Assembly: GCF_000730165.1 (NCBI RefSeq)
Contig: NZ_CP022113.1
Location: forward strand, 186,001 to 250,000
DNA from: Nitrospirillum viridazoti CBAmc
Lineage (GTDB): Bacteria; Pseudomonadota; Alphaproteobacteria; Azospirillales; Azospirillaceae
DNA length: 64,000 bases
Direction: 5' to 3'
This document shows positions 1 to 64,000 of this stretch, one piece after another. A program made the position numbers and the translations under genes. Below the pieces are notes generated by a model. That model was not told the origin of the DNA and ran no database searches. It saw only the letters and a program-made list of their open reading frames with translations. How positions within the stretch are numbered: position 1 is the first letter of the stretch; every line of letters begins with the position of its first letter.

Positions 1-1
1 C

Positions 2-61
2 TCCCCCTTCTTCGACAATCGCGGCCGCTTTTGGGTATTGGGCGTGCGTGCACGGATGTGA
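2..61 (+). CDS. C-terminal end of a probable TonB-dependent receptor (partial)
   Basis: Only the last 19 codons and the TGA lie in the window; the gene continues to the left. The tail reads SPFFDNRGRFWVLGVRARM. Outer-membrane TonB-dependent receptors often end in this style, with an aromatic, beta-strand-like LGVR tail, and they are common neighbours of catabolic genes. A rho-independent terminator follows 25 bases after the stop, which supports this being a real gene end. With so few residues the family call is an inference. Confidence 0.4.
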   Translation, partial: SPFFDNRGRFWVLGVRARM

Positions 62-85
62 TCCTCCCTTGAATTCCCGTGCGCA

Positions 86-122
86 GGGCGTCGGGGCGTT
101 ACCGCCCCGGCGCCCTTTTTTT
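86..122 (+). terminator. Rho-independent terminator after the receptor tail
   Basis: A 13-bp GC stem with one mismatch (left arm GGGCGTCGGGGCG, right arm 103-115) and a 4-base loop is followed by seven Ts. It is oriented to stop plus-strand transcription from the gene that enters the window at its left edge. Confidence 0.85.
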
Positions 123-187
123 AACGCGCAATGAAAACGGCGGCATGGGATCTCTCCTATGCCGCCGGGCGGGTGTGTCTGACGTGC

Positions 188-1792
188 TTAATCCTGCTGG
201 CGGATCAGGTCGGCGGCCTTTTCCGCCACCATGATCACGGGGGCGTTGGTGTTGCCGCCCGGGACCGTCGGCATGATGGAGGCGTCGACGACGCGCAGGT
301 TCTCCGCCCCGATGACGCGCAGGCTGGGATCCACCACCGCGCCGTCGCCCCGGCCCATGCGGCAGGTGCCGACGGGATGCTGGGTGATGCGCAGGTTGGC
401 GCGGATGTAGGCGTCCAGCTCGGCGTCGCTCTGCCGCTCGGCACCCGGCCTGGCCTCCCGCAGGACGCGGGTGGCCAGGGGGCCGGCGCCGAACAGCGTG
501 CGCACGGCGCGGATGCCCCGTCGTAGTTCGGCGAAGTCGCGCTCATGCGACAGCAGGTTCAGCTCTATGCGCGGCGTGTCCGCCATGTCCGCGGAACGCA
601 AGGTCAGCCGTCCCCGGCTTTCCGGGTGCAGTTGGATCACCATGATCGAGAACATGTCCTGCAGCCGCTTGCCAAGGCCGGGCGTCCAGATCTTGGCGTC
701 CAGCCGCACCGGCATGACCATCAGCTGGATGTCCGGCCGCTCAAGCTCCGGCAGCGTCCGCAGCAGGGCGGCGCAGCTGGTTATCTGGGAGGCGAACGGT
801 CCCGTGCCCAGCAACGCCCAGCGCAGGACGGACAGGGCCGCCCGGTCCAGCCGCAATTGCTTCAGGAAGGTGTCGCCGCTGGTGGCGAAGTCCATGTAGA
901 CGATGGGGTGTTCGGACAGGTTGGCGCCCACGCCTGGGCTGTCCACCACCACCCCGATCCCGTGTTCGCGCAGCTGCGCGCCGGGGCCGACGCCGGACAG
1001 CATCAGCAGGTGGGGGGAATTGTAGGCGCCACCCGCCAGGATGACGTCGCGTCGTGCCCGCGCCTGATGAGTCGCCCCCTCGCCACGGTATTCCACGCCC
1101 ACGGCGCGGCGGCCCTGGAACAGGACGCGGGTGACCTGGGCGCCTGATATCAGCCGCAGGTTCGGACGTTTCAGCGCCGGGCGCAGATAGGCCCGCGCGG
1201 CGCTGGATCGGCGGCCGCGACGGTCGACCGTCACCTCGCTCAGAGAGAAGCCCTCCTGCCGCTCACCGCTCAGGTCGTCGCTGTGCGGGAATCCGGCGGC
1301 GGCGGCCGAGGCCAGGATCTGCTCCGTCAGCAGCGCGCGGTGGCGCACGGGTGTCACCTGGATGGGGCCGTCGCCCCCGTGCCAGGGGCCTGCGCCACGC
1401 CAGCTGGTCTCCATCTTGCGGAAATAGGGCAGCACGTCGTCATAGCCCCACCCCGGGCAGCCCAGGTCGCGCCATTCGTCATAATCGCGCGCGTGGCCGC
1501 GCATGTAGATCATGCCGTTGGTGGTGGAACAGCCGCCCAGCACGCGCCCGCGCGGGAGCGGCAGGTGGCGCCCATCCAGGTTGGGCTCCGGCTCCGACAT
1601 ATAGCCCCAGTCCTTGGCCGGGTCGGCCATGGCCGCCATGAAGCCCAGCGGCATGGCGTGAAACGGGCTGGAATCCGGGCCGCCGGCCTCGATCAGCAGG
1701 ACGCTGCGGCGCCCATCCTCACTAAGGCGGTTGGCCAGCACGCATCCCGCTGATCCGGCGCCGACGATGATATGGTCGAAGTCCTGAGTCAC
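188..1792 (-). CDS. GMC-family FAD-dependent alcohol/choline-type dehydrogenase
   Basis: A 534-residue glucose-methanol-choline oxidoreductase, the usual length for the family. The N-terminus carries the dinucleotide-binding motif VGAGSAG, followed by the LGGCSTTNG region (GMC signature). The C-terminus has the catalytic His (TQHPVGTCRMG) and Asn (GGNTNAPVIM) pair. Such enzymes oxidise primary alcohols to aldehydes with FAD. The GTG at 1792 is chosen because the FAD motif begins seven residues later and GAGGGAG and AAGGAGG lie just upstream; the frame stays open further upstream but there it runs into the divergent aldehyde dehydrogenase. That divergent partner suggests an alcohol-to-aldehyde-to-acid sequence. 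The substrate is unknown. Confidence 0.9.
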   Translation of the reverse strand: MTQDFDHIIVGAGSAGCVLANRLSEDGRRSVLLIEAGGPDSSPFHAMPLGFMAAMADPAKDWGYMSEPEPNLDGRHLPLPRGRVLGGCSTTNGMIYMRGHARDYDEWRDLGCPGWGYDDVLPYFRKMETSWRGAGPWHGGDGPIQVTPVRHRALLTEQILASAAAAGFPHSDDLSGERQEGFSLSEVTVDRRGRRSSAARAYLRPALKRPNLRLISGAQVTRVLFQGRRAVGVEYRGEGATHQARARRDVILAGGAYNSPHLLMLSGVGPGAQLREHGIGVVVDSPGVGANLSEHPIVYMDFATSGDTFLKQLRLDRAALSVLRWALLGTGPFASQITSCAALLRTLPELERPDIQLMVMPVRLDAKIWTPGLGKRLQDMFSIMVIQLHPESRGRLTLRSADMADTPRIELNLLSHERDFAELRRGIRAVRTLFGAGPLATRVLREARPGAERQSDAELDAYIRANLRITQHPVGTCRMGRGDGAVVDPSLRVIGAENLRVVDASIMPTVPGGNTNAPVIMVAEKAADLIRQQD

Positions 1793-1832
1793 CGCTCCCT
1801 CACGCCTCCTTGGCCCCGTTTCTTGGAACGAG

Positions 1833-1863
1833 TTGTTGCATAATAACGGAATATGTTCAACAA
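1833..1863. promoter_or_regulatory. Inverted repeat in the GMC/ALDH divergent promoter region
   Basis: The 171-bp divergent spacer is the only AT-rich stretch here and contains TTGTTG-N19-CAACAA, an interrupted inverted repeat with 6-bp arms. A regulator dimer could bind it and control both genes. The nearby IclR regulator is the obvious candidate, but that pairing is an inference. Confidence 0.35.
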
Positions 1864-1963
1864 TAGCAAACGACAGCGATGCCCATGGCGCCTGAACGGG
1901 CCCTTCCTGAACGGCCTGCGCCGTGAGGTAAGCTGTCCCCTCATCATACCCAGACGGTGGAAA

Positions 1964-3457
1964 ATGCCGGATATCGTGGCGGATCAGAATGCCCTGGAGA
2001 ATGCACGGCGTTTCGCGGGCAAGGAACATGGGCTGTTCATCGATGGCGTCTGGCGGGAGCCACGGTCGGGGTCCGCCTTTGAGATGCGCAATCCCGGCGA
2101 CGGCACGCTGCTGGGCCAAGCCGCCAAGGGCGAGGCGGCGGACGTCGACCTGGCGGTGCGCGCGGCACGGACGGCGCTGGAGGGTGTTTGGGCGGACACC
2201 AAGCCGGCGGAACGTGCCCGCCTGCTGTGGCGCCTGGCCGACGCGATCGAGGCTCACGCCGACGATTTCGCACTGCTGGAAACGCTGAACAACGGCAAGC
2301 CGCTACGCGACGCGCGCCTGTTCGATGTGCCGCACGCCATAGAGACGCTGCGCTACAATTCCGGTTGGGCGACCAAGCTGGGCGGCGACACCATCAATCT
2401 CTCCGGTCCCGGGACCTGGCACGCTTTCACGGTGCGGGAACCGATCGGCGTCGTGGCGGCCATCGTGCCGTGGAACGCGCCCTTCGCCATGTCGGTGGCC
2501 AAGATGGCGCCGGCACTGGCCGCCGGCTGTACCCTCATCCTGAAGCCGGCGGAGCAGACGCCCCTGACGGCGCTGCGGCTGGCCCACCTGGTGGAGGAGG
2601 TCGGCTTCCCCAAGGGCGTGTTCAACCTCGTGACCGGCTTTGGTGAAACGGCGGGGGCCGCCCTTGTGGAACATCCCGGCGTCGACAAGGTGACGTTCAC
2701 CGGCTCCACCGAGGTCGGCCGCCACATCGTCCGCGCGGCGGCGGGCAACTTCAAGCGCGTGACGTTGGAACTGGGCGGCAAGACCCCGGTCATCGTCATG
2801 CCCGACGCCGACATCACGCGCGCAATCGAGGGCGCCGCCCGCTCCATCTTCACCAACGCCGGCCAGGTTTGCAACGCGGGTTCCCGCCTGTTCGCGCATG
2901 AGAGCGTGTTCGACGCCCTGGTGGAGGGCGTGGCCGAGCATGCCGGAAAGCTGCGCGTCGGCCCGGGCCTGGATCCCGCAACCCAGATGGGGCCGGTGGT
3001 GTCCCAGGAACAGAAGGACCGCGTCCTGGGCTATATCGAAGCGGGGGTGAGGGAGGGCGCCCGCATCAGCGGGCAGGGAACCGCGGCTTCGGGCCCCGGA
3101 TACTTCGTGCCGCCGACGGTGCTGACGGGGACCCTGCCGACCATGTCCGTGGTGCGGGAGGAAATCTTCGGGCCGGTCCTATGCGCCATGTCGTTCAGCG
3201 ACGGCGACCTGGACGCCATCGCGGCCCGCGCCAACGATACCGACTATGGCCTGGGCGCCATCGTCTGGACACAGAACCTCAGCGCCGCGCACCGGCTGTC
3301 GCGCAAGCTGAAGGCCGGCACGGTGCGGGTCAATGGCGGCGGGCTGGATCCGGCACTGCCATTCGGTGGGTTCAAGCAATCCGGCTGGGGCCGAGAGAAC
3401 GGCCGCGACGGCATCGAAGCCTACACGGAGCTGAAATCCATCGCCATCGCGCTTTGA
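1964..3457 (+). CDS. NAD(P)-dependent aldehyde dehydrogenase
   Basis: A 497-residue aldehyde dehydrogenase superfamily protein of normal length. It shows the cofactor-binding FTGSTEVGRH segment, the catalytic Glu in VTLELGGKTP and the nucleophilic Cys in NAGQVCNAGSR. The C-terminal PFGGFKQSGWGRE segment is also typical. The start is the ATG in MPDIVADQNAL, preceded by GGTGGA; an upstream in-frame ATG would add 37 residues that do not look like this family. It is divergently transcribed from the GMC dehydrogenase, so it probably oxidises the aldehyde that enzyme makes to a carboxylic acid in the cytoplasm. The natural substrate cannot be read from the sequence. Confidence 0.93.
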   Translation: MPDIVADQNALENARRFAGKEHGLFIDGVWREPRSGSAFEMRNPGDGTLLGQAAKGEAADVDLAVRAARTALEGVWADTKPAERARLLWRLADAIEAHADDFALLETLNNGKPLRDARLFDVPHAIETLRYNSGWATKLGGDTINLSGPGTWHAFTVREPIGVVAAIVPWNAPFAMSVAKMAPALAAGCTLILKPAEQTPLTALRLAHLVEEVGFPKGVFNLVTGFGETAGAALVEHPGVDKVTFTGSTEVGRHIVRAAAGNFKRVTLELGGKTPVIVMPDADITRAIEGAARSIFTNAGQVCNAGSRLFAHESVFDALVEGVAEHAGKLRVGPGLDPATQMGPVVSQEQKDRVLGYIEAGVREGARISGQGTAASGPGYFVPPTVLTGTLPTMSVVREEIFGPVLCAMSFSDGDLDAIAARANDTDYGLGAIVWTQNLSAAHRLSRKLKAGTVRVNGGGLDPALPFGGFKQSGWGRENGRDGIEAYTELKSIAIAL

Positions 3458-3566
3458 TATAATGGCTCCCTCAGGCGCCGGGCGGCTGCATCCGCAGCCT
3501 TGGCTTCCTTGGTTTCCAGTCCACTGCGTTCCCCGGAAACCTCCGGCGGATGCAGTCGCATCCTAC

Positions 3567-3594
3567 GGCGGCATGAGGGCGCCCTCATGCCGCC
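3567..3594. terminator. 28-bp perfect palindrome between convergent genes
   Basis: The half-site GGCGGCATGAGGGC is followed immediately by its exact reverse complement. It sits between the convergent ends of the aldehyde dehydrogenase and the IclR regulator, where a bidirectional hairpin terminator is expected. There is no T-run on either side, so it may instead be a repetitive extragenic palindrome. A second GC-rich dyad (GGATGCAGTCGCATCC region) precedes it. Confidence 0.55.
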
Positions 3595-3615
3595 AGCATA
3601 AGAACCAGCCTCATT

Positions 3616-4416
3616 TCAGGAACGGGCAGGGATACGGCCGCCGATCTTCGTGGAGATGCGGGCGGCCGCGTCCAGCACGTGGTCGATGCAAGGCTGCAGC
3701 CGTTCCCCCGCCAGGTACTTGTCCGGCCCCAGCAGGGTAAGGGCGGCGGCCATGGCGTCGCTGTAGTCGAAGATGGGGGCGGAGATGGCGGCGAAGTTGG
3801 CGTTGATAAGCCCGCTTGTCGTCGCATAGCCCTTCTGGCGCACCGTGGCCAGGTCGTCGCGGGTGGGGGGCTTCACCGCATCGGCGGCCTCGATCGCGTG
3901 CTGGCGGCTGGCCCGCGCCGGCTGCCGGGTCTGCGGTTCCGGCAGGAAGGCCAGGAACACCAGCCCAGTGGCCGAGGTCGTCATCGGCAGCACGTGGCCC
4001 AGGCGTACGGTGAAGGCGCCCTGGCGGCTGCCGTCCACCTTCGACACGATGGCCGGCCCGAATTCGGTGAGAACGGACAGGTAGGTGGCGCAGCCGGTGT
4101 GCGCCGTCAACTCCGCCATCTCCGCGTTCGCCGCCTCCACCACCGACAATTGGCGGATGGCGGACAGGCCCAGCTCGGTCGCGTAGGGCCCCAGCGCGTA
4201 GCGGGCGGTCTGGGGGTTCTGCGCCACCAGCCCCTCACGCATGAAGCTGGTCAGGTACAGGTGGGCCTTGCTGGGCGGCATGTCCGCCGCCTGGGCGATG
4301 TCACGCAACGCCATGGGCTCATGCGCCGTCTGCAGCACGCGGATGACACGGAATCCAACCTCGATCGATTGAACGCGGCGCTTCTGGCTGAGGGTGTCTT
4401 CGGGCGTTTTCAGCAT
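3616..4416 (-). CDS. IclR-family transcriptional regulator
   Basis: A 266-residue protein with the IclR layout. An N-terminal winged helix-turn-helix spans roughly residues 14-75 (VQSIEVGFRVIRVLQ...ALRDIAQAADMPPSKAHLYL). An IclR effector-binding domain follows, including the GHVLPMTTSATG segment typical of its ligand pocket. IclR proteins in catabolic loci respond to aromatic acids or pathway intermediates. It is divergent from the FAD hydroxylase gene with a 149-bp spacer, and its 3' end faces the aldehyde dehydrogenase. It is therefore the likely local regulator of both flanking transcripts; the effector is unknown. Confidence 0.92.
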   Translation of the reverse strand: MLKTPEDTLSQKRRVQSIEVGFRVIRVLQTAHEPMALRDIAQAADMPPSKAHLYLTSFMREGLVAQNPQTARYALGPYATELGLSAIRQLSVVEAANAEMAELTAHTGCATYLSVLTEFGPAIVSKVDGSRQGAFTVRLGHVLPMTTSATGLVFLAFLPEPQTRQPARASRQHAIEAADAVKPPTRDDLATVRQKGYATTSGLINANFAAISAPIFDYSDAMAAALTLLGPDKYLAGERLQPCIDHVLDAAARISTKIGGRIPARS

Positions 4417-4565
4417 CTATGTCTCATTGGCTTTACACCCATGCCTATCAGAGTACGGGGGTCCCGTCGACCGCGCAATACGAGGGTGGCCTGGGTGCCG
4501 GGCTTGTGATATTGACGAACCATGTTAGATATTATCAAACTCTGGCGGTTGCGGCGAGGAACGAC

Positions 4566-5753
4566 ATGCGAATTGCGATTGTAGGTGCCGGGATCGGCGG
4601 TCTGACGGCTGGACTGGCACTGCTGAGGCGCGGGTTCGACGTCACGATCTATGAGCAGGCCGAGGAACTGCGGGAGGTGGGGGCGGGCCTGCAGATCAGC
4701 GCCAACGGCACGCGTGTGTTCGAGGCGCTGGGCATCCTGGATCGGGTGATGGCGTTATCGTTCTGCCCGGTGGGCAAGGAGATCCGGCTTTGGAACACCG
4801 GCCAGACCTGGAAGCTGTTCGACCTGGGGCCGGAATCGGTGGCGCGGTATGGCGCGCCTTATGTCACCATCCACCGCAACGATCTGCATTCCACCCTGGC
4901 CGCAGCGGTGCGCGCCCTGAACCCCGATGCCATCCAGCTGGGATCGCGTTGCGTGGGGGTGGAGCAGGGGCAGGGTGGCGTGGTGCTGGACTTCGCCGGC
5001 AAGCCGCCGCAGCGGTATGAGCTGGTGATAGGCGCTGACGGCGTGCATTCCATCATCCGGCAGCGGCTGTTCGGTGAACTGCCCGCGACCTTCACCGGCA
5101 TCGTCGCCTGGCGGGGCGTCATCCCCATGGAACGCCTGCCCGGCCATCTGGTACGGGACGTGGGCACCAACTGGATCGGCCCGGGCGGCCACATTGTCCA
5201 CTACCCCATCCGGCGGGGCGAGTTGATGAACTTTTCCAGCGTGGTGGAGAACCAGGACTGGAAGACGGAGTCCTGGTCCAGCCCGTCGACGGTGGAGGCC
5301 TACCTGGCCGACTATCCCGGCTGGCATGAAGACGTCCACACCTACATCCGGGCGATCCCCCAGCCATTCCGCTGGGCGCTGCTGTCCCGCAAGCCGCTGG
5401 ATAACTGGACGGTCGGACGGGTCACCCTGCTGGGCGACGCCGCCCATCCCATGCTGCCCTTCCTGGCGTCGGGCGCGGCCATGGCGATCGAGGACGCCTA
5501 CATGCTGGCCCGGGCGCTGGAGGCTTATCGTGACGACCATGCCAGGGCGCTGAAGGTCTATCAGGACGCGCGCATCCCCCGCACGACGCGTGTGGTCCAA
5601 GGTGCCGCCGGCAACGCCGAGCGCTTCCACAATCCCGCCCTTGCCAGCCCGGCCGGCGCGCAGGCCTACGTGGACCGGGAGTGGGAGCCGGAGCGGGTGG
5701 CGGAGCGCTATGAGTGGTTGTTCCGCTACGACGTCACCACCGCCCCGCTGTGA
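4566..5753 (+). CDS. FAD-dependent aromatic hydroxylase (salicylate / 3-hydroxybenzoate hydroxylase type)
   Basis: A 395-residue group A flavoprotein monooxygenase. It has the N-terminal FAD motif IVGAGIGGLTAG, the central DG motif (VIGADGVHSIIR) and the GD motif (LLGDAAHPMLPF). This architecture matches salicylate 1-hydroxylase, 3-hydroxybenzoate 6-hydroxylase and 6-hydroxynicotinate 3-monooxygenase, which use NAD(P)H and O2 to hydroxylate an aromatic acid. The ATG is chosen because the FAD motif begins at residue 4 and GAGGA precedes it; the frame is open further upstream but codes for nothing recognisable. The next gene begins 33 bases later, so they are probably cotranscribed. The exact substrate cannot be assigned. 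Confidence 0.9.
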   Translation: MRIAIVGAGIGGLTAGLALLRRGFDVTIYEQAEELREVGAGLQISANGTRVFEALGILDRVMALSFCPVGKEIRLWNTGQTWKLFDLGPESVARYGAPYVTIHRNDLHSTLAAAVRALNPDAIQLGSRCVGVEQGQGGVVLDFAGKPPQRYELVIGADGVHSIIRQRLFGELPATFTGIVAWRGVIPMERLPGHLVRDVGTNWIGPGGHIVHYPIRRGELMNFSSVVENQDWKTESWSSPSTVEAYLADYPGWHEDVHTYIRAIPQPFRWALLSRKPLDNWTVGRVTLLGDAAHPMLPFLASGAAMAIEDAYMLARALEAYRDDHARALKVYQDARIPRTTRVVQGAAGNAERFHNPALASPAGAQAYVDREWEPERVAERYEWLFRYDVTTAPL

Positions 5754-5786
5754 CGCGCAAGGAATGAAAAACAGGGAGGAGATGAC

Positions 5787-6968
5787 ATGGTAGAGGGTAG
5801 GGCCTGGGTCCGGCACCCCTTGGTGGTGACGTTCCCGAACTCCCCCGGGTTCAGCGAAACCTACGGGTTCGCGGGCAATTCGGGGAAGGTCAATCTGGAA
5901 GGGCAACTGCTGCGCCGGCCGGACCGCCGCGCCGACACGGTCTATGTGTTCATGCACCCCACCTCCACCCTACAGCTGCTGCCCATGCCATTGGCGCTGG
6001 CCGACGCGGGGCTGGACGTGCTGTGCGCGGCCAGCCGCTACGCCCGCAACGACAGCGCCCTGATCATGGAGAAGGTGGCGATCGACCTGGGGCAGTGGAT
6101 CGCGCATGCGCGGGGAACGTTGGGCTACGACCGCGTGGTGCTGGTCGGCTGGTCGGGCGGCGGTTCCCTGTCGCTGTTCTACCAGGCGCAGGCGGAACGG
6201 CCGTCCATCACGCACACCCCGGCGGGGGACGAGGTCGACCTGACGATTGCCGGCCTGACGATGGCGGACGGCGTGATCTTCATCGCCGCCCACCTGTCAC
6301 GTGCCGAGACGCTGACTGAATGGCTGGACCCGTCCGTCATCGACGAGGCGGATCCCGACCGGCGCGACCGGGCCTTCGATATCTATGCCGAGGCGTGCCC
6401 CAACCAGGCGCCTTATGATGCCAGCTTCGTGGAACAGTTTCGCGCGCGCCAGGTGGACCGCAACCGCCGTATCACCTACTGGTGCCAGGAACAACTGGAG
6501 CGGCTGCGCAAACAGGGCGGGGCGGAGCAGGAGCGCGCCTTCGTCGTGCACCGCACGATGTGCGACGTCCGTTGGCTGGACCCGGCGGTCGACCCCAATG
6601 AACGCAAGCCCGGCTGGTGCTATATGGGCGACCCTCGGGCGGTGAACGTGGGGCCCGTCGGTTTGGCCCGCTTCACCACCCTGCGCTCATGGCTCAGCCA
6701 GTGGAGCTATGATTTATCAAACGCGAAGGGGCCGATGAACGCCGCCAGGATCCACCGGACGCCAGTGCTGCAGATCGAGAACACGGCGGATGAGGCGGTG
6801 CCCGCGACCCACAACCCTGCGATCAACGCCGCCCTGGCGACGCCGGATAAGGAATACCACCGCATCATCGGCGCCACCCATTACTACATCGGCCAGCCGG
6901 ACCATCTGGCCACCTGTATCGGCCTGATCACGGACTGGAGCCGCCGGAAGGGCTTCCTGGACGCGTGA
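5787..6968 (+). CDS. Alpha/beta-hydrolase fold protein of the aromatic cluster
   Basis: A 393-residue protein with an alpha/beta-hydrolase core. The nucleophile elbow is VGWSGGGSLSL, with Ser at about residue 123. A probable acid lies in ENTADEAVP and a His in GATHYYIG. An early VFMHPTS segment resembles an oxyanion-hole strand. The long insert after the elbow (about residues 140-280) makes it larger than a minimal hydrolase. A strong ribosome-binding site (AGGAGATGAC) precedes the start. It follows the FAD hydroxylase in the same operon, so it probably hydrolyses a ring-cleavage product, amide or thioester in that route. That role is an inference. Confidence 0.75.
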   Translation: MVEGRAWVRHPLVVTFPNSPGFSETYGFAGNSGKVNLEGQLLRRPDRRADTVYVFMHPTSTLQLLPMPLALADAGLDVLCAASRYARNDSALIMEKVAIDLGQWIAHARGTLGYDRVVLVGWSGGGSLSLFYQAQAERPSITHTPAGDEVDLTIAGLTMADGVIFIAAHLSRAETLTEWLDPSVIDEADPDRRDRAFDIYAEACPNQAPYDASFVEQFRARQVDRNRRITYWCQEQLERLRKQGGAEQERAFVVHRTMCDVRWLDPAVDPNERKPGWCYMGDPRAVNVGPVGLARFTTLRSWLSQWSYDLSNAKGPMNAARIHRTPVLQIENTADEAVPATHNPAINAALATPDKEYHRIIGATHYYIGQPDHLATCIGLITDWSRRKGFLDA

Positions 6969-7005
6969 GCCTGTGAGGGGGCGGCCGTCGCCGCCCCCGT
7001 TCACG

Positions 7006-7536
7006 TCAGCCGGCAGCCTTGGCCTGCCGGCGGGCGGCCTTTTCCCGGCTCCACTTGTCCAGTTCCGCGTGGGCGGAACTGGCGGCGTCGGCCAGGTAGG
7101 TCGGCGATTCCGTACGGGCGGTGACCTCCAGGCGCAGGCCGTTGGGATCGAAGAAGTAGATCGACTTCACGAAATGATGATCGACCAGGCCCAGCACCTC
7201 GACGCCATGATCGATCAGCCGCTGGCGCATCGCCAGCACCGCGTCCACCGACCCGGTTTCCATGGCGAAATGCTGGACCCAGGCGGGGGTGTTGGGCGAC
7301 GGCGCCGGCATCTCATCATCGCCCAGATCGAAGAAGGCGATGTAGGATCCGTCGGTCATGGCGAAGAACATGTGGGCGTAGGGCTTCTCCTCGCCCGTGC
7401 TGGGAACGTGGTCGGCCAGCATGCAATTGACGAGCGGAAGACCCAGTATGTCTTCGTAGAAGTGCCGGGTCTCCTCCCCATCACGGCAGGGATAGGCGAA
7501 ATGATACAGGCCCCTAATGGCGGGTGGTGTCGGCAT
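7006..7536 (-). CDS. VOC-superfamily (glyoxalase / extradiol dioxygenase-like) metalloprotein
   Basis: A 176-residue protein with the paired beta-alpha-beta modules of the vicinal oxygen chelate fold. Candidate metal ligands are the His in LYHFAYP, the His in WVQHFAM and the Glu in GLRLEV, and the RHFYEDILGLPLV and FDPNGLRLEV segments are characteristic. VOC enzymes include glyoxalase I, extradiol dioxygenases and epimerases; the aromatic context makes a role in ring cleavage or isomerisation attractive but unproven. The start MPTPPAIRG is chosen because the fold begins right there; 20 further residues could be read upstream. The gene is convergent with the hydrolase operon. Confidence 0.8.
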   Translation of the reverse strand: MPTPPAIRGLYHFAYPCRDGEETRHFYEDILGLPLVNCMLADHVPSTGEEKPYAHMFFAMTDGSYIAFFDLGDDEMPAPSPNTPAWVQHFAMETGSVDAVLAMRQRLIDHGVEVLGLVDHHFVKSIYFFDPNGLRLEVTARTESPTYLADAASSAHAELDKWSREKAARRQAKAAG

Positions 7537-7643
7537 GGCGCAGGCTCCGGGGAATGGTCTGGCCGAGTCCCAGGACGCGGCCGCACCGCCCATCATACCG
7601 CCGGGCGCCCAAGCCCTCGTCCCCCCGGCGGGAGGACAGGATC

Positions 7644-8423
7644 ATGAAGGCGCCGGACGACATCACGACATTGGCGGGTGTGGTGGGGGCGGTGGGAACA
7701 CCAGACTTCTCCACCCAATTCCTGGCGGCGCTGGGCATGCTCTGCGGCGCGCGCTTGTCCTCCGCCTTTTCCTTTGGTGGGCGGGAGCCGCCTCGCGCCC
7801 TGTTCGCGGCGGGGGATTGCCGGGGCGGCCCCGACTTCGCCCGCGCCGCTTCACTGGCCTACGCCCGCCATCATTGGCGCCAAGACCGCACTGCGCGCCT
7901 GGTCGTGACTGCGCCGCGGGACAGCGTCGTTGTGATCCGGACCAGGGCCGCTGACATCGCCGACCCCGTTTACCGCAGCGCTTGCTATGAGCGCGGCGGC
8001 ATCGCCGAGCGGCTGAGCATCCTGTCCGCCGGCCCATGCCCCCTTATGGCCAACGGCTATCGAACGGTGTCCGACGGCGCGTCGCGGCCAGGGGATGTCG
8101 CGTGCGTGGAGCGGTACGCGCCGGTGCTGATGGCGGCGCTGACCCGCCATGTCGACCTGTCGGCCCGCCCCCCCGGCGATGGCACGCCGTCGGACACGGC
8201 GGCCATCCTGATGGCCGCCGATGTCCGCCTCAGCGCACGCGAAGCGGAGGTGGCGGCCGGCCTGATCCTGGGCCGGACGCAGGAAGAGATCAGCGTCCAG
8301 TCCGGATTGTCGCTGGGTAGCGTCATTACCTACCGCCGCCGCGCCTATTGCAAGCTGGGGGTGATGGATAAGCGGGAATTGGTCGCCGCGTATCGGGAGC
8401 TTTCAGCACTGCGGCTTATATAG
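7644..8423 (+). CDS. LuxR-type (GerE) helix-turn-helix regulator
   Basis: A 259-residue protein. The last ~60 residues form a LuxR/GerE DNA-binding domain (LSAREAEVAAGLILGRTQEEISVQSGLSLGSVITYRRRAYCKLGV). The first ~190 residues match no sensor domain I recognise. There is no receiver-domain pattern and no clear acyl-homoserine-lactone pocket. Shine-Dalgarno GGAGG precedes the ATG. It lies between the VOC gene and the LysR gene. It could control either flanking unit, perhaps sensing a pathway intermediate with its uncharacterised N-terminal domain. Confidence 0.8.
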   Translation: MKAPDDITTLAGVVGAVGTPDFSTQFLAALGMLCGARLSSAFSFGGREPPRALFAAGDCRGGPDFARAASLAYARHHWRQDRTARLVVTAPRDSVVVIRTRAADIADPVYRSACYERGGIAERLSILSAGPCPLMANGYRTVSDGASRPGDVACVERYAPVLMAALTRHVDLSARPPGDGTPSDTAAILMAADVRLSAREAEVAAGLILGRTQEEISVQSGLSLGSVITYRRRAYCKLGVMDKRELVAAYRELSALRLI

Positions 8424-8442
8424 GATCAACCACGCCTAAATC

Positions 8443-9321
8443 TCACTTCATCGCGCTGATGAAGCGCAGCACGGCGGGCGAGGGATCGGACTTCCGCCAC
8501 ACCAAGTGCAAACGGAACGAGACGTCCAGATCCTCCACCTCGCGCAACAGTACACCCTGGCGTGGCACCTGCCGCGTCTGCTGGGTGAAGCCCACGCCCA
8601 TGCCCACGGCCACCAGGCTCAGCAGGATGGAATCCGTCGCGGTTTCCTGGACGATGTTGGGGGAGAAGCCGTTGGCCAGGCAGGCCTGCATCAGCCGGTC
8701 GAAATAGCGCGGCTGGGGCTTGCGGGCCGGGAACAGGAAGCGCTCTTCCGCCAAGTCGCGCATCCGGATGGGACGCTGGGCCAGGGGATGGTCTTCGTTG
8801 ATGGCGATAACGATGTCGCTGACACCCAGTTCGCAATGCTCCAGCGCGCCGAGATCCTCTTCGGAGAAGTGGATGTCGTAGACGATGGCCGCATCCACCG
8901 TGCCGTTGCGCAGGCCATCGATCTGGCTGCGCGAGCTCATGGGCAGCAGGTTCAATTCCACCTTGGGCTCATCCAGCCGGAAGCGCAGCAGCTTGGCCGG
9001 GATCTCGGGATGGCGCGAGGCGATCTCGCTAAAGCCGATCTGCACCGTGCCGACATGGCCGGTGGCGTAGCTTTTGGCCCGGGCGACACTGCGCTGCAGC
9101 TTTTCCAGCAGGGCGTTGGTGTCTTCCAGGAAAGCCCGGCCGGCAGGGGAAAGGCGGACGCCACGTGGCAGCCGCTCGAACAGCTGGACGCCCAGTTCAT
9201 CCTCCAGGTCCCGCACCTGGCGCGTCAGCGCCGGCTGGGCCACGCGGATGGTTTGCGCGGCGCGACCGAAGTGCTCCTCGCGGGCAACTGCTTGAAAATA
9301 CCGCAGATGTCTTAGTTCCAT
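8443..9321 (-). CDS. LysR-family transcriptional regulator
   Basis: A 292-residue LTTR with an N-terminal winged helix (MELRHLRYFQAVAREEHFGRAA...VAQPALTRQV) and a C-terminal periplasmic-binding-like effector domain. The start MELRHLRYF is the family norm; an in-frame ATG 13 codons upstream would run through the operator. It is divergent from the five-gene hydrolase/monooxygenase operon. A T-N11-A inverted repeat lies only a few bases upstream of its start. That arrangement suggests classic LysR control, with autoregulation plus effector-dependent activation of the divergent operon. Confidence 0.93.
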   Translation of the reverse strand: MELRHLRYFQAVAREEHFGRAAQTIRVAQPALTRQVRDLEDELGVQLFERLPRGVRLSPAGRAFLEDTNALLEKLQRSVARAKSYATGHVGTVQIGFSEIASRHPEIPAKLLRFRLDEPKVELNLLPMSSRSQIDGLRNGTVDAAIVYDIHFSEEDLGALEHCELGVSDIVIAINEDHPLAQRPIRMRDLAEERFLFPARKPQPRYFDRLMQACLANGFSPNIVQETATDSILLSLVAVGMGVGFTQQTRQVPRQGVLLREVEDLDVSFRLHLVWRKSDPSPAVLRFISAMK

Positions 9322-9325
9322 GGCC

Positions 9326-9350
9326 AATTGATACCGTGACGGCATCAATT
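9326..9350. promoter_or_regulatory. LysR box (T-N11-A inverted repeat)
   Basis: AATTGAT-N11-ATCAATT is a perfect 7-bp inverted repeat with the canonical T-N11-A spacing. It lies 4 bases upstream of the LysR start codon and 94 bases upstream of the divergent operon. This placement is expected for the recognition site at which a LysR protein represses itself. Confidence 0.7.
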
Positions 9351-9444
9351 CCGCAAGCACAAAGAATTGGACGATTCTGCCCCCATAAGCAGAAGTAAAG
9401 CATCATCAATTACGCGCAAATGCGTTCAAGAAAGGTCGTGGCGG

Positions 9445-10266
9445 ATGAATAGCGAAGCGACGAACGCTGACTCTCTGTCCGGGCCACATTTCCTGCAAGT
9501 GGGCGATGTGCGTCTGGAACTCTTGGTCAAGGGCGAAGGCCGGCCGCTTTTGCTGCTGCACGGTATGGATGGTATCGAGGCTATGGCGCCGCTGGTCGAT
9601 CTGCTTGCCGCGACGCACAAAGTTTACGCCCCGTCGCATCCCGGCTTCGGCGGGTCGGACCTGCCGCGGTCCTTCTCGACAGTCGACGACATCGCCTATT
9701 TCTACCTGGATCTGCTGGACCAGTTGGACCTGCGCGACGTGCTGGTCGCCGGCTTTTCCTTCGGGGGCTGGATCGCCGCCGAGATGCTGGTGAAAAACAG
9801 CGGGCGCCTGGCTCTGGCGGTGCTGGGGGCGCCCTTCGGCATCGAGACGGCCCACCGCAAGGACCGTCGGGTCGTAGACATCTTCATGTGCGACGGCGGC
9901 ACCGTGGAGCGCAAGTCGCAGGTGACGCCGGCGCAGAAGCTGGACCTGGCCGCCCTGCCGGAAGACGTGCTGGAGCGCAGGGTGCGCAATGCCGAGGCGA
10001 CCATGCTGTACGGCTGGTCCCCCTACATGTGCAATCCGAAGCTGCGCCACCGGCTGCACCGCGTCGCCACCCCCACGCTGTTGCTGTGGGGGGAGGATGA
10101 CGCCATCGCCCCCCTGGATTACGGGCGCGACTACGCCGCCCTGATCCCCCAGGCGGTGTTCGAGGCGATCCCGAACTGTGGTCACCGCATCTATGTCGAC
10201 AGCGTCGAGGCGGCCGCCCGCAGCATCAACACTTTCGCCCAGCGCGCCGTCGCGGCGGCGGCCTGA
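9445..10266 (+). CDS. Alpha/beta hydrolase (meta-cleavage-product hydrolase-like)
   Basis: A 273-residue alpha/beta hydrolase. It shows the oxyanion-hole strand LLLLHGMDG, the nucleophile elbow AGFSFGGW, the catalytic Asp in LLWGEDDAIAP and the catalytic His in NCGHRIYVD. Length and motifs match C-C bond hydrolases and esterases of the MhpC/BphD type. The start MNSEATNADS is preceded by a weak purine-rich site. It is the first gene of an operon divergent from the LysR regulator. The luciferase-like monooxygenase follows 12 bases later, so it probably acts on a product of that pathway. Confidence 0.85.
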   Translation: MNSEATNADSLSGPHFLQVGDVRLELLVKGEGRPLLLLHGMDGIEAMAPLVDLLAATHKVYAPSHPGFGGSDLPRSFSTVDDIAYFYLDLLDQLDLRDVLVAGFSFGGWIAAEMLVKNSGRLALAVLGAPFGIETAHRKDRRVVDIFMCDGGTVERKSQVTPAQKLDLAALPEDVLERRVRNAEATMLYGWSPYMCNPKLRHRLHRVATPTLLLWGEDDAIAPLDYGRDYAALIPQAVFEAIPNCGHRIYVDSVEAAARSINTFAQRAVAAAA

Positions 10267-10278
10267 GGAGGCCTATCC

Positions 10279-11469
10279 ATGAAAGTCTGGCAGTTCAGCG
10301 AGCAAGCTTACCACCCGGCCTTCGACGTTCCGGGGCCCATGCGGGTCACCCTGCCGCAGCATCATTGCGACCCCTCCGAGGCGGGGCGGCTGATCAATCG
10401 CTACCTGGATGAGTACGTCCTGGCGGATGAGCTGGGCTACAACATCATGATCAACGAGCATCACGCGGCGGCAACCTGCATGTCGACCTCGTGCATGACG
10501 ACGCTGGCCATCCTGGCGCGCCAGACCAAGCGCGCCCGGCTGCTGGCCCTGGGCATTCCCATCGGCAACCGCGCCAACCCTGTGCGCGTGGCGGAAGAGA
10601 TCGCCATGGCGGACGTGATTTCCAATGGCCGCCTGGAAGTGGGCCTGGTCAAGGGCGCGGCCTACGAGGTGTTCATGTCGAACCGGCAGCCCGTGCGCTT
10701 CATGGACCGGTATTGGGAGGCGCATGACCTGATCCTGGAGGCCCTGTCCAATACCGGCGACAACTTCTCCTGGGATGGTGAATTCTTCAACTATCGCGCC
10801 GTCAGCCTGTGGCCGCGTCCCATCCAGCAGCCGACGCCGCCCATCTGGATGACGGCGTCCAGCGCCGGCAGCGCGGCGCAGCAGGCGAAACTGGGCTATG
10901 TCTGCGCCACCTTCCTGTCCGGCGCCGTGGCCCGGTCGGTCTTCGCCAGCTATCGCAAGACTTACCAGGAGACGCACGGCCGGCCGGCATCGGACGATCG
11001 CCTGGGCTATCTGGGCCTGGTGTCCGTGGCCACGGACCGCGAAACCGCCTTCCAGCGCGCGGAACAGATGAAGGCCTATTTCACCACCGCCGCCCGGCTG
11101 GATCCGCAGTTCCGCAACCCAGCGGGCTTCGCCTCGGTGAAGGACAATGTCCGCCTTCTGAAGGCGGGTCCGAATGCCGTGCGCCCGCGCTTGCGCGACG
11201 GCAGCCCGCTGCCCTCCAACCCCACAATCGAGCAGTACATCGATGCGGGCCTGATGTTCGTGGGCACGCCCGATGAGGTCTTCGAGCAGATCGGCCGCTT
11301 TCATGCCGAGGTCGGCGGGTTTGGGAACCTGCTGATGATGGGCCAGGCCGGCACGCTGGGCCATGCCGAGACGGTGGAGAACCTGACCCTGTTCGCGCAG
11401 GAGGTCATGCCCCGCCTGGCCGAAATGTCGGTGGATACGCCCGATGTCCGCTATGAGGCCTTCGCGTGA
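10279..11469 (+). CDS. LLM-class flavin-dependent monooxygenase (luciferase-like)
   Basis: A 396-residue bacterial-luciferase-like TIM-barrel protein. Typical segments are GYNIMINEHHAAATC near residue 55, the VAEEIAMADVISNGRLEVGLVKG strand-loop and a C-terminal FVGTPDEVFEQIGRF helix. These enzymes use reduced FMN supplied by a separate reductase. A flavin reductase gene lies four genes downstream in the same operon, giving a likely two-component monooxygenase. A good ribosome-binding site (GAGGAGGCC) precedes the ATG. Related two-component enzymes open heterocyclic rings or oxidise sulfonates and amines. The substrate here is unknown. Confidence 0.9.
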   Translation: MKVWQFSEQAYHPAFDVPGPMRVTLPQHHCDPSEAGRLINRYLDEYVLADELGYNIMINEHHAAATCMSTSCMTTLAILARQTKRARLLALGIPIGNRANPVRVAEEIAMADVISNGRLEVGLVKGAAYEVFMSNRQPVRFMDRYWEAHDLILEALSNTGDNFSWDGEFFNYRAVSLWPRPIQQPTPPIWMTASSAGSAAQQAKLGYVCATFLSGAVARSVFASYRKTYQETHGRPASDDRLGYLGLVSVATDRETAFQRAEQMKAYFTTAARLDPQFRNPAGFASVKDNVRLLKAGPNAVRPRLRDGSPLPSNPTIEQYIDAGLMFVGTPDEVFEQIGRFHAEVGGFGNLLMMGQAGTLGHAETVENLTLFAQEVMPRLAEMSVDTPDVRYEAFA

Positions 11470-12422
11470 CCTCGGACACGCCTCTCGCGGACGGCATGGA
11501 CGCCTATGTGGCGGCCTTCCGCGCGGGGCAGGCGGCGGGGGGGACGCTGGCCGGTGCCCGGTTGGCCGCCGACATGAACGCTGCGGCATTCAGCCGGCCC
11601 TGGCCGGCCGGCCTGCGGCGGCATGTCAGCTTCATCGTGGCGCGCGGGCGCGAAATCGCGGTAGCGATCCTTGACCCCGGCGGTGAGGGCCCGAGGCCCG
11701 GCATCTGCTATTTCCACGGCGGGGGCTTTGCTTTCGGCAGCATCGAAAGCTTCGATGGGGTGGCGCAAGGGCTGGCGGAGGAGACAGGGGCCGTCGTCGT
11801 CAGCGTGCAGTACCGGCGCCTGCCGGAGAATTCCTACCGGGCGGCACAGGAGGATTGCTTCGCCGCCTATGAGTGGTTCGTCGCGCACGCCGCCCAGCTG
11901 GGCGTCGACGGGCGGCGCATTGCCGTCGCCGGTGACAGTGTCGGCGCCCTGCTGGCCACCATGACGGCCGTCATGGCGCGCGATGCCGGTGGGCCTGTTC
12001 AACCCGTCTGCCAGTTGCTGATGTACGGCGCTTATGCCCTGACACCGGGGCGGCCGTCCTACGGGTGGGGGCGCGATCCGCTTCTCAGTGTGCAGCGGGT
12101 GGAGGATTTCGTGCGGCTCTACCGTCTGTCGCAGGAGGCCGAGCCGTTTCATGCGCCGCCCCTATCGGTTCCGGATTTGAGCCGTCTGCCGCCGGCGGTG
12201 CTGATCGCCGCCGAGTACGACCCGCTGCGCGGGGAGGGGGCCGAGTATGCAGACCGCCTGGCGGCCGCCGGTGTCGAGGTGCGGGTTCTGACGGCCCGCC
12301 ACATGATTCATGGATTTTTGCGCGCGTTGGGCATGTCGCCGGCCGCGGCGCGCGAAATGGCCGCCGCGGCTCAGGCGGTGCGGCCCTACCTTTGGCCGGC
12401 TGACAGGGAGCAGACGCCATGA
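11466..12422 (+). CDS. Alpha/beta hydrolase of the hormone-sensitive-lipase type (esterase)
   Basis: A 318-residue esterase with the HSL-family oxyanion motif FHGGGFAFGS, the nucleophile motif VAGDSVGAL, a catalytic Asp in AAEYDPLRGEG and a catalytic His in HMIHGFLR. It starts with GTG, overlapping the stop of the monooxygenase gene by 4 bases (GTGA), which indicates translational coupling. HSL-type esterases cleave short-chain esters or lactones. In this operon a lactone or ester product of the flavin monooxygenase is a sensible substrate, for example after Baeyer-Villiger-like chemistry; this is an inference. Confidence 0.88.
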   Translation: MTSDTPLADGMDAYVAAFRAGQAAGGTLAGARLAADMNAAAFSRPWPAGLRRHVSFIVARGREIAVAILDPGGEGPRPGICYFHGGGFAFGSIESFDGVAQGLAEETGAVVVSVQYRRLPENSYRAAQEDCFAAYEWFVAHAAQLGVDGRRIAVAGDSVGALLATMTAVMARDAGGPVQPVCQLLMYGAYALTPGRPSYGWGRDPLLSVQRVEDFVRLYRLSQEAEPFHAPPLSVPDLSRLPPAVLIAAEYDPLRGEGAEYADRLAAAGVEVRVLTARHMIHGFLRALGMSPAAAREMAAAAQAVRPYLWPADREQTP

Positions 12423-12808
12423 GCTCATCATGGGATACCGACGCGGCGCAGCGGGGCCGCGACCTGCGCGAACAGATATTCGGCGCTGAGGGGATGAAAA
12501 GCCTGGTCGAGGCGGATGATTTCACCCTGCCCCTGCAGGATATGGTCACCCGCACCTGCTTTGGCGAGGTGTGGAGCCGCCCCGGTCTGCCGCTGAAAAT
12601 CCGCAGCATGCTGACCATCGCCATCCTGGTGGGGCAGAGCCGGCCGGCCCAGCTGCGCAACCACGTGAAGGGCGCCATCGCCAACGGCGTCACCAAGGAG
12701 GAAATCCGCGAGATCCTCCTGCACGCCACGCTCTATGCAGGTCTGCCTGCCGGGGCGGACAGCTGGCGCGAGGCGGCGGCCGCGTTGAGGGAAATCAATG
12801 CCTACTGA
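12419..12808 (+). CDS. Carboxymuconolactone decarboxylase-like protein
   Basis: A 129-residue all-helical protein of the CMD/AhpD superfamily. It shows the conserved block RNHVKGAIANGVTKEEIREILLHATLYAGLP, which holds the helix pair of the family. True 4-carboxymuconolactone decarboxylases act in the protocatechuate branch; many homologues in other catabolic clusters have uncertain chemistry. The ATG overlaps the esterase stop (ATGA), and the flavin reductase start lies inside its 3' end. No CxxC redox pair is visible, so an AhpD-like peroxidase role is unlikely. Confidence 0.85.
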   Translation: MSSSWDTDAAQRGRDLREQIFGAEGMKSLVEADDFTLPLQDMVTRTCFGEVWSRPGLPLKIRSMLTIAILVGQSRPAQLRNHVKGAIANGVTKEEIREILLHATLYAGLPAGADSWREAAAALREINAY

Positions 12809-13331
12809 CGTCACCGCGGCGGATGCCGCCACCATCGCCCTGGCCCTGCGCAAGGGCCTGCGCAGCCTGGCCAAGGCCGTCGTCGTCATCACCTGCCGCC
12901 ACGGCGGCCAACGCTACGCCATGACGGCGACAGCGGTCAGCGAGCTCAGCATGGACCCGCCTTCCATGCTGATCTGCGTCAACAAGTCCGCCAGCCTGTT
13001 CGCGCCGCTGTCCCAGGGTGCCGACTTCTGCATCAATATCCTGACGGCACGGCAGGCGGAGATCTCCGCCCTATGCGCCGGCAAGGAGAAGGGGGAGGCA
13101 CGCTTCTCCGTGGGGGATTGGCGGCAGTCCCCGCTGGGCCACGCCTATCTGGCGGATGCCCAGGCCAGCATCTTCTGTCGCAGCGTGGCGAACACGATGT
13201 TCGGGACCCACGGCCTGTTCATTGGTGAGGTGCAGGAGGTGATTGACCTCGCCCCCATCGACCCGCTGGTCTACATGGACGGCCGCTATGGCTGCTTCGC
13301 GGCGGGCTTGGGGACAGCCGACCGGCGATAG
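12798..13331 (+). CDS. Flavin reductase (FMN-binding split barrel)
   Basis: A 177-residue protein of the flavin-reductase-like FMN-binding family. It contains the typical YAMTATAVSELSMDPPSMLICVNKSAS segment that contacts flavin and the terminal VYMDGRYGCF motif. Such proteins reduce FMN or FAD with NAD(P)H and hand it to partner monooxygenases. It overlaps the preceding gene by 11 bases and is the last gene of the operon. It very likely supplies FMNH2 to the luciferase-like monooxygenase encoded in the same transcript. Confidence 0.9.
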   Translation: MPTDVTAADAATIALALRKGLRSLAKAVVVITCRHGGQRYAMTATAVSELSMDPPSMLICVNKSASLFAPLSQGADFCINILTARQAEISALCAGKEKGEARFSVGDWRQSPLGHAYLADAQASIFCRSVANTMFGTHGLFIGEVQEVIDLAPIDPLVYMDGRYGCFAAGLGTADRR

Positions 13332-13444
13332 GCGAGGCGGTGGCCTAGAAGGCGCGCCGCCCTGCATCGGAACAGCGGTCGGTGGGAAATCGCTGCCTCG
13401 AGCCAAGAACATCCATGGCAGCAGGACGACCAGCCAGTCCTGGG

Positions 13445-13807
13445 CTATGCGCTGGACCCAGGTGCCGACGTTGGAGACGAAGGCGGCGCCGAACCATTTC
13501 CGCCATGGAAGCGGCCGAAATGCCGTGCCGAAAACAACGCGATCAGGAAGGCGCCCGCCCCCAAGGCGAGGACGTCCGTCGTATCCTTCAACCCGAAATC
13601 ACCCACGCGACAGACCAGCACATAGGCGACGGCCAGGTTGAAGAACCCCCAGAGCACGTTGACGGTCGACGAAGAGAGCCCCTGACCGGACGGCTTGGCG
13701 AACGGGCTCTGAAACGGCCTGCCCATCATGCCGCTGACGGCGTGGGGGATCGCGTTCGCCAGGAAGGCGCCGCCGAAGAAATAGGACGCGAGCGCAAGCC
13801 ACGGCAT
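13445..13807 (-). CDS. Small integral membrane protein of unknown function
   Basis: A 120-residue protein with three probable membrane helices: about residues 3-25 (ALASYFFGGAFLANAIPHAV), 48-68 (VNVLWGFFNLAVAYVLVC) and 78-96 (VLALGAGAFLIALFSA). The SPFAKPSGQGLSSSTVN loop lies between the first two. A strong ribosome-binding site (AAGGAGC) precedes the start. The Ser/Pro-rich last ~16 residues look unlike the rest and may be an extension. It begins 1 base after the isochorismatase stop, so it belongs to the MarR-headed operon. I do not recognise a function. Confidence 0.65.
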   Translation of the reverse strand: MPWLALASYFFGGAFLANAIPHAVSGMMGRPFQSPFAKPSGQGLSSSTVNVLWGFFNLAVAYVLVCRVGDFGLKDTTDVLALGAGAFLIALFSARHFGRFHGGNGSAPPSSPTSAPGSSA

Positions 13808-13808
13808 T

Positions 13809-14372
13809 TCAAGAGCTCCTTGCCGGCAGGAGATCGATGATCTCCCGGCTGGTGCCGGTCTCGCCGAGCCGCGGGAAGATGTTCTTGATGCTGTACTCGT
13901 GCGCCTCGGGACGTATGTCGGTCATGGCGTCGAGCGCGAGGGTGACGTTGAAGCCCGCCTCGTAGGCTTGACGCGCCGTCGCCTCGACGCCGGTTCCGGT
14001 CGCCACGCCCGCGACCACCACCTGGGTGACGCCCCGCGCTTTCAATTGAGCTTCGAGATCGGTGGTCGCGAAGGCGCCCCAGCTCCGCTTCGTCGCGACG
14101 ATGTCGGCCGCTTGCTGGTTCAGCTCCGGGATGAGATCAGTCCATCCGTCCGGACGGGTTCCTGTTTGACGCGGCTGCTCCGTTCGGCCCGGCGCCCCGC
14201 CGGCGACGTTGACGAGCACGACTGGCAGGCCGCGCTCACGGAAAGCGTCAGCCAGCGCACGCGCCCGTTCGATGACGCCATCGATGGGATGGATGAGAGG
14301 GAGGCCGACAATGCCCTTCTGAAGATCGACGATGATCAGGGCGGTGTTCGGGTCGAGTGTCGTCAGCGCCAT
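13809..14372 (-). CDS. Isochorismatase-family hydrolase with Gly at the usual Cys position
   Basis: A 187-residue cysteine-hydrolase-fold protein. The catalytic Asp (LIIVDLQKG, Asp16) and Lys (ATKRSWGAF, Lys95) are present. At the nucleophile position the motif reads GVATGTGVEATAR, so Gly128 replaces the Cys of true isochorismatases and nicotinamidases. The HEYSIKNIFPRLGETGTS tail is typical of this subgroup. Without the nucleophile, classical amidase or isochorismatase chemistry is unlikely. The gene lies between a MarR regulator and a small membrane protein on the same strand, an arrangement common for stress- or xenobiotic-responsive operons. Confidence 0.88.
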   Translation of the reverse strand: MALTTLDPNTALIIVDLQKGIVGLPLIHPIDGVIERARALADAFRERGLPVVLVNVAGGAPGRTEQPRQTGTRPDGWTDLIPELNQQAADIVATKRSWGAFATTDLEAQLKARGVTQVVVAGVATGTGVEATARQAYEAGFNVTLALDAMTDIRPEAHEYSIKNIFPRLGETGTSREIIDLLPARSS

Positions 14373-14429
14373 GGAGATATCCTCTTGAAGGTCCCGATGC
14401 AGTTGGCAGCTGTCGGCCGCAGAACTCTT

Positions 14430-14882
14430 TCAGTCGTCGACGAGCCGCTTCAGTAGTTCGACAGCCCTCGCGACCTCGTCCTGCTCCTGCGGGGAAAGCC
14501 GCGCCTGGAGCGTGCGCGTCAGCCAATCCTGGCGCGCGGCGCGGCCCTCTTCGACCGACTTCCGAAAGGCCTCCGTGAGCGAGAAAAGGGTCTGCCTTCC
14601 GTCCGCCGGGTCCGGCGCTCCGCTTACGCGGCCAGCGGCTTCCAGCGCGCCCAGCACCGGCGCCATCGATTGCGGCCGCATCCCTTCGGCGCGGGCAAGG
14701 CTTGACGCCGTGGCGGGGCCGTCCTTCTCCAGCCGAAGCAGAACCGACACCTGAGAGGGCGTGAGGTCCCCGACATGCGCTTGATCGCGCAAGCGCCGCT
14801 TCAGCTTTCCCATCAGGGCGCGGAGGTCTTGCGCCAGGACCGATGTACGCATAGGCCCCGGATCATTCGGCGTGGCATTCAT
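14430..14882 (-). CDS. MarR-family transcriptional regulator
   Basis: A 150-residue winged-helix protein of the MarR family. It has the recognition region LTPSQVSVLLRLEKDGPATASSLARAEGMRPQSMAPVLGALEAAG and a following beta-wing with the conserved DPADGRQTLFSLT. It heads an operon with the isochorismatase-like and membrane proteins (57-base gap). Short palindromes directly upstream of its start look like autoregulatory operator sites. MarR proteins usually repress until a phenolic or oxidant ligand binds; the ligand here is unknown. A second Met at residue 11 could be an alternative start. Confidence 0.92.
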   Translation of the reverse strand: MNATPNDPGPMRTSVLAQDLRALMGKLKRRLRDQAHVGDLTPSQVSVLLRLEKDGPATASSLARAEGMRPQSMAPVLGALEAAGRVSGAPDPADGRQTLFSLTEAFRKSVEEGRAARQDWLTRTLQARLSPQEQDEVARAVELLKRLVDD

Positions 14883-14892
14883 GCTGTGTTAT

Positions 14893-14941
14893 CTATCAGA
14901 TAGGCAGGTAAACTGTAAAGATAATCTGTTCAGATAATCTG
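14893..14941. promoter_or_regulatory. Probable MarR operator: short palindromes and a direct repeat
   Basis: Upstream of the marR-like start are CTATCAGATAG (14893-14903) and two copies of AGATAATCTG (14919-14928 and 14932-14941), 13 bases apart. Each is an imperfect palindrome of the form AGATnATCT/CTATnnGATAG. The spacing and position suggest several dimers binding one face of the marR promoter. Confidence 0.5.
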
Positions 14942-15096
14942 CATAGATGAGTTCGCTGTGCGCCCTGCTCCTGCTTATCGTCTGGAAAAGCGCTCTCCAT
15001 CAGGCCGTCCCCCAATCCGGCCGCAGTTCACCGCTGGTCTCGCCTGACGGAGCTTCTGCCCTGGAATTAGGAGGCGCGTTCGGCCAAACTGGCGGC

Positions 15097-15789
15097 ATGA
15101 GCAATCCGCACGACACACCGGGCATGGACGCCGGGTTGGAGGCCTTGGATACATTCCTCGCCTCCGACGATGCGCCGCCCGAGGCCATGATGCTGTCCGA
15201 CCTCGACGGCTTCCTCACGGGAATCGCCATCGGGCCCGAGTTGATCATGCCCAGCGAGTGGATGCCGGTGGTCTGGGGTGGCGGCGAGCCCATCTTCGCC
15301 GATTCCACCCAGGCCCAGGCCATCCTGGGCACCATCATGAAGCGCTACAACGAAATCCTGGTCCAGGTTGAGGACGGCCTGATCGACCCTATCTTCTGGA
15401 CCATGGCCGACGGCACGCTCATCGCCGCCGACTGGGCGGAGGGCTTCCTGCTGGCCATCGGCATTCGCCCCCGCGCGTGGGAGCCTCTGTTAAAGTCCAA
15501 GCGGCATGCCCATTTGCTGCTGCCCATCTTGGGCTTGTGCGGCGATGAGACGGGACAATCCGCGCTCGGTCTTGATGCCGAGGGCGAGGAGGAACTTGCC
15601 AGCCAAGCGCCCGACCTCATCCCCGCCTGCGTCGAAGAGATCGCCCGCTTCTGGCGCGCCCGCAACGGCCGCCAGCCAGCCCCTTTCCAAGCCGCCGCCC
15701 GAACATCACCCAAGGTCGGCAGGAACGACCCTTGCCCCTGCGGTTCCGGCCGCAAGTTCAAGAAATGCTGCGGGAATGGCCTGGGATAA
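15097..15789 (+). CDS. UPF0149 (YecA/YgfB-like) protein with C-terminal SEC-C zinc motif
   Basis: A 230-residue protein. The first ~185 residues match the YecA/YgfB-like UPF0149 helical domain ([30 protein letters not shown]). The C-terminus carries a SEC-C zinc-binding motif, [19 protein letters not shown], like that of SecA. Homologues bind the ribosome or SecA substrates, but function is poorly defined. The Met in MSNPHDTPG is used as start because the family domain begins shortly after it; 50 more residues are open upstream but read through the probable promoter. No operon partner is evident. Confidence 0.85.
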
Positions 15790-16611
15790 GCCTGCGGTGT
15801 TCGTCGGCACGGCTACGGACTGGAACTGTCCGCAGGGGAAACGAACCTGGTGATCGAGAAGTCAGGTTCCCAGTGAGCCTGGAGCCCCTGTTCATCCACA
15901 CAACATGATTCATTCGTCAGCAGCGAGGGGGCGGTTCAGCGGCTAAGACGTCGGAGTGCGTTTCAGCCAACTTCGCCCATACCTTCGCCTCGCTGATTGT
16001 TTACGGCCCCTAATGTCCGCCGCGCTGGTGCCCAACGCCGAATGGGTGGCGCGGGTGGGGGATGGCCCTACGCCACCCCCTCAACAACCGACTGGACGAG
16101 GATCCGGGCGGTCCGTGGCTGGTGGGGTCGGGGTCGCCACCCAGTACCTGCCGCTGATGTTCTGAAACCCGCCGCCACACAGCCAAGTGCGCCCGCCTGC
16201 CCTCACATCCGTGCAGATGGCCGAGCTCCTCGCCGACGAGACGGTGGCGTGGGGCCACACCCTGGCCCGGGCCTGTGGCGTGCCCGATATGGTCGCCTCT
16301 ACGTTGCCTTTGAGGGAAGGGTGGCGGCATCGGCAGGACGTGCGCGCCCTATCCAGCGCTTCCCTTTTGGCGTCCGGTCACAACCGGGGGAGGGCGCCTG
16401 ACCCAATAGAATGGCGGTTTGAGATGGCGCCAACAGTACGCACTCAGTAGCATTTATAAAATCACCCCATGGTTTATTGTATCAATGGCGAACACGTTAA
16501 TGAATTAGAACATCAGATCATATTGTTGACGGCTGTCTGCAATAAATATCTGACGATTGAAAATAAAATGCCAGCCGAGACGCGATCATAGTCATTTCTA
16601 GGGATTCTCAC
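15790..16611. other. Gene-poor interval with no convincing gene
   Basis: About 820 bases separate the UPF0149 gene from the ATP-grasp/GT operon. Short open frames are present, but none has a recognisable domain and they overlap each other on both strands. The stretch from about 16440 to 16611 is AT-rich and probably holds the promoter of the following operon. The GC-rich part may be decayed coding DNA, but I could not identify a parent gene. Confidence 0.4.
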
Positions 16612-17415
16612 ATGGAAAGATTAAACGATCATATTTTGCCTGTGCTGCGAACCATGCCTGACGGACCGTTTCGTGGACCGCTGCTGAGGGCTTTCGCCAG
16701 CCACGCGCCGGAGTTCGCCGCCATCGAGAATGGCTTCCGCGACCTGACCTCGCGGCGGCATGACGGCGAAACCCTGCGTCGGTTCTTCGCCAGCTGGGGC
16801 CAGACCAACAACAGCGCCATGACCGTGGCCGGCATCAGCAACCGCCTGACCTTGAAGCTGCACCGCGGCGAACCGGTGCTGGACCCGCAATCCCTGCTGC
16901 AGGCTCTGGTTTCCCTGCATCGCATCATCGACGAAGACTTGGCGGTGACGCACAAGATCCTGCATTCGAAGATGTTCCACATCATGGCGTCCGACATCGT
17001 CGGCGATGACGCTTGGCTGCAAACCCGCTACATCGACCGGAACGCCGCCGATTTCAAGACGTGGAAGGACCACATGTCCTTGCGCGAACCCGACATCGCG
17101 CTGGGCCTGCTGACCACGTTGGTGCACGAGATCTACACGCATGGTGAGGTCGAGTTCATCCTGCCTCTGTTCAAGCAATGGCTGGTTGAACACTTCCATT
17201 ACACGGCAGAAGACACCGCCCGCCCGTTGCGTTGGATCACCGTGCATTGCGGTGGTACCGAGAAGAACCATTTCTTCCATGCGGTCAACACCCTGACCCA
17301 CTATGCGCGGGCGGTCGAGGTCGATTGGGACGCCTATGATCTGCACGGGATCGCGGGCCAGTACCTGAAAAGGAAGGCGGACGTCCTTCGGGCTCTGTTC
17401 CCCGGCCATGAATGA
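16612..17415 (+). CDS. Unassigned helical protein, possibly heme-oxygenase-like diiron oxidase
   Basis: A 267-residue, apparently all-helical protein. It carries acidic/His-rich helices: LHRIIDEDLAVTHKILHSK (about 106-124), LVHEIYTHGEVEFI (about 163-176) and HCGGTEKNHFFHAVNTLTHY (about 207-226). Helices with E-x2-H-x3-A and HxxxE spacing resemble heme-oxygenase-like/TenA-type iron-containing redox enzymes, which appear as oxidases in natural-product clusters. I cannot confirm the ligand set, so this is tentative. It is the first gene of a six-gene operon and overlaps the ATP-grasp-like gene by 8 bases. An AT-rich upstream region probably holds the promoter. Confidence 0.5.
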   Translation: MERLNDHILPVLRTMPDGPFRGPLLRAFASHAPEFAAIENGFRDLTSRRHDGETLRRFFASWGQTNNSAMTVAGISNRLTLKLHRGEPVLDPQSLLQALVSLHRIIDEDLAVTHKILHSKMFHIMASDIVGDDAWLQTRYIDRNAADFKTWKDHMSLREPDIALGLLTTLVHEIYTHGEVEFILPLFKQWLVEHFHYTAEDTARPLRWITVHCGGTEKNHFFHAVNTLTHYARAVEVDWDAYDLHGIAGQYLKRKADVLRALFPGHE

Positions 17416-18583
17416 CGGCCGGCGCCCAATCCTGGTCGAGACGAGTGGCGCCGTTGGGGTGAAGGCGCCGCTCCCCATGGTCGGCGGATTGCGCCATGGA
17501 GAGGTATGCTCCGACCGCGTGGTCGCGCTTCCGGGGGTGTACCGGGACCAGATGCGCACGCTGGCCGGCCTGCTCGACGTGGCCTTGCGGGCCGTGGTGC
17601 GGCGGTATTTCCTCGATGCCCGCATCCGGGCCATCTATTCCCTACCGCCGGATTTGGAAAACATCCTGCGCCTGGCCGCGCCCACACCCTATCGCGTGGG
17701 CTGGTATCGGCCCGACTTCATCCTGGACCGGGACGGAACGGCGCGCATTTGTGAAATCGGCGCGCGCTATCCGCTGAATGGCTGGATGGTCAGCCGCGCC
17801 TGGTCGCGGGGACAGGCGGATTTTTGGGACGATCTGTGCGCACCCTATGAACCGGGAAACACCGTGGCGCTGGTGCATGCCCAGGAGCCCAGTGGCGAGA
17901 TCGATTGCCTGTCAGATCATCTGGGTCAGGCCGGCGTCGGCTTCGTCGCCGTCCGGCCAGCGGACGTGAGCGTGCATGCGGGGGCGCTGTATGCCCAGGG
18001 ACGCAGGCTGGATCATCTGATCCTGCAACTGGACCGGAACGAGTTGCCGATGCTGGCGCCCGTCGTCCTGGCCCATCTTATCGCCCGTGGCCCCTACTTC
18101 AACGACGTGCGCACCGTGATCCTGGTGCATGACAAGCGCGTGCTGACGGTCTTGTCCGACGCGGAAATCATGCGCGACGCGATGCCGGCGGATCTCTATG
18201 GACGGTTGCGCCCCCACCTGATCGCCTCGGTTTGCGCCCGCTCGCCAGCTGAAGCCGAACGGTTGCTGCGCCAAGACGGGGATTGGATCGCCAAACCAAG
18301 CAGCGGCGGGCGCGGTATCGGCGCGTTGGTGCGCTCCGCCTGCGGCGAGGCGGATTGGGCTGACCGGGTGAGGCGCGATTGGCCCCACCTCATGTTCCAG
18401 CCCTATCTGGAACAACTCGACTTCAATGATCCGGATTTCGCCCATCCCATCCATATGGTGGGCATGCTGCTGTGCCGCGACGCCGTTTGCTACGGCAACG
18501 GCATGTTCCGCGGCTCGAACGACGCGGTGATCAACCTGCATCAGCAGCGCGGCAAGCTCTATCGGTGCGAGGCGGTGCCATGA
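17408..18583 (+). CDS. ATP-grasp-like ligase
   Basis: A 391-residue protein with ATP-grasp-like features. There is an N-terminal preATP-grasp segment (RPDFILDRDGTARICEIGARYP, about 100-121). A nucleotide-binding strand-loop, WIAKPSSGGRGIGALV, lies near residue 297. The C-terminal strand MFQPYLEQLDF is followed by GNGMFRGSNDAVINLHQ. ATP-grasp enzymes activate a carboxylate as acyl-phosphate and join it to an amine or thiol. Nothing here points to glutathione or D-Ala ligase specificity. Its ATG lies inside the end of the upstream gene (8-base overlap) and its stop overlaps the next start (ATGA). Confidence 0.65.
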   Translation: MNDGRRPILVETSGAVGVKAPLPMVGGLRHGEVCSDRVVALPGVYRDQMRTLAGLLDVALRAVVRRYFLDARIRAIYSLPPDLENILRLAAPTPYRVGWYRPDFILDRDGTARICEIGARYPLNGWMVSRAWSRGQADFWDDLCAPYEPGNTVALVHAQEPSGEIDCLSDHLGQAGVGFVAVRPADVSVHAGALYAQGRRLDHLILQLDRNELPMLAPVVLAHLIARGPYFNDVRTVILVHDKRVLTVLSDAEIMRDAMPADLYGRLRPHLIASVCARSPAEAERLLRQDGDWIAKPSSGGRGIGALVRSACGEADWADRVRRDWPHLMFQPYLEQLDFNDPDFAHPIHMVGMLLCRDAVCYGNGMFRGSNDAVINLHQQRGKLYRCEAVP

Positions 18584-19509
18584 GCCTTTCGGTCGTCATT
18601 CCGCTGTACAACAAGGAAGATTACATCGAAGAGGCCCTGGCCTCCCTGGCGCGCCAAACGCATTTGCCCCACGAAGTGATCGTGGTGGACGACGCCTCGA
18701 CCGACGATGGCGCCGCGCGGGCGGAAAGCGGCCTGCGTCGCCTGGCCCAGCGGGGCGTCGCACGCACCGAATTGCTGCGCCTGCCTGTCAACGGCGGCCC
18801 CAGCGCCGCGCGCAATCGCGGCCTGGAGCGCGCGGCCGGCACGGTGCTGGCGTTCCTGGACGCTGATGACCGTTGGCGCGATGACTGTTGCAGCGAAATC
18901 CTGCGCTGCATGCAAAGCCACGCCCTGGAACTGCTGGTGCTGGGGTTCGATGCCCCCTCCCACAGTGATTATTTCCCGGACATGGACGCCTTGCGGGACG
19001 AGGTCGTACCGCTGGAAGGGGCGTTGCATCGGCTGCCCCGCGTGACCGCCAGCGCCAGCCATCTGGACTTTTTCATGGGGCGGGCCAGCAACGTGGCCGT
19101 GCGGCGTGGCGCCATCGGCGAAGAGCGCTTCGCGGAAGGCCGGCATGTCAACGAGAACATCGACTTCTGGTACCGGGTCGCCAAGAGCATCGTCAAAGGC
19201 GGTGGCGCCACGGTGCCGGTGGGGCTGCTGGCTGAACCGGTGATCCGTTACCGGATCCTGCCGGACAGCCTGTCCCACCGGCGGTGCCAAGATTGGCGCC
19301 AGTTGCAAATCCCGCCCAGCCTGGAGCGCTTCCGCCACAGCGATGACGCCGACGACCGCCGGCTGTGCCGCACGCTGGGGCGCCGTTGGCTGACCTTCGC
19401 CATGGAAAGCCTGCCGGACCAGGCGCAGCGCGACGCGTTCTGCGGCGCCCATGGTGCTCTGCTGACGCACTTCGATATCGACCTGCCCTTGCTATGGAGG
19501 GCGGCATGA
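18580..19509 (+). CDS. GT2 family glycosyltransferase
   Basis: A 309-residue GT-A fold glycosyltransferase. The N-terminal VVIPLYNKEDYIEEAL strand-helix, the VVDDASTDDG motif and the nucleotide-sugar/metal DADD motif (AFLDADDRW) are all present. There is no membrane helix, so it probably works in the cytoplasm. It is coupled to both neighbours by ATGA overlaps. In this operon it could glycosylate the product assembled by the ATP-grasp and adenylating enzymes. Donor and acceptor cannot be predicted. Confidence 0.88.
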   Translation: MSLSVVIPLYNKEDYIEEALASLARQTHLPHEVIVVDDASTDDGAARAESGLRRLAQRGVARTELLRLPVNGGPSAARNRGLERAAGTVLAFLDADDRWRDDCCSEILRCMQSHALELLVLGFDAPSHSDYFPDMDALRDEVVPLEGALHRLPRVTASASHLDFFMGRASNVAVRRGAIGEERFAEGRHVNENIDFWYRVAKSIVKGGGATVPVGLLAEPVIRYRILPDSLSHRRCQDWRQLQIPPSLERFRHSDDADDRRLCRTLGRRWLTFAMESLPDQAQRDAFCGAHGALLTHFDIDLPLLWRAA

Positions 19510-20714
19510 GCCCGGATTCCGGCTGGATCGGGTCGGTAAGCGGCGATAGTCACGCCGTGGACGACATGATGGCGCGTGCCTTCGAGAGGGCACGCCGTCA
19601 TCCCTTCTGGCGCCACCTCTACCGGGACGGCGGACATTGGCGTGACGCGCCCGTATGCCAGAAAGGCGACTTGCTGGCGGCGCTGGACGGCTTTTCCCCC
19701 GCCGGCGAGGACCGGGGGATCTACCTTGTGCGCTCCGGCGGCAGCGCCGGTGGAGGCCCCCTGATCTTCCCCGTCGATATCGCGGAAAACCACGCCCAGC
19801 GGCAGGCGCTGGCCGGGCACTTGCTGGCCCGGGGCGTGTTCGCGCCCCGTTCGGTGGTGCTGAACCTCTTCGCCTACACCGGCCTCTATCGTACGGCGGC
19901 CATCGTGGATGACCTGCTGGAGCGGTGCTACGCCACCACCTTGCCCATGAGCGCGCAGTCCCCGTACAGCGACATGCGGGCGGCGGCGGAGCTGTTCCAG
20001 CCGACCCATCTGGCGAGTACGCCGTCCGTCCTGACCTTGTTCGCCAACTGGTGCGAGGAGTCCGGCCAGCCTTTGCCCCAAATTCCGCAACTGCTGTATG
20101 CGGGCGAGCTTATGCGTGACAGCGTGCGCGAGCGTCTGTGCCGCACTTTTGACATCCGCCAGATCTGGTCCCTGTACGGTGCGGCGGAAACCGGCATCTG
20201 GGCGGTCTGCGACGCCACCGCCACACCCGGGCTGTTCAGCATCCTGCCGCGCATCGTGGTGGAGATTGCCTCACCGGATGCGGACGGGTTCGGCGAGATC
20301 GTAGTGACCAATACCTGGCGTGAGCGGTTTCCCCTGTTCCGCTACAGCCAGGGCGATGTCGGCCGCATCGTGGTCCGTGACGGTGAGCGCATGCTGGAGG
20401 TTCGGGGCCGGCGGCCGCGCACCTTCCGATTTTATGAAATTACCCATGACGATAGCGGTTTCGCCGCCGTGGCCGAGGGCTGTGCCGCCTGGCAGGTGGT
20501 TCTGGATCTGGGCGGCGGCGGCTGCGACCGGCTGGGCCTTCATGTCGTTTGCGACGACCTGGCGATCCTGCCCGTCGTCGCCGAGCGCCTGCGCCGGCAC
20601 ATGAAACAGGATGAGGGCGGCGACACGACCTACGTGCGTGCGGTCACCTTTGCCGATCTTCATATCGACCCCACGACCGCCAAGACGGCGACGCTTGTCG
20701 ACCGGCGCCGCTGA
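19506..20714 (+). CDS. PaaK-like AMP-forming acyl-adenylating enzyme
   Basis: A 402-residue member of the phenylacetate-CoA ligase-like (PaaK / coenzyme F390 synthetase-like) ANL superfamily. Visible motifs are the phosphate-binding SGGSAGGG loop (about 77-84), the YGAAETG motif (A5 region) and FPLFRYSQGDVGRIV (A7/A8 region). The protein is shorter than PaaK. It would adenylate a carboxylic acid and pass it to CoA or another acceptor. It is coupled to the GT2 gene by an ATGA overlap. A similarly sized PaaK-like enzyme occurs in the second biosynthetic locus of this window. Confidence 0.82.
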   Translation: MSPDSGWIGSVSGDSHAVDDMMARAFERARRHPFWRHLYRDGGHWRDAPVCQKGDLLAALDGFSPAGEDRGIYLVRSGGSAGGGPLIFPVDIAENHAQRQALAGHLLARGVFAPRSVVLNLFAYTGLYRTAAIVDDLLERCYATTLPMSAQSPYSDMRAAAELFQPTHLASTPSVLTLFANWCEESGQPLPQIPQLLYAGELMRDSVRERLCRTFDIRQIWSLYGAAETGIWAVCDATATPGLFSILPRIVVEIASPDADGFGEIVVTNTWRERFPLFRYSQGDVGRIVVRDGERMLEVRGRRPRTFRFYEITHDDSGFAAVAEGCAAWQVVLDLGGGGCDRLGLHVVCDDLAILPVVAERLRRHMKQDEGGDTTYVRAVTFADLHIDPTTAKTATLVDRRR

Positions 20715-20733
20715 ACCTCCAGGGGACAACTCC

Positions 20734-21663
20734 ATGGAAAAGCTGGGCAATCTTCTCGTGTACGAATGGAACTCGTGGCGCGGCTATCTCATCAGCCATC
20801 TGGCGGGTGCGCACTGCGCGGCGCAATGGGATGACGACTGGACAGTGCTGGAAGCGGCCTGCGGCCCCGGCATCGACACGGTGCTGTTCCACCACTGCCT
20901 GTCGCACGCCGCCCTGTTCCCGCGCCAACGCCCCGCTTTTGAGCGGGAGCTGGCGCGGCGGGGCATCCGGGTGCTCAACGCCGGCCTGGCGGACATGCGC
21001 AAGCGCACGCTGCACGGCATGCTGGACCGCGCCGGCCTCAGAAGCGCGCGCGCGGCCCGCCAGGGGCCGGACGACCAGTTCCTGTTCATCAAGACGGACC
21101 TGAACTATGGCGGCAAGGCGGAGAGGGCGCTGCCCGCCGAGTTACAGCCGCTGTTTTCCGCCGCGGCCGACTGCCCCATCCGCGGCTGGGACGATTATCG
21201 CCTGATGCGCCGCGATGAAGTGGAGCCCGGCTGGTGGGACAACCCGGATCTGGTCATCGAGAATTTCATCGCCCATGACGACACCTTGTACCGCGTCTAC
21301 GGCTGCGGCGACGCGCTGGTGTGCATCCGGGCGCACAGCCCGGACCTGATCAAGAAAGAGGATGAGCGGCCGGAAGACACATGGGTTTACATCGATCGCC
21401 GGCAATTGACCCCGGCGATCGGCGACCACGGCGGCTTTCCCCGGGATTTGTGGCGGCAACTCGCCGGCTTCGTCGCCCAATATCCTTTCGACTATTTCTG
21501 CCTGGACGTCATCCATGACGGCATCCGGCACACCATCATCGACCTGAACCTAACGCCCTTTTACGCCCCGCACCCGCCCAAGGCGGGGTGGTTCGCGTTC
21601 CTGCGACGCGGCCTGCGGGAGCTGACCGCCGGCCGCCCCACCCTGATGGAGGTCGCCCGATGA
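20734..21663 (+). CDS. ATP-grasp ligase
   Basis: A 309-residue protein with an ATP-grasp core. FLFIKTDLNYGGKAER (about 111-126) gives the nucleotide-binding Lys and Gly-rich loop. DLVIENFIAH is the adenine-contacting strand. The C-terminal FCLDVIHDG...IIDLNLTPFY carries the Asp/Asn residues for Mg2+. It differs strongly from the other ATP-grasp-like protein of the operon, so the two probably catalyse successive ligations. AGGGGA precedes the start, 19 bases after the adenylating-enzyme stop, and the stop overlaps the next ATG. Confidence 0.78.
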   Translation: MEKLGNLLVYEWNSWRGYLISHLAGAHCAAQWDDDWTVLEAACGPGIDTVLFHHCLSHAALFPRQRPAFERELARRGIRVLNAGLADMRKRTLHGMLDRAGLRSARAARQGPDDQFLFIKTDLNYGGKAERALPAELQPLFSAAADCPIRGWDDYRLMRRDEVEPGWWDNPDLVIENFIAHDDTLYRVYGCGDALVCIRAHSPDLIKKEDERPEDTWVYIDRRQLTPAIGDHGGFPRDLWRQLAGFVAQYPFDYFCLDVIHDGIRHTIIDLNLTPFYAPHPPKAGWFAFLRRGLRELTAGRPTLMEVAR

Positions 21664-22448
21664 AGACCGTGTCCGTCCTGATCGCCGCCTTTCGAGCGCG
21701 CGCCTGGCTGGGCGACTGCCTCGACGCCGTGTTCGCGCAAGCGCTGCCCCCCGGCTGGCGCCTGCAGGTGCTGCTGGGCGTGGATGGCTGCGACGACACG
21801 CTGGACTATGTCAGGACGGCGCCGTACCCGGCCCTGCAGGTCGTGCACCTGCCGCGTAATCGTGGCACCTACGTCACCTTCAACACCCTGATGCCCTACG
21901 CCGAGGGCGACCTCATCGCCCGTTTCGACGCTGACGACGTGATGCTGGCCGACTATCTGGCGGAGCATATCGAGGTGCTGGAGGGCGGCGTGGACCTCAG
22001 CATGTCGTGGAGCGTGTACACGGACGAGACACTGCGGCCGACCGCCATCGTGCCCGCCCTGCCGGACTACCGTCCCCAGAACGGGCAACGGCGCAAGGGG
22101 ACGGACGGCCAGTTCGTCGCCAGGCGGCAGATCTGGGACAGCCTCGGCGCCTTCCGTGCCTGGCCCTGCGGCGGCGATACCGAGTTTGTGATCCGGGCGC
22201 AGGCCGCCGGCTTCCGCATGACGGTCCTGGAGAAGTTCCTCTACCTGCGCCGCACCCACGGCGCCTCGCTCACCACCCATGCCGCGACGAATTACGAGTC
22301 CGACATGCGCATGCGCCTGCAGGCGCTGACCATTCAGTACCGCGACGATTATGCCGCCGGCATCCGGCCGGTGGCCGTCGAGGCGGAGGTCGAACCGACC
22401 GCCCTCCTGCTTCGGTGTGCCGATTTGGGCCTGCGCGTAGCGTCCTGA
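21660..22448 (+). CDS. GT2 family glycosyltransferase
   Basis: A 262-residue GT-A fold enzyme with an N-terminal VSVLIAAFRARAWLGDCL strand-helix, LGVDGCDDT and the metal/nucleotide FDADD motif (ARFDADDVML). GGDTEFVIRA near residue 180 resembles the ED-type acceptor motif. It is the last gene of the operon, with an ATGA overlap to the second ATP-grasp gene. Two different GT2 enzymes in one operon suggest two sugar additions or a glycan of two residue types. No transporter is encoded, so export would rely on genes elsewhere. Confidence 0.87.
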   Translation: MKTVSVLIAAFRARAWLGDCLDAVFAQALPPGWRLQVLLGVDGCDDTLDYVRTAPYPALQVVHLPRNRGTYVTFNTLMPYAEGDLIARFDADDVMLADYLAEHIEVLEGGVDLSMSWSVYTDETLRPTAIVPALPDYRPQNGQRRKGTDGQFVARRQIWDSLGAFRAWPCGGDTEFVIRAQAAGFRMTVLEKFLYLRRTHGASLTTHAATNYESDMRMRLQALTIQYRDDYAAGIRPVAVEAEVEPTALLLRCADLGLRVAS

Positions 22449-22643
22449 TCTCTCCGCTCCCGGAACCTGCGCAAAGCAGATGATATTCGCGAATGAGCTA
22501 CGCCTTTGGAATAGTTTTGTCGCTGGAGTTGTAATATGCGGTTATACTTACGCCCGTTCCGTAGAGGGTGTGACCGCAGGCCCCTTCGGAAAGTTGATGT
22601 AACCAGAAGGGGAGCTGTCTTTTACGACAGCGAGGGGCTGCCC

Positions 22644-25600
22644 GTGAAGGTGAGGCGCTTTCAATTCGGCGACTGGCAAGTGGATGCGCAAGCCTGCGTG
22701 CTGTGGCGCGAGGATGAGGGGACGCAAGTCCAGGTCGAGCCCCGCGCCTTGGATGTCCTGGTGGCCTTATGCCTGAATGCCGGCAAAATACTGAGCGCGG
22801 AAGACTTGCTGCACCTGTGCTGGGACGGTGTCGCCGTCGGTGAGAACCAGGCGCAAAAGGCCGTTGCCCAACTGCGGCGGGCCCTGGGCGACAGCGTCAA
22901 CGCCCCCCGCTATATCGAAAACCTGCGCAAGCGCGGCTATCGCACCATTGCCCCGGTCATTTTCGCGCCGCACCGCGAGTCCGATACGCTGGCGGAAACC
23001 TGGGCCCGGGAATCCCCCTATGTCGGCCTGGCGCCCTTCGGTGCGGGCCACGCCTCGGTGTTTTTCGGACGCGACGTGGCCGTCGTGCGGCTGCGCGACG
23101 TGCTCGCCAGCCAGTTGCCAGGGGGTAGGGTCTTCGTGCTCATCCTGGGGGCCAGCGGCAGCGGCAAGACATCCCTGGTCCAGGCCGGCTTGCTGCCGGC
23201 CCTGATGCGCGCCGGGGCGACACCCCACGTCATGGATGCCACGGTCCTGGATCTGGGCGCCATCGGCGCGATGCCGCTGCTGACCGCATTGGGCAGCGCC
23301 TTGCTGGACCTGGATGAAGATGGGGAGCCGCTGTTCGCGGGCCGCAGCGCCGAGCAACTGGGCCAGAGCCTGGTTGAGGACGGGCAGGGCGCCAATGATG
23401 GGACCGCGCCCGCCGATGGCCGTTTCGTTCTATTTGTTGATCGGCTGGAGGCCTTGTTCAGCAGCGCCTTCGCCAGCGGCTTGCAGCGGCAGCAGTTCCT
23501 GGCCGCGCTTGACCGGCTGGCCCGGGGCGGCCAGGTCATGGTCATCGCCGCGTGCCGCAACGACTTCTATCCCGACGTGGTGGGCGAACCGCTGCTGATG
23601 GAGGCCAAGGCGGCGGGCGGACATTTCGACCTGATGCCGCCCAGCCGGGCGGAAATCGGCCAGATGATCCGTCTGCCGGCGGAAATCGCCGGCCTCAGCT
23701 TCGGCGGAGACACGGACGGCCGTGAGCGTCTGGATGACCTGCTGTGCGAGGCAGCGGCCCACAGCCCCGATGCCCTGCCGCTGCTGCAATACACCCTGCA
23801 GCAACTCTACCTGTTGCGCAGCCCGACGCGCGAGCTGACCCTGGCGGCGTATCGCGACTTGGGCGGCATCGAGGGGGCCATCGGCCGGCGGGCGGAAACG
23901 ACGCTGGAGGGCCTGTCGGCCGGCGCCCAGGCGGCGTTGCCCCGCATCTTCTCCCTCATCGTCGCTCTCAGCGCCATTGACGATGCCGTGCGCGGCGTGC
24001 TCGCCCGCTGGTCAGACCTGAGGTCCGATGACGAGCGCGCCCTGGTGCAGGCCCTGGTGGACGAGCGCTTGTTCGTCAGCCGGGTGTCGGGCGGTGAGGC
24101 CGTCTTCGGCGTCGCCCATGAGGCGCTGCTGCGGCAGTGGCCCCGCGCCGTGTCATGGATTGCTGAGCACCGTCAGGCCCTGCGCGTCCGCAGCCAACTG
24201 GAAGGGCTGGCCCGGCAATGGGCGGCGGAAGGCCGGCGGTCCGACCGCCTGTTGCGGCGGGGAAAGCCGTTGGAGGAGGCGCGCGACCTGCTGAGCGAGG
24301 GCATCGTGCCTGTGGGCCCCGACGTGAACGCCCTGGTCACCGCCTCCGCCCGCCACGTCAAGCGGGCCGAGCGTCTGCGCCTGGGCGCCCTGGCCGCCTT
24401 CGCCGCCATCGCCCTGGTCGCTGCCTTCCTGGGCCTGCGCGCCGGCCGGGCGGAAAAGGTGGCGGCCCTGCGCCTGCAGGAGGCGGAGGATCTGGCCGAC
24501 TACATGCTGGACGAACTGGCCGACAAGCTGCGGCCGCTGGGCCGGCTGGACCTGCTGGATGGCGTGGCGCAGAAGGCGCTGGGCTATCTCACCACCGACG
24601 ACCCCGGCCGCATCCCCAGCGCCGCCCGCCTGCGTCAGGCCAAGGCGCTGCAAACCTTGGCGGACGTGGACCGCTCCCGCGGCAACGTCGACGCAGCGCT
24701 GAAGGCCTTGGGCCAAGCGGAGAGCTTGCTGCAAGCCAATTTGAAAGAGGGCGATGTTGATCCTGAAACGTTGAAGATCTCGGGAACGGTTGCTTTTTGG
24801 TTTGGGCAGATCGCCATTGATCAGGGGCGATTAGATGAGGGATTGCGCCGCTACACTCAGTATCGAGATTTCGCGCAGCGCCGTATGCAGCTTCAGCCAA
24901 ATGAGCCGGACGCCTGGATTGAACTTTCCTATGCATTGAGCAGCTTAGGCGGCATACAGCTGCGGAAAGGGGATGGAAGCGCGGCCACGGCCAACCTTAA
25001 CGCATCCATTTCTTTGAAACGGCGAGCGCTGACGATCCATCCGGAAAATACCGCGCTGCAAGCGGAATTGGCGAACAGCCTATCTTGGCTTGCCCTTACG
25101 GAGGCCGAGCAGGGGCAATTGGAAACAGCGATCAATCTTTATGATCAGCAACGCGAAGTGCTGGATAATGTGAAGCGCCAAGATCCAGATGCAGCGCTTT
25201 GGTCATTCCGTCTCGCAGCCGCCAATCGGCTAAAAAGTTCGGTGCTGCTGGCTTTGGGTAAGACTAAATCCGCCCTTATCAGCCTAGGACAAGCGGAAAA
25301 ACAAATTAATGATAGCTTGAACAAAGAGCCAGAGAATAGGCGTTGGCAAGCCACCCGGATAGAAATAGGCCTCTTAAAGGCGCGGGCGGACTTGATGTTG
25401 GGAAAAGTCCAGAGTGTCTTGCCGGACATCCTCGATATTGAAGTAGTAATTGATCAGATGCTCCGTGCCAATCCTGCGGACGATTGGGAGCAACGCCATA
25501 AGGCTCAATCGTTATTGCTGCATGGCATTGCCTTGACAGAACTGAATGATTTAGATGCCGCTAAGCAGAAAATCGATGAAGCGGCGAGAATTGCCCAAAA

Positions 25601-25898
25601 AGTGGCGGATCGGGATGGGCAGGATAGGCTGCGGGCTATCCTTCTCGCCAATATCCTGCTAGCTGCAGCCGAAATCGATTTGAAACAAGGCGCTGGGGCG
25701 GGTGCGAAACAAACCTGCCAAGGTGCTATAGATGCTCTGCGGTCTATAGTTCCATCAAGCAGTGACTTCAGGGTTCTTGATCCCTGGGTCCGTGCCAACC
25801 GATGTGGCGGGGACCAAGGGGTAGCCAATGCCTCGGCGCAGATTCTAGATAGTATAGGTTATCGAGATATCGAGTATTTGCAAAATCTAAGGAAGTAA
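22644..25898 (+). CDS. Winged-helix / nSTAND NTPase / TPR signalling protein
   Basis: About 1,084 residues in four parts: an OmpR/CadC-type winged helix (about 3-105); an nSTAND-like NTPase with Walker A GASGSGKT (about 169-176), a Walker B-like FVLFVDRLE and a conflict-domain AHEALLRQWPR tail; one membrane helix (about 579-600); then TPR-like helical repeats to the end. Such proteins link ligand sensing by repeats to transcription or effector control. I prefer the GTG at 22644 (GAGGGG upstream, winged helix begins at once); an in-frame ATG at 22536 with GGAG would add 36 unlikely residues. From about 24,720 GC content falls visibly, so the repeat half may have a different origin. A small gene follows 12 bases later. 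Confidence 0.8.
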   Translation: MKVRRFQFGDWQVDAQACVLWREDEGTQVQVEPRALDVLVALCLNAGKILSAEDLLHLCWDGVAVGENQAQKAVAQLRRALGDSVNAPRYIENLRKRGYRTIAPVIFAPHRESDTLAETWARESPYVGLAPFGAGHASVFFGRDVAVVRLRDVLASQLPGGRVFVLILGASGSGKTSLVQAGLLPALMRAGATPHVMDATVLDLGAIGAMPLLTALGSALLDLDEDGEPLFAGRSAEQLGQSLVEDGQGANDGTAPADGRFVLFVDRLEALFSSAFASGLQRQQFLAALDRLARGGQVMVIAACRNDFYPDVVGEPLLMEAKAAGGHFDLMPPSRAEIGQMIRLPAEIAGLSFGGDTDGRERLDDLLCEAAAHSPDALPLLQYTLQQLYLLRSPTRELTLAAYRDLGGIEGAIGRRAETTLEGLSAGAQAALPRIFSLIVALSAIDDAVRGVLARWSDLRSDDERALVQALVDERLFVSRVSGGEAVFGVAHEALLRQWPRAVSWIAEHRQALRVRSQLEGLARQWAAEGRRSDRLLRRGKPLEEARDLLSEGIVPVGPDVNALVTASARHVKRAERLRLGALAAFAAIALVAAFLGLRAGRAEKVAALRLQEAEDLADYMLDELADKLRPLGRLDLLDGVAQKALGYLTTDDPGRIPSAARLRQAKALQTLADVDRSRGNVDAALKALGQAESLLQANLKEGDVDPETLKISGTVAFWFGQIAIDQGRLDEGLRRYTQYRDFAQRRMQLQPNEPDAWIELSYALSSLGGIQLRKGDGSAATANLNASISLKRRALTIHPENTALQAELANSLSWLALTEAEQGQLETAINLYDQQREVLDNVKRQDPDAALWSFRLAAANRLKSSVLLALGKTKSALISLGQAEKQINDSLNKEPENRRWQATRIEIGLLKARADLMLGKVQSVLPDILDIEVVIDQMLRANPADDWEQRHKAQSLLLHGIALTELNDLDAAKQKIDEAARIAQKVADRDGQDRLRAILLANILLAAAEIDLKQGAGAGAKQTCQGAIDALRSIVPSSSDFRVLDPWVRANRCGGDQGVANASAQILDSIGYRDIEYLQNLRK

Positions 25899-25910
25899 GG
25901 AGTAGAACAT

Positions 25911-26345
25911 ATGACGCCGCACGACTGCCCTTCTGGTGTGATAGATATTTCTGTTTGCATTGAATGGAATGCCAGAAAATTGAAATATGTCTGGTATTAC
26001 AATGGAATGTCGGCAAAAAATTTCTCTATTAGAGTGCCTGCTAGTGTTGGTCGCATCAGATTTGTGTTTGATAAGGTAACAGAAGGTAATTTTAAATTTA
26101 CCAAACCCGGGATTGTGGGATTGCCAAAAAGTAATCCTTTCCCTGACGCGACTGCGATTTCACCCGATATTGAGGATGGAATCATCACATTTTATAATAC
26201 GCAGCAGAACTGCGGGTATGTGAAGGTCGCCGCAATTACCCTTAACGCGGAGCTAATTGCTTCGAATGGGGAGGTGAGGCTCTCGTCAGATCCAGAAATG
26301 ACCAATACAGGTGGTGAAGCTGTCCCCCCTTCTTGCGGTCATTGA
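25911..26345 (+). CDS. Orphan small protein coupled to the nSTAND gene
   Basis: A 144-residue protein that I do not recognise. Predicted strands alternate with short loops (KLKYVWYYN, FSIRVPASVGRIRFVF, YVKVAAITLNAEL), so it is probably beta-rich, and there is no signal peptide or membrane helix. The gene is AT-rich like the 3' half of its neighbour. It has a strong AAGGAGT ribosome-binding site and starts 12 bases after the nSTAND stop, implying one transcript. A terminator follows. A target or effector of the nSTAND protein is possible but unproven. Confidence 0.6.
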   Translation: MTPHDCPSGVIDISVCIEWNARKLKYVWYYNGMSAKNFSIRVPASVGRIRFVFDKVTEGNFKFTKPGIVGLPKSNPFPDATAISPDIEDGIITFYNTQQNCGYVKVAAITLNAELIASNGEVRLSSDPEMTNTGGEAVPPSCGH

Positions 26346-26363
26346 TTAGGCGACAGTCAGTAC

Positions 26364-26397
26364 GGCCTGGGCTTGCCATAGCCCAGGCCGCCTTCTT
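26364..26397 (+). terminator. Hairpin terminator after the nSTAND operon
   Basis: A perfect 9-bp stem GGCCTGGGC / GCCCAGGCC with an 8-base loop is followed by a pyrimidine-rich tail (CTTCTTTCC). It lies 18 bases after the stop of the orphan gene. Confidence 0.7.
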
Positions 26398-26544
26398 TCC
26401 AAAGACAGTCGCCCGCCAAATAAATTTCCAAATCAAATCAATATTTTATCATCGGCAAGATAACAGAAGGAAGAATTCTTCCGCCTGCTGGCAAGGTGGT
26501 TGGGCCGTTGGCGCGGGGGGCGTCACGGCGACGACAACCCGCCC

Positions 26545-27045
26545 ATGAGCCAGCACATCATGAACCGCTATACCGCCCGAGAGCGCCAAGTCCTGGACCT
26601 GACCGGACAAGGCCTGACCAGTTCTGAGATCGCCGCCACGCTGGGTGCCTCGGAACTGACCATCCGCAAGCACCGTTCCAACATCATGCGCAAGGCGGGG
26701 CTGACCTCGACCGCGCAACTGATCGCCTACGCCCGGGGTGTCACGGCGCCGCAACTACCGCCGCCACCGTTGGCTTGGGATGTCCTGGGGCCGCGCGAGG
26801 CGGAGGTGGTGCGCTACGTCGCGGCCGGCCTCACCAGCAAGGAAATCGCCCGCCTTATTGATATCAGCCCACGCACTGTCCAGAAGCACCGGGAACGCGC
26901 GGGTGAAAAGTTGGGGGTGCATACACTTCAGGAAATCATCATCCGGGCCCAGTCGTCGCCGGACGTCCGGTCCGCCAATCAGCTCGGGCCTTCGCCAGGC
27001 GAAGGCGGAAGCACCCCGAACTGTGATTCCGTCTGTCGAGCGTGA
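26545..27045 (+). CDS. Protein with two tandem LuxR-type HTH domains
   Basis: A 166-residue protein made almost entirely of two GerE/LuxR helix-turn-helix domains. The first spans about residues 6-62 (TARERQVLDLTGQGLTSSEI...LTIRKHRSNIMRKAG). The second spans about 75-130 (LGPREAEVVRYVAAGLTSKEI...TVQKHRERAGEKLGV). No receiver or autoinducer domain is present. A lone LuxR domain normally dimerises to bind a palindrome; a covalent pair could bind as one chain. The Met in MSQHIMNRY is taken as start; no strong ribosome-binding site is visible, and Met6 is an alternative. The target is unknown. Confidence 0.8.
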   Translation: MSQHIMNRYTARERQVLDLTGQGLTSSEIAATLGASELTIRKHRSNIMRKAGLTSTAQLIAYARGVTAPQLPPPPLAWDVLGPREAEVVRYVAAGLTSKEIARLIDISPRTVQKHRERAGEKLGVHTLQEIIIRAQSSPDVRSANQLGPSPGEGGSTPNCDSVCRA

Positions 27046-27141
27046 GTGAACATCACGAAGGATCGGGCTGCCCGGATCTCCATCTCGGCGGGGGAAGGTC
27101 CGGAACCGCAGCCAACCCCAGCCGATGACGCCGCCAGGCTT

Positions 27142-27771
27142 TCATGCCGGGTGGCGTAAAGGCCGGGGCAGGGTCAGCGCGTCCACTCCCGTGGCGCGCA
27201 CGGCCCAGCGCCGGTGCCAGCGCAGATCGGTCAGCGACAGCGGCGCGATGTCCAGCCGCCAGAAGGCTCGCGGCGGCGCCTCCAGCACGACGGCCACCGC
27301 CATGCGGATCACGGCCGGGTGGGTGACGGCCAGGGTGTGCCCCTCCGCCGTTCCATGCTCCAGCCACCGCGCCACCCGCGCCCGCAGCTGCGCCAGCGAC
27401 TCAGCCCCATGGGGGCGGGCCTCCGGATCGCTCAGCCAGACCCCTACCGCGTCCGCCTCATGGGCCGATAGGTCGGCCAGGCTGCGGCCCTGCCAGGCGC
27501 CCACGTCCAGGTCGGCCAGGGCCGTGTCCTCATGCGCCTCCACACCCAGGGCGCCGGCCAGCGCGTCCGCTGTCTGCCGTGCGCGGGTTTCAGGCGCCGT
27601 CCACAGGCGATCGACCTTACGCAGGGCGCGCACCTCCGCCAGCAGGGCGGCTTGGGCCAGGCCGGCTTCCTCTGCCGCTTCGTCTGCGCGTGGGAAGAGG
27701 GCGTCACGCTGCGCCCGGGTGGGGGCGTGGGCGAGCAGGGTCAGGCGGCCAATGACATTGGGGGCTGTCAT
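27142..27771 (-). CDS. Histidine-phosphatase-superfamily protein (CobC-like), altered RHG motif
   Basis: A 209-residue branch-1 histidine phosphatase fold. The second active-site block is preserved (TLAVTHPAVIRM), as is ETRARQTADAL with its conserved Arg. The first block, normally LxRHGxT, reads LTLLAHAPT, so the Arg before the catalytic His and the Gly after it are both Ala. Phosphatases of this family make alpha-ribazole in cobalamin synthesis. This gene lies beside a cobalamin riboswitch and cobalt-transporter genes, transcribed divergently from them. The altered motif may reduce activity or change specificity. Confidence 0.75.
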   Translation of the reverse strand: MTAPNVIGRLTLLAHAPTRAQRDALFPRADEAAEEAGLAQAALLAEVRALRKVDRLWTAPETRARQTADALAGALGVEAHEDTALADLDVGAWQGRSLADLSAHEADAVGVWLSDPEARPHGAESLAQLRARVARWLEHGTAEGHTLAVTHPAVIRMAVAVVLEAPPRAFWRLDIAPLSLTDLRWHRRWAVRATGVDALTLPRPLRHPA

Positions 27772-27784
27772 GGAGATAGTCCTT

Positions 27785-27930
27785 GAATGCGGTGCGGCCC
27801 CTCCCTACCATCAACGGATCGCCCGCGCATGGGGGAAGCCGGTGCAAATCCGGCACGGTCGCGCCACTGTAACCGAACGCCCAGGCCTTTCCAGGGCGTG
27901 CGGAAGCCAGACCCCCCGTCGCATGACACA
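27785..27930 (+). ncRNA. Cobalamin (B12) riboswitch upstream of cbtB
   Basis: The 5' leader contains the hallmark core of the cobalamin aptamer: a GCCGGTGC/GGCAC stem-loop, the invariant GCCACTGTAA (27863-27872) and the B12-box-like GGAAGCCAGACC (27902-27913). These occur in the correct order, about 60 bases upstream of the cbtB start. Adenosylcobalamin binding would lower expression of the cobalt transporter genes. Exact 5' and 3' limits are estimates. Confidence 0.92.
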
Positions 27931-27970
27931 GACCGCATACGGGACGCGTAATCCCAGGGAGCGTTTTTTC

Positions 27971-28189
27971 ATGGCCCATGCCACCACTCATTCCGGCACC
28001 CCCGCCGTTGCCCTGCCGGTGATCTCCGCCGCTGAACTGCTGCCCTGGGCCGTGTTCGGCGGGCTGCTGCTGGTGCTGATGGTCTATTTCGTGGGGGCGG
28101 AACAGGGCGCCACCTCCCTGATCCAGGGCCGTGAGGTGCATGAGTTCGTGCACGACGCCCGCCACCTGCTGGGCTTCCCCTGCCACTGA
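27971..28189 (+). CDS. cbtB: CbtB-type cobalt transporter subunit
   Basis: A 72-residue protein with one membrane helix (about residues 22-44, LLPWAVFGGLLLVLMVYFVGAEQG) and the signature His-containing C-terminus VHEFVHDARHLLGFPCH. CbtB always occurs with CbtA and is normally under B12-riboswitch control, as here. GGGAGC precedes the ATG. The same frame is open for 280 codons upstream, but that would translate the riboswitch and the opposite-strand phosphatase, so it is rejected. It probably works with CbtA in cobalt uptake for cobalamin synthesis. Confidence 0.93.
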   Translation: MAHATTHSGTPAVALPVISAAELLPWAVFGGLLLVLMVYFVGAEQGATSLIQGREVHEFVHDARHLLGFPCH

Positions 28190-28210
28190 GGCGGGTGGAC
28201 CCTCGACATC

Positions 28211-29035
28211 ATGGTTGGAATTTATCTCGCCCGCGGGATGCTCATCGGCATCCTGGCGGGTTTGTTTGCCTTCGGCGTGGCCACGCTGATCGGCGAGCCG
28301 CCAGTCGAACGCGCCATCGCCTTTGAAGCATCCCAGGCCACGGGGGGTCATGAGCATCATGACGCGGCCGCCACCATTGACACCGTTGAGGCCGGGCACA
28401 GCCATCATCATCATGACGCCCAGGCGGCGGATGAGGGGGAGGAGCTGTTCAGCCGCGGCACGCAGGGTGGCTGGGGCCTGCTGACCGGCTTGCTGGTCTA
28501 TGGCGCCGCCGTGGGCGGGCTCTTCGCCCTGACCTATGCCTACGCCCAGGGTCGCATGGGCACCCTGGGGCCGCGTGGCCTGGCCGCCGCTCTGGCCCTG
28601 TTGGGTTTCCTGGCCGTGGTTCTGGTGCCGGCCTTCAAGTATCCGGCCAATCCCCCGGCGGTGGGCGACCCCGACACCATCCAGCAGCGCACCGCCCTGT
28701 TCTTCATCCTGCTGATCCTGTCCGTCGCCGCCATGGCGGCGGCCGTGGTCACGGCCCGCCGGCTGGCCGCCCGCTGGGGCACCTGGAACGCCGGCCTCGC
28801 CGGCGGCGCCCTGTTCCTGGCGGTCATGGTCGTGGCGGGATATGCCCTGCCCGAAGTGAACGAGGTGCCGGAGACATTCCCGGCCCAGCTGCTGTGGCGT
28901 TTCCGTATCGCCTCCTGGGGCATCCATGCCGCCCTGTGGGCGGCCTTGGGCTTGGGCTACGGCTGGCTATGCGAACGGGCGCAGTCCCGTGATCTTCAGG
29001 CCCTGCGCCGGGGTGACCGGCCGGCGCTGTTCTGA
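28211..29035 (+). CDS. cbtA: CbtA-type cobalt transporter
   Basis: A 274-residue membrane protein with about five or six hydrophobic helices, starting at YLARGMLIGILAGLFAFGVATLIGEPPVERAI. A His-rich cytoplasmic or periplasmic loop at about residues 46-69 (GGHEHHD...GHSHHHHD) is suited to Co2+ binding. Conserved FKYPANPPAVGDPDTI and the terminal helices match CbtA. It lies 21 bases after cbtB and shares its riboswitch-controlled transcript. The long His-rich loop is richer than usual. Confidence 0.93.
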   Translation: MVGIYLARGMLIGILAGLFAFGVATLIGEPPVERAIAFEASQATGGHEHHDAAATIDTVEAGHSHHHHDAQAADEGEELFSRGTQGGWGLLTGLLVYGAAVGGLFALTYAYAQGRMGTLGPRGLAAALALLGFLAVVLVPAFKYPANPPAVGDPDTIQQRTALFFILLILSVAAMAAAVVTARRLAARWGTWNAGLAGGALFLAVMVVAGYALPEVNEVPETFPAQLLWRFRIASWGIHAALWAALGLGYGWLCERAQSRDLQALRRGDRPALF

Positions 29036-29138
29036 CGTCGATAATGCCACGCCGGGCAGCCATTCATGACCGGTCGATGACAGCCGCCCGACGCCAACCG
29101 TAGAAATGGACGGTCCCGTCGCAGGATCGCTCCATCCC

Positions 29139-29993
29139 ATGTCCATCGCCGTCTTCGCCATCGTCCTGTTCGCGGCCCTGCTGCATGCCACCTGGAACGC
29201 CCTGGTGAAGGGGGCGGGGGACAAGCTGATGGCGGCCGTCCTGGTGGCAGGCGGCGCGGCCCTCATCGCCATCGTGACGCTGCCCTTCCTGCCCCTGCCG
29301 GCGGCGGCCAGCTGGCCCTATCTGGTGACGTCCAGCGTCCTGCAGATCCTCTATCTGACCCTGGTTGCCCGCGCCTATCACGTCGCGGACATGAGCCAGA
29401 CCTATCCCCTGATGCGGGGGACGGCGCCGCTGCTGGTGGCGCTGGTCAGCGGGCTGTGGCTGCATGAGGCGCTGTCCCTTCACGCCCTGCTGGGGGTCGG
29501 TGTGATCTGCGCCGGCATTCTCAGCATGGCGTGGGTGGGCCGGCGCGGTGGGGCGGGCCTGACGGACGGCGGCACCACCGGCACCCGCCTGGCACTGCTG
29601 ACCGCCGTGGTTATCGCCGGTTACACCCTGGTTGACGGCCACGGCGTCCGCCTGTCGGGCGCGCCCGCGTCCTATGTGCTGTGGGGTGTGCTGCTCAATG
29701 GTCTGCCGCTGGTGGCTTGGGCGTTGCTGGCCCGGCGCCGGATCTTCCTGCAGCATGTCGTCCGCCAGTGGCCGCGGGGCCTGGTGGGCGGCGCCGGCAC
29801 CCTGATCTCCTACGGCCTGGCCCTGTGGGCCATGACGGTGGCGCCCGTCGCCGTCATCGCCGCCCTGCGCGAAAGCTCCATCTTGTTCGGCACCGCCATC
29901 GCCGGCCTGGTGCTGAAGGAGCGGGTGGGTCCTCGCCGCCTGGCTGCTGCCTGCCTCATCGCCGTGGGCGCCATGGTGTTGCGCCTGGCGTGA
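29139..29993 (+). CDS. EamA/DMT-family transporter
   Basis: A 284-residue protein with ten predicted membrane helices arranged as two EamA repeats (MSIAVFAIVLFAALLHATWNALVKG at the start, ALRESSILFGTAIAGLVLKERVG in the second repeat). DMT transporters export metabolites such as amino acids or nucleosides. The start is the ATG immediately before the first helix; an upstream Met would add 11 polar residues. It lies about 100 bases after cbtA on the same strand and may be cotranscribed, but a cobalamin role cannot be claimed. Confidence 0.85.
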   Translation: MSIAVFAIVLFAALLHATWNALVKGAGDKLMAAVLVAGGAALIAIVTLPFLPLPAAASWPYLVTSSVLQILYLTLVARAYHVADMSQTYPLMRGTAPLLVALVSGLWLHEALSLHALLGVGVICAGILSMAWVGRRGGAGLTDGGTTGTRLALLTAVVIAGYTLVDGHGVRLSGAPASYVLWGVLLNGLPLVAWALLARRRIFLQHVVRQWPRGLVGGAGTLISYGLALWAMTVAPVAVIAALRESSILFGTAIAGLVLKERVGPRRLAAACLIAVGAMVLRLA

Positions 29994-30015
29994 GGCGGGC
30001 GGCGGAATGATCGCG

Positions 30016-32394
30016 TCAGGCGGCCCGGGCCAGTCCGGCCTCGTCCCAGCCGGTGCCGCGATGCCAGCGCGCGGTGATACGCCCGCGTTCCAGGGCGAAC
30101 AGGGTCAGCCAGCCGTTGTCGAACAGCGCCCGCACCTGCTCGTGGCGGGCCAGCACCTCGGCGATGGCGTGCTGCGGCGCCTCCACCAGGACCGACAGGC
30201 GCAGGGGCGCGTGGACCAGGCGCTCTCCGTCGTGGACGGCTTGCCAGGGCAGGCCGGTGCGCAGCATGCCGCCGTTGCCCTCCACCACGCCGATGCCGGC
30301 GGTGACATTGTGGATGAGCTTGTCCCCGCCGCCGAACAGCGTGGGTGCCACGGCCGACCCGTAATATTGCAGGCCGATCCAACTGGCCACCACCACCGGC
30401 GCCGTCAGGATCAATTCCAGGGTGGCGAAGTCGCGATCCTCCCGCCAGTCGTAGGAATGGAGGAAGGCCCGGCCCTTCAGGTCGCCGGAGGCGGTCACGG
30501 CGCGCGGGGCGGCGACGAAGGCGGCACACCCGGCCAGCCCCCATTCCGGCCGGATCCCCGCCCAGTTGCGGGCGCGGGCCGACAGTGACGCCGCGCTGGC
30601 GCCGGGAAGGCGGGCCGCCCGTTCCTGGCGCACCTGGCGCCCCGTCCGGTCCAGCCAGTCGCGGGCGCGGCGGATGTCCGCCTCATGATCTCGGCCGGCG
30701 CCATCGGTATAAAGGGTGACGCGATCGGTCACCGTGTCATGCAGGCCGGCCAGGAACAGGGTGTCGGCCGGCAGGTCGATGCCATGGGCGGGCAGGCCCG
30801 CCCGCGTCTCCGGATCGTTCAGCAAGCCCGCCAGCAGGCGGGCGGAGACGTCGCCCGGATGACCACCGCAGGCGCCGCAGTGATAGGCGCTGTGGTGCGG
30901 ATTGTTGTGCAGCGTCGCGCCATGGCCGATCAGCAGCACCAGCCGCGCGTGATCCTGGGTCAGCGACATGGCCTTCAGCACCTGTGCCGCAGTCGCCGCC
31001 TTCACATCCACCGACAGGGCGGGCGTAAAGGCCGGCGCCGGGTCGGTCGCCAGCGCCCGGCCCAGCCCCAGGGCGTCGCGCAGCAGCTTCGCGGCGTACA
31101 GCGGCCCCGCCGACTCCACGAAGGCGAAGGAGGATACCGCCGCCTGGCGGAACCGTCCCAGCGCGCGGGCGGCGCGGGCGGCGATGCGCCGCCGCCGGTC
31201 CTGGGCGGGTGGCAGGGGGATGCTGGAGTGCAGGCGGGGCGGCAACAGGACGGGCAGCCGTGCCTCCCTCAGGTCGGACGCGGCCGGACGGTGGTCCACG
31301 GCCAAGCCGAAGAAGCCGGCGAAGCCCAGCGTGCCGATACCGGTGTCCTGGCTTTCCAAGGCCCGGCGGAACGGCTCCGATCGCACGTCGATGCAAAACG
31401 CTGCCTGCAATAAGGGCCGGTCCCCGGGGGTGGCCGTATCAGCTCCCCGCAGCACCGTGTCCAGCTCCCGCTGATAGGCCATTTCCGTCGCGTGCTGCAG
31501 GATGGTGTCGACCACCAGGTCGGCATTCGGCGTCACCGGCTGCGCGTGGGCAGCCAGCACCTCCGCCCAGGCCGGGGCCACCGCCGGCACATGGGCCAGC
31601 AGGGCCTCTTCCCACACCAGGCGGATGGCCAGAAGGTCGGCCAGCGTACCTTCGCCATCGTCCGCCAGCTCGGCCTGCCACTGCAGCCAGCGCGCATGCT
31701 GGGCCCAGCCCCCAAGGTCGGTCAGCAGCCGGTGGAAGGCCGTCTCCGCCGCGTCGGCCGTGAGGTCCAGCGCGGCGGCGGCGCGCAGCAGGGCGCGGCC
31801 TGGGGTGTCGGGGCAATTGGCGACATGACGGCAGAAACCCGTCAGGCCGGCCAGCTCGGGCGTCAGGTCATGGATTGCCCATTCCCGCCAGGCGGCGAAG
31901 GCCGATGATCCCGGGGCCGGCGTCCACAGGGCCTGTCCCCGGTCGAAATGACCCGCCGCCCACAGCCCCAGGCAGCGGCGGATGATTGCGGGCCAGTCGG
32001 TGCCGGTGGCGCGCGCCGCCAGATCCGCGATGGTGGGCAACGCCTGCGGCGCGGGCTGGTCCTGATGGGCCAGTGCCGTCAGGGTGGTCCCGTCGGCCGG
32101 CTTGCCCGGATGGGGGCAGGCGGCCAGTGCCGCCGCCAGGTCGCTGGCGGTGATCTCCCCCGTGGCGATCATGGCGGCGTAATCCGCGCGGCTGCGGGTC
32201 AGGCGGACCCCGGCGACACGGGCCAGCCGGGCGGCGGCCTGCGCCAAATCTTCCCCGGTCTGGCCCAGAAAGGGATTGACGGCCACCGTGGCGTTCAGGG
32301 GAAAGGCGGGCGGGATGGCGCGCATCGCCGCCTCGGCCGCCGCGAACAGGGCCTTGGCCGGTGCCGGCGCGATGTCGGGCTGATCGTGGAACAT
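30016..32394 (-). CDS. dabA: DabA inorganic-carbon transporter subunit (DUF2309)
   Basis: A 792-residue DUF2309 protein, the large soluble subunit of the DabAB energy-coupled inorganic carbon pump. It is related to beta-carbonic anhydrases. The probable zinc site is visible as Cys and Asp in AAFCIDVRSEPFRR and His and Cys in LIGHGATLHNNP...AYHCGACGG. DabA converts CO2 to bicarbonate vectorially while DabB supplies proton coupling. The start MFHDQPD has GGGAG upstream; open frame further upstream only runs into dabB. It lies 26 bases after dabB on the same strand. Confidence 0.92.
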   Translation of the reverse strand: MFHDQPDIAPAPAKALFAAAEAAMRAIPPAFPLNATVAVNPFLGQTGEDLAQAAARLARVAGVRLTRSRADYAAMIATGEITASDLAAALAACPHPGKPADGTTLTALAHQDQPAPQALPTIADLAARATGTDWPAIIRRCLGLWAAGHFDRGQALWTPAPGSSAFAAWREWAIHDLTPELAGLTGFCRHVANCPDTPGRALLRAAAALDLTADAAETAFHRLLTDLGGWAQHARWLQWQAELADDGEGTLADLLAIRLVWEEALLAHVPAVAPAWAEVLAAHAQPVTPNADLVVDTILQHATEMAYQRELDTVLRGADTATPGDRPLLQAAFCIDVRSEPFRRALESQDTGIGTLGFAGFFGLAVDHRPAASDLREARLPVLLPPRLHSSIPLPPAQDRRRRIAARAARALGRFRQAAVSSFAFVESAGPLYAAKLLRDALGLGRALATDPAPAFTPALSVDVKAATAAQVLKAMSLTQDHARLVLLIGHGATLHNNPHHSAYHCGACGGHPGDVSARLLAGLLNDPETRAGLPAHGIDLPADTLFLAGLHDTVTDRVTLYTDGAGRDHEADIRRARDWLDRTGRQVRQERAARLPGASAASLSARARNWAGIRPEWGLAGCAAFVAAPRAVTASGDLKGRAFLHSYDWREDRDFATLELILTAPVVVASWIGLQYYGSAVAPTLFGGGDKLIHNVTAGIGVVEGNGGMLRTGLPWQAVHDGERLVHAPLRLSVLVEAPQHAIAEVLARHEQVRALFDNGWLTLFALERGRITARWHRGTGWDEAGLARAA

Positions 32395-32420
32395 GGTGTC
32401 GTCTCCCGTAGTGACGGTCG

Positions 32421-33962
32421 TCAGGACCGGACGGCGCGGAAGCCGCCGATCAGCCGGTCGAGGGCGGCGTTGAGGTAGAACCCGTTGGCGATATGGACTC
32501 GCAGGCCCGCTGCCGCCGGATGGTGGGCCCAGTGGGGAAACAGCGCCTGCGCCACCGCCACCCCGCAGAAGGAGGTGACGGTCAGCCCGATCAGCGCCCA
32601 TTCCAGCGCCCCCGCCACCGGCGGGGCGGGCAGGGTGCCGCCGGCGGCATGCACCGCCAGGGCCTGCAGCCCGAAGTAGGAGAGGGTGACGGCGGTGGAG
32701 GCGGCCAGCGTGCGCTGGGTCAACGCCCGGGGTGCGGCGTCCGCCAGCCCCTGCGCCACCAAATAGGCGACGCCGGACACCAGGATCAGGCCCAGGGCCA
32801 GCGCCTGCGGTGACTTCGGCCCGGCCAGCAGGGTGAAGCCGACGGCGGCGAGGCCGTAAAGGGCCAGCGCCAGCCCGAAGGCGCGGATCACCGCTCCGAC
32901 GCCGGGCGCTGCCACCGGACCCGGGCGCCGGGTGGCCTGCACCGCCCGGATGGCCCCGCCGGAGGACAGGAAGGCGTGCGCCTTATAGAGCGAATGCGCC
33001 AGGATGTGCAGCATCGCTACCGGCCACAGGCCCAGCCCGCATTGCAGCAGCATGAAGCCCATCTGTGCCACCGTGGACCAGGCCAGGGCCGTCTTGACCG
33101 CGCTTTGTGTCAGCATGACCAGGGCGCCGAACAGGGCAGTGAACCCGCCCAGCATCACCAGTGCCGCCATGGCCCCCGGACTGGCCTGCACCAGCCAGGC
33201 CAGGCGGATCAGCAGCAGCCCGCCGCTGTTGATGATGCCGGCATGCAGCAGGGCCGACACAGGCGTCGGCGCCTCCATCACCTCGGTCAGCCAGCCATGC
33301 AGGGGGAAGGCGGCCGTCTTCAGCAAGGCGGCCAGGACCAGCAGGCCCGCGGCCCCCTCAGCGGCCGGGGGAAGTGGCGCCATGCGGGCGGCGGCTTCGA
33401 TTGTCGCGATGTCCATGGTGCCATAGGCCAGCCACAGCAGGCCGGTGGCCAGGATCAGCGCGGCGTCGCCGGCCCCCCAGACCAGGGTGAATTTCGCGGC
33501 CGCGCGCCGCGCCGGCGCCCGGTCGGGGAAGAACAGCAGCAGCTGGCGCAGCACCAGGCCGATGGCCGCCAGCGCCGGCACCAGCAGCGCCAGGCTGCCG
33601 GCCTGCACCTGCAGCAGCACCAGGCCCAGCACCGTCAACATCAGGGCATGGAACCACCCCTCCCGGGCGGCGCCGTCCATATAGGTGCGGCTGTAGCGGA
33701 CCACCACCCAGCCGATGAAGGCGACGGTCGGCGCCACCAGGGCAGTGACGACATCCAGGCGCACCAGCGGCCCGTCATACCCCACTCCCTGGCCCACCCC
33801 CAGGAACGCGAACCGCGCCGCGCCGGCCAGGCACAGCGCCAAGGCGGCCAGTGCCGCCCCCTCGGCGATCAGGGGAATGGGCCGGGGGCGCCGGCCGGGG
33901 CGCAGCAGGGCGATGGCTGCCGCGGCCAGCAGCACGGCCGGGGCAAGGCTCGACAACGGCAT
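32421..33962 (-). CDS. dabB: DabB membrane subunit (NuoL/MrpA-like)
   Basis: A 513-residue polytopic membrane protein of the proton-translocating NADH-quinone oxidoreductase M/L (antiporter) family, with roughly thirteen hydrophobic segments. The family block AAFPLHGWLTEVMEAPTPVSALLHAG is intact, as are conserved Lys in LLKTAAF and in HSLYKAHAFL. Paired with DUF2309 it is the membrane part of a DAB inorganic carbon accumulation complex rather than respiratory complex I, whose other subunits are absent. It is divergent from a LysR gene with a 120-bp spacer. Confidence 0.9.
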   Translation of the reverse strand: MPLSSLAPAVLLAAAAIALLRPGRRPRPIPLIAEGAALAALALCLAGAARFAFLGVGQGVGYDGPLVRLDVVTALVAPTVAFIGWVVVRYSRTYMDGAAREGWFHALMLTVLGLVLLQVQAGSLALLVPALAAIGLVLRQLLLFFPDRAPARRAAAKFTLVWGAGDAALILATGLLWLAYGTMDIATIEAAARMAPLPPAAEGAAGLLVLAALLKTAAFPLHGWLTEVMEAPTPVSALLHAGIINSGGLLLIRLAWLVQASPGAMAALVMLGGFTALFGALVMLTQSAVKTALAWSTVAQMGFMLLQCGLGLWPVAMLHILAHSLYKAHAFLSSGGAIRAVQATRRPGPVAAPGVGAVIRAFGLALALYGLAAVGFTLLAGPKSPQALALGLILVSGVAYLVAQGLADAAPRALTQRTLAASTAVTLSYFGLQALAVHAAGGTLPAPPVAGALEWALIGLTVTSFCGVAVAQALFPHWAHHPAAAGLRVHIANGFYLNAALDRLIGGFRAVRS

Positions 33963-34037
33963 CGAACTCTCCAGGGAAACGCGGCCCAGGACTGGAACGC
34001 AGGCAGGAGATAGCTCTTGCTCGAATTCCAGAAAATT

Positions 34038-34054
34038 ACATCTTTTAAAGAAGT
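34038..34054. promoter_or_regulatory. Possible LysR operator in the dabB/LysR spacer
   Basis: ACATCTTT-T-AAAGAAGT is a near-perfect inverted repeat (one mismatch) in the only AT-rich part of the spacer, 29 bases before the LysR start. It is a reasonable binding site for the adjacent regulator, but it does not have strict T-N11-A geometry. Confidence 0.35.
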
Positions 34055-34082
34055 ACGTTCTATTTATTGGAATGGTCTCGGC

Positions 34083-34979
34083 ATGGCTTCACTCAACTTG
34101 CACCATTTGCGCCTGTTTCGCGCCGTCGCCGCGGAGGGCACCGTGACCGGGGCCGCCCGCCAGTTGAACCTTTCCCCCTCCGCCCTGTCGACCCAGCTGC
34201 GCACGCTGGAGGACAGCCTGGGCCACCCCCTGTTCGAGCGCCGGGGGCGCGGCCTGATCCTGACGGAGGCGGGACGCATCGCGTTGGACCATGCGGTGGC
34301 GATCTTCCGTTTGGCGGAGGACCTGTCCGCCACCTTGCGCAATGCCGGGGGCGGACAGCGCGCGTTGCGCGTCGGGGCGCTCGCCACCCTGTCGCGAAAC
34401 TTCCAGATCGGCTTCCTGCGGCCCCTGCTGGGCAGGCCGGATGTGGAGATCGTGCTGCGTTCCGGTTCCCAGGGCGAACTGCTGCGCGGGTTGGACAGCC
34501 TGGCGCTGGACGTGGTGCTGACGAACCTGGCCCCGCCCCGCGATGCCGCCAGCCCCTATCTGATCCATCGCCTGGACGAGCAGGTGGTCAGCCTCATTGG
34601 CACACCGGCCCGGCTGCGCCCCACCCAGGGAGACGACTCCGGAAGCGGCGTCCCCCTGGCAACCCTGCTGACCCGCCATCCTCTGATCCTGCCCACCCCG
34701 GAAACAGCGCTACGGGCGACGTTCGACGCGCTGGTGGCGCAGCTGGGCATCCCGGTGCGCATCGCCGCCGAGGTGGACGACATGGCCATGATCCGTCTCA
34801 TGGTGCGTGAGGACGCCGGCTTGGCCGTCATCCCCCCCATCGTGGTGCGGGACGAGTTGAGCAATGGCGAGTTGGTGGAGGCCGGGCGCTTACCCACCGT
34901 GGTCGAAAGTTTCCTGGCTGTGACACTGGAGCGCCGCTTCCCCAACCCGCTGCTGGCGGAGTTGTTGGCCAGGGGCTGA
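34083..34979 (+). CDS. LysR-family regulator next to dabAB (NhaR-like)
   Basis: A 298-residue LTTR. The winged helix is MASLNLHHLRLFRAVAAEGTVTGAARQLNLSPSALSTQLRTLE, whose LNxHHL start resembles the NhaR subgroup. The rest is an effector-binding domain. Start MASLNLHHL fits the family; an upstream in-frame ATG adds 22 unlikely residues. It is divergent from dabB, so it probably activates the carbon pump when CO2 or bicarbonate is limiting, by analogy with CbbR/CcmR-type LysR regulators. That link is contextual. Confidence 0.9.
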   Translation: MASLNLHHLRLFRAVAAEGTVTGAARQLNLSPSALSTQLRTLEDSLGHPLFERRGRGLILTEAGRIALDHAVAIFRLAEDLSATLRNAGGGQRALRVGALATLSRNFQIGFLRPLLGRPDVEIVLRSGSQGELLRGLDSLALDVVLTNLAPPRDAASPYLIHRLDEQVVSLIGTPARLRPTQGDDSGSGVPLATLLTRHPLILPTPETALRATFDALVAQLGIPVRIAAEVDDMAMIRLMVREDAGLAVIPPIVVRDELSNGELVEAGRLPTVVESFLAVTLERRFPNPLLAELLARG

Positions 34980-35224
34980 GGAAGGTCCGTCAGGCTGGTG
35001 GATCGGCGCGATCAAATGACCCACTGGTCCCAAAGTAATCGACCGGTCGCGGTGCTGATCGGCGTCAAAACCGCATGCCGATTTTTGGCCCCGGGCGGGC
35101 CACCTGCGGCGACCCTGCGCAACGATTGATGATGCCCCGTGAGCAAGGACACGCTGCTGCGGTTTGTCGCCGAGTGGCCAACCGCTGGTGCCAGGTTGAT
35201 CAGATTGGGGCCGAGGCCCTAAGC

Positions 35225-35380
35225 CGCACGCCATCGGCCCGAACCATCGCCCGGCTCATGACCTCAGGACGGGACGCTCTGACCGAAGCGGAAGCCGTCG
35301 TCGTCGCGGCCATTGAAAGTGGCATCCACACCATCAGTTCATGTCAGCGAGAATCGAGTCAACGCTTCGCGGAACTCTGA
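35225..35380 (+). pseudogene. Remnant of an ISL3-family transposase
   Basis: About 50 codons read RTPSARTIARLMTSGRD followed by LTEAEAVVVAAIESG, which resembles an internal part of ISL3-family transposases of the long subgroup. There is no zinc-ribbon, DDE Asp or C-terminal helix, and the frame ends early in unrelated residues. The DNA just upstream has no intact frame. It marks decayed mobile DNA directly before the giant autotransporter gene. It belongs to a different subgroup from the intact element near 61-62 kb. Confidence 0.55.
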
Positions 35381-35483
35381 GGTTGTGACTAAAAATGACA
35401 TGATTACATCACGCATATTGGTGACAAGTTCTGACAAAAGTCTAATTGGGAATTCACAATAGTTGTAAATCCACAAGATTACA

Positions 35484-35510
35484 TTGACAGCCTACCAGGG
35501 CCTATATCAG
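35484..35510 (+). promoter_or_regulatory. Candidate promoter of the autotransporter gene
   Basis: TTGACA (35484-35489) is followed after 15 bases by TATCAG in an AT-rich stretch about 180 bases upstream of the autotransporter start. The spacing is short of ideal and several other AT-rich hexamers occur nearby, so this is a weak call. Confidence 0.3.
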
Positions 35511-35609
35511 AAGATTATCTCGTTCCTGCCCAATTGGGGGGCGGAGCAGTTATCTGGTGAATCTCCGGGGCGCTGTAAGGGTTGGGATATCAAAGCACGG
35601 AATTGTTCG

Positions 35610-35631
35610 CTCCGGCTTATCTGAGCCGGAG
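35610..35631 (+). promoter_or_regulatory. Leader hairpin upstream of the giant autotransporter
   Basis: CTCCGGCT-TATCTG-AGCCGGAG forms a perfect 8-bp GC-rich hairpin, followed by CCGTTCGCTTTTCG. It lies between the candidate promoter and the start codon, so it would be in the 5' untranslated RNA. It could act as an attenuator or stabilise the long mRNA. No known riboswitch core is recognisable. Confidence 0.4.
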
Positions 35632-35691
35632 CCGTTCGCTTTTCGTGTCCATGCCCCGCGCAGCGCAAGCCGATGGTTGGGAGCTGGCATT

Positions 35692-38600
35692 ATGACGAAG
35701 CGAATGGTCACGCGCGCGGACGGCAATAAGAAGATCCAGCACGCTTTCCTGTTAGGGGCTTCCGCGCTGGCCATCGGTGTCTCGCTGGCGACGGCGCGAC
35801 CTGCCCGGGCCGATACGATCGTCTCAACCAGCGGCAGCTCCCAGATCAAGGTTTCCATCACCTCGACCCTGGTTTCCATCGCCAGCGGGGTGGTGCGCTC
35901 CGGTTCGACGGTGCTGTCCATCTCCGCCCCCGTCGGCACGCTGATCAACAGCGGCACCATCAATGCCGGTTACTCTGGTATCAATAACCAGAGCCTTATG
36001 GGCACGTTGATCAACAACGCCACCATTTTGGCCGGCGTGCTGGCGGTATCCAATAACAACACCTCCACGATCACCAATTTCATCAATACTGGAACGCTTT
36101 CGTCTTCCAACACGACAAATAATACGGCGGCCGCCATCTATAACGGCGGCAAGATTGGCACGCTGACCAACACCGGGCTTATCCGGGGCGCGGAAAATGT
36201 CCTGTTCATCCACACGATCGACGGCGGCCCCGGCTCCATCGGCCTGATCGCCAACAGTGGCACCCTCGCCGGCAATATCTGGAACCGGACGTCCAACAAC
36301 CTGACCATCGCGGGCGGCAGCGGCAGCGTCGTCGGCACCCTGACCGGTTACACCGTCGGCAACCTCGGCACCATCATCAACAACCTCAGCAACTTGGTGC
36401 TGTCGACCGGCAACATCCTGCTGAACGATCGTGTCACCATCACCGGCCACACGCTGAGCAACCTGGGCGCCGCCGTGACGCTCAACACCTTGGTAAGCGT
36501 CACTGGCAACTACAATCAGTCGGCCGGCACCCTTGTGCTGCAGGGCAATGGCAAGCTGGCGGTGTCCAACTCCGCCACCGTGGCCGGCACCGTCCTCACC
36601 AGCCTGTCGGCCAGTAACAACTACCTGGCCACCGGCAGCGTGACCACCCTGGTCGCGGGCGGGACAGGCTCGAACTACAGCTCCGTCGTCGTGAGCACGA
36701 CCGGGCTGGCGCCCACCTTGGTCTCCGCCAGCGGCGCCGTCAGCGGCAACAACCTGATCCTGTCCATTGGCAACGACTATGTTGGCGGCACCCTCGCCTC
36801 CATCGGCAATACCGGCACCTTGGCGCCTTCGGGCTCGATCTCGGCCGTCTATGTGGGCGGCAGCCTGGGCACCCTGACCAATGCCGCGGCGGGAACCGTT
36901 TCTGGATTCTACGGTGTCCGGGTGGCGACCGGTGGCACCCTCGGCCAGGTGGTCAACAGCGGCCTGATCAGTGGTGTGGCCGGCGGCGCCGGCGGCATCT
37001 ACGCTTCCATTGGCGCCAGCATCGGCACCATCACCAACAGTGCCACGGGCACCATCACGTCGGCCAATTCGTTTGCCGCCATCAACGCCCCCGGCGGTGT
37101 CATCGGCACCATCACCAATGCCGGCCTCATCTCGAACAGCAGCACCGGCGTAGGCCTCTGGGACACCGGCACGGTCACCCAGTTCAACAACAGCGGCACG
37201 GTTCGGAACCAGTCCACCAACTATGGCGCCGTCTACGTTGGCGCCAGCAGTGCGCAGGCCGTCGGCACGCTCAACACCCTCAGCAACAGCGGCCTGATCC
37301 AGAACGCCAGCGCTTCCAGCAGCGGCACCGTAGCCGCCATCTTGGCCGACGGCACCGTCATCTCCGGCAGCACCCTTTCCGGCACGATCGGCACCGTGCT
37401 GAACAGCGGCACCATCAGCGCGCGGACCGCCATTCGTGTCGGCGCCTATGGCAGCATCGGCACGGTGGTGAACAGCGGCACCGTGCTGGGCAACATCTTC
37501 AACCAATCAACGCGCGACCTGACCCTGGCGGGCGGCAGCGGTACGACGGTTGGCACCTTCACCGGCCTGACCGGGACGGTGGGCGCCATCATCAGCAACG
37601 GCAACGTGGTGTTCGGCGCTGGCACGACGCGCAGCAACATCCTGCTGAACGACATCGTTTACACCGGCGGCACGGTCTACAACAACAGCGCCAACATCAG
37701 CTTCAGCACTCAGAGCGTCGCCACCATCAGCGGCGCCTTCGCCCAGACCTCGACCTTGGGCACCCTGTCACTGGGCACCGCGCGGTTGTCCATTACGGGC
37801 GTGGCCAGCATCGCCGGCACGGTGCTGGGCAGCTTCGACACTGCCGTCAACCATACCCCGGGTGAGGGTATCACCCTGATCACCGCCGACGGCGGCATTT
37901 CCCTCGCTTATGGGACCTTGACCGGCGTGGTCCGCGCGTCCGGCACCGGCATCAACGCCGCGTCCAGCATCAGCGGCAACAGCCTGCTGGCGCAGGTGCA
38001 GAACTACTATGTCGCGACCACCTACGGCACCATCACCAACACCGGCACTTTGACGTCCACGTCGGCGGTCTATGTGGCGGCCACCGGGACGCTGGGCGCC
38101 GTGTCCAATACCGGTGTCATCCAGGGCAACATCGTCAACCTCAGCACCAACGACCTGACCCTGCTGGGCGGCAGCGCCGGCACCTTCGGCACCTTCACCG
38201 GCCTCACCGGCACACTGCCGGGCAGCATTTTTAACACGGCTAGCAACGTGACGCTGGCGGGCAGTATCCTGCTGGACGACACCGTCAATGTAGGCGGGAC
38301 CACGCATACGGTGGTGGCGGACGGGGCCACGGTTCGGCTGAACCATGGCATCAACATCACCGGCAACTACAGCCAGACGGGCGGCACGCTGGCGGAGCTT
38401 TCGGCCATCAGCGGCGGTGAACTGATCGTCAGCGGGGCGGCCGTGGTCAGCGGCGTCAACTACACGGTCGTGGGCGCCACCGGTGCCTATCACTATCTGC
38501 AGGGTCCGGCGGGGGCCACGCCCATCATCGCGGGCGGGGCGGGCTCCAGCTACACCAGCATCACCTACGACAGCGGCATCACCGGCCTGACCCTGGGCGG

Positions 38601-41600
38601 CTACACCCAGGGCACCAGCCTGTGGGGCACCGTGCTGAACGACTATGTCGGCGACAGCCTGGCCAGCATCTCCATCGGCAGCGGCACCGTGCTGGCCACG
38701 CCGGCCGGGGTGGCGACGCTGATCTACATCGCCGGTTCCGGTGTCCTGGGCACCCTGTCCAACAGCGGGACCATCCAAGGCAACATCGCCAACAACGGGT
38801 CGGCCGATCTCAACCTGCGGGGCGGCAGTGCCACCTGGGGCACCTTCGCCGGTGCCGGCGGCACGCTGGGCACGATCACCAGCACGGGCGGCAACGTGGT
38901 AGTCTCGGGCGGCCAGGTCTACCTGGCCGACCAAGTCAATGTCGGCAGCGGCCTGCTGTACAACACCGGCGGCACGCTGGGCGTGGCGCCGGGCGTGACG
39001 GTCACGGGCAACTACCTGCAGAACAACGCCACCGGCACCCTGGTCCTGGGCCCGAACGCCCCCCTGGTGGTCACTGGGTCTGCCATCATCACCGACGGCT
39101 ACGTCAAGGTCGGCAGCTTCGACAGCCTGACCAACCATGTGGCGGGAGAGACCGCCACCTTGGTGCAGGCGGGTGCCTCCTCCACCTACACCCTGGTCAG
39201 CAGCCAGAGCGTGCCGGTGGTGCAGTCCAACGTGGGTGGCCTGGGCGTCATCGGCACCCAGGTAGGCAACAACCTGCAGGCCGTGGTCGAGAACGACTAC
39301 TTCGGCACGTCCACCGCGGCGTTCACCCAGGCCGGCACCATCGTGCTGGGCACCAACAGCCAGGCCAGCGCCGCGCTCTATGTGGCGGGGACGGCCACCA
39401 TCGGCACCCTGACCAACACGGGCGTGCTGAACGGCGAGGCCAACCTCGGCAACGGCATCTTCATGGGGTCGTCGGGCACGCTGGGCGCGTCCATCGGCAC
39501 GCTGGTCAACACCGGCACCATCGCCGGCCGCGTGGGTGTCGCCAACTACAACGGCGTCATCGGCACCATCGACAACAGCGGCCAGATCCTGGACAGCCTG
39601 CCCAACTCGGGCATCTACAACGGCAACACCATCACCCTGGTGAACAACCAGGCGGCCGGCACCATCGCCGGCGCCTTTGGCATCGCCAACAGCAATCTGC
39701 TCGGCACCATCCTGAACGCCGGGCTGGTTGCCGGCTCCGTCACCAGCGGGTCGACCACCGCGGTGGGCATCGCCAACTACGGCACGCTCAACACCCTGAC
39801 CAACAGCGGCCTCATCATGGCCACGGCCGCGCGCATCGCGGACGGCGTGCTGAACTACGGCACCCTGGGCACCCTGACCAACGCCACGGGCGGCACCATC
39901 GGTGCCAGCGGCACCATCGTCAGCGGCACCAGCAACATCATCGCTGGCGTGAGCAACGGCGGCACCATCGGCACCCTGACCAACAGCGGCCTGGTCACCG
40001 TCACCGGCCGCAACACTGTCACCGGCTTCAACGTGGTGGCCGGCATCGCCAACCTGTCGAGCGGCACGATCGGCGTCCTGTCCAATGCCAGCACCATCAC
40101 CGCCGCCGGCAGCATCACCGACTTCAGCGGCTCCCGCCTGGCGGGCCTGTTCAACGCCGGGGTGATCGGCACGCTGTCCAACTCCGTGGGTGGGGTCATC
40201 AACGGCCTGGACAACTACACCGGCGGCAACATCACCCAACTGACCAACGCCGGCGTCATCACGTCCGCCTCCCGTTCCGCCCTGTTCAACGAAGGCACCA
40301 TCGGCAATCTCTCCAACAGCGGGACGATTCAGGGCCCGACCGCGCTGCGCCTGGGCAGCAGCGGCACCATCGGCACCTTCACCAACAGCGGCACCATCGC
40401 CGGTTCCATCCTGAACGGCGCTTCCACCGCCCTGACCATCGGCGGTGGTGCTGGCACGGTGGTGGGCGTGCTGACGGGGGTCAGCGGCAGCGTCGGCGGC
40501 GCCGACAAGGGCCGGATCACCAGCACCGGCGCCGACCTGGTGTTCAACAGCGGCAACCTGCTGCTGAACGACGACATCACCGCCACCGGCCGCACGGTGG
40601 TCAACAGCGGCGCCTCGCTGCGCCTGTCCAACAGCGTCATCGTCACGGGCAATTACGCGCAGGGCGCCACCGGTACCCTGGTGCTGGGCAGCGGCGCGCT
40701 GCTGTCGGTGACGGGTGCGGCCACCGTCACCGCAGGCACGGTCACCTCCAGCGGCTTCAACGCCACCGGCAACTACCTGGCGGGTGGCAGCAACGTCACC
40801 CTGGTGCAGGGCGGCGCCGGCTCGTCCTACAACACCACGGTGGTGGCGGGCGGCGGCATCACCGGCCTGGGCCTGACCGGCAGCGTGTCGGGCAACGACC
40901 TCCTGGCCGTGGTCGGCAACGACTATGTCGGCGCCTCGCTGGGTTCCATCGTCAACAGCGGCGCGCTGAGCTACAGCGGCGCCAGCACGGGCGCGGTCTA
41001 TGTGGCCGGCACGGGCAGCCTGGGCACCCTGGTCAACAGCGGCACCATCGCCGGCTCCATCGCGGTGGAGGTGGCGTCGGGCGGCACGCTGGGCCAGGTG
41101 ATCAACACCGGTACCATCAGCGGCAACCTGGTCAACCTGTCGACCAACGGGCTGGTCCTGTCGGGCGGCACGGTGGCGGGCACCTACACCGGCGGCACCA
41201 TCACCAGCACCCTGGCCAACGTGACCCTGGCCTCGGGCGCCATGGTCCTGGGCGACGCGGTCAATGTCGGCGCCGGCACGCTGGTCAACGGCGGCGCCTC
41301 GGTGCTGCTGAACACTGTCGTCAGCGTCACCGGCAACTACGGCCAGACGGGCGGGACGCTGAACGTGGGGGCCAACGCGCTGCTGGTCAGCGGGGCGGCG
41401 GTCATCACCGGCGGCACGGTGGTTTCCGGCGCCACCTTCTCATCCACCGCCAATTATCTGGCGGGCAGCAACGCCAGCACCCTGATCCAGGGCGGCGCCG
41501 GGTCCAGCTACAGCGGCTACAGCGTTTCCGCCGGGTCGCTCACCGGCCTGGCGTTCGGCGGCACCACCAGCGGCACCAATCTGGTGCTGGCGGTGAACAA

Positions 41601-44600
41601 CGACTATGTCGGCACGCTGCTGCCCACGCTGGACAACACCGGCAGCATCGGCGGCATGCAGACGGCCCTGTTCGTGCGCAGCACGGGCAGCATCGGCACG
41701 GTCAGCAACAGCGGCACCCTGGCCGGGGTCGGTGCCGTCACGGGCTACGGCGCCTCCATCGCCGGCACCATCGGCACGCTGACCAACAGCGGCCTAGTCA
41801 GCGGCGACGGCGCCAACGGTGGCTATGGCCTGCTGAACCGCGGCACCATAGCCACGCTGATCAACACAGTGGGCGGCACCTTCGCCGCCCTGGCCGGCAC
41901 GGTGGGCTACGGCCTGCTCAACCAAAGCATCCTGAACACCGTCGTCAACTACGGCCTCATGACCGGCCACGACGGCGGCCTGCAGAACACGGGCACCATC
42001 CAGCTGCTGGACAACGCGGCTGGCGGCACCATCCGGTCCAACAGCGCCAGCGCGCAGCAGGGCCTGCGCAACGACGGCACCATCGTCACGCTGCTGAACG
42101 ACGGGCTGATCGGCAACAACTACGGCCTGTTCCAGGCGGCGGGCACGATCCAGACGCTGGTGAACAACGGCACCATCGCGGCCAACGCCAGCGGCGTGTA
42201 CATGAGCGCCGCCATCGGAACCATCAGCAACAGCGGCACGATCACGGCCACGCACAAGGCCATCGTGGCCAATGCCGCCCTGACGGCGCTGCTGAACAGC
42301 GGTACCCTCAGTGGCACGCAGGCGCTGGCCATCGGCGTGAACGGCCGCGTGGGCACGATCAGCAACAGCGGCGTGATCCAGGGCAACATCGTCAATACCG
42401 GCACCGTCGCCCTCAGCATCGGCGGCGGCACGGGCACGGTAGTCGGCACACTGACCGGCAGCACGCTGACCAACCGGGGCACGATCACCAGCACGGGCAC
42501 CAACGTGGTGCTGTCGGGCAACCTGTGGCTGAATGACAACATCAACGTGGGCACCAACACGGTGACCAACGCCGGTGGCGCCATCACCCTGGGCACTGTC
42601 GCCACCATCACCGGCAACTACACCCAGGCGTCTGGCACCCTGGTGATCACCCCGGGCACCAGCCAGTTGAGCATCACCGGCCGCGCGTCCATGACCGGCG
42701 GCACGGTGCTGGCCAGCTTGGCCGGCACCGGCAACTACCTGGCGGGCAACTCCGCCACGCTGGGCTCGGCCCTGTCGATCTCAAGCTTCGCCGGCGTGAC
42801 CGTGGTGGCGGCCGGCGCCGCCGGCCTCAGCGCCACGGCGGGGCTGGGCACGGTGGGCACGCTGGTCAACCTGCTGCTGGCCTACAACAACGACTATGTC
42901 GGCGGCACGCTGGCGACGTTGACCAACACGGGCAGCCTGAGCGCGGGCACGGCGGTGGTCATCGCCGGCACGGGCAGCCTGGGCACGCTCAGCAACACCG
43001 GCACCATCGCCGGTGCCGTCAACAACCTGTCCAGCCACGACCTGACCATCGCCGGCGGCGCGGGCGGCACCGTGGGCACCTTCACCGGCCAGTCGGGCAA
43101 GGGGCTCATCACCAACACCCTGTCCAACGTCGTGCTGGCCTCCGGTAGCCTGGTGCTGAACGACGACGTCAACGTCGGCGCCGGCACCCTGGTCAACAGC
43201 GGCGCGTCCGTGGCGCTCAACACCCTTCTCAACGTCACCGGTAATTATGGCCAGTCGGCGGGCCGGCTGGACCTGGGCTACGGCAACCGCCTGTCGGTCA
43301 CGGGTGCCGCCGTCCTGACGGGGGGCACGGTCGCCACCACGCTGCAGTCCAATGTCAACTACCTGGCGGGCCAGGCGGGCGGCACGCTGGTGGCGGGCGG
43401 CGCCGGGTCCAGCTACATCGGCGTCAGCGTCCAGTCGGGTCTGTTCCCGCTGGTGCTGAACGGCACCACCGCGGGCAACAACCTGCTGGCCGTGTCGGTC
43501 AACGACTACATTGGCACCATCCTGCCCACCCTGGCCAACACCGGCACCATCAACACCGCGCCGACGGCCCTGTTCGTGGCCTACGGCACCGGCAGCCTGG
43601 GGACGCTGGTCAACAGCGGAACCCTGGCGGGCAACGGCGGGTCCACGGCGGCCGGTGTCCGGGTGGTGGGCACCCTGGGCAGCCTGACCAACAGCGGGCT
43701 AATCAGCGCGCAGGGAAGCGTCAGCGGCTACGCCCTCTATAACCAGGGCACCATCGGCACCGTCATCAACCAGGCCGGCGGCACCATCCAGGCGGGCGGC
43801 ACCCTGGGCGGCGGCGTGCTCAACAGCGGCGGCACCATCCTCAGCCTGGTCAACGCCGGCCTGATCATGGGGCCGCAGCCGGGCTTGTACAACCTCAGCA
43901 ACGGCACCATCGTGTCGCTGAACAACAGCGGCACCATCCGGACCACGAACACGAACGCGGCCAGCGGCATCGCCAACGCCGGGCTGATCAATACGCTGAC
44001 CAACAGCGGGCTGATCGCCAGCTATTCGGCGATCTACCTGAATAACGGCACCATCGGAAGCCTGGTCAACAGCGGCACCATCAGCGGCCAGGGCAACGCC
44101 CTGCTGCTGACAGGGGTCGGCCGTATCGGCACGCTGGTCAACAGCGGGCTGATCCGGGGTAACATCCAGAACTACAGCGGCAACGACCTGAACATCGCCG
44201 GCGGCACGGGCGGCCTGGTTGGCACGTTCACGGGGGCCGGCGGCACCGTCGGCACCATCACCAACACCTCGGCCAACGTGGTGTTCAGCTCCGGCGCGCT
44301 GTCGCTGAACGATCAGATCAACGTTGGCGCCAACACGGTCCGCAACACCGGCGCCAGCCTGGCGCTGGCTGGCAACATCAGCATCACCGGCAACTACAGC
44401 CAGAATGCCGGCACGCTGATGGTCAACCCCGGTACGGCCCAGCTGACGGTCAGCGGCACCGCCAGCATCACCGGCGGCGCGGTGCAGGTCAGCCTGTCCG
44501 GCACCAGCAACTACCTGGCGGGCAACGCCTATACCCTGGTGCAGGGCGGGGCGGGGTCCAGCTACACCGGCGTCACCATTGCCACGGCCGGCCTGACGGG

Positions 44601-47600
44601 CCTGGGGGCGACGTCGTCCATCGCCACGGTTGGGGGCAACCTGGACCTGCTGATGGCGGTGACGACCGACTATGTCGGCACGGTGCTGGGCAGCATCAAC
44701 AACACCGGCACGCTCAGCGGCGCCACGGCCCTGTACATCGCCAGCACGGGCAGCCTGGGCGCCCTGGCCAACAGCGGGGTGATCCAGGGCGACATCGTCA
44801 ACGCCAGCGCCAACGCGCTGACCATCACCGGCGGCGCGGGCGGCACCGTCGGCACCTTCACCGGCCAGTCGGGCAAGGGGCTCATCACCAACACCCTGTC
44901 CAACGTGGTGCTGGCCTCCGGTGGCCTGCTGCTGAACGACGACGTCAACGTCGGCGCCGGTACCCTGGTCAACAGCGGCGCGTCCGTGGTGCTCAACACC
45001 CTTCTCAACGTCACCGGCAACTACGGCCAATCGGCGGGCGCGCTGATGATGGCCTATGGCAACCGCCTGTCGGTCACGGGTGCGGCGGTGCTGACGGGCG
45101 GCACCATCGCCGTCACCGGCGTGCCCGGCACGCTGAACATGCTGGCGGGCGTGGGCGGCACGGTCGTCTTGGTGACCGGCGGTGTGGGTTCTGGGTACAC
45201 CGGTCTCAGCTACAGCTCCGACGTGACGGGCATGGAGGTCACGGGTTCGGTTGGCGGCAACAGCCTGTACCTGGCCGGCCTGAACGATTATATCGGCACG
45301 GTGCTGGGCAGCTTGAACAACACCGGCACGATCAGCGCCAACAACGCCGTCTACGTGTCGGCGACGGGGACGCTGGGCAGCCTCACCAACACCGGCACGC
45401 TGCTGGGTGCCAATGCCGCCCTGAACAACCTGGGCAGCATCGGCACCATCACCATCGGCACCCTGACCGGCACGGGCACGACGACGAGCTATGGCACAGT
45501 GGGTCTGCTGCAGGGCGCGGTGGGTATCACCAACGCCGGCAGCATCGGCACACTGGTCAGCTACGCCACCATCGTCGGCACCACCGGGGCGGCGGTCGAC
45601 AACCAGGGCTCGATGTACAGCCTGGGCAACGCCGGAACCATCACCGGGGTGACCGCGGGCATCACCAACGCCGGCAGCATCGGCGGCCTGGTCAACGCCA
45701 ACCAGGTCACCGGCAGCATCGGCATCAACAACACCGGCACCATCGGCTTCATCCAGAACTTCGTCTTCGCCACCGACAGCCTGACCACGTTCATCGGCAG
45801 CATCAACGGCTCGGCCACGGGCCTGAGCAATGCCGGCGTGGTCGGCACCCTGGTCAACGCCGGCGCGATCACCGGCAGCATCGGCCTCAACAACTCGGGC
45901 ACCGTCCTGGGCCTGGCGAACGCCCTCTTCCCCACCGGCAGCCTCACCGCCGTGGTGGGCAGCATCACGGGCTCGGCCACGGGTGTGCGCAACACCGGCG
46001 TGATCGGCACGCTGCTGAACATGGGTGTCATCTCCGGCGGCAACTACGCCTTGTACAACGGCGCCGGTGCCACGCTGGGCACCATCGCCAACGCTGGCAT
46101 CATCAACGGCAACATCGTCAACCTGTCGGCGACCGACCTGGTCATCGCGGGCGGTGGCGGCACGCTGACGGGTGGCAGCATCAGCAACACTGCCAGCAAC
46201 GTGGTGTTCGCCGGCGGCACCCAGGTGGTCAATGACGCCCTCAACGTCGGCAGCCACACGGTGGTGAACAGCGGCGCCAGCCTGGCCTTGGGCGGCGACC
46301 TCAGCATCACCGGCAACTACAGCCAGGCCACGGGCACGCTGGCCCTGTCGACCAACCACCTGTTCGTCAGCGGTGTCGCCAATGTGAGCGGCGGGGTCAT
46401 CACCGCCAGCGTGGACGCGGCGCAGAACTACGTGGTGGGGGGCAGCAACGGCGCCATCCTGATCCAGGGCGGGGCGGGCTCCAGCTACACCGGGGTCAGC
46501 CTGACCTCCGGCGTCAGCGGCCTGACCATCGCCGCCGGCGTGGACACCATCGGCTCCAACGTCGACCTGGTGGTCGCGGCGGCCAACGACTACATCGGCG
46601 GCACGCTGGGCAGCTTGGGTAACAGCGGCACCATCACCGGCGTGGTCACGGCGGCCTACATCGCCACCCTGGGTAGCTTGGGCACCTTGGCCAACAGCGG
46701 CCTGCTGGCCGGTGCCGCCTTTGGCGTCAACAACCAGGGCATCCTCGGCCTGGTGGACAACAGCGGGACGATCAGCGGCGTCATCACGGCGGTCTACATC
46801 GCCGGTACGGGCAGCCTGGGCACGCTGGCCAACAGCGGCGTGATCCAGGGCGGCATCGTCAACGCCTCGACCAATGCCCTGACCGTCACCGGCGGCGCAG
46901 GCACGGTGGTGGGCAGCCTGACGGGCACGCTGGCCGGCACGCTCAGCACCCAGGGCACGATCACCAGCACGCTGGCCAACGTGGTCCTGGGGGGCGGCAA
47001 CCTGTTCCTGAACGACCAGGTCACCGTTGGCAGTGGCACGCTGGTCAACAGCGGGGCGTCGCTGCGGCTGGGCAACGGCATCGCCGTCCTGGGCAACTTC
47101 AGCCAGTCCTCCGGCACCCTGGTGGAGGCCTACGGCAATGGCGCGCTGTCGGTCAGCGGCGCCGCGGTCATGACCGGCGGCACCCTGGCCATCACCGGCG
47201 CACCGGGCACGCTCAACGTGCTGGCGGGCCAGGGCGGCTTCCCGGCCGCGGTGGTCGGCGGCACCGGTTCCAGTTACACCGGCCTGAGCTATGACAGCGG
47301 CGTGGCGGGGCTGGAACTGACCGGCAGTGTGGGCGGCAACAACCTCTACGTCGTCGGCGTGAACGACTATGTCGGCGCGGCGCTGGGGACGCTGAGCAAC
47401 ACGGGCACGCTGAGCGCCAACAACGCGGTCTATGTGGCGGCCACGGGCAGCGTCGGCATCCTGTCCAACAGCGGTATCCTGACCGGCACCAACGCCGCCA
47501 TCGACAACCAGGGCAGCATTGGCACCCTGGTGAACACCGGCCTGGCGGCCGGCGGCGTGACCGCGCTGTACAATGCCGCCAATGCCACCCTGGGCACCAT

Positions 47601-50600
47601 CGTCAACAGCGGCACCATCCAGGGCAACATCGTCAACCTGTCCGCCGGCGACCTGGTCATCGCGGGCAACGGCACCTTGGCCGGCACGCTGACAGGCGGC
47701 AGCATCAGCAACATGGCCAGCAACGTGGTGTTCGCGGGCGGCACCGTGGGCAACACCCAGGTGCTGGGCGACAGCATCGTCAATGTTGGCAGCCACACGG
47801 TGGTGAACAGCGGCGCCACCGTGAGCCTGGCCACCACGGTCAGCATCACAGGCAACTACAGCCAGGCCAGTGGCACCCTGGCGCTGGGCAGCAACGCCCT
47901 GATGGTCAGTGGCGTGGCCAGCATCGGTGGCGGCGTGGTCAGCACCACCCTGGACAGCGTCGGCAACTACATCGTGGGCGCGTCCACGGGCGTGATCCTG
48001 GTGCAGGGCGGGGCGGGGTCCAGCTATACCGGCGTGGATGTCCTGTCGGGCATCAGCGGCTTGAGCCTGGCGGCGGACACCACCACCCTGGGGTCCAACA
48101 TCGACCTGGTGCTGGCGGCAGCCAACGACTACATCGGCGGTACGCTGGCCAGCCTGAACAACACGGGCACGATCAGCGGTGTGGTCACGGCGGCCTATAT
48201 CGGCACCCTGGGCAGCCTGGGTACGCTGGTGAACAGCGGCGTGCTGGATGGTGAGCTCTATGGTATCCGCAACCGGGGCACCATCGGCCTGGTGGACAAC
48301 AGCGGCACGGCCACGGGCCGGGTGGGCCTGTGGAACCAGGGCAGCATCGGCACGGTGCTAAACACCGGCACCCTGAAGGACGCGCCGGAGGTGAATGCCG
48401 CCGGCCTGAACAACCAGGGCACCATCGGCGCCGTCATCAACCAGGGCGGCACCATCAGCAGCGTCGCCTACGGCCTGTACAACAGCGGCACCATCGCCAG
48501 CATCGACAACAGCGGCGTCATCAGCGCCACCGACACCGTCTCTGGCCAGGGGCTGCACAACAGCATCGCCGGCACCATCGGCGCCATCAGCAACAGCGGC
48601 ACCATCGCCGGCGTCACCGCCCTGTACAACCAGGGCAGCATCGGCACCATCGCCAACAGCGGCACCATCGCGGGCAGCATCGTGAACACCAGCGCCAACG
48701 CCCTGGTGTTTACGGGCGGCACCGGCACGGTCACCGGCACCCTGACGGGGACCGGCGGCATCGGCACCATCACCAGCACGCTGGCGAATGTGGAACTGGC
48801 GTCGGGCAACCTGGTGCTGAACGACCAGGTGACCGTCGGCACGGGCACGCTGGTGAACAGCGGCGCCAACGTGCTGCTGACCAACGCCATCAGCGTGACG
48901 GGCAACTACAGCCAATCGGCGGGCACCTTGGCCATGGGCATCGGCAGCGGCACGGCGGGTGAGCTGCTGGTCAGCGGCAACGCCGCCTTCACCGGCGGCA
49001 CGGTGGCGGTGACGGCGCTCTCGGGCAGCAACCTGATCGCCGGCCAGAGCTACACCATCGCCGAGGTGGGCGGGTCCTTGACCACCAGCGGCCTCAGTGC
49101 CGCGGCCACGGGCTTCAGCGCCACGCTGGGCACGGGCGCCAACGGGGCCGCCACCGACCTGCTGCTGACGCTGCTCAGCGACTATGTCAGTGGCACGCTG
49201 GGGACGCTGACCAACACCGGCACGATCAACGCCGCCACGGCGGTGCTGATCACCAGCGCCGGCAGCCTGGGCACGCTGGCCAACAGCGGTGTCCTCATCG
49301 GCAACGTGGTCAACGCCAGCGCCAATGACCTGGTCATCGTGGGCGGCAGCAATGGTGCCGTGGGCAGCTTCAGCGGCGGCACCATCCGCAACAGCCTGAG
49401 CAACCTGACCTTGGCGTCGGGTGCGGTCAGCCTGGGCGATGCCATCGACGTGACAGGGCACACGGTAGCCAACACGGGCGCCAGCCTGACGCTGGCTGGC
49501 GACGTGGCGGTGACGGGCAACTACAGCCAGACGGCAGGCACGCTGGCCGTCGCGGGCCACAGCTTGAGCGTCAGCGGGGCCGCCCAGGTGACAGGCGGCG
49601 TGGTCGATGCCGGGATGACCGGGACGGCCAACTACCTGGTGGGCGACAGCGTCACCCTGATCCGGGGCGGCAATGGCTCGACCTACACCGGCGCCACGGT
49701 GGTCAGCGGCCTGACGGGCCTGGACGCCACGGGTGCTGCCAGCGGCAGCAACCTGCTGGCCGTGGCGGGCAACGACTACATCGGCGCCAGCCTGGCCGTG
49801 CTGAACGTCACGGGTACCCTGGCCAATACGGCCGGCGGCGCCACGGCGCTGTACATCGCCTCGACCGGTACCCTGGGCGCCCTGGCCAACAGCGGTGTCG
49901 TCAGCGGCAACATCACCAACGTCTCGGCGCGGGACCTGACCATCACCGGCGGCAGCGGCACCGTGGTGGGCGCGTTCACCGGCGGGACCATCCGCAACAC
50001 CGGTGCCAACGTGGTCTTCGCCTCGGGCAACGTCAGCCTGGGCGACGCGATCGACGTGGGCGGCACGCACACGGTCAGCAACATCGGGGCGGCCATCGCG
50101 CTGACCACGGACGTTGGCGTCAACGGCACCTATGCCCAGAGCGCGGGCAGCCTGAACGTGGGCGGCCATGTGCTGAGCGTCAGCGGCCCGGCGCTGGTCA
50201 GCGGCGGCACGGTCAGCGCCGGCGTCTCCGGCGTGGGCAACTACTTCGTGGGCGACAGCGTCACCATGATCCAGGGCGGGGCGGGCTCGTCCTACACCGG
50301 GGCTGTGGTCACCAGCGGCCTGACGGGCCTGGACGCCAAGGGCTCGGTCAGCGGCGGCAACCTGCTGGCCGTGGCGGGCAACGACTACATCGGCGCCAGC
50401 CTGGCCACGCTGAACGTCACGGGTACCCTGGCCAACACGGCCGGCGGCGCCACGGCGCTGTACATCGCCGGCACGGGCACCCTGGGCAACCTGGCCAACA
50501 GCGGCACCATCAGCGGCAATGTGGTCAACACCAGCACCCACGATCTGACGATCAACGGCGGCGGCAACGGCGCGGTGGGCCGCTTCAGCGGCGGCACCAT

Positions 50601-52794
50601 CACCAACACGGGCGCCAACGTGGTGTTCGCGTCCGGTGCGGTCAGCCTGGGCGACGCCATCAACGTGGCGACGCACACGGTCAGCAACGCCGGCGCCAGC
50701 CTCTCGCTGGCCAGTAACGTCGGTATCACGGGCAACTTCAGCCAGAGCAGCGGCACGCTGGCCGCCGGCGGCCATGTGCTGACCGTCAGCGGTACGGCCA
50801 CCGTGGCGGGCGGCGTGGTCAATGCCGGTGTCAGCGCGGTGGGCAACTACCTGGCGGGCGACAGCGTCACCCTGATCCAGGGTGGCACGGGCTCCAACTA
50901 CGCCGGGGCCACGGTCACCAGCGGCATCACCGGCCTCAGTGCCAATGCCGTGATCAGCGGCAGCAACCTGCTGGCGGCGGCCGCCAACGACTATATCGGC
51001 GCCAGCCTGGATACCCTTAACAACACCGGCACGGTGGCCAGCCCCACGGCGCTGTACATCGCCTCGACCGGTACCTTGGGCACCTTGGCCAACAGCGGGG
51101 CGCTGGCCGGCAACATCACCAACCTGTCGACCGGCGACCTGATCATCAACGGCGGCAGCGCCACGGCCCCGGGCACCCTGACCGGGTTCAACGGCGCCAT
51201 CGGCACGATCAGCAACACCGGCAGCAACGTGCGCTTCACCGGCGGCGTGCAGCTGCTGAACGACCACATCACCGTCGGCAGCCACACGGTGTTCAACAGC
51301 GGGGCGACCCTGCTGGTGAACAGCGCCATCAACATCACCGGCAGCTACAGCCAGTCGGCGGGCACGCTGGCCATCGGCGTGACGTCGCAGAGCAGCTACG
51401 GCAACCTGGCGGTGAGTGGTGCCGCGGCCTTCACCGGCGGCTCGGTGCTGCTGCTGGGCGTGGGCAGCGGGGCCGGGGCGTTGCAGGCCGGCACCTACAC
51501 CATCGCCTCGGGCAATGGCCTGAGCCTCAGCGGTGTGGACTTCACGGCCACGGGCTACACCGTGACCAGCGACCTGGTGACGGTGGGCAGCACCACCCAG
51601 CTGGTGGTGAAGGTGGCGGGCAAGGCCACCAACTACACGGCGGTGGGCAACGCCCAGGGCGGTGCGGCGGTGGGGACAGGTGCCGCGCTGGATCAGATCG
51701 CCGCCTTGGCCGGCAACAGCATCACCACCAACCCGCAGCTGGCGGCGTTCACGCAGCAGGTGCTGGCGCCGCTGGCGACGCTGACGCCGGCGGCCAAGCA
51801 GGTGGCGGTGGCGCAGCTGTCGCCCAGCCAGCTGACGCCGCAGCTGACGGCGACCTCGGTGACGCCGACGACGACGGCCATCAGCCAGCACCAGGAGACG
51901 GTGGCCAGCCTGATGGACGGCAGCGAGAAGGGCATGGCCGCGGGCTCCAACGGTCGCGAGGGGGTGATCTGGGGCGAGGTCGTGGGCGCCGGCGTGCTGC
52001 GCGGCACGACGACGGAGGCGGCGGGCTACCGCGCCAGCAGCAGCGGCCTGGTGCTGGGTGCCGACTGGTTCGCCAGCGACGAGGTCATGGCGGGCCTGGC
52101 GTTCAGCTGGATCAACAGCGCCTCGGTGGGCCAGGGCGTCATGGCGGGCAGCCTGACGCGGGTGGGCAGCTACCAGCTGACGGCCTACAGCGTCTGGCGG
52201 CCCGACTGGGCGGATCAGCGCCTGTCAGTCGAAGGCCAGGTGGGCTGGGGCTACAACCACTACGACCAGCGCCGCGTCATCCAGTTCCTGGGGGCCCGCG
52301 CCAATGCCAACTATGGCGGGGAGCAGTATCTGGGCAAGGTGACGGTGGGCTATGACCTGCCGCAGCAGGGGGCGTTCACCTTCACGCCGCAGTACAGCCT
52401 GCGCTTCGTGCGCCTGGTGAACCATGCCTACCAGGAACACGACGCGGGTCCGGCCAACCTGAAGGTGGATGTCCTCGGCACCAATGCCGTCACCCAGGAG
52501 CTGGGGCTGAAGGTGGACACGCAGTGGAACACGGGCGTCGGCCTGCTGTCGCCGGACCTGCGGGTGGCCTGGGTGCACGACTTCAAGGATGGGCCCATCC
52601 CGACCACGGGCGTGCTGGCCGGCGTGGCCTTCGCCAGCACCACCGGCCGGGTCAACACCGACGGCTTGGCCGTCAACCTGGGCGCCACCCTGCAGCAGAG
52701 CGAAACCTTCAGCCTGCGCCTGGAGTACAACGGCGAGTACCGCCACGACTACCAGAGCCACGGCGGCGTCCTGCGCGCCAGCTGGAGCTTCTGA
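35692..52794 (+). CDS. Giant autotransporter adhesin-like protein (about 5,700 residues)
   Basis: One uninterrupted frame encodes a type V secreted protein. The start MTKRMVTRADGNKK has GGGAG upstream and opens a signal peptide with hydrophobic core AFLLGASALAIGVSLATA and cleavage near ARPARA. The passenger (about 40-5,400) is Gly/Thr/Ser/Asn-rich, full of GTLxNSGxI-type beta-helix turns, and built of about 18 macro-repeats. The last ~275 residues form an autotransporter beta-barrel (VIWGEVVGAG...GLVLGADWFASDEVMAGLAFSW) ending in the C-terminal Phe of LRASWSF. A surface-exposed, beta-helical adhesion or biofilm role is expected. No protease or enzymatic motif is visible. It is flanked by decayed genes, suggesting insertion in an unstable region. 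Confidence 0.93.
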   Translation: MTKRMVTRADGNKKIQHAFLLGASALAIGVSLATARPARADTIVSTSGSSQIKVSITSTLVSIASGVVRSGSTVLSISAPVGTLINSGTINAGYSGINNQSLMGTLINNATILAGVLAVSNNNTSTITNFINTGTLSSSNTTNNTAAAIYNGGKIGTLTNTGLIRGAENVLFIHTIDGGPGSIGLIANSGTLAGNIWNRTSNNLTIAGGSGSVVGTLTGYTVGNLGTIINNLSNLVLSTGNILLNDRVTITGHTLSNLGAAVTLNTLVSVTGNYNQSAGTLVLQGNGKLAVSNSATVAGTVLTSLSASNNYLATGSVTTLVAGGTGSNYSSVVVSTTGLAPTLVSASGAVSGNNLILSIGNDYVGGTLASIGNTGTLAPSGSISAVYVGGSLGTLTNAAAGTVSGFYGVRVATGGTLGQVVNSGLISGVAGGAGGIYASIGASIGTITNSATGTITSANSFAAINAPGGVIGTITNAGLISNSSTGVGLWDTGTVTQFNNSGTVRNQSTNYGAVYVGASSAQAVGTLNTLSNSGLIQNASASSSGTVAAILADGTVISGSTLSGTIGTVLNSGTISARTAIRVGAYGSIGTVVNSGTVLGNIFNQSTRDLTLAGGSGTTVGTFTGLTGTVGAIISNGNVVFGAGTTRSNILLNDIVYTGGTVYNNSANISFSTQSVATISGAFAQTSTLGTLSLGTARLSITGVASIAGTVLGSFDTAVNHTPGEGITLITADGGISLAYGTLTGVVRASGTGINAASSISGNSLLAQVQNYYVATTYGTITNTGTLTSTSAVYVAATGTLGAVSNTGVIQGNIVNLSTNDLTLLGGSAGTFGTFTGLTGTLPGSIFNTASNVTLAGSILLDDTVNVGGTTHTVVADGATVRLNHGINITGNYSQTGGTLAELSAISGGELIVSGAAVVSGVNYTVVGATGAYHYLQGPAGATPIIAGGAGSSYTSITYDSGITGLTLGGYTQGTSLWGTVLNDYVGDSLASISIGSGTVLATPAGVATLIYIAGSGVLGTLSNSGTIQGNIANNGSADLNLRGGSATWGTFAGAGGTLGTITSTGGNVVVSGGQVYLADQVNVGSGLLYNTGGTLGVAPGVTVTGNYLQNNATGTLVLGPNAPLVVTGSAIITDGYVKVGSFDSLTNHVAGETATLVQAGASSTYTLVSSQSVPVVQSNVGGLGVIGTQVGNNLQAVVENDYFGTSTAAFTQAGTIVLGTNSQASAALYVAGTATIGTLTNTGVLNGEANLGNGIFMGSSGTLGASIGTLVNTGTIAGRVGVANYNGVIGTIDNSGQILDSLPNSGIYNGNTITLVNNQAAGTIAGAFGIANSNLLGTILNAGLVAGSVTSGSTTAVGIANYGTLNTLTNSGLIMATAARIADGVLNYGTLGTLTNATGGTIGASGTIVSGTSNIIAGVSNGGTIGTLTNSGLVTVTGRNTVTGFNVVAGIANLSSGTIGVLSNASTITAAGSITDFSGSRLAGLFNAGVIGTLSNSVGGVINGLDNYTGGNITQLTNAGVITSASRSALFNEGTIGNLSNSGTIQGPTALRLGSSGTIGTFTNSGTIAGSILNGASTALTIGGGAGTVVGVLTGVSGSVGGADKGRITSTGADLVFNSGNLLLNDDITATGRTVVNSGASLRLSNSVIVTGNYAQGATGTLVLGSGALLSVTGAATVTAGTVTSSGFNATGNYLAGGSNVTLVQGGAGSSYNTTVVAGGGITGLGLTGSVSGNDLLAVVGNDYVGASLGSIVNSGALSYSGASTGAVYVAGTGSLGTLVNSGTIAGSIAVEVASGGTLGQVINTGTISGNLVNLSTNGLVLSGGTVAGTYTGGTITSTLANVTLASGAMVLGDAVNVGAGTLVNGGASVLLNTVVSVTGNYGQTGGTLNVGANALLVSGAAVITGGTVVSGATFSSTANYLAGSNASTLIQGGAGSSYSGYSVSAGSLTGLAFGGTTSGTNLVLAVNNDYVGTLLPTLDNTGSIGGMQTALFVRSTGSIGTVSNSGTLAGVGAVTGYGASIAGTIGTLTNSGLVSGDGANGGYGLLNRGTIATLINTVGGTFAALAGTVGYGLLNQSILNTVVNYGLMTGHDGGLQNTGTIQLLDNAAGGTIRSNSASAQQGLRNDGTIVTLLNDGLIGNNYGLFQAAGTIQTLVNNGTIAANASGVYMSAAIGTISNSGTITATHKAIVANAALTALLNSGTLSGTQALAIGVNGRVGTISNSGVIQGNIVNTGTVALSIGGGTGTVVGTLTGSTLTNRGTITSTGTNVVLSGNLWLNDNINVGTNTVTNAGGAITLGTVATITGNYTQASGTLVITPGTSQLSITGRASMTGGTVLASLAGTGNYLAGNSATLGSALSISSFAGVTVVAAGAAGLSATAGLGTVGTLVNLLLAYNNDYVGGTLATLTNTGSLSAGTAVVIAGTGSLGTLSNTGTIAGAVNNLSSHDLTIAGGAGGTVGTFTGQSGKGLITNTLSNVVLASGSLVLNDDVNVGAGTLVNSGASVALNTLLNVTGNYGQSAGRLDLGYGNRLSVTGAAVLTGGTVATTLQSNVNYLAGQAGGTLVAGGAGSSYIGVSVQSGLFPLVLNGTTAGNNLLAVSVNDYIGTILPTLANTGTINTAPTALFVAYGTGSLGTLVNSGTLAGNGGSTAAGVRVVGTLGSLTNSGLISAQGSVSGYALYNQGTIGTVINQAGGTIQAGGTLGGGVLNSGGTILSLVNAGLIMGPQPGLYNLSNGTIVSLNNSGTIRTTNTNAASGIANAGLINTLTNSGLIASYSAIYLNNGTIGSLVNSGTISGQGNALLLTGVGRIGTLVNSGLIRGNIQNYSGNDLNIAGGTGGLVGTFTGAGGTVGTITNTSANVVFSSGALSLNDQINVGANTVRNTGASLALAGNISITGNYSQNAGTLMVNPGTAQLTVSGTASITGGAVQVSLSGTSNYLAGNAYTLVQGGAGSSYTGVTIATAGLTGLGATSSIATVGGNLDLLMAVTTDYVGTVLGSINNTGTLSGATALYIASTGSLGALANSGVIQGDIVNASANALTITGGAGGTVGTFTGQSGKGLITNTLSNVVLASGGLLLNDDVNVGAGTLVNSGASVVLNTLLNVTGNYGQSAGALMMAYGNRLSVTGAAVLTGGTIAVTGVPGTLNMLAGVGGTVVLVTGGVGSGYTGLSYSSDVTGMEVTGSVGGNSLYLAGLNDYIGTVLGSLNNTGTISANNAVYVSATGTLGSLTNTGTLLGANAALNNLGSIGTITIGTLTGTGTTTSYGTVGLLQGAVGITNAGSIGTLVSYATIVGTTGAAVDNQGSMYSLGNAGTITGVTAGITNAGSIGGLVNANQVTGSIGINNTGTIGFIQNFVFATDSLTTFIGSINGSATGLSNAGVVGTLVNAGAITGSIGLNNSGTVLGLANALFPTGSLTAVVGSITGSATGVRNTGVIGTLLNMGVISGGNYALYNGAGATLGTIANAGIINGNIVNLSATDLVIAGGGGTLTGGSISNTASNVVFAGGTQVVNDALNVGSHTVVNSGASLALGGDLSITGNYSQATGTLALSTNHLFVSGVANVSGGVITASVDAAQNYVVGGSNGAILIQGGAGSSYTGVSLTSGVSGLTIAAGVDTIGSNVDLVVAAANDYIGGTLGSLGNSGTITGVVTAAYIATLGSLGTLANSGLLAGAAFGVNNQGILGLVDNSGTISGVITAVYIAGTGSLGTLANSGVIQGGIVNASTNALTVTGGAGTVVGSLTGTLAGTLSTQGTITSTLANVVLGGGNLFLNDQVTVGSGTLVNSGASLRLGNGIAVLGNFSQSSGTLVEAYGNGALSVSGAAVMTGGTLAITGAPGTLNVLAGQGGFPAAVVGGTGSSYTGLSYDSGVAGLELTGSVGGNNLYVVGVNDYVGAALGTLSNTGTLSANNAVYVAATGSVGILSNSGILTGTNAAIDNQGSIGTLVNTGLAAGGVTALYNAANATLGTIVNSGTIQGNIVNLSAGDLVIAGNGTLAGTLTGGSISNMASNVVFAGGTVGNTQVLGDSIVNVGSHTVVNSGATVSLATTVSITGNYSQASGTLALGSNALMVSGVASIGGGVVSTTLDSVGNYIVGASTGVILVQGGAGSSYTGVDVLSGISGLSLAADTTTLGSNIDLVLAAANDYIGGTLASLNNTGTISGVVTAAYIGTLGSLGTLVNSGVLDGELYGIRNRGTIGLVDNSGTATGRVGLWNQGSIGTVLNTGTLKDAPEVNAAGLNNQGTIGAVINQGGTISSVAYGLYNSGTIASIDNSGVISATDTVSGQGLHNSIAGTIGAISNSGTIAGVTALYNQGSIGTIANSGTIAGSIVNTSANALVFTGGTGTVTGTLTGTGGIGTITSTLANVELASGNLVLNDQVTVGTGTLVNSGANVLLTNAISVTGNYSQSAGTLAMGIGSGTAGELLVSGNAAFTGGTVAVTALSGSNLIAGQSYTIAEVGGSLTTSGLSAAATGFSATLGTGANGAATDLLLTLLSDYVSGTLGTLTNTGTINAATAVLITSAGSLGTLANSGVLIGNVVNASANDLVIVGGSNGAVGSFSGGTIRNSLSNLTLASGAVSLGDAIDVTGHTVANTGASLTLAGDVAVTGNYSQTAGTLAVAGHSLSVSGAAQVTGGVVDAGMTGTANYLVGDSVTLIRGGNGSTYTGATVVSGLTGLDATGAASGSNLLAVAGNDYIGASLAVLNVTGTLANTAGGATALYIASTGTLGALANSGVVSGNITNVSARDLTITGGSGTVVGAFTGGTIRNTGANVVFASGNVSLGDAIDVGGTHTVSNIGAAIALTTDVGVNGTYAQSAGSLNVGGHVLSVSGPALVSGGTVSAGVSGVGNYFVGDSVTMIQGGAGSSYTGAVVTSGLTGLDAKGSVSGGNLLAVAGNDYIGASLATLNVTGTLANTAGGATALYIAGTGTLGNLANSGTISGNVVNTSTHDLTINGGGNGAVGRFSGGTITNTGANVVFASGAVSLGDAINVATHTVSNAGASLSLASNVGITGNFSQSSGTLAAGGHVLTVSGTATVAGGVVNAGVSAVGNYLAGDSVTLIQGGTGSNYAGATVTSGITGLSANAVISGSNLLAAAANDYIGASLDTLNNTGTVASPTALYIASTGTLGTLANSGALAGNITNLSTGDLIINGGSATAPGTLTGFNGAIGTISNTGSNVRFTGGVQLLNDHITVGSHTVFNSGATLLVNSAINITGSYSQSAGTLAIGVTSQSSYGNLAVSGAAAFTGGSVLLLGVGSGAGALQAGTYTIASGNGLSLSGVDFTATGYTVTSDLVTVGSTTQLVVKVAGKATNYTAVGNAQGGAAVGTGAALDQIAALAGNSITTNPQLAAFTQQVLAPLATLTPAAKQVAVAQLSPSQLTPQLTATSVTPTTTAISQHQETVASLMDGSEKGMAAGSNGREGVIWGEVVGAGVLRGTTTEAAGYRASSSGLVLGADWFASDEVMAGLAFSWINSASVGQGVMAGSLTRVGSYQLTAYSVWRPDWADQRLSVEGQVGWGYNHYDQRRVIQFLGARANANYGGEQYLGKVTVGYDLPQQGAFTFTPQYSLRFVRLVNHAYQEHDAGPANLKVDVLGTNAVTQELGLKVDTQWNTGVGLLSPDLRVAWVHDFKDGPIPTTGVLAGVAFASTTGRVNTDGLAVNLGATLQQSETFSLRLEYNGEYRHDYQSHGGVLRASWSF
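36772..51600 (+). repeat. Degenerate macro-repeat array inside the autotransporter passenger
   Basis: A landmark NDY[VI]G-type motif recurs 17 times, at about 36772, 38002, 38638, 39292, 40918, 41599, 42889, 43501, 44664, 45283, 46585, 47362, 48124, 49177, 49771, 50380 and 50985. Each unit runs NDYxG, NTGT, ALYIA, TGTLGxLxNSG, GGxGTxVGxFTG, NVVxxSG, LND, TGNYSQ, VSGxA and GGAGSSYTG. The commonest interval is about 595-680 bases; longer ones contain extra GTLxNSG turns. The four most C-terminal units are the most regular. Confidence 0.85.
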
Positions 52795-53131
52795 TCAGGC
52801 GGTACAGCACGGTGATCACGGCCGAGGGGCAGGTCGGACTTGCTCCTTGGCCGGCCGGATTTGCAGTCGGTGTCCCGCACCGATGGAGTCGTCCGTGAAT
52901 GAACTGGTGGTGTGGATGCCGCTTTCCCCGGCATCGGCGGGATGCCAGGCGATGATGTCCCGCTGGACATCGTTATGGATGGCGCCATGACCACCACGTA
53001 CTGTAAGCGATGCGCGTCCCTCACCGAGTTAGCGGTTGACGGTTCAGTTTGCACCGCAGCAGCGTTTGTATTCCTTGCCTGAGCCGGAGGGTCACGGGTC
53101 GTTGCGTCCGACCTTGACCTGACGGATGAAG
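52795..53131. other. Non-coding interval after the autotransporter
   Basis: About 340 bases between the autotransporter stop and the HldE fragment. Small frames on both strands have no recognisable domain, and I see no convincing T-tailed terminator. The sequence looks like decayed DNA. Confidence 0.4.
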
Positions 53132-53407
53132 GGGCCGGAGCGGCCCATCCAGAATGAACGGTCGCGGGCCATCGTGCTGGCGGCTTCCGGCTCGGTCGAT
53201 GCAGTCGCCCTGTTCGAGGACGACAGGCCCCTGGCGCTGATCACCGAGGTGATGCCGGACGTGCTGATCAAGGGTGCCGCTTACACCATCGACCAGGTGG
53301 TGGGCGCCGACGTGGTCCAGGCCAACGGCGGCCGCGTGGCCCTGGAGGAGCAGATGCTCAACCAAAGCACCACCGGTATCGCCAAGCGCATCCGCGTGGC
53401 GGGCTGA
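53132..53407 (+). pseudogene. Truncated HldE/RfaE2-like adenylyltransferase (C-terminal fragment)
   Basis: The frame matches the C-terminal half of D-glycero-beta-D-manno-heptose 1-phosphate adenylyltransferase. Matching segments are GPERPIQNERSRAIVLAAS, VDAVALFEDDRPLALI, PDVLIKGAAYTIDQVVGADVV and GGRVALEEQMLNQSTTGIAKRI. The N-terminal kinase domain and the nucleotidyltransferase HxGH motif are absent, and the DNA just upstream does not supply them in any frame. It is therefore a gene relic, presumably left by the rearrangement that brought in the flanking DNA. A residual heptose or LPS gene near a surface adhesin is notable but probably fortuitous. Confidence 0.75.
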
Positions 53408-53789
53408 CCCGGCCGCCCCTCTGACGTGCCTTGGGCCGGCTTGCCCCGGGGGACTTGGTCCCATATCAAGGTCGTGTCGGTGCTAATCGGCATGCAGTTT
53501 GGATGCAGATCGGCACGGTATCTGTTTGATTCTATTGAAATCAGGTGGGTTAATTGATTACGCCGATTAACAAGATCTCGGCGGCCAGGTGCTGTTGATC
53601 AACAGGCGCACCGCGCCGTCGCCGAAGGTCGCTAGCCACACCCCGCCGTAGCGGTGGAACGTGGCATGTTTTACCTTCTGCGGGTGGAATTTCATGGGCG
53701 TGCCGATGATGCGCAGGTGGCGGTACAGCACCAGAACCAAGGGGAAGGATGGCACCCTCCGCTCCGCCTGTGAGGCCCGCCTGCACCAG
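53408..53789. other. Low-information interval with doubtful small frames
   Basis: About 380 bases. A minus-strand frame at 53567-53800 encodes 77 residues (ending RYGGVWLATFGDGAVRLLIN-like) with no recognisable family. Near 53440-53510 the bases GGTCCCA...GGTGCTAATCGGC resemble GGTCCCA...GGTGCTGATCGGC near 35027-35082, on the other side of the autotransporter. They may be remnants of related insertion-sequence ends. Confidence 0.3.
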
Positions 53790-54083
53790 TCAGCCTCCAT
53801 GGCTTAGGGACTGGATTTTGCGCTTATAGGTATGTGCGCCGATGATGACCTCCATATCCCAGCCCTCCATCGTCCCGGCGACGGCGCTGGCGAAATCCTC
53901 CGTCTTGTAGGCGATGGTGACGTCGGTTTCCAGTGCAAGCACCCCGCCAGCGATGGCGCCATCTATCGTGGTCAGGATTCGGGGCGCCGACCGCCCCGGC
54001 CAACTACACGGCGGCTGAGCCCACGCCACGCGATGGATCAGGACCGTCTCGCCCGGCTGCAGGTTGGCCAGGTCGTGCCTCAA
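53790..54083 (-). CDS. Hypothetical 97-residue protein
   Basis: A 97-residue frame with plausible protein-like composition in its second half (ALETDVTIAYKTEDFASAVAGTMEGWDMEVIIGAH). It has no domain, signal peptide or membrane helix that I recognise. It overlaps the end of another small minus-strand frame downstream. The surroundings are decayed DNA, so it may be a fragment rather than a working gene. Confidence 0.3.
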   Translation of the reverse strand: MRHDLANLQPGETVLIHRVAWAQPPCSWPGRSAPRILTTIDGAIAGGVLALETDVTIAYKTEDFASAVAGTMEGWDMEVIIGAHTYKRKIQSLSHGG

Positions 54084-54159
54084 TCCGATGAGCCGTCGGC
54101 GCTACGCTGGGATGGCTCGCATTGCACTTCGAAGGTCGGGGATACGGCCGCCATCTCAT

Positions 54160-54186
54160 AGCTCCTTTAGCTCCTTTAGCTCCTTT
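54160..54186 (+). repeat. Three tandem copies of AGCTCCTTT
   Basis: A perfect 9-bp unit is repeated three times head to tail, followed by AGC. On the minus strand it reads AAAGGAGCT, which contains Shine-Dalgarno-like purines, but no gene starts nearby. It may be a small iteron-like array or simple slippage. Confidence 0.7.
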
Positions 54187-54321
54187 AGCGAGCCATGTTT
54201 TCCGCAGGCTCGTAGTGGTACGCCGCGGCCAAGCGCGTGCCCTTTCACAAATCGGCCAGCCTTTGGCGCACCGTTGTTGAGGTGGAGGTACAGGGTTTAG
54301 CGGTCACCCCACCTACCGGGA

Positions 54322-54347
54322 GCCGCCGGGCACAGGACATAGGTAAA
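54322..54347 (-). other. Candidate transfer origin (oriT) nick region
   Basis: Read on the minus strand the site is TTTACCTATGTCCTG-TGCCCGGCGG. It resembles the IncP-type nic region (ACCTATCCTG/CCCGGC) with short insertions. It lies about 140 bases upstream of the MobC-like gene, the normal place for oriT in MOBP mobilisation units, and a matching relaxase follows. The call rests on a remembered consensus and position. Confidence 0.4.
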
Positions 54348-54483
54348 TGATCAAAAAATTCTTGGCCGCCATTCCACCACCTCACCCATATGCTGATGAC
54401 GTGGACGCGACGCGCGTCCCTATCGTTTGGTTGGCCCGCTCTGGCCCGACGGTCGGCACAGTGATGGAAGGCTGAGAAGGATC

Positions 54484-54846
54484 ATGGCACGCCCCCTAAA
54501 AAGTCCCAATGCCCTGCGTAAGAAGATCACCGTTTGGCTCTCAGCGGATGAACGGTTAATCGTTCAGGTCCGAGCTGCGGCGGCTGGAATTCCGCTCGGG
54601 GACTTCATTCGGCGGGCGGCGATGTCCCGGCACCTGAGAGAAGTCCCACCCATTGAGAATATTCGTATGTATCAGGCTCTTCTTAGGCTGACCATGAGCC
54701 TCAATCAGATAGGATACCAAGTCCGCGAGACAGGTGACCTCGACCGGGAAGGGCTAAAACAACTTCTGACAGGGCACCAATCACTGCTGTGTGAGGTCCG
54801 CACTGCACTACTTGGCGGCGGCCCGGGAAGAGGCTTGGATGATTGA
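54484..54846 (+). CDS. mobC: MobC-like mobilisation accessory protein
   Basis: A 120-residue protein of the plasmid mobilisation relaxosome type. It has a ribbon-helix-helix-like N-terminus (KKITVWLSADERLIVQVRAAAAGIPLGDFIRRAAM) and a helical MobC-like tail (RLTMSLNQIGYQVRETGDLD). Such proteins bind oriT and help the relaxase to nick. GAAGG precedes the ATG. Its stop overlaps the relaxase start by 8 bases, so the pair is translationally coupled. The codon use is less GC-rich than in the flanking genes. Confidence 0.82.
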   Translation: MARPLKSPNALRKKITVWLSADERLIVQVRAAAAGIPLGDFIRRAAMSRHLREVPPIENIRMYQALLRLTMSLNQIGYQVRETGDLDREGLKQLLTGHQSLLCEVRTALLGGGPGRGLDD

Positions 54847-55759
54847 GAAAATCACCAAGGGCACCAGCATGCGTGGCCTTCTGGATTACCTGATGGGAGA
54901 GTTTGATCATACCGGCCGACCGCGCGGCAGGGTAGCTATTGTCGGTGGGTCTATTGTGAGTACTGATGTTCGCGCAATGGCTGCCGAATATCACGCGCTT
55001 AATCAACTTCGGCTTAGCCTTGGCAAGAGCGTTGCGCATTGTAGCCTTAGTGTTCCAAGGGGCAGTGTTGATCAATCGATGGCATGGAGCGAGCGTCGGT
55101 TAACTGACGGTGAGTGGGCGGAGATTGGATGTCACTGGGCAATGGGTATGAATTTCCAGGCATTTACAATTTTCCGGCACGACGGCCCTGATGATGACCA
55201 CATTCATGTGGCCGCCAGTAGGGTCAATCCTGATGGTTCAGTCGTCCCAGATGGTTGGGACTATTTGCGCGGTGAGCGTTTTGTCCGGGAAATTGAGCGC
55301 AAGTATGATCTACGATGGGTTCGGTCTTCCCATTTATTGGAACCTGAGAACGCTTTGCTTCAATTACCTACGGTCAATCGCGGTGACATTGAGAAAGCCC
55401 GAAAAAAGGGACGTCTCCACCGCCTGGAGATCGCTGCGGCCGTGAAGCAGGCCTTGGATCGCGGCGCGACTACATTTACAGATTTTGTCCACTTTTTGTG
55501 GCAGAAAGATATCGAAGTCCGTGTCAGGCTTTCTCCCGATCATCTTGGTTTAAATGGGCTATCATTTGCGTTGGAAGGTGTGGCCGTGCAAGGTCGTCAT
55601 CTCGGTCGGGGTTTCAGCGCTAACAACTTGGTGAAGAGAGGGCTAAGCTACGACCTCTCGCGAGATTACGAGGTGATCATCGCCTGTTTCAATCGCACTG
55701 CCGAGGTGGCCGAGGGGAACAAATCAAGGAGGCCAATGGATGGCCTGGAATTTGAATAA
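54839..55759 (+). CDS. Relaxase / mobilisation nuclease (MOBP, MobA/VirD2-like)
   Basis: A 306-residue relaxase. The metal-binding His motif of relaxases is visible as FRHDGPDDDHIHVAASRV (motif III, about residues 111-128), preceded by the conserved HCSLSVPRG strand. The N-terminal catalytic Tyr is probably one in MRGLLDYLMG (Tyr16). The protein is shorter than plasmid MobA proteins and has no primase or helicase domain, so it is a minimal relaxase. With MobC and a candidate oriT it could be mobilised in trans by a conjugative element. It is AT-richer than its surroundings; no integrase is present nearby. Confidence 0.82.
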   Translation: MIEKITKGTSMRGLLDYLMGEFDHTGRPRGRVAIVGGSIVSTDVRAMAAEYHALNQLRLSLGKSVAHCSLSVPRGSVDQSMAWSERRLTDGEWAEIGCHWAMGMNFQAFTIFRHDGPDDDHIHVAASRVNPDGSVVPDGWDYLRGERFVREIERKYDLRWVRSSHLLEPENALLQLPTVNRGDIEKARKKGRLHRLEIAAAVKQALDRGATTFTDFVHFLWQKDIEVRVRLSPDHLGLNGLSFALEGVAVQGRHLGRGFSANNLVKRGLSYDLSRDYEVIIACFNRTAEVAEGNKSRRPMDGLEFE

Positions 55760-55913
55760 TTGACGGGTCGAAATAAAGGAAAAGCATGGCCTATTTTGAT
55801 GTAGTCCGTGCGGTATTGCGAAAGGTCGGGACTAGAAATGCCCTATATTTCTTGTGATTTGACCTCAGTGGCGTTTAATTATTGACAATTTGTGTTTTAA
55901 TTGTTGCTGGGGC

Positions 55914-56900
55914 ATGCTCTTGCACTATCTTAATGTTGCGATCGCCGCCACGGGCATCTATCTGCCGCAAGCTGTAGAGCCATCTGAAACGTTCGATATC
56001 GAGTGGGGATTGCGGCGGGGTACAACCGCGCGGGCAAGTGGCGTGAACCGGCGGTACTGCGCGGGAGTGGAGGAAACGGCGTCAATGATGGCGGCTGCAG
56101 CTATCGGAATGGCGACCGATGGGCTTCCAACAGGACTAGATTCCGTTGATCGGCTTATAGTCGCGTCCATTATGTCCGAACAGCCGATACCAACCACAGC
56201 GGCACTGACAGCCGCGCGGCTGTCTCTTGGAAGGCCAGTCGCCGCCTACGACATCAATGCCTCGTGCCTGGGTTTCCTCCAAGCCGTCGAGGGAGCGGCC
56301 ATGGCCATTGCCACCGGTCAGTCGCATGGCGCTGCCGTTGTCGCCACTGATCTTGCAAGGCTGGGGTTGGATCGTACTGACCGTACGACGGCGCCCCTTT
56401 TTGGTGACGGGGCCGCCGCAGCGATTCTTACCCCATCCGACGGCGCGTCCGCCATTTTGGCGATTGCCCTCGAAACCCATCCCATTGGGGGTGACCTGTG
56501 TGAAATCCGCGCTGGCGGTTCACGCTTCAATCCGCTCCTGCCGCCACCATCGCTGCGTGACTATCTGTTCCGTATGGATGGCGTTGGGCTGGTGCGGTTG
56601 GCCATGACGCATCTGCCGGGTTTCATCGAGCGCGTGCTGAGCCAAGCAGGGGTGGGGATACGGGACATCGCTTGTGTCATCCCGCACCAAGCCAGCCGGC
56701 AGGGCCTCAAATTCCTACGGAACTGGCTGGGGCCAGACGGTCCGCCCATGGTCGATATCCTGGCAACCCAGGTCAGCGCCTCCCTGCCTACGGCACTGCA
56801 TGAGGCCGTAACAAGCCGACTGTTGCGGCGCGGCCAATTGGGATTGATGGTTGGCACGGCCGCGGGCTTCGGCATGGGCGCCATGGTGTTCCGGTTTTGA
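55914..56900 (+). CDS. KAS III-like (FabH-type) ketoacyl synthase with a C-H-T triad
   Basis: A 328-residue thiolase-fold protein of the 3-oxoacyl-ACP synthase III family. The nucleophile is Cys118 (YDINASCLGF) and the His is His258 (VIPHQASRQG). At the position of the usual Asn (GNTSAASIP) it reads ATQVSASLP, so Thr285 replaces Asn. Loss of the Asn could disfavour malonyl decarboxylation and fit an acyl-transfer role, as in CerJ-type KAS III enzymes, which use Asp there. It is the first gene of the second biosynthetic locus. Its stop abuts the MBL gene, suggesting coupling. Confidence 0.87.
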   Translation: MLLHYLNVAIAATGIYLPQAVEPSETFDIEWGLRRGTTARASGVNRRYCAGVEETASMMAAAAIGMATDGLPTGLDSVDRLIVASIMSEQPIPTTAALTAARLSLGRPVAAYDINASCLGFLQAVEGAAMAIATGQSHGAAVVATDLARLGLDRTDRTTAPLFGDGAAAAILTPSDGASAILAIALETHPIGGDLCEIRAGGSRFNPLLPPPSLRDYLFRMDGVGLVRLAMTHLPGFIERVLSQAGVGIRDIACVIPHQASRQGLKFLRNWLGPDGPPMVDILATQVSASLPTALHEAVTSRLLRRGQLGLMVGTAAGFGMGAMVFRF

Positions 56901-56902
56901 TC

Positions 56903-57736
56903 ATGCGGGTGCATGTCGATCTGATGGAAGTGGGAAGCTGCCGGCATCCGGCCTGCATGGTAACGGGCCGAGCGAGCCTGGCGGTCGCGCGGTTTCCCGC
57001 GTTGGTGGCCTGCATCATCCACCCCGTGGAGGGCGTGTTCCTGTTCGACACGGGTTACGGTGAGGGGCTGTCCCGGTCGCGCGATCCAGTCGCGCGCGCT
57101 TACCGGCGCCTGCTTCCCTATCGTCTGACGGCGGGCGAAGCCTGCTGCCATCAGTTGGCGGCGGCTGGCATTGATAGGGGTGACGTCCGCGGCATCATCT
57201 TGTCACATCTACATCCGGACCATGCTGGCGGGTTGGTGGATTTCCCGGGTGCCGCTGTCTTCACCTCTGCCGAGGTACTGAGCGGCATGCGGACCGGCAG
57301 CTGGCGTTGCCGGGCGCGTCTGGGCCTGATCAGCGACCTATTTCCCATTAGCCTGGAAGGGCGGACACGTACGGTCGAATCCTGCCGGTCGGCGTCCCGG
57401 TCGCTGGCAGGCCTTCCGACGGGTGCGGACCTGTTGGGCGACGGCAGTCTGATCGCAATCCCGCTGCCAGGCCACGCGCCCGGTCATATCGGTCTGCTGC
57501 TGACGGCGCAGAACGGGAGGGAGGTGCTGCTGGCGGCCGATGCTGCTTGGCTGTCGGTCTGTATCCGTGAGCGGCTGGAGCCGATGGCGCCGGCCAGGGC
57601 TTTCGTCGCCGACTATCCGGCCTATCGCCGCACGCTCCACGCCCTGCACGATCTGTCGCTGCTGCAGCCGGACCTTTGCATCGTGCCGTCCCATTGCGGG
57701 GAGGCTATCGCAGCCTTACGCCATGAACTTTGCTGA
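56903..57736 (+). CDS. Metallo-beta-lactamase-fold hydrolase
   Basis: A 277-residue MBL-fold protein with the di-zinc motif SHLHPDHAGG (His102, His104, Asp106, His107), a further His in GHAPGH and an Asp in AADAAW. A final VPSHCG His completes the site. The overall plan is close to N-acyl-homoserine lactonases and related esterases. ATG at 56903 is used; a TTG two codons upstream overlaps the KAS III stop. Its 3' end overlaps the adenylating-enzyme gene by 14 bases. Within the cluster it may act as a lactonase or thioesterase, which is an inference. Confidence 0.88.
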   Translation: MRVHVDLMEVGSCRHPACMVTGRASLAVARFPALVACIIHPVEGVFLFDTGYGEGLSRSRDPVARAYRRLLPYRLTAGEACCHQLAAAGIDRGDVRGIILSHLHPDHAGGLVDFPGAAVFTSAEVLSGMRTGSWRCRARLGLISDLFPISLEGRTRTVESCRSASRSLAGLPTGADLLGDGSLIAIPLPGHAPGHIGLLLTAQNGREVLLAADAAWLSVCIRERLEPMAPARAFVADYPAYRRTLHALHDLSLLQPDLCIVPSHCGEAIAALRHELC

Positions 57737-58970
57737 TGTCGCTACGGCGTTTCTTCGCGCCAAACTGCTAGAACGCTGTCCGGCCCTATTGGCGCGTGCC
57801 GAACGGGGGTTGCCGGAATTTGTCGCCCGGCCGGTGATCGGTCAGGAAGACTATCGCGCCGATTTTGCTCGTCACAACGCTCTTGCACTTGGCCTGCATC
57901 AGGCCCGCGCCTTGGCGCAGCTGGAAGCGGAGGGTGGCGATACCGGCCATCGCGGTCTTAGCTTCGGTTTGTCCACTGGCACAACAGGTGAGCCGGGCGT
58001 CTTCATCACCAGCGAACGCGACCGCGCGCGATGGCTGGGCAGTTTCCTGGCTCGTGTGCTGCCGCCAGCGCTGTTGCTGCGCGGCCGGGCCGCTATCCTG
58101 CTGTGCCACGACAGCCAGCTCTATCACCAGACTGGCGGGCGGACGACCCATATTTCGCTGTCGCTGGGGGCCGAGGGGTGCGCCAGGGCGCTTGAGGAAG
58201 CCCGGCCGGGTATTGTGGTCGGGCCGCCGTCCGCATTGCGACGCATCGTGGAGGCCGGCGGCTTTCGCCGTCGGTTTCCAGTAGGGCTGGTGGTCACCGG
58301 TGGTGAACCCCTGTGGCCCGACGATGCGGCCCTGCTCGCCGATGCCTTCGCCGCCCCCGTCCGCCAAGTCTATCAGGCGGCGGAGGGGTTTTTCGCGGCC
58401 GCCTGTTCATATGGTAGGCTGCATTTCAACACCGACTTGGTGCGGGTGGAACGATCGCCGATCGAAGGCGCACCAGACAGGTTTGTGCCGATCATCACTG
58501 ATCTGGTCCGTGACGGGCCACAGCGGATGGTGCGGTACCGCACAGACGATGTCGCGATGGAGGCATCCGGCCCTTGCCCCTGTGGATCGGCGCTGCCTTC
58601 GGTGGCCGGTATCGAGGGGCGGTTGGCCGATTACCCGATAGATCCACAGGACCGGTTGCTGCTCCCGCAGGACATCAACGCCGTCCTGTCGCCGGCTTTG
58701 GCCGGGTCCTGGTTTCGCGTCACGCAGACGGACAGGGGAATACTCGCCCTTGAACTGCCCCATGCCGTGCCTGGCCCGCAAGCGGCCCGCGCGATGCGTC
58801 TGCTGTACGAGCTCTCGGGAATGGCGGTGACACGCCGGACGCTGCCATCCCTCCCATTGACAGCAAAGTTCCGCCGTACCCTGCGCCTGTCACCACCGGG
58901 TACTGCCCCCCTGCTTTCCCGCCTTCAGCCACCCGTCATGCTGTCCACGACCTCAAGAAACGCCGCGTGA
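57723..58970 (+). CDS. PaaK-like (F390 synthetase-type) adenylating enzyme
   Basis: A 415-residue ANL-superfamily protein of the PaaK/CoF-synthetase type. The phosphate loop is FGLSTGTTGEPGVF (about residues 83-96). VYQAAEGFFAA lies at the A5 position. The MVRYRTDDVAM strand is typical of A7, and a GPCPCGSALPSV segment resembles the Cys-containing insert of PaaK enzymes. It should adenylate a carboxylic acid, perhaps one released or made by the KAS III/MBL pair. It overlaps the MBL gene at its start, and its last 46 bases overlap the convergent glycosyltransferase gene. Confidence 0.85.
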   Translation: MNFADVATAFLRAKLLERCPALLARAERGLPEFVARPVIGQEDYRADFARHNALALGLHQARALAQLEAEGGDTGHRGLSFGLSTGTTGEPGVFITSERDRARWLGSFLARVLPPALLLRGRAAILLCHDSQLYHQTGGRTTHISLSLGAEGCARALEEARPGIVVGPPSALRRIVEAGGFRRRFPVGLVVTGGEPLWPDDAALLADAFAAPVRQVYQAAEGFFAAACSYGRLHFNTDLVRVERSPIEGAPDRFVPIITDLVRDGPQRMVRYRTDDVAMEASGPCPCGSALPSVAGIEGRLADYPIDPQDRLLLPQDINAVLSPALAGSWFRVTQTDRGILALELPHAVPGPQAARAMRLLYELSGMAVTRRTLPSLPLTAKFRRTLRLSPPGTAPLLSRLQPPVMLSTTSRNAA

Positions 58971-60181
58971 GGATCATAGCCTGCCGCGGCGGCCGCCAGG
59001 GCCGACAAGCCGGGGCAGGTATCCGGCGCCATGATCCCATCCAGGGCCGCCAGCATTTCAGGGCTGCGCAAGCGCCGGACCCGTAGGCCCGCACCCTTGG
59101 CGACGATGCGGGCCGCATAGTCGAACTGGTCGTAATCGTGGGGCACGACGATGGCGGGCCGCCCCAGGGAAATCGCTGCATAAGAAATGCCGGCTCCGCC
59201 GTGGTGGATGACGGCGTCAAAACAACCGAGGTGCGTCCGATACGACAGGAAAGGCACCATCACCGCATTGCGGGCCAAATAGATCGCTGCTTCGTCCATC
59301 CTCTCCGGATGGCCCAGTGTGGCGACGAAATGCAGATCCGGCCGCTGTGCGGCGAACCACGCCATGTCCGCGGCCAAAGTCTTTTTAGCCCATGGCAGGT
59401 GGGTTCCGAGACTGACCAGCACGTTCGGCCGGCCGCTGGCCAGAGGCGGTGCCGGTGACTCCACCTCGGGGTTGGCGAACACAGGCCCGATCATTTGAAA
59501 GTGGAGAGGCCAGTCACGGTTGAACTCCAGTTCTGTCAGGCCAAAGCCCAGGATGGACCGGGGTGAATAGCAAGCCTCGGTACCATCCTCGCGATAGACA
59601 CCGCTTCCCAATGCCGACAGAAGGTCGGATACGGCGAGGGCCATTCCACGCTTCGCCATGCGAGTGAGTATTCGCCCCGCAGCGTCGCGCAGGCGATGGC
59701 CAAGTCCGGAACCCTCCGTCCACCCTCCCATGTAGCAGGGAACGCCGCGCCGGTTTTCGATGGTGAACGGGGTAGCGATCGTCGTGATCCAACCGATCCC
59801 CAGCGCCTGTGCTGCGAGGCCGGCGGAGACGGCGACGGAGTCCGCTACAACCAGATCTGGCGGTGCCACCCGCCATAGTGCCAGTAACTGATCGCGTGCA
59901 GCCACGGCCACTTCAAGGCTGGCCCGCAACTGTTTCAGCAAGCGCAGTGGGTTGCCGCCAACAGCGCGATTCGTATCGACAATCCGCTCCAGGGAGACGC
60001 CAGACAAGCAGGGCAGTGCCGATGCCGTCAAGCCGGAAGCTGTGACGCTTGGCAGCTTGGCGGCACCCGTTATGACCTCGACCCGGTACCCCGCCGCCTG
60101 CGCTGCCATGGCCAGTTCCAGAAGGGGGTAGAGATGGCCCGCGAAGGGCGGGGCTACGAAGACGATGCGCGGCCGGGTCAT
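58925..60181 (-). CDS. GT1-family glycosyltransferase (MGT/UGT-like)
   Basis: A 418-residue GT-B enzyme of the macrolide/UDP-glucuronosyl-transferase type. The N-terminal acceptor domain begins MTRPRIVFVAPPFAGHLYPLL. The C-terminal donor domain has VLVSLGTHL and the signature AVIHHGGAGISYAAISLGRPAIVVPHDYDQFDYA (read in parts). Such enzymes glycosylate small hydrophobic acceptors, including lipids and polyketides. The start is the Met before IVFVAPP and overlaps the alpha/beta hydrolase stop (ATGA). It is the last gene of the leftward operon, downstream of the insertion element. Confidence 0.9.
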   Translation of the reverse strand: MTRPRIVFVAPPFAGHLYPLLELAMAAQAAGYRVEVITGAAKLPSVTASGLTASALPCLSGVSLERIVDTNRAVGGNPLRLLKQLRASLEVAVAARDQLLALWRVAPPDLVVADSVAVSAGLAAQALGIGWITTIATPFTIENRRGVPCYMGGWTEGSGLGHRLRDAAGRILTRMAKRGMALAVSDLLSALGSGVYREDGTEACYSPRSILGFGLTELEFNRDWPLHFQMIGPVFANPEVESPAPPLASGRPNVLVSLGTHLPWAKKTLAADMAWFAAQRPDLHFVATLGHPERMDEAAIYLARNAVMVPFLSYRTHLGCFDAVIHHGGAGISYAAISLGRPAIVVPHDYDQFDYAARIVAKGAGLRVRRLRSPEMLAALDGIMAPDTCPGLSALAAAAAGYDPHAAFLEVVDSMTGG

Positions 60182-60813
60182 CGGTTCGCTTTCTCCAGGA
60201 AGGCGCGGGTCATGGCCATGGCATCCCGGTTCCGATAATAGTCCAGATGGCCGCAATCGGGGTTGGCATGCACTACGCCGCGCCACAGGTGCCGGCTCCA
60301 CCCATCCCGACGGCCCTGCAGTACGAGCAGGCCAGAAAGCCGGTCTACAGGGGGCGAGCGGCCGGCTGGACCCAATGCGGCCACATGGATTTCAGGCCCC
60401 AGTGGTAGGCGCGGCAAGACGGTCGCCAGCAGGTCGATGCCGCAACTTCCTGTAACCAGAAACAGTCGTTCGTGCGTCCGATCCAGCAACATGCCGATGA
60501 CCGCGGCCAGTGCGGCCTGATAGGCCGCGTCGCTGCGGGCCCACAGCCATTGCTGGGCGTTGCGCAGGCTGGCGACCACGAGCGGCGGCGGCGGGGCGGG
60601 CACGGTGAATTGCCGGTGCCAAGGGAATCCGGCCTGCACGACCTCCACCCCGGCCGAAGCCACCGCCGCGAGGAAATCATGCTTGTCGGCGGGGAGCAGG
60701 CTGGACCGGAAGCAACTCTGTCCCGTCAACAGGCAAAGCCGGCGCGCCACCCGTGGCAACAGGAACCCTTCCTCGGGCAGCCCGGCTAGGTGCCGGCGAT
60801 AGGCGTCAACCAT
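60178..60813 (-). CDS. Small alpha/beta-hydrolase-like protein
   Basis: A 211-residue protein with an alpha/beta-hydrolase core but a reduced N-terminus. The probable elbow is LFLVTGSCGIDLL, with Ser flanked by Gly and Cys. A probable acid lies in LVLQGRRDGWS and the His in PDCGHLDYY. It could be an acyl hydrolase or thioesterase. The ATG overlaps the stop of the interrupted glycosyltransferase (8 bases), and its own stop overlaps the GT1 start, so it is firmly inside the leftward operon. Polar effects of the upstream insertion may reduce its expression. Confidence 0.7.
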   Translation of the reverse strand: MVDAYRRHLAGLPEEGFLLPRVARRLCLLTGQSCFRSSLLPADKHDFLAAVASAGVEVVQAGFPWHRQFTVPAPPPPLVVASLRNAQQWLWARSDAAYQAALAAVIGMLLDRTHERLFLVTGSCGIDLLATVLPRLPLGPEIHVAALGPAGRSPPVDRLSGLLVLQGRRDGWSRHLWRGVVHANPDCGHLDYYRNRDAMAMTRAFLEKANR

Positions 60814-61099
60814 CGGTAATCCGCTTGCCGCTTAGCACCATGCGGCGGCCGCGCCACCGGATGTGGCTGCTTCTGAAGCCGCCTGCCATCGCGTGCAGTG
60901 GCATCAGCAATTCACCGGCTACGTCGAACGGCAGGTCGGCCAAGGGACCACCGCCGCGCAGCCTCCTCGCCGCCACCGCCTTTGTTCCCAACAGAAGCAG
61001 CGCCGCCAGCATGGCACCCGGACCGATCATGACCCCAGTTAGCAATAGCGGCAACGCCAAGATCCCCGGCAACAGCACCAGGACAAGCAGGGGGACGGA
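60806..61099 (-). pseudogene. 3' part of the ceramide-glucosyltransferase-like gene cut by the IS
   Basis: The last 97 codons of a membrane glycosyltransferase. They encode two hydrophobic segments (VPLLVLVLLPGILALPLLLTG and MLAALLLLGTKAVA) and a polar tail. On its own it could start at an ATG inside the insertion element end (61114), giving a 102-residue membrane peptide with no catalytic residues. Joining it to the 5' part at one copy of the target duplication restores MENF-SVPLLV in frame and a 381-residue protein. See the entry for the 5' part. Confidence 0.85.
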
Positions 61100-61107
61100 A
61101 AAATTTT
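61100..61107. repeat. Target-site duplication, left copy (AAAATTTT)
   Basis: This 8-bp AT-rich sequence directly abuts the left end of the ISL3 element and is identical to 62428-62435. Eight-base AT-rich duplications are typical of ISL3-family insertions. Confidence 0.93.
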
Positions 61108-62427
61108 GGTTCATCGCGGAACCCCGGGGAATGCGGCTCTGATTTTGAGGAAGAAGTAGGCGTCATCGCGATAGCCGTAGGCCATGCGCTTGATGACCTT
61201 GATGCGATTGTTGATGCCTTCGAGGATGCTGGTGTTGAGTGGCCATGCGGCGCTGGCGACGATGCCTTGGAGGTAGACGGCCAATTTTCCGGCGAAGCGG
61301 ACCAGCGGGTCGATGCCACTGGCAATGGCCTTGTCGAACCAGGCCTGCCAAGCGGTGCGGGCGGCCTGGGTAGAAGGCTGGCGCCATAGCTGCTTGAGTT
61401 CATCTTTCATGACATAGACGGTCATGAGCGCCTGATTGGCAGCGAGCAGTTCATCCAGATGCACGCCGTCCTGGACGCGTTTCAGGTTTTCCCGGTTGCG
61501 CAGCAGCAGCCACCGGGCAGTCTTGATCACCTTGCGGGCTTTCTTGTCGTCGCGCAGCCGGTTGGCTTCGTCGACCCGGACGCGGTCGATGACGTCATGG
61601 CCGTATTTGGCGACGACGTGGAACAGATCGTAGACGATCTCGGCTTGTGGACAACGCGCACGCACCTCATTGGCGTAGGCGGCGTTCATGTCCATGGCCA
61701 CGGCCTTGATGCAGCGGCAGCCTTCCTCCCCCAACAGGTCGAAGAAGGGACGGATGCCTTCGCGCGAACGCTCGCGGCCAACCCATAACACCCGCCGGGT
61801 GTGGGGCTCGATTACCACCGTGGCATAGCGGTGGCCGCGCTGGATGGCGAACTCATCCATCGCCAACACGCTGATCCCGCTGAGGTCTACCGGATCGAGG
61901 GATCGTTGCAACGCACGTTTGTCGATCTCCTTGACCGTGTGCCAGTCCAGCCCGAAGAACGCGGCCACCTGCTTCACCGGAAGGGCACGGCAGAGGCGGA
62001 CCACGCTCTCCGCCAAACGCCGGGTCACCCGGGCATGGCGCTCCAGCCAATCCAGTCGTTCCAGCCGAGGGCCGCACTGCCCGCACAGAACACGCCGGCG
62101 CGGCACCGATATCCACGTCGCCGCATCCAGGATCGGAAGGTCCCGGACAACTCGCATCTCAATGTCGTGAACACGCTCGCTCGCCTGGCCACAACCGTCG
62201 CAGATCATCGGCGAACAGGACGGTCGGCCAAGATATATCCAAACCGCCGGCTGCTCACCCGCGCGGCGTTCCACTGTCTCAATCCGGTAGCCTTCCCACC
62301 CAACGAGACATGACGTAGCTTCTCTATCGGGCAACGGCGCACCCCCTGGCAGTCTGTGATGTTTGGCGACTACCAGTCTGTCAGAACGCGCCGTTGTCCG
62401 CCTCTACCCGCTAATCCGCGATGAACC
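61108..62427 (-). mobile_element. Complete ISL3-family insertion sequence, 1,320 bp
   Basis: The ends are perfect 13-bp terminal inverted repeats GGTTCATCGCGGA, with weaker pairing beyond. It is flanked by 8-bp duplications AAAATTTT. It carries one transposase gene whose stop lies three bases from the left end. It is inserted in, and has the same orientation as, a glycosyltransferase gene. Intact ends and gene suggest a recent and possibly still active insertion. Confidence 0.95.
61111..62334 (-). CDS. ISL3-family transposase
   Basis: A 407-residue transposase. The N-terminal zinc ribbon (ICDGCGQ...VLCGQCG) is followed by a helix-turn-helix region (ALPVKQVAAFFGLDWHTVKEID). The DDE catalytic core has Asp in VLAMDEFA, Asp in AVAMDMNAAY and Glu in SILEGINNRIK. 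Length and order are typical of ISL3 transposases. The stop codon falls within the terminal repeat. No frameshift or premature stop is present, so the enzyme should be functional. Confidence 0.95.
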   Translation of the reverse strand: MPDREATSCLVGWEGYRIETVERRAGEQPAVWIYLGRPSCSPMICDGCGQASERVHDIEMRVVRDLPILDAATWISVPRRRVLCGQCGPRLERLDWLERHARVTRRLAESVVRLCRALPVKQVAAFFGLDWHTVKEIDKRALQRSLDPVDLSGISVLAMDEFAIQRGHRYATVVIEPHTRRVLWVGRERSREGIRPFFDLLGEEGCRCIKAVAMDMNAAYANEVRARCPQAEIVYDLFHVVAKYGHDVIDRVRVDEANRLRDDKKARKVIKTARWLLLRNRENLKRVQDGVHLDELLAANQALMTVYVMKDELKQLWRQPSTQAARTAWQAWFDKAIASGIDPLVRFAGKLAVYLQGIVASAAWPLNTSILEGINNRIKVIKRMAYGYRDDAYFFLKIRAAFPGVPR

Positions 62428-63279
62428 AAAATTTTCCATCAGGTACAACCGGGCGAATACCATCCAGCGCCGCATCAGGCTGAAATAGTGCGAAGCGCCA
62501 TCGACGCTCGTGATGACGGTAACGGGCAGATCTGTCTGGACCACCTGCCCGCCACCGTTTCGGAAGAGCCGGGCCAGGGCGTAATCGTCAGTGACTTCAT
62601 GCTCAATGGCGGTGAAGCCTCCTAACCGGTGCAGATCGTCGGTCCGCATCAGTGTGAACATGCCGTTGACGGTCCGCGACAGGCCTAACCGGGCCGCAGG
62701 AAGATAGGTAAGCATGGCGTTGGCATTGACGAAGCCGGTGACCAAGCGGGACCAATTGTTGCTGCGCGCGGCATAGAACGGCAGTCCCGTGACTAAGGTC
62801 CCCGGTTCTGCCAAGCCCACGGCCCGGTCCAGCGCATGATGCGGAAGTGCGGTGTCGTCATCCAGAACGGCGACAAAAGGTGTTTCCACCTTCAACAGGC
62901 CACGGGCCAGCTTGACGACTTTGGGATTTAGGCCGCGCGGTGGAGCTGGCGCCACATCCAGGTACAAGTTGGCGTTGATTCCCGCCGCGATTGCCTGTGC
63001 CATGGCTTTGCTGGCGGCGGCTTGTCCAGCGGCATCCTCGTTATCCAGCAGCCAGACGTAGCGTGCGCCGCCAGCATGGCGCAAGTTTGCCACTAGACAA
63101 TCGGTCAAGGCGGGGTCGCCCCCCAGGATGGGTTGCAACACGGTGACTGCTTGTTCCGTTTGCTGCGAAGGGATGGTCGCTTGCTGACGTCGCCGCTCCG
63201 ATAGGGCCAGAAGCAGCCGTATCAGATTCAGCACCGCATAAGCGGCAGCCAGAATGCCAAACCAGCTGGCGCCGTTCAT
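62404..63279 (-). pseudogene. Ceramide-glucosyltransferase-like GT, 5' part, interrupted by ISL3 element
   Basis: The first 284 codons encode a membrane-anchored GT-A fold enzyme (N-terminal helix WFGILAAAYAVLNLIRLLLAL) of the ceramide glucosyltransferase/HpnI-like type. It has the donor motif AVLDDDTALP, the EVTDDYALARL motif and the terminal Q/RxxRW-like block SLMRRWMVFARLY. It then reads MENF and enters the insertion, where seven foreign residues and a stop follow. The catalytic motifs survive but the C-terminal membrane segments are lost. Its ATG overlaps the epimerase stop (ATGA). Before the insertion the gene encoded 381 residues and probably glycosylated a lipid. Confidence 0.88.
62428..62435. 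repeat. Target-site duplication, right copy (AAAATTTT)
   Basis: Identical to the left copy and directly adjacent to the right terminal inverted repeat. On the minus strand it encodes part of the MENF codons of the interrupted gene. Confidence 0.93.
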
Positions 63280-64000
63280 GGCACCGCCCCGGCTTTTTGC
63301 CAGTCAATGAAAGCGTCGAAGCCCTGCTCCGGCGTAAAGGGCGGTGGGCCAAGCAGGGACAGCATGCGCGTCACGTCAAAGGTCTTGGAATGTGCTACGG
63401 CGGAGACGCCAAAGCGCGTGATCGGTGGTTCCCGCCAACCGAGCAGCCGGGCTGAAATCTGTTCCGCCACACGAGCCGCCCTCATCGCAGCCGCCACCGG
63501 GATACGCAGGCGTGGTGGTGGATAACCGAGCCTCGAAAGCACAGAGCCAAGCAACCTGTCCGTTTCCTGAGGTGAGGCATCGGTGATATTTATGGTTCCG
63601 CTGATCCTCAGTGTAATCGACCGTTCGATGGCATGCACAAGATTGCCGATATAGACCATGTCGGCAACGGCCGTGCCGCCATCGGGACGGACGATGCGGG
63701 GAAGCATCCCCTTGGCGGCGGCGCGTAGAATGCGAGGAAACAGGACGGTGTCGCCGGGTCCATATATGGCGCGGGGCCGTAATATAAGCGCGTCTGATCG
63801 TTGCGTTAGGACCAATCTTTCCGCCTCCCTTTTCGCTGCGGCATACAGGTTTGCGGGGAGCGTCGGGAAAGGGCTGTCCTCCGTCAGGTCGAATTGATCG
63901 CCCAATATATAAAAGACGGCGGTCGTAGAGATGAAGATGAACTGGCTTGTTTCTTTATCTTGGACGTACCGGAGCAAATGTGCCGTTGCATCGAGAATAT
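63276..64000 (-). CDS. NAD-dependent epimerase/dehydratase or 3-beta-HSD-like SDR (partial)
   Basis: The C-terminal ~240 residues of an extended short-chain dehydrogenase; the N-terminal Rossmann GxxGxxG lies beyond the window edge. The catalytic Tyr and Lys are in NLYAAAKREAERL. The VFISTT-like strand FIFISTTAVFY supplies the active-site Thr/Ser. LRPRAIYGPGDTVLFPRI and VYIGNLVHAIERSI are typical of 3-beta-hydroxysteroid dehydrogenase/epimerase proteins. It is coupled to the interrupted glycosyltransferase by an ATGA overlap and is the first visible gene of the leftward operon. Substrate could be a nucleotide sugar or a beta-keto lipid. Confidence 0.85.
   Translation of the reverse strand, partial: ILDATAHLLRYVQDKETSQFIFISTTAVFYILGDQFDLTEDSPFPTLPANLYAAAKREAERLVLTQRSDALILRPRAIYGPGDTVLFPRILRAAAKGMLPRIVRPDGGTAVADMVYIGNLVHAIERSITLRISGTINITDASPQETDRLLGSVLSRLGYPPPRLRIPVAAAMRAARVAEQISARLLGWREPPITRFGVSAVAHSKTFDVTRMLSLLGPPPFTPEQGFDAFIDWQKAGAVP

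What the first reader, a model, noticed from the sequence alone, without database searches (positions are those of the whole stretch)
16612..22448. Undescribed-looking six-gene operon with two ATP-grasp-type proteins, two GT2s and a PaaK-like adenylating enzyme
Seen: a helical His/Glu-rich protein, ATP-grasp-like, GT2, PaaK-like, ATP-grasp and GT2 genes are joined by 8-, 4-, 4-, and 4-base overlaps and one 19-base gap. Known: ATP-grasp and ANL enzymes activate carboxylates, and heme-oxygenase-like diiron enzymes often decorate natural products. Inference: a pathway that ligates one or more acyl or amino acids and glycosylates the product without NRPS/PKS. I do not know a characterised pathway with this set.
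Basis: partly seen in the sequence, partly recalled or inferred. Interest (0 to 1): 0.85.

Follow-up and report, generated by a model that had tools for sequence, protein, structure and literature searches.

The report
Six-gene NRPS-free glycopeptide-like biosynthesis cassette
A compact set of six bacterial enzymes, found together in only a few Nitrospirillum and Niveispirillum genomes, looks able to join small acids and amines without the usual large assembly-line enzymes, oxidise the product and add sugars, which would be a new recipe for a small natural product.

Summary
Six same-strand genes (16612-22448) are joined by 8-, 4-, 4- and 4-base overlaps and one 19-base gap, exactly as written. 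All six occur intact, in the same order, in five other fetched genomes (four of the same genus and one Niveispirillum MAG), under purifying selection (dN/dS 0.09-0.28) and with differing neighbours, so they form a self-contained cassette. It is rare: 6 of 82 family genomes.

A has no Pfam family. It is helical with a conserved D/H/E/E/H/E/H set like a diiron site, and is probably a divergent heme-oxygenase-like oxidase (weak fold evidence). B resembles Cp1B, the ATP-grasp ligase of E-64 biosynthesis (E=2.3e-14). D is PaaK-like. E is a second ATP-grasp (ITPK-like). C and F are GT2s with intact DADD motifs. Distant A homologues sit beside a C-like GT2 in two alphaproteobacteria and directly upstream of an NRPS in Nostoc.

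Best reading: an NRPS-independent pathway to a glycosylated pseudo-peptide, related in logic to mangotoxin and E-64 but a member of neither. The product is unknown. B lacks an active-site Asn of Cp1B. The paper searches made found no description of this gene set.

The parts
16439..16461 (+). 23-bp element CGCACTCAGTRGYATTTATAAAA, 150 bp upstream of gene A; probable promoter/operator of the cassette
   Evidence: Seen in the upstream alignment. One copy in each of the 5 of 5 Nitrospirillum genomes with the cassette (4 exact, the sequences it was drawn from; G064 with 2 mismatches), none in G059, G060 (no cassette) or G073 (cassette present); the reversed control pattern gave 0 in all 8. In the window 1 match, 0 expected. 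No sigma-70-like site found.
16612..17415 (+). gene A: helical protein, probable heme-oxygenase-like diiron oxidase (267 aa)
   Evidence: No Pfam/NCBIfam hit. D109, H118, E173, E179, H212, E217, H220 kept in 10 of 10 intact members of an 11-row alignment, 6 of the 7 lost in the eleventh, a degenerate tandem paralogue; also invariant in the 6 cassette orthologues. Low-confidence all-helical model whose Foldseek list is led by TenA/heme-oxygenase-like chains at E >= 0.24.
17408..18583 (+). gene B: permuted ATP-grasp ligase, Cp1B-like (391 aa)
   Evidence: hmmsearch of PDB: 9cjn_A ligase Cp1B, E 2.3e-14. Foldseek with a poor model (mean pLDDT 40): 9cjn 5.5e-7, glutathionylspermidine synthase 3n6x 8e-4, then RimK and YgiC at weaker E. 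R101, D103, E116 kept; Cp1B N165 is G118 here in all 6 orthologues. 'Permuted' is inferred from motif order.
18580..19509 (+). gene C: GT2 glycosyltransferase (309 aa)
   Evidence: Pfam Glycos_transf_2 2.1e-28; DADD motif in 6 of 6 orthologues (window included) and in the C-like gene of G735.
19506..20714 (+). gene D: PaaK-like acyl-adenylating (ANL) enzyme (402 aa)
   Evidence: PDB 9s3l PaaK 2.8e-13 and 4r1l 1.6e-6; YG[AG]AE, GD and C-terminal Lys kept in 6 of 6, phosphate loop atypical (motif names recalled).
20734..21663 (+). gene E: second ATP-grasp, ITPK/RimK-like (309 aa)
   Evidence: Pfam Ins134_P3_kin 9.5e-6, above cut-off; PDB ITPK chains, best 0.0024 with the single sequence and 0.0058 with the profile; K120, G126-G127, D258 and D270-x-N272 invariant in 6 of 6.
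21660..22448 (+). gene F: GT2 glycosyltransferase (262 aa)
   Evidence: Pfam Glycos_transf_2 6.4e-14; DADD motif in 6 of 6 orthologues, window included.

Best explanation
The six genes are a self-contained biosynthetic cassette for a small glycosylated pseudo-peptide made without NRPS or PKS. Proposed order (inferred): A, a heme-oxygenase-like non-heme diiron enzyme, oxidises an amino-acid-like building block or intermediate. B activates a carboxylate as an acyl phosphate and joins it to an amine. D adenylates a second acyl group and transfers it to an amine or hydroxyl (or to CoA). E, the second ATP-grasp enzyme, makes another amide bond (or phosphorylates the scaffold). C and F add two sugars. 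Shown: the gene set, its conservation as a unit, the enzyme families of B, C, D, E and F, and the recurrence of A-family genes next to glycosyltransferase or amino-acid-activating genes elsewhere. Inferred: the fold and metal site of A, the reactions, their order and the product.
For: Six-gene order conserved in 6 of 6 genomes that carry E, window included, with neighbours that differ between settings, purifying selection on all six genes, and a shared upstream element in five of the six. B matches Cp1B, a proven amide-forming ATP-grasp ligase. D matches PaaK-type ANL enzymes. C and F are GT2s with intact DADD motifs. A-family genes: a C-like GT2 follows A by 2 bases in G735, and the same A-GT2 pair is in G828; in Nostoc sp. 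UHCC 0926 the A homologue's reading frame overlaps that of an A-PCP gene, followed by a C-A-PCP-C NRPS, a GT4 and a GT9 gene. Precedents: mangotoxin, with HDO MboA and two ATP-grasp ligases (abstract and passages of PMC13185094); E-64, with oxygenase, ATP-grasp Cp1B and ANL Cp1D (PMC12568646).
Against: A: no sequence link to known HDOs, and the model is poor. B: the residue equivalent to Cp1B N165, whose alanine mutant lost all or much activity according to the paper, is Gly in all 6. D: atypical phosphate loop. E: its only Pfam match is a kinase family. No transporter or resistance gene is recognised among the six. Orphan A copies exist without the other genes, so A can have a role outside this pathway. 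The upstream element is missing in G073.
Confidence: 0.5

Rival explanations
1. A cell-surface decoration operon: C and F build or extend a glycan or glycolipid, and B, D and E attach amino acids or acyl groups to it. The product stays on the cell instead of being a free metabolite.
For: The GT2s' matches include surface-polysaccharide models (TuaG, EpsD, EpsE) beside others such as mycofactocin MftF, all far below cut-off; no exporter recognised in the cassette; ATP-grasp and ANL enzymes can also modify polysaccharides (recalled).
Against: No flippase, polymerase or priming enzyme matched among the six, and no neighbour is shared by all six copies (flanks read by eye and by tblastn, not all family-searched); B's nearest characterised relative makes a free small molecule; the Nostoc A homologue is joined to an NRPS.
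Confidence: 0.25
2. B and E do not make peptide bonds: E is a kinase of a sugar or cyclitol (ITPK-like), and B is a degenerate or otherwise altered ATP-grasp protein. The pathway then makes a phosphorylated, acylated glycoside with only D activating a carboxylate.
For: E's only Pfam match is Ins134_P3_kin, over its cut-off, and its PDB matches up to E 0.2 are ITPKs; B has Gly at the Cp1B N165 position in 6 of 6.
Against: The ITPK similarity is short (E residues about 170-281) and the same fold is shared by RimK-type ligases (recalled); B keeps R101, D103, E116, K296 and the Gly-rich loop, and its only PDB sequence match up to E 1 is Cp1B.
Confidence: 0.15
3. The overlap-joined genes are a chance assembly or a decaying remnant with no common pathway.
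For: Two of seven genomes of the genus lack it; orphan A genes exist.
Against: Six genes intact in order in 6 genomes with differing neighbours and dN/dS 0.09-0.28 for all.
Confidence: 0.03

Closest known systems
Mangotoxin (mbo) pathway, Pseudomonas
   Same: A heme-oxygenase-like diiron oxidase (MboA) together with two ATP-grasp ligases (MboC, MboD) in one small operon, no NRPS (PMC13185094, abstract and passages seen).
   Different: No redox-protein family is recognised here, whereas mbo has the redox partner MboB; extra ANL enzyme and two GT2s; A shows no detected sequence relation to the HDO sets tried.
E-64 (cp1) pathway, fungi; mfa in cyanobacteria
   Same: Oxygenase + Cp1B-type ATP-grasp ligase + ANL amide synthetase without NRPS; B matches Cp1B at 2.3e-14.
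   Different: The E-64 oxygenase is Fe(II)/alpha-ketoglutarate dependent, not HO-like; cp1 has a PLP decarboxylase, and no glycosyltransferase or second ATP-grasp is named among cp1A-D; D is PaaK-like, and Cp1D was not compared with it here.
Polyoxin (PolF/PolG)
   Same: An HO-like diiron enzyme and an ATP-grasp ligase serving one peptidyl glycoside pathway (recalled; PolF chains appear only as weak fold matches).
   Different: Nucleoside pathway with many more genes (recalled); not compared by sequence.
Nostoc sp. UHCC 0926 plasmid pn1 locus (uncharacterised)
   Same: A-family gene directly upstream of amino-acid-activating genes, with GT4 and GT9 genes following.
   Different: Uses NRPS modules instead of B, D and E; no GT2 among the genes tested; A identity 26%.

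Membership tests
[quoted passage not shown]
   3 His + 4 Asp/Glu invariant in 10 of 10 intact members (several closely related), 6 of 7 lost in a degenerate copy; H-x4-E-x2-H differs by one residue from the H-x3-D-x2-H of the PF14518 set; helical model of low confidence.
[quoted passage not shown]
   No HDO/TenA Pfam hit for any of 6 members at E up to 10; hmmsearch of PDB with 6 and with 11 sequences gives only unrelated chains, E >= 0.1; hhalign to 5 PF14518 proteins (5 of 10 fetched loci; shallow profile) probability 0.1%. Foldseek list led by TenA/HO-like chains but E >= 0.24.
Mangotoxin-type cluster | HDO plus two ATP-grasp ligases | tested here: inconclusive
   Two ATP-grasp-type genes present; HDO status of A unproven.
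Mangotoxin-type cluster | Dedicated redox partner MboB | tested here: inconclusive
   No redox-protein family matched any of the six, but A has no family and the MboB sequence was not compared.
E-64-type cluster | Cp1B-type ATP-grasp ligase | tested here: met
   9cjn_A 2.3e-14, aligned over B 32-320, with N165 replaced by Gly.
E-64-type cluster | Fe(II)/alpha-ketoglutarate oxygenase | tested here: not met
   No such domain matched among the six.
E-64-type cluster | ANL-family amide bond synthetase | tested here: inconclusive
   D is ANL but PaaK-like; not compared with Cp1D.
Teichuronic/exopolysaccharide cluster | GT at equivalog level plus flippase/polymerase | tested here: not met
   TuaG 76.7 bits against cut-off 400 for C, 20.9 for F; no flippase or polymerase matched among the six.

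The most novel reading that the evidence does not exclude
Gene A founds a new family of diiron oxidases, not detectably related in sequence to known HDOs, whose core partnership is with a glycosyltransferase (A plus C): A installs the oxygen function that C glycosylates. The six-gene cassette is then the first NRPS-free pathway combining this oxidase-glycosyltransferase pair with two ATP-grasp ligases and an ANL ligase to make a glycosylated pseudo-peptide.
Probability: 0.25. Interest if true: 0.75.

Novelty: new variant of a known kind. Interest (0 to 1): 0.55.

Why it matters
Genome-mining tools keyed to NRPS, PKS or RiPP enzymes can miss clusters like this, where every gene is small and two of six (A and B) have no significant Pfam match. 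A confirmed product would add a glycosylated branch to the NRPS-independent pseudo-peptide pathways (mangotoxin, E-64), and the A family would give a new, Pfam-less oxidase to search with. The six genes span 5.8 kb, so expression in a laboratory host is practical.

Tried and rejected
Downstream nSTAND/Trans_reg_C regulator (22536-25898) as cluster regulator: rejected as part of the cassette, because its best matches lie on other contigs than the cassette in G062, G063 and G073; it is adjacent in the window, G061 and G064.

Viral contigs and plasmids: no relative of E in viral contigs; none of B or E in plasmids; D only 9 records at 25-31% identity; A two distant homologues.

B relatives in other proteobacteria: 3 weak partial matches besides the own genome in 398 genomes. 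None of A, C, D, E or F was found beside them at E below 0.05. By eye two are single ATP-grasp genes with an EIN motif; the gene of the third was not resolved. E in 359 phylum genomes: own only.

Structure: both AlphaFold jobs gave weak models (mean pLDDT 56 for A, 40 for B) from 5 sequences each. The VIA-align library was not available. Profile comparison of A with five PF14518 proteins: nothing. Rfam on 15800-22600: nothing at gathering scores. Sigma-70 and terminator scans of 16300-16700 and 22400-22700: nothing.

Literature: searches returned 0 papers; one search returned 2 (the mangotoxin paper and a review on three-membered rings, listing only); one search returned the E-64 paper; one search (Nitrospirillum with biosynthetic gene cluster) listed 2 papers, of which I saw titles and the starts of abstracts, on hopanoids and the edible plant microbiome. 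The library holds open-licence PubMed Central only.
Full report
Observation. Six + strand genes fill 16612-22448: A 16612-17415, B 17408-18583, C 18580-19509, D 19506-20714, E 20734-21663, F 21660-22448.

Where it is. The window lies in a 7.38 Mb, 4-contig genome.

Conservation as a unit. E was found in 6 of 82 family genomes, own included: 5 of 7 of the genus and 1 of the other 75 (G073, a Niveispirillum MAG). In all 5 others the surroundings were fetched, and all six genes lie in the same order and strand. B is in the same 6 of 8 genomes tested; A is in 7 of those 8. None of the 30 orthologous genes has an internal stop, and dN/dS against the window is 0.09-0.28.

Flanks. Of nine neighbouring window genes tested, the four upstream ones were found beside the cassette in none of the five other genomes within the stretches fetched (about 3-6 kb upstream). 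The downstream regulator and the small gene after it are shared by the window, G061 and G064 only. A LuxR-type gene is also beside the G061 and G064 copies and, as a fragment, the G063 copy. G062, G063 and G073 otherwise have other neighbours, and their best regulator homologues lie on other contigs. The conserved unit is therefore the six genes and no more.

Upstream element. A 23-base sequence lies 150 bases upstream of A (16439-16461). It occurs once in each of the five Nitrospirillum genomes with the cassette and in none of G059, G060 (no cassette) or G073 (cassette present). Four of the five were the sequences the pattern was drawn from, so the independent points are the fifth genome (2 mismatches) and the genome-wide uniqueness. 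It is read as a promoter or operator (inference). No sigma-70-like site or Rfam match was found.

Gene A. No Pfam or NCBIfam family. Beyond orthologues there are single copies away from the cassette in the window's own genome and in G059 (80-81% identical), homologues in Azospirillum sp. B510 (31%, followed by an MFS transporter) and Nostoc sp. UHCC 0926 (26%), two copies each in G735 and G828, and distant ones in three genomes of one other family (about 20%), each beside a gene read as a TauE/SafE-type permease (Pfam-tested for one). In the 11-row alignment D109, H118, E173, E179, H212, E217 and H220 are the same in 10 of 10 intact members, some of them closely related. The eleventh row, a degenerate copy in G735, has lost six of these seven. 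That joint loss argues that they form one site, of a diiron kind (inference). The AlphaFold model is helical but weak (mean pLDDT 56, pTM 0.58). Its Foldseek list is led by TenA-like chains and includes CADD, PolF, UndA and heme oxygenases, all with E of 0.24 or worse. PDB profile searches gave only unrelated chains. Profile-profile comparison with five PF14518 proteins found nothing, though that profile was shallow. The heme-oxygenase-like assignment is therefore likely, not shown.

Gene B. No significant Pfam match, but a profile of 6 orthologues hits ligase Cp1B of the E-64 pathway (2.3e-14), and a weak model gives Cp1B first (5.5e-7), then a glutathionylspermidine synthase (8e-4), then RimK and YgiC at weaker E. 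Cp1B residues R139, D141, E163 and N165 surround the nucleotide, and alanine changes abolish or strongly reduce activity (section read). By the printed alignment, whose chain numbering I took as offset by 15, B has R101, D103 and E116 at the first three and Gly 118 at the fourth, in all 6 orthologues. This counts against an unchanged mechanism.

Genes D and E. D matches PaaK-type enzymes (9s3l 2.8e-13), with its YG-x-AE, GD and C-terminal Lys residues kept and an unusual phosphate loop (motif names recalled). E matches the inositol phosphate kinase ATP-grasp family just over its cut-off and ITPK chains weakly. K120, D258 and D270-x-N272 are invariant in 6 (their ATP-grasp roles recalled). Whether E is a ligase or a kinase is open.

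Genes C and F. GT2s with DADD motifs in all 6 orthologues. Their matches to curated polysaccharide and other GT2 models are far below cut-off.

A and C belong together. In G735 and G828 an intact A is followed by a C-like GT2 (35% identity over about 297 residues), with no B, D, E or F orthologue nearby. In Nostoc the A homologue's frame overlaps that of an adenylation-carrier gene, followed by a condensation-adenylation-carrier-condensation NRPS and GT4 and GT9 genes. So in three settings an A-family gene lies with a glycosyltransferase, and in two with carboxylate-activating enzymes. The orphan copies, the B510 homologue and the three distant homologues were not seen with glycosyltransferases in the stretches read.

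Comparison with the known. Mangotoxin uses a heme-oxygenase-like oxidase, its redox partner and two ATP-grasp ligases (abstract and passages seen). E-64 uses an oxygenase, Cp1B and an ANL amide synthetase (abstract, passages and one section read). The cassette works like a mixture of the two with glycosylation added. It is not filed under either: it has no alpha-ketoglutarate oxygenase domain and no recognisable redox partner, and A is not detectably related to the HDO sets tried. Paper searches returned no paper joining these enzyme types or naming an ATP-grasp pathway in Nitrospirillum. The library is open-licence PubMed Central only.

Rarity and limits. The cassette-type A profile matched 1 of 385 class genomes, the own one. 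The wider A family matched 5 of 398 phylum genomes and 2 of 296 of G735's order. E matched 1 of 359, the own one. These are samples of species, so more distant cassettes may exist. No product, substrate or expression evidence is available.

Verdict. A real, conserved small biosynthetic cassette, not described in the papers searched; new variant of a known kind. Confidence is 0.5 in the NRPS-free glycosylated pseudo-peptide reading.

Noticed in passing
L018 11020-11820 (-) (G000:C2:1019025-1019819); L031 9816-10616: Single A copies (80-81% identical to gene A) away from any cassette in the window's own genome and in G059, which lacks the cassette.
   Followed up: partly
L041 8824-9666 and 10367-11239 (G735); L066 (G828): Tandem A-family pair in which one copy (in G735) has lost six of seven putative metal ligands and the other keeps all; possible inactive partner subunit.
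   Followed up: partly
L042, L043, L044: Distant A homologues (about 20%) in three genomes of one family, each beside a TauE/SafE-type permease (Pfam-tested in L042 only) and a divergent gene that reads as LysR-like by eye.
   Followed up: no
L033 9962-20585 (Nostoc sp. UHCC 0926 plasmid pn1): Unannotated A-PCP plus C-A-PCP-C NRPS locus with GT4 and GT9 genes, headed by an A-family gene.
   Followed up: partly
22536-25898: 1120-aa regulator with a Trans_reg_C DNA-binding domain and an nSTAND1 NTPase; homologues in all 7 genomes tested, next to the cassette only in G061 and G064.
   Followed up: partly
25911-26345: 144-aa protein without a Pfam match at 1e-5; only 38% identical between the window and G061, where the neighbouring genes are 77-97% identical, so fast-evolving or replaced.
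   Followed up: no
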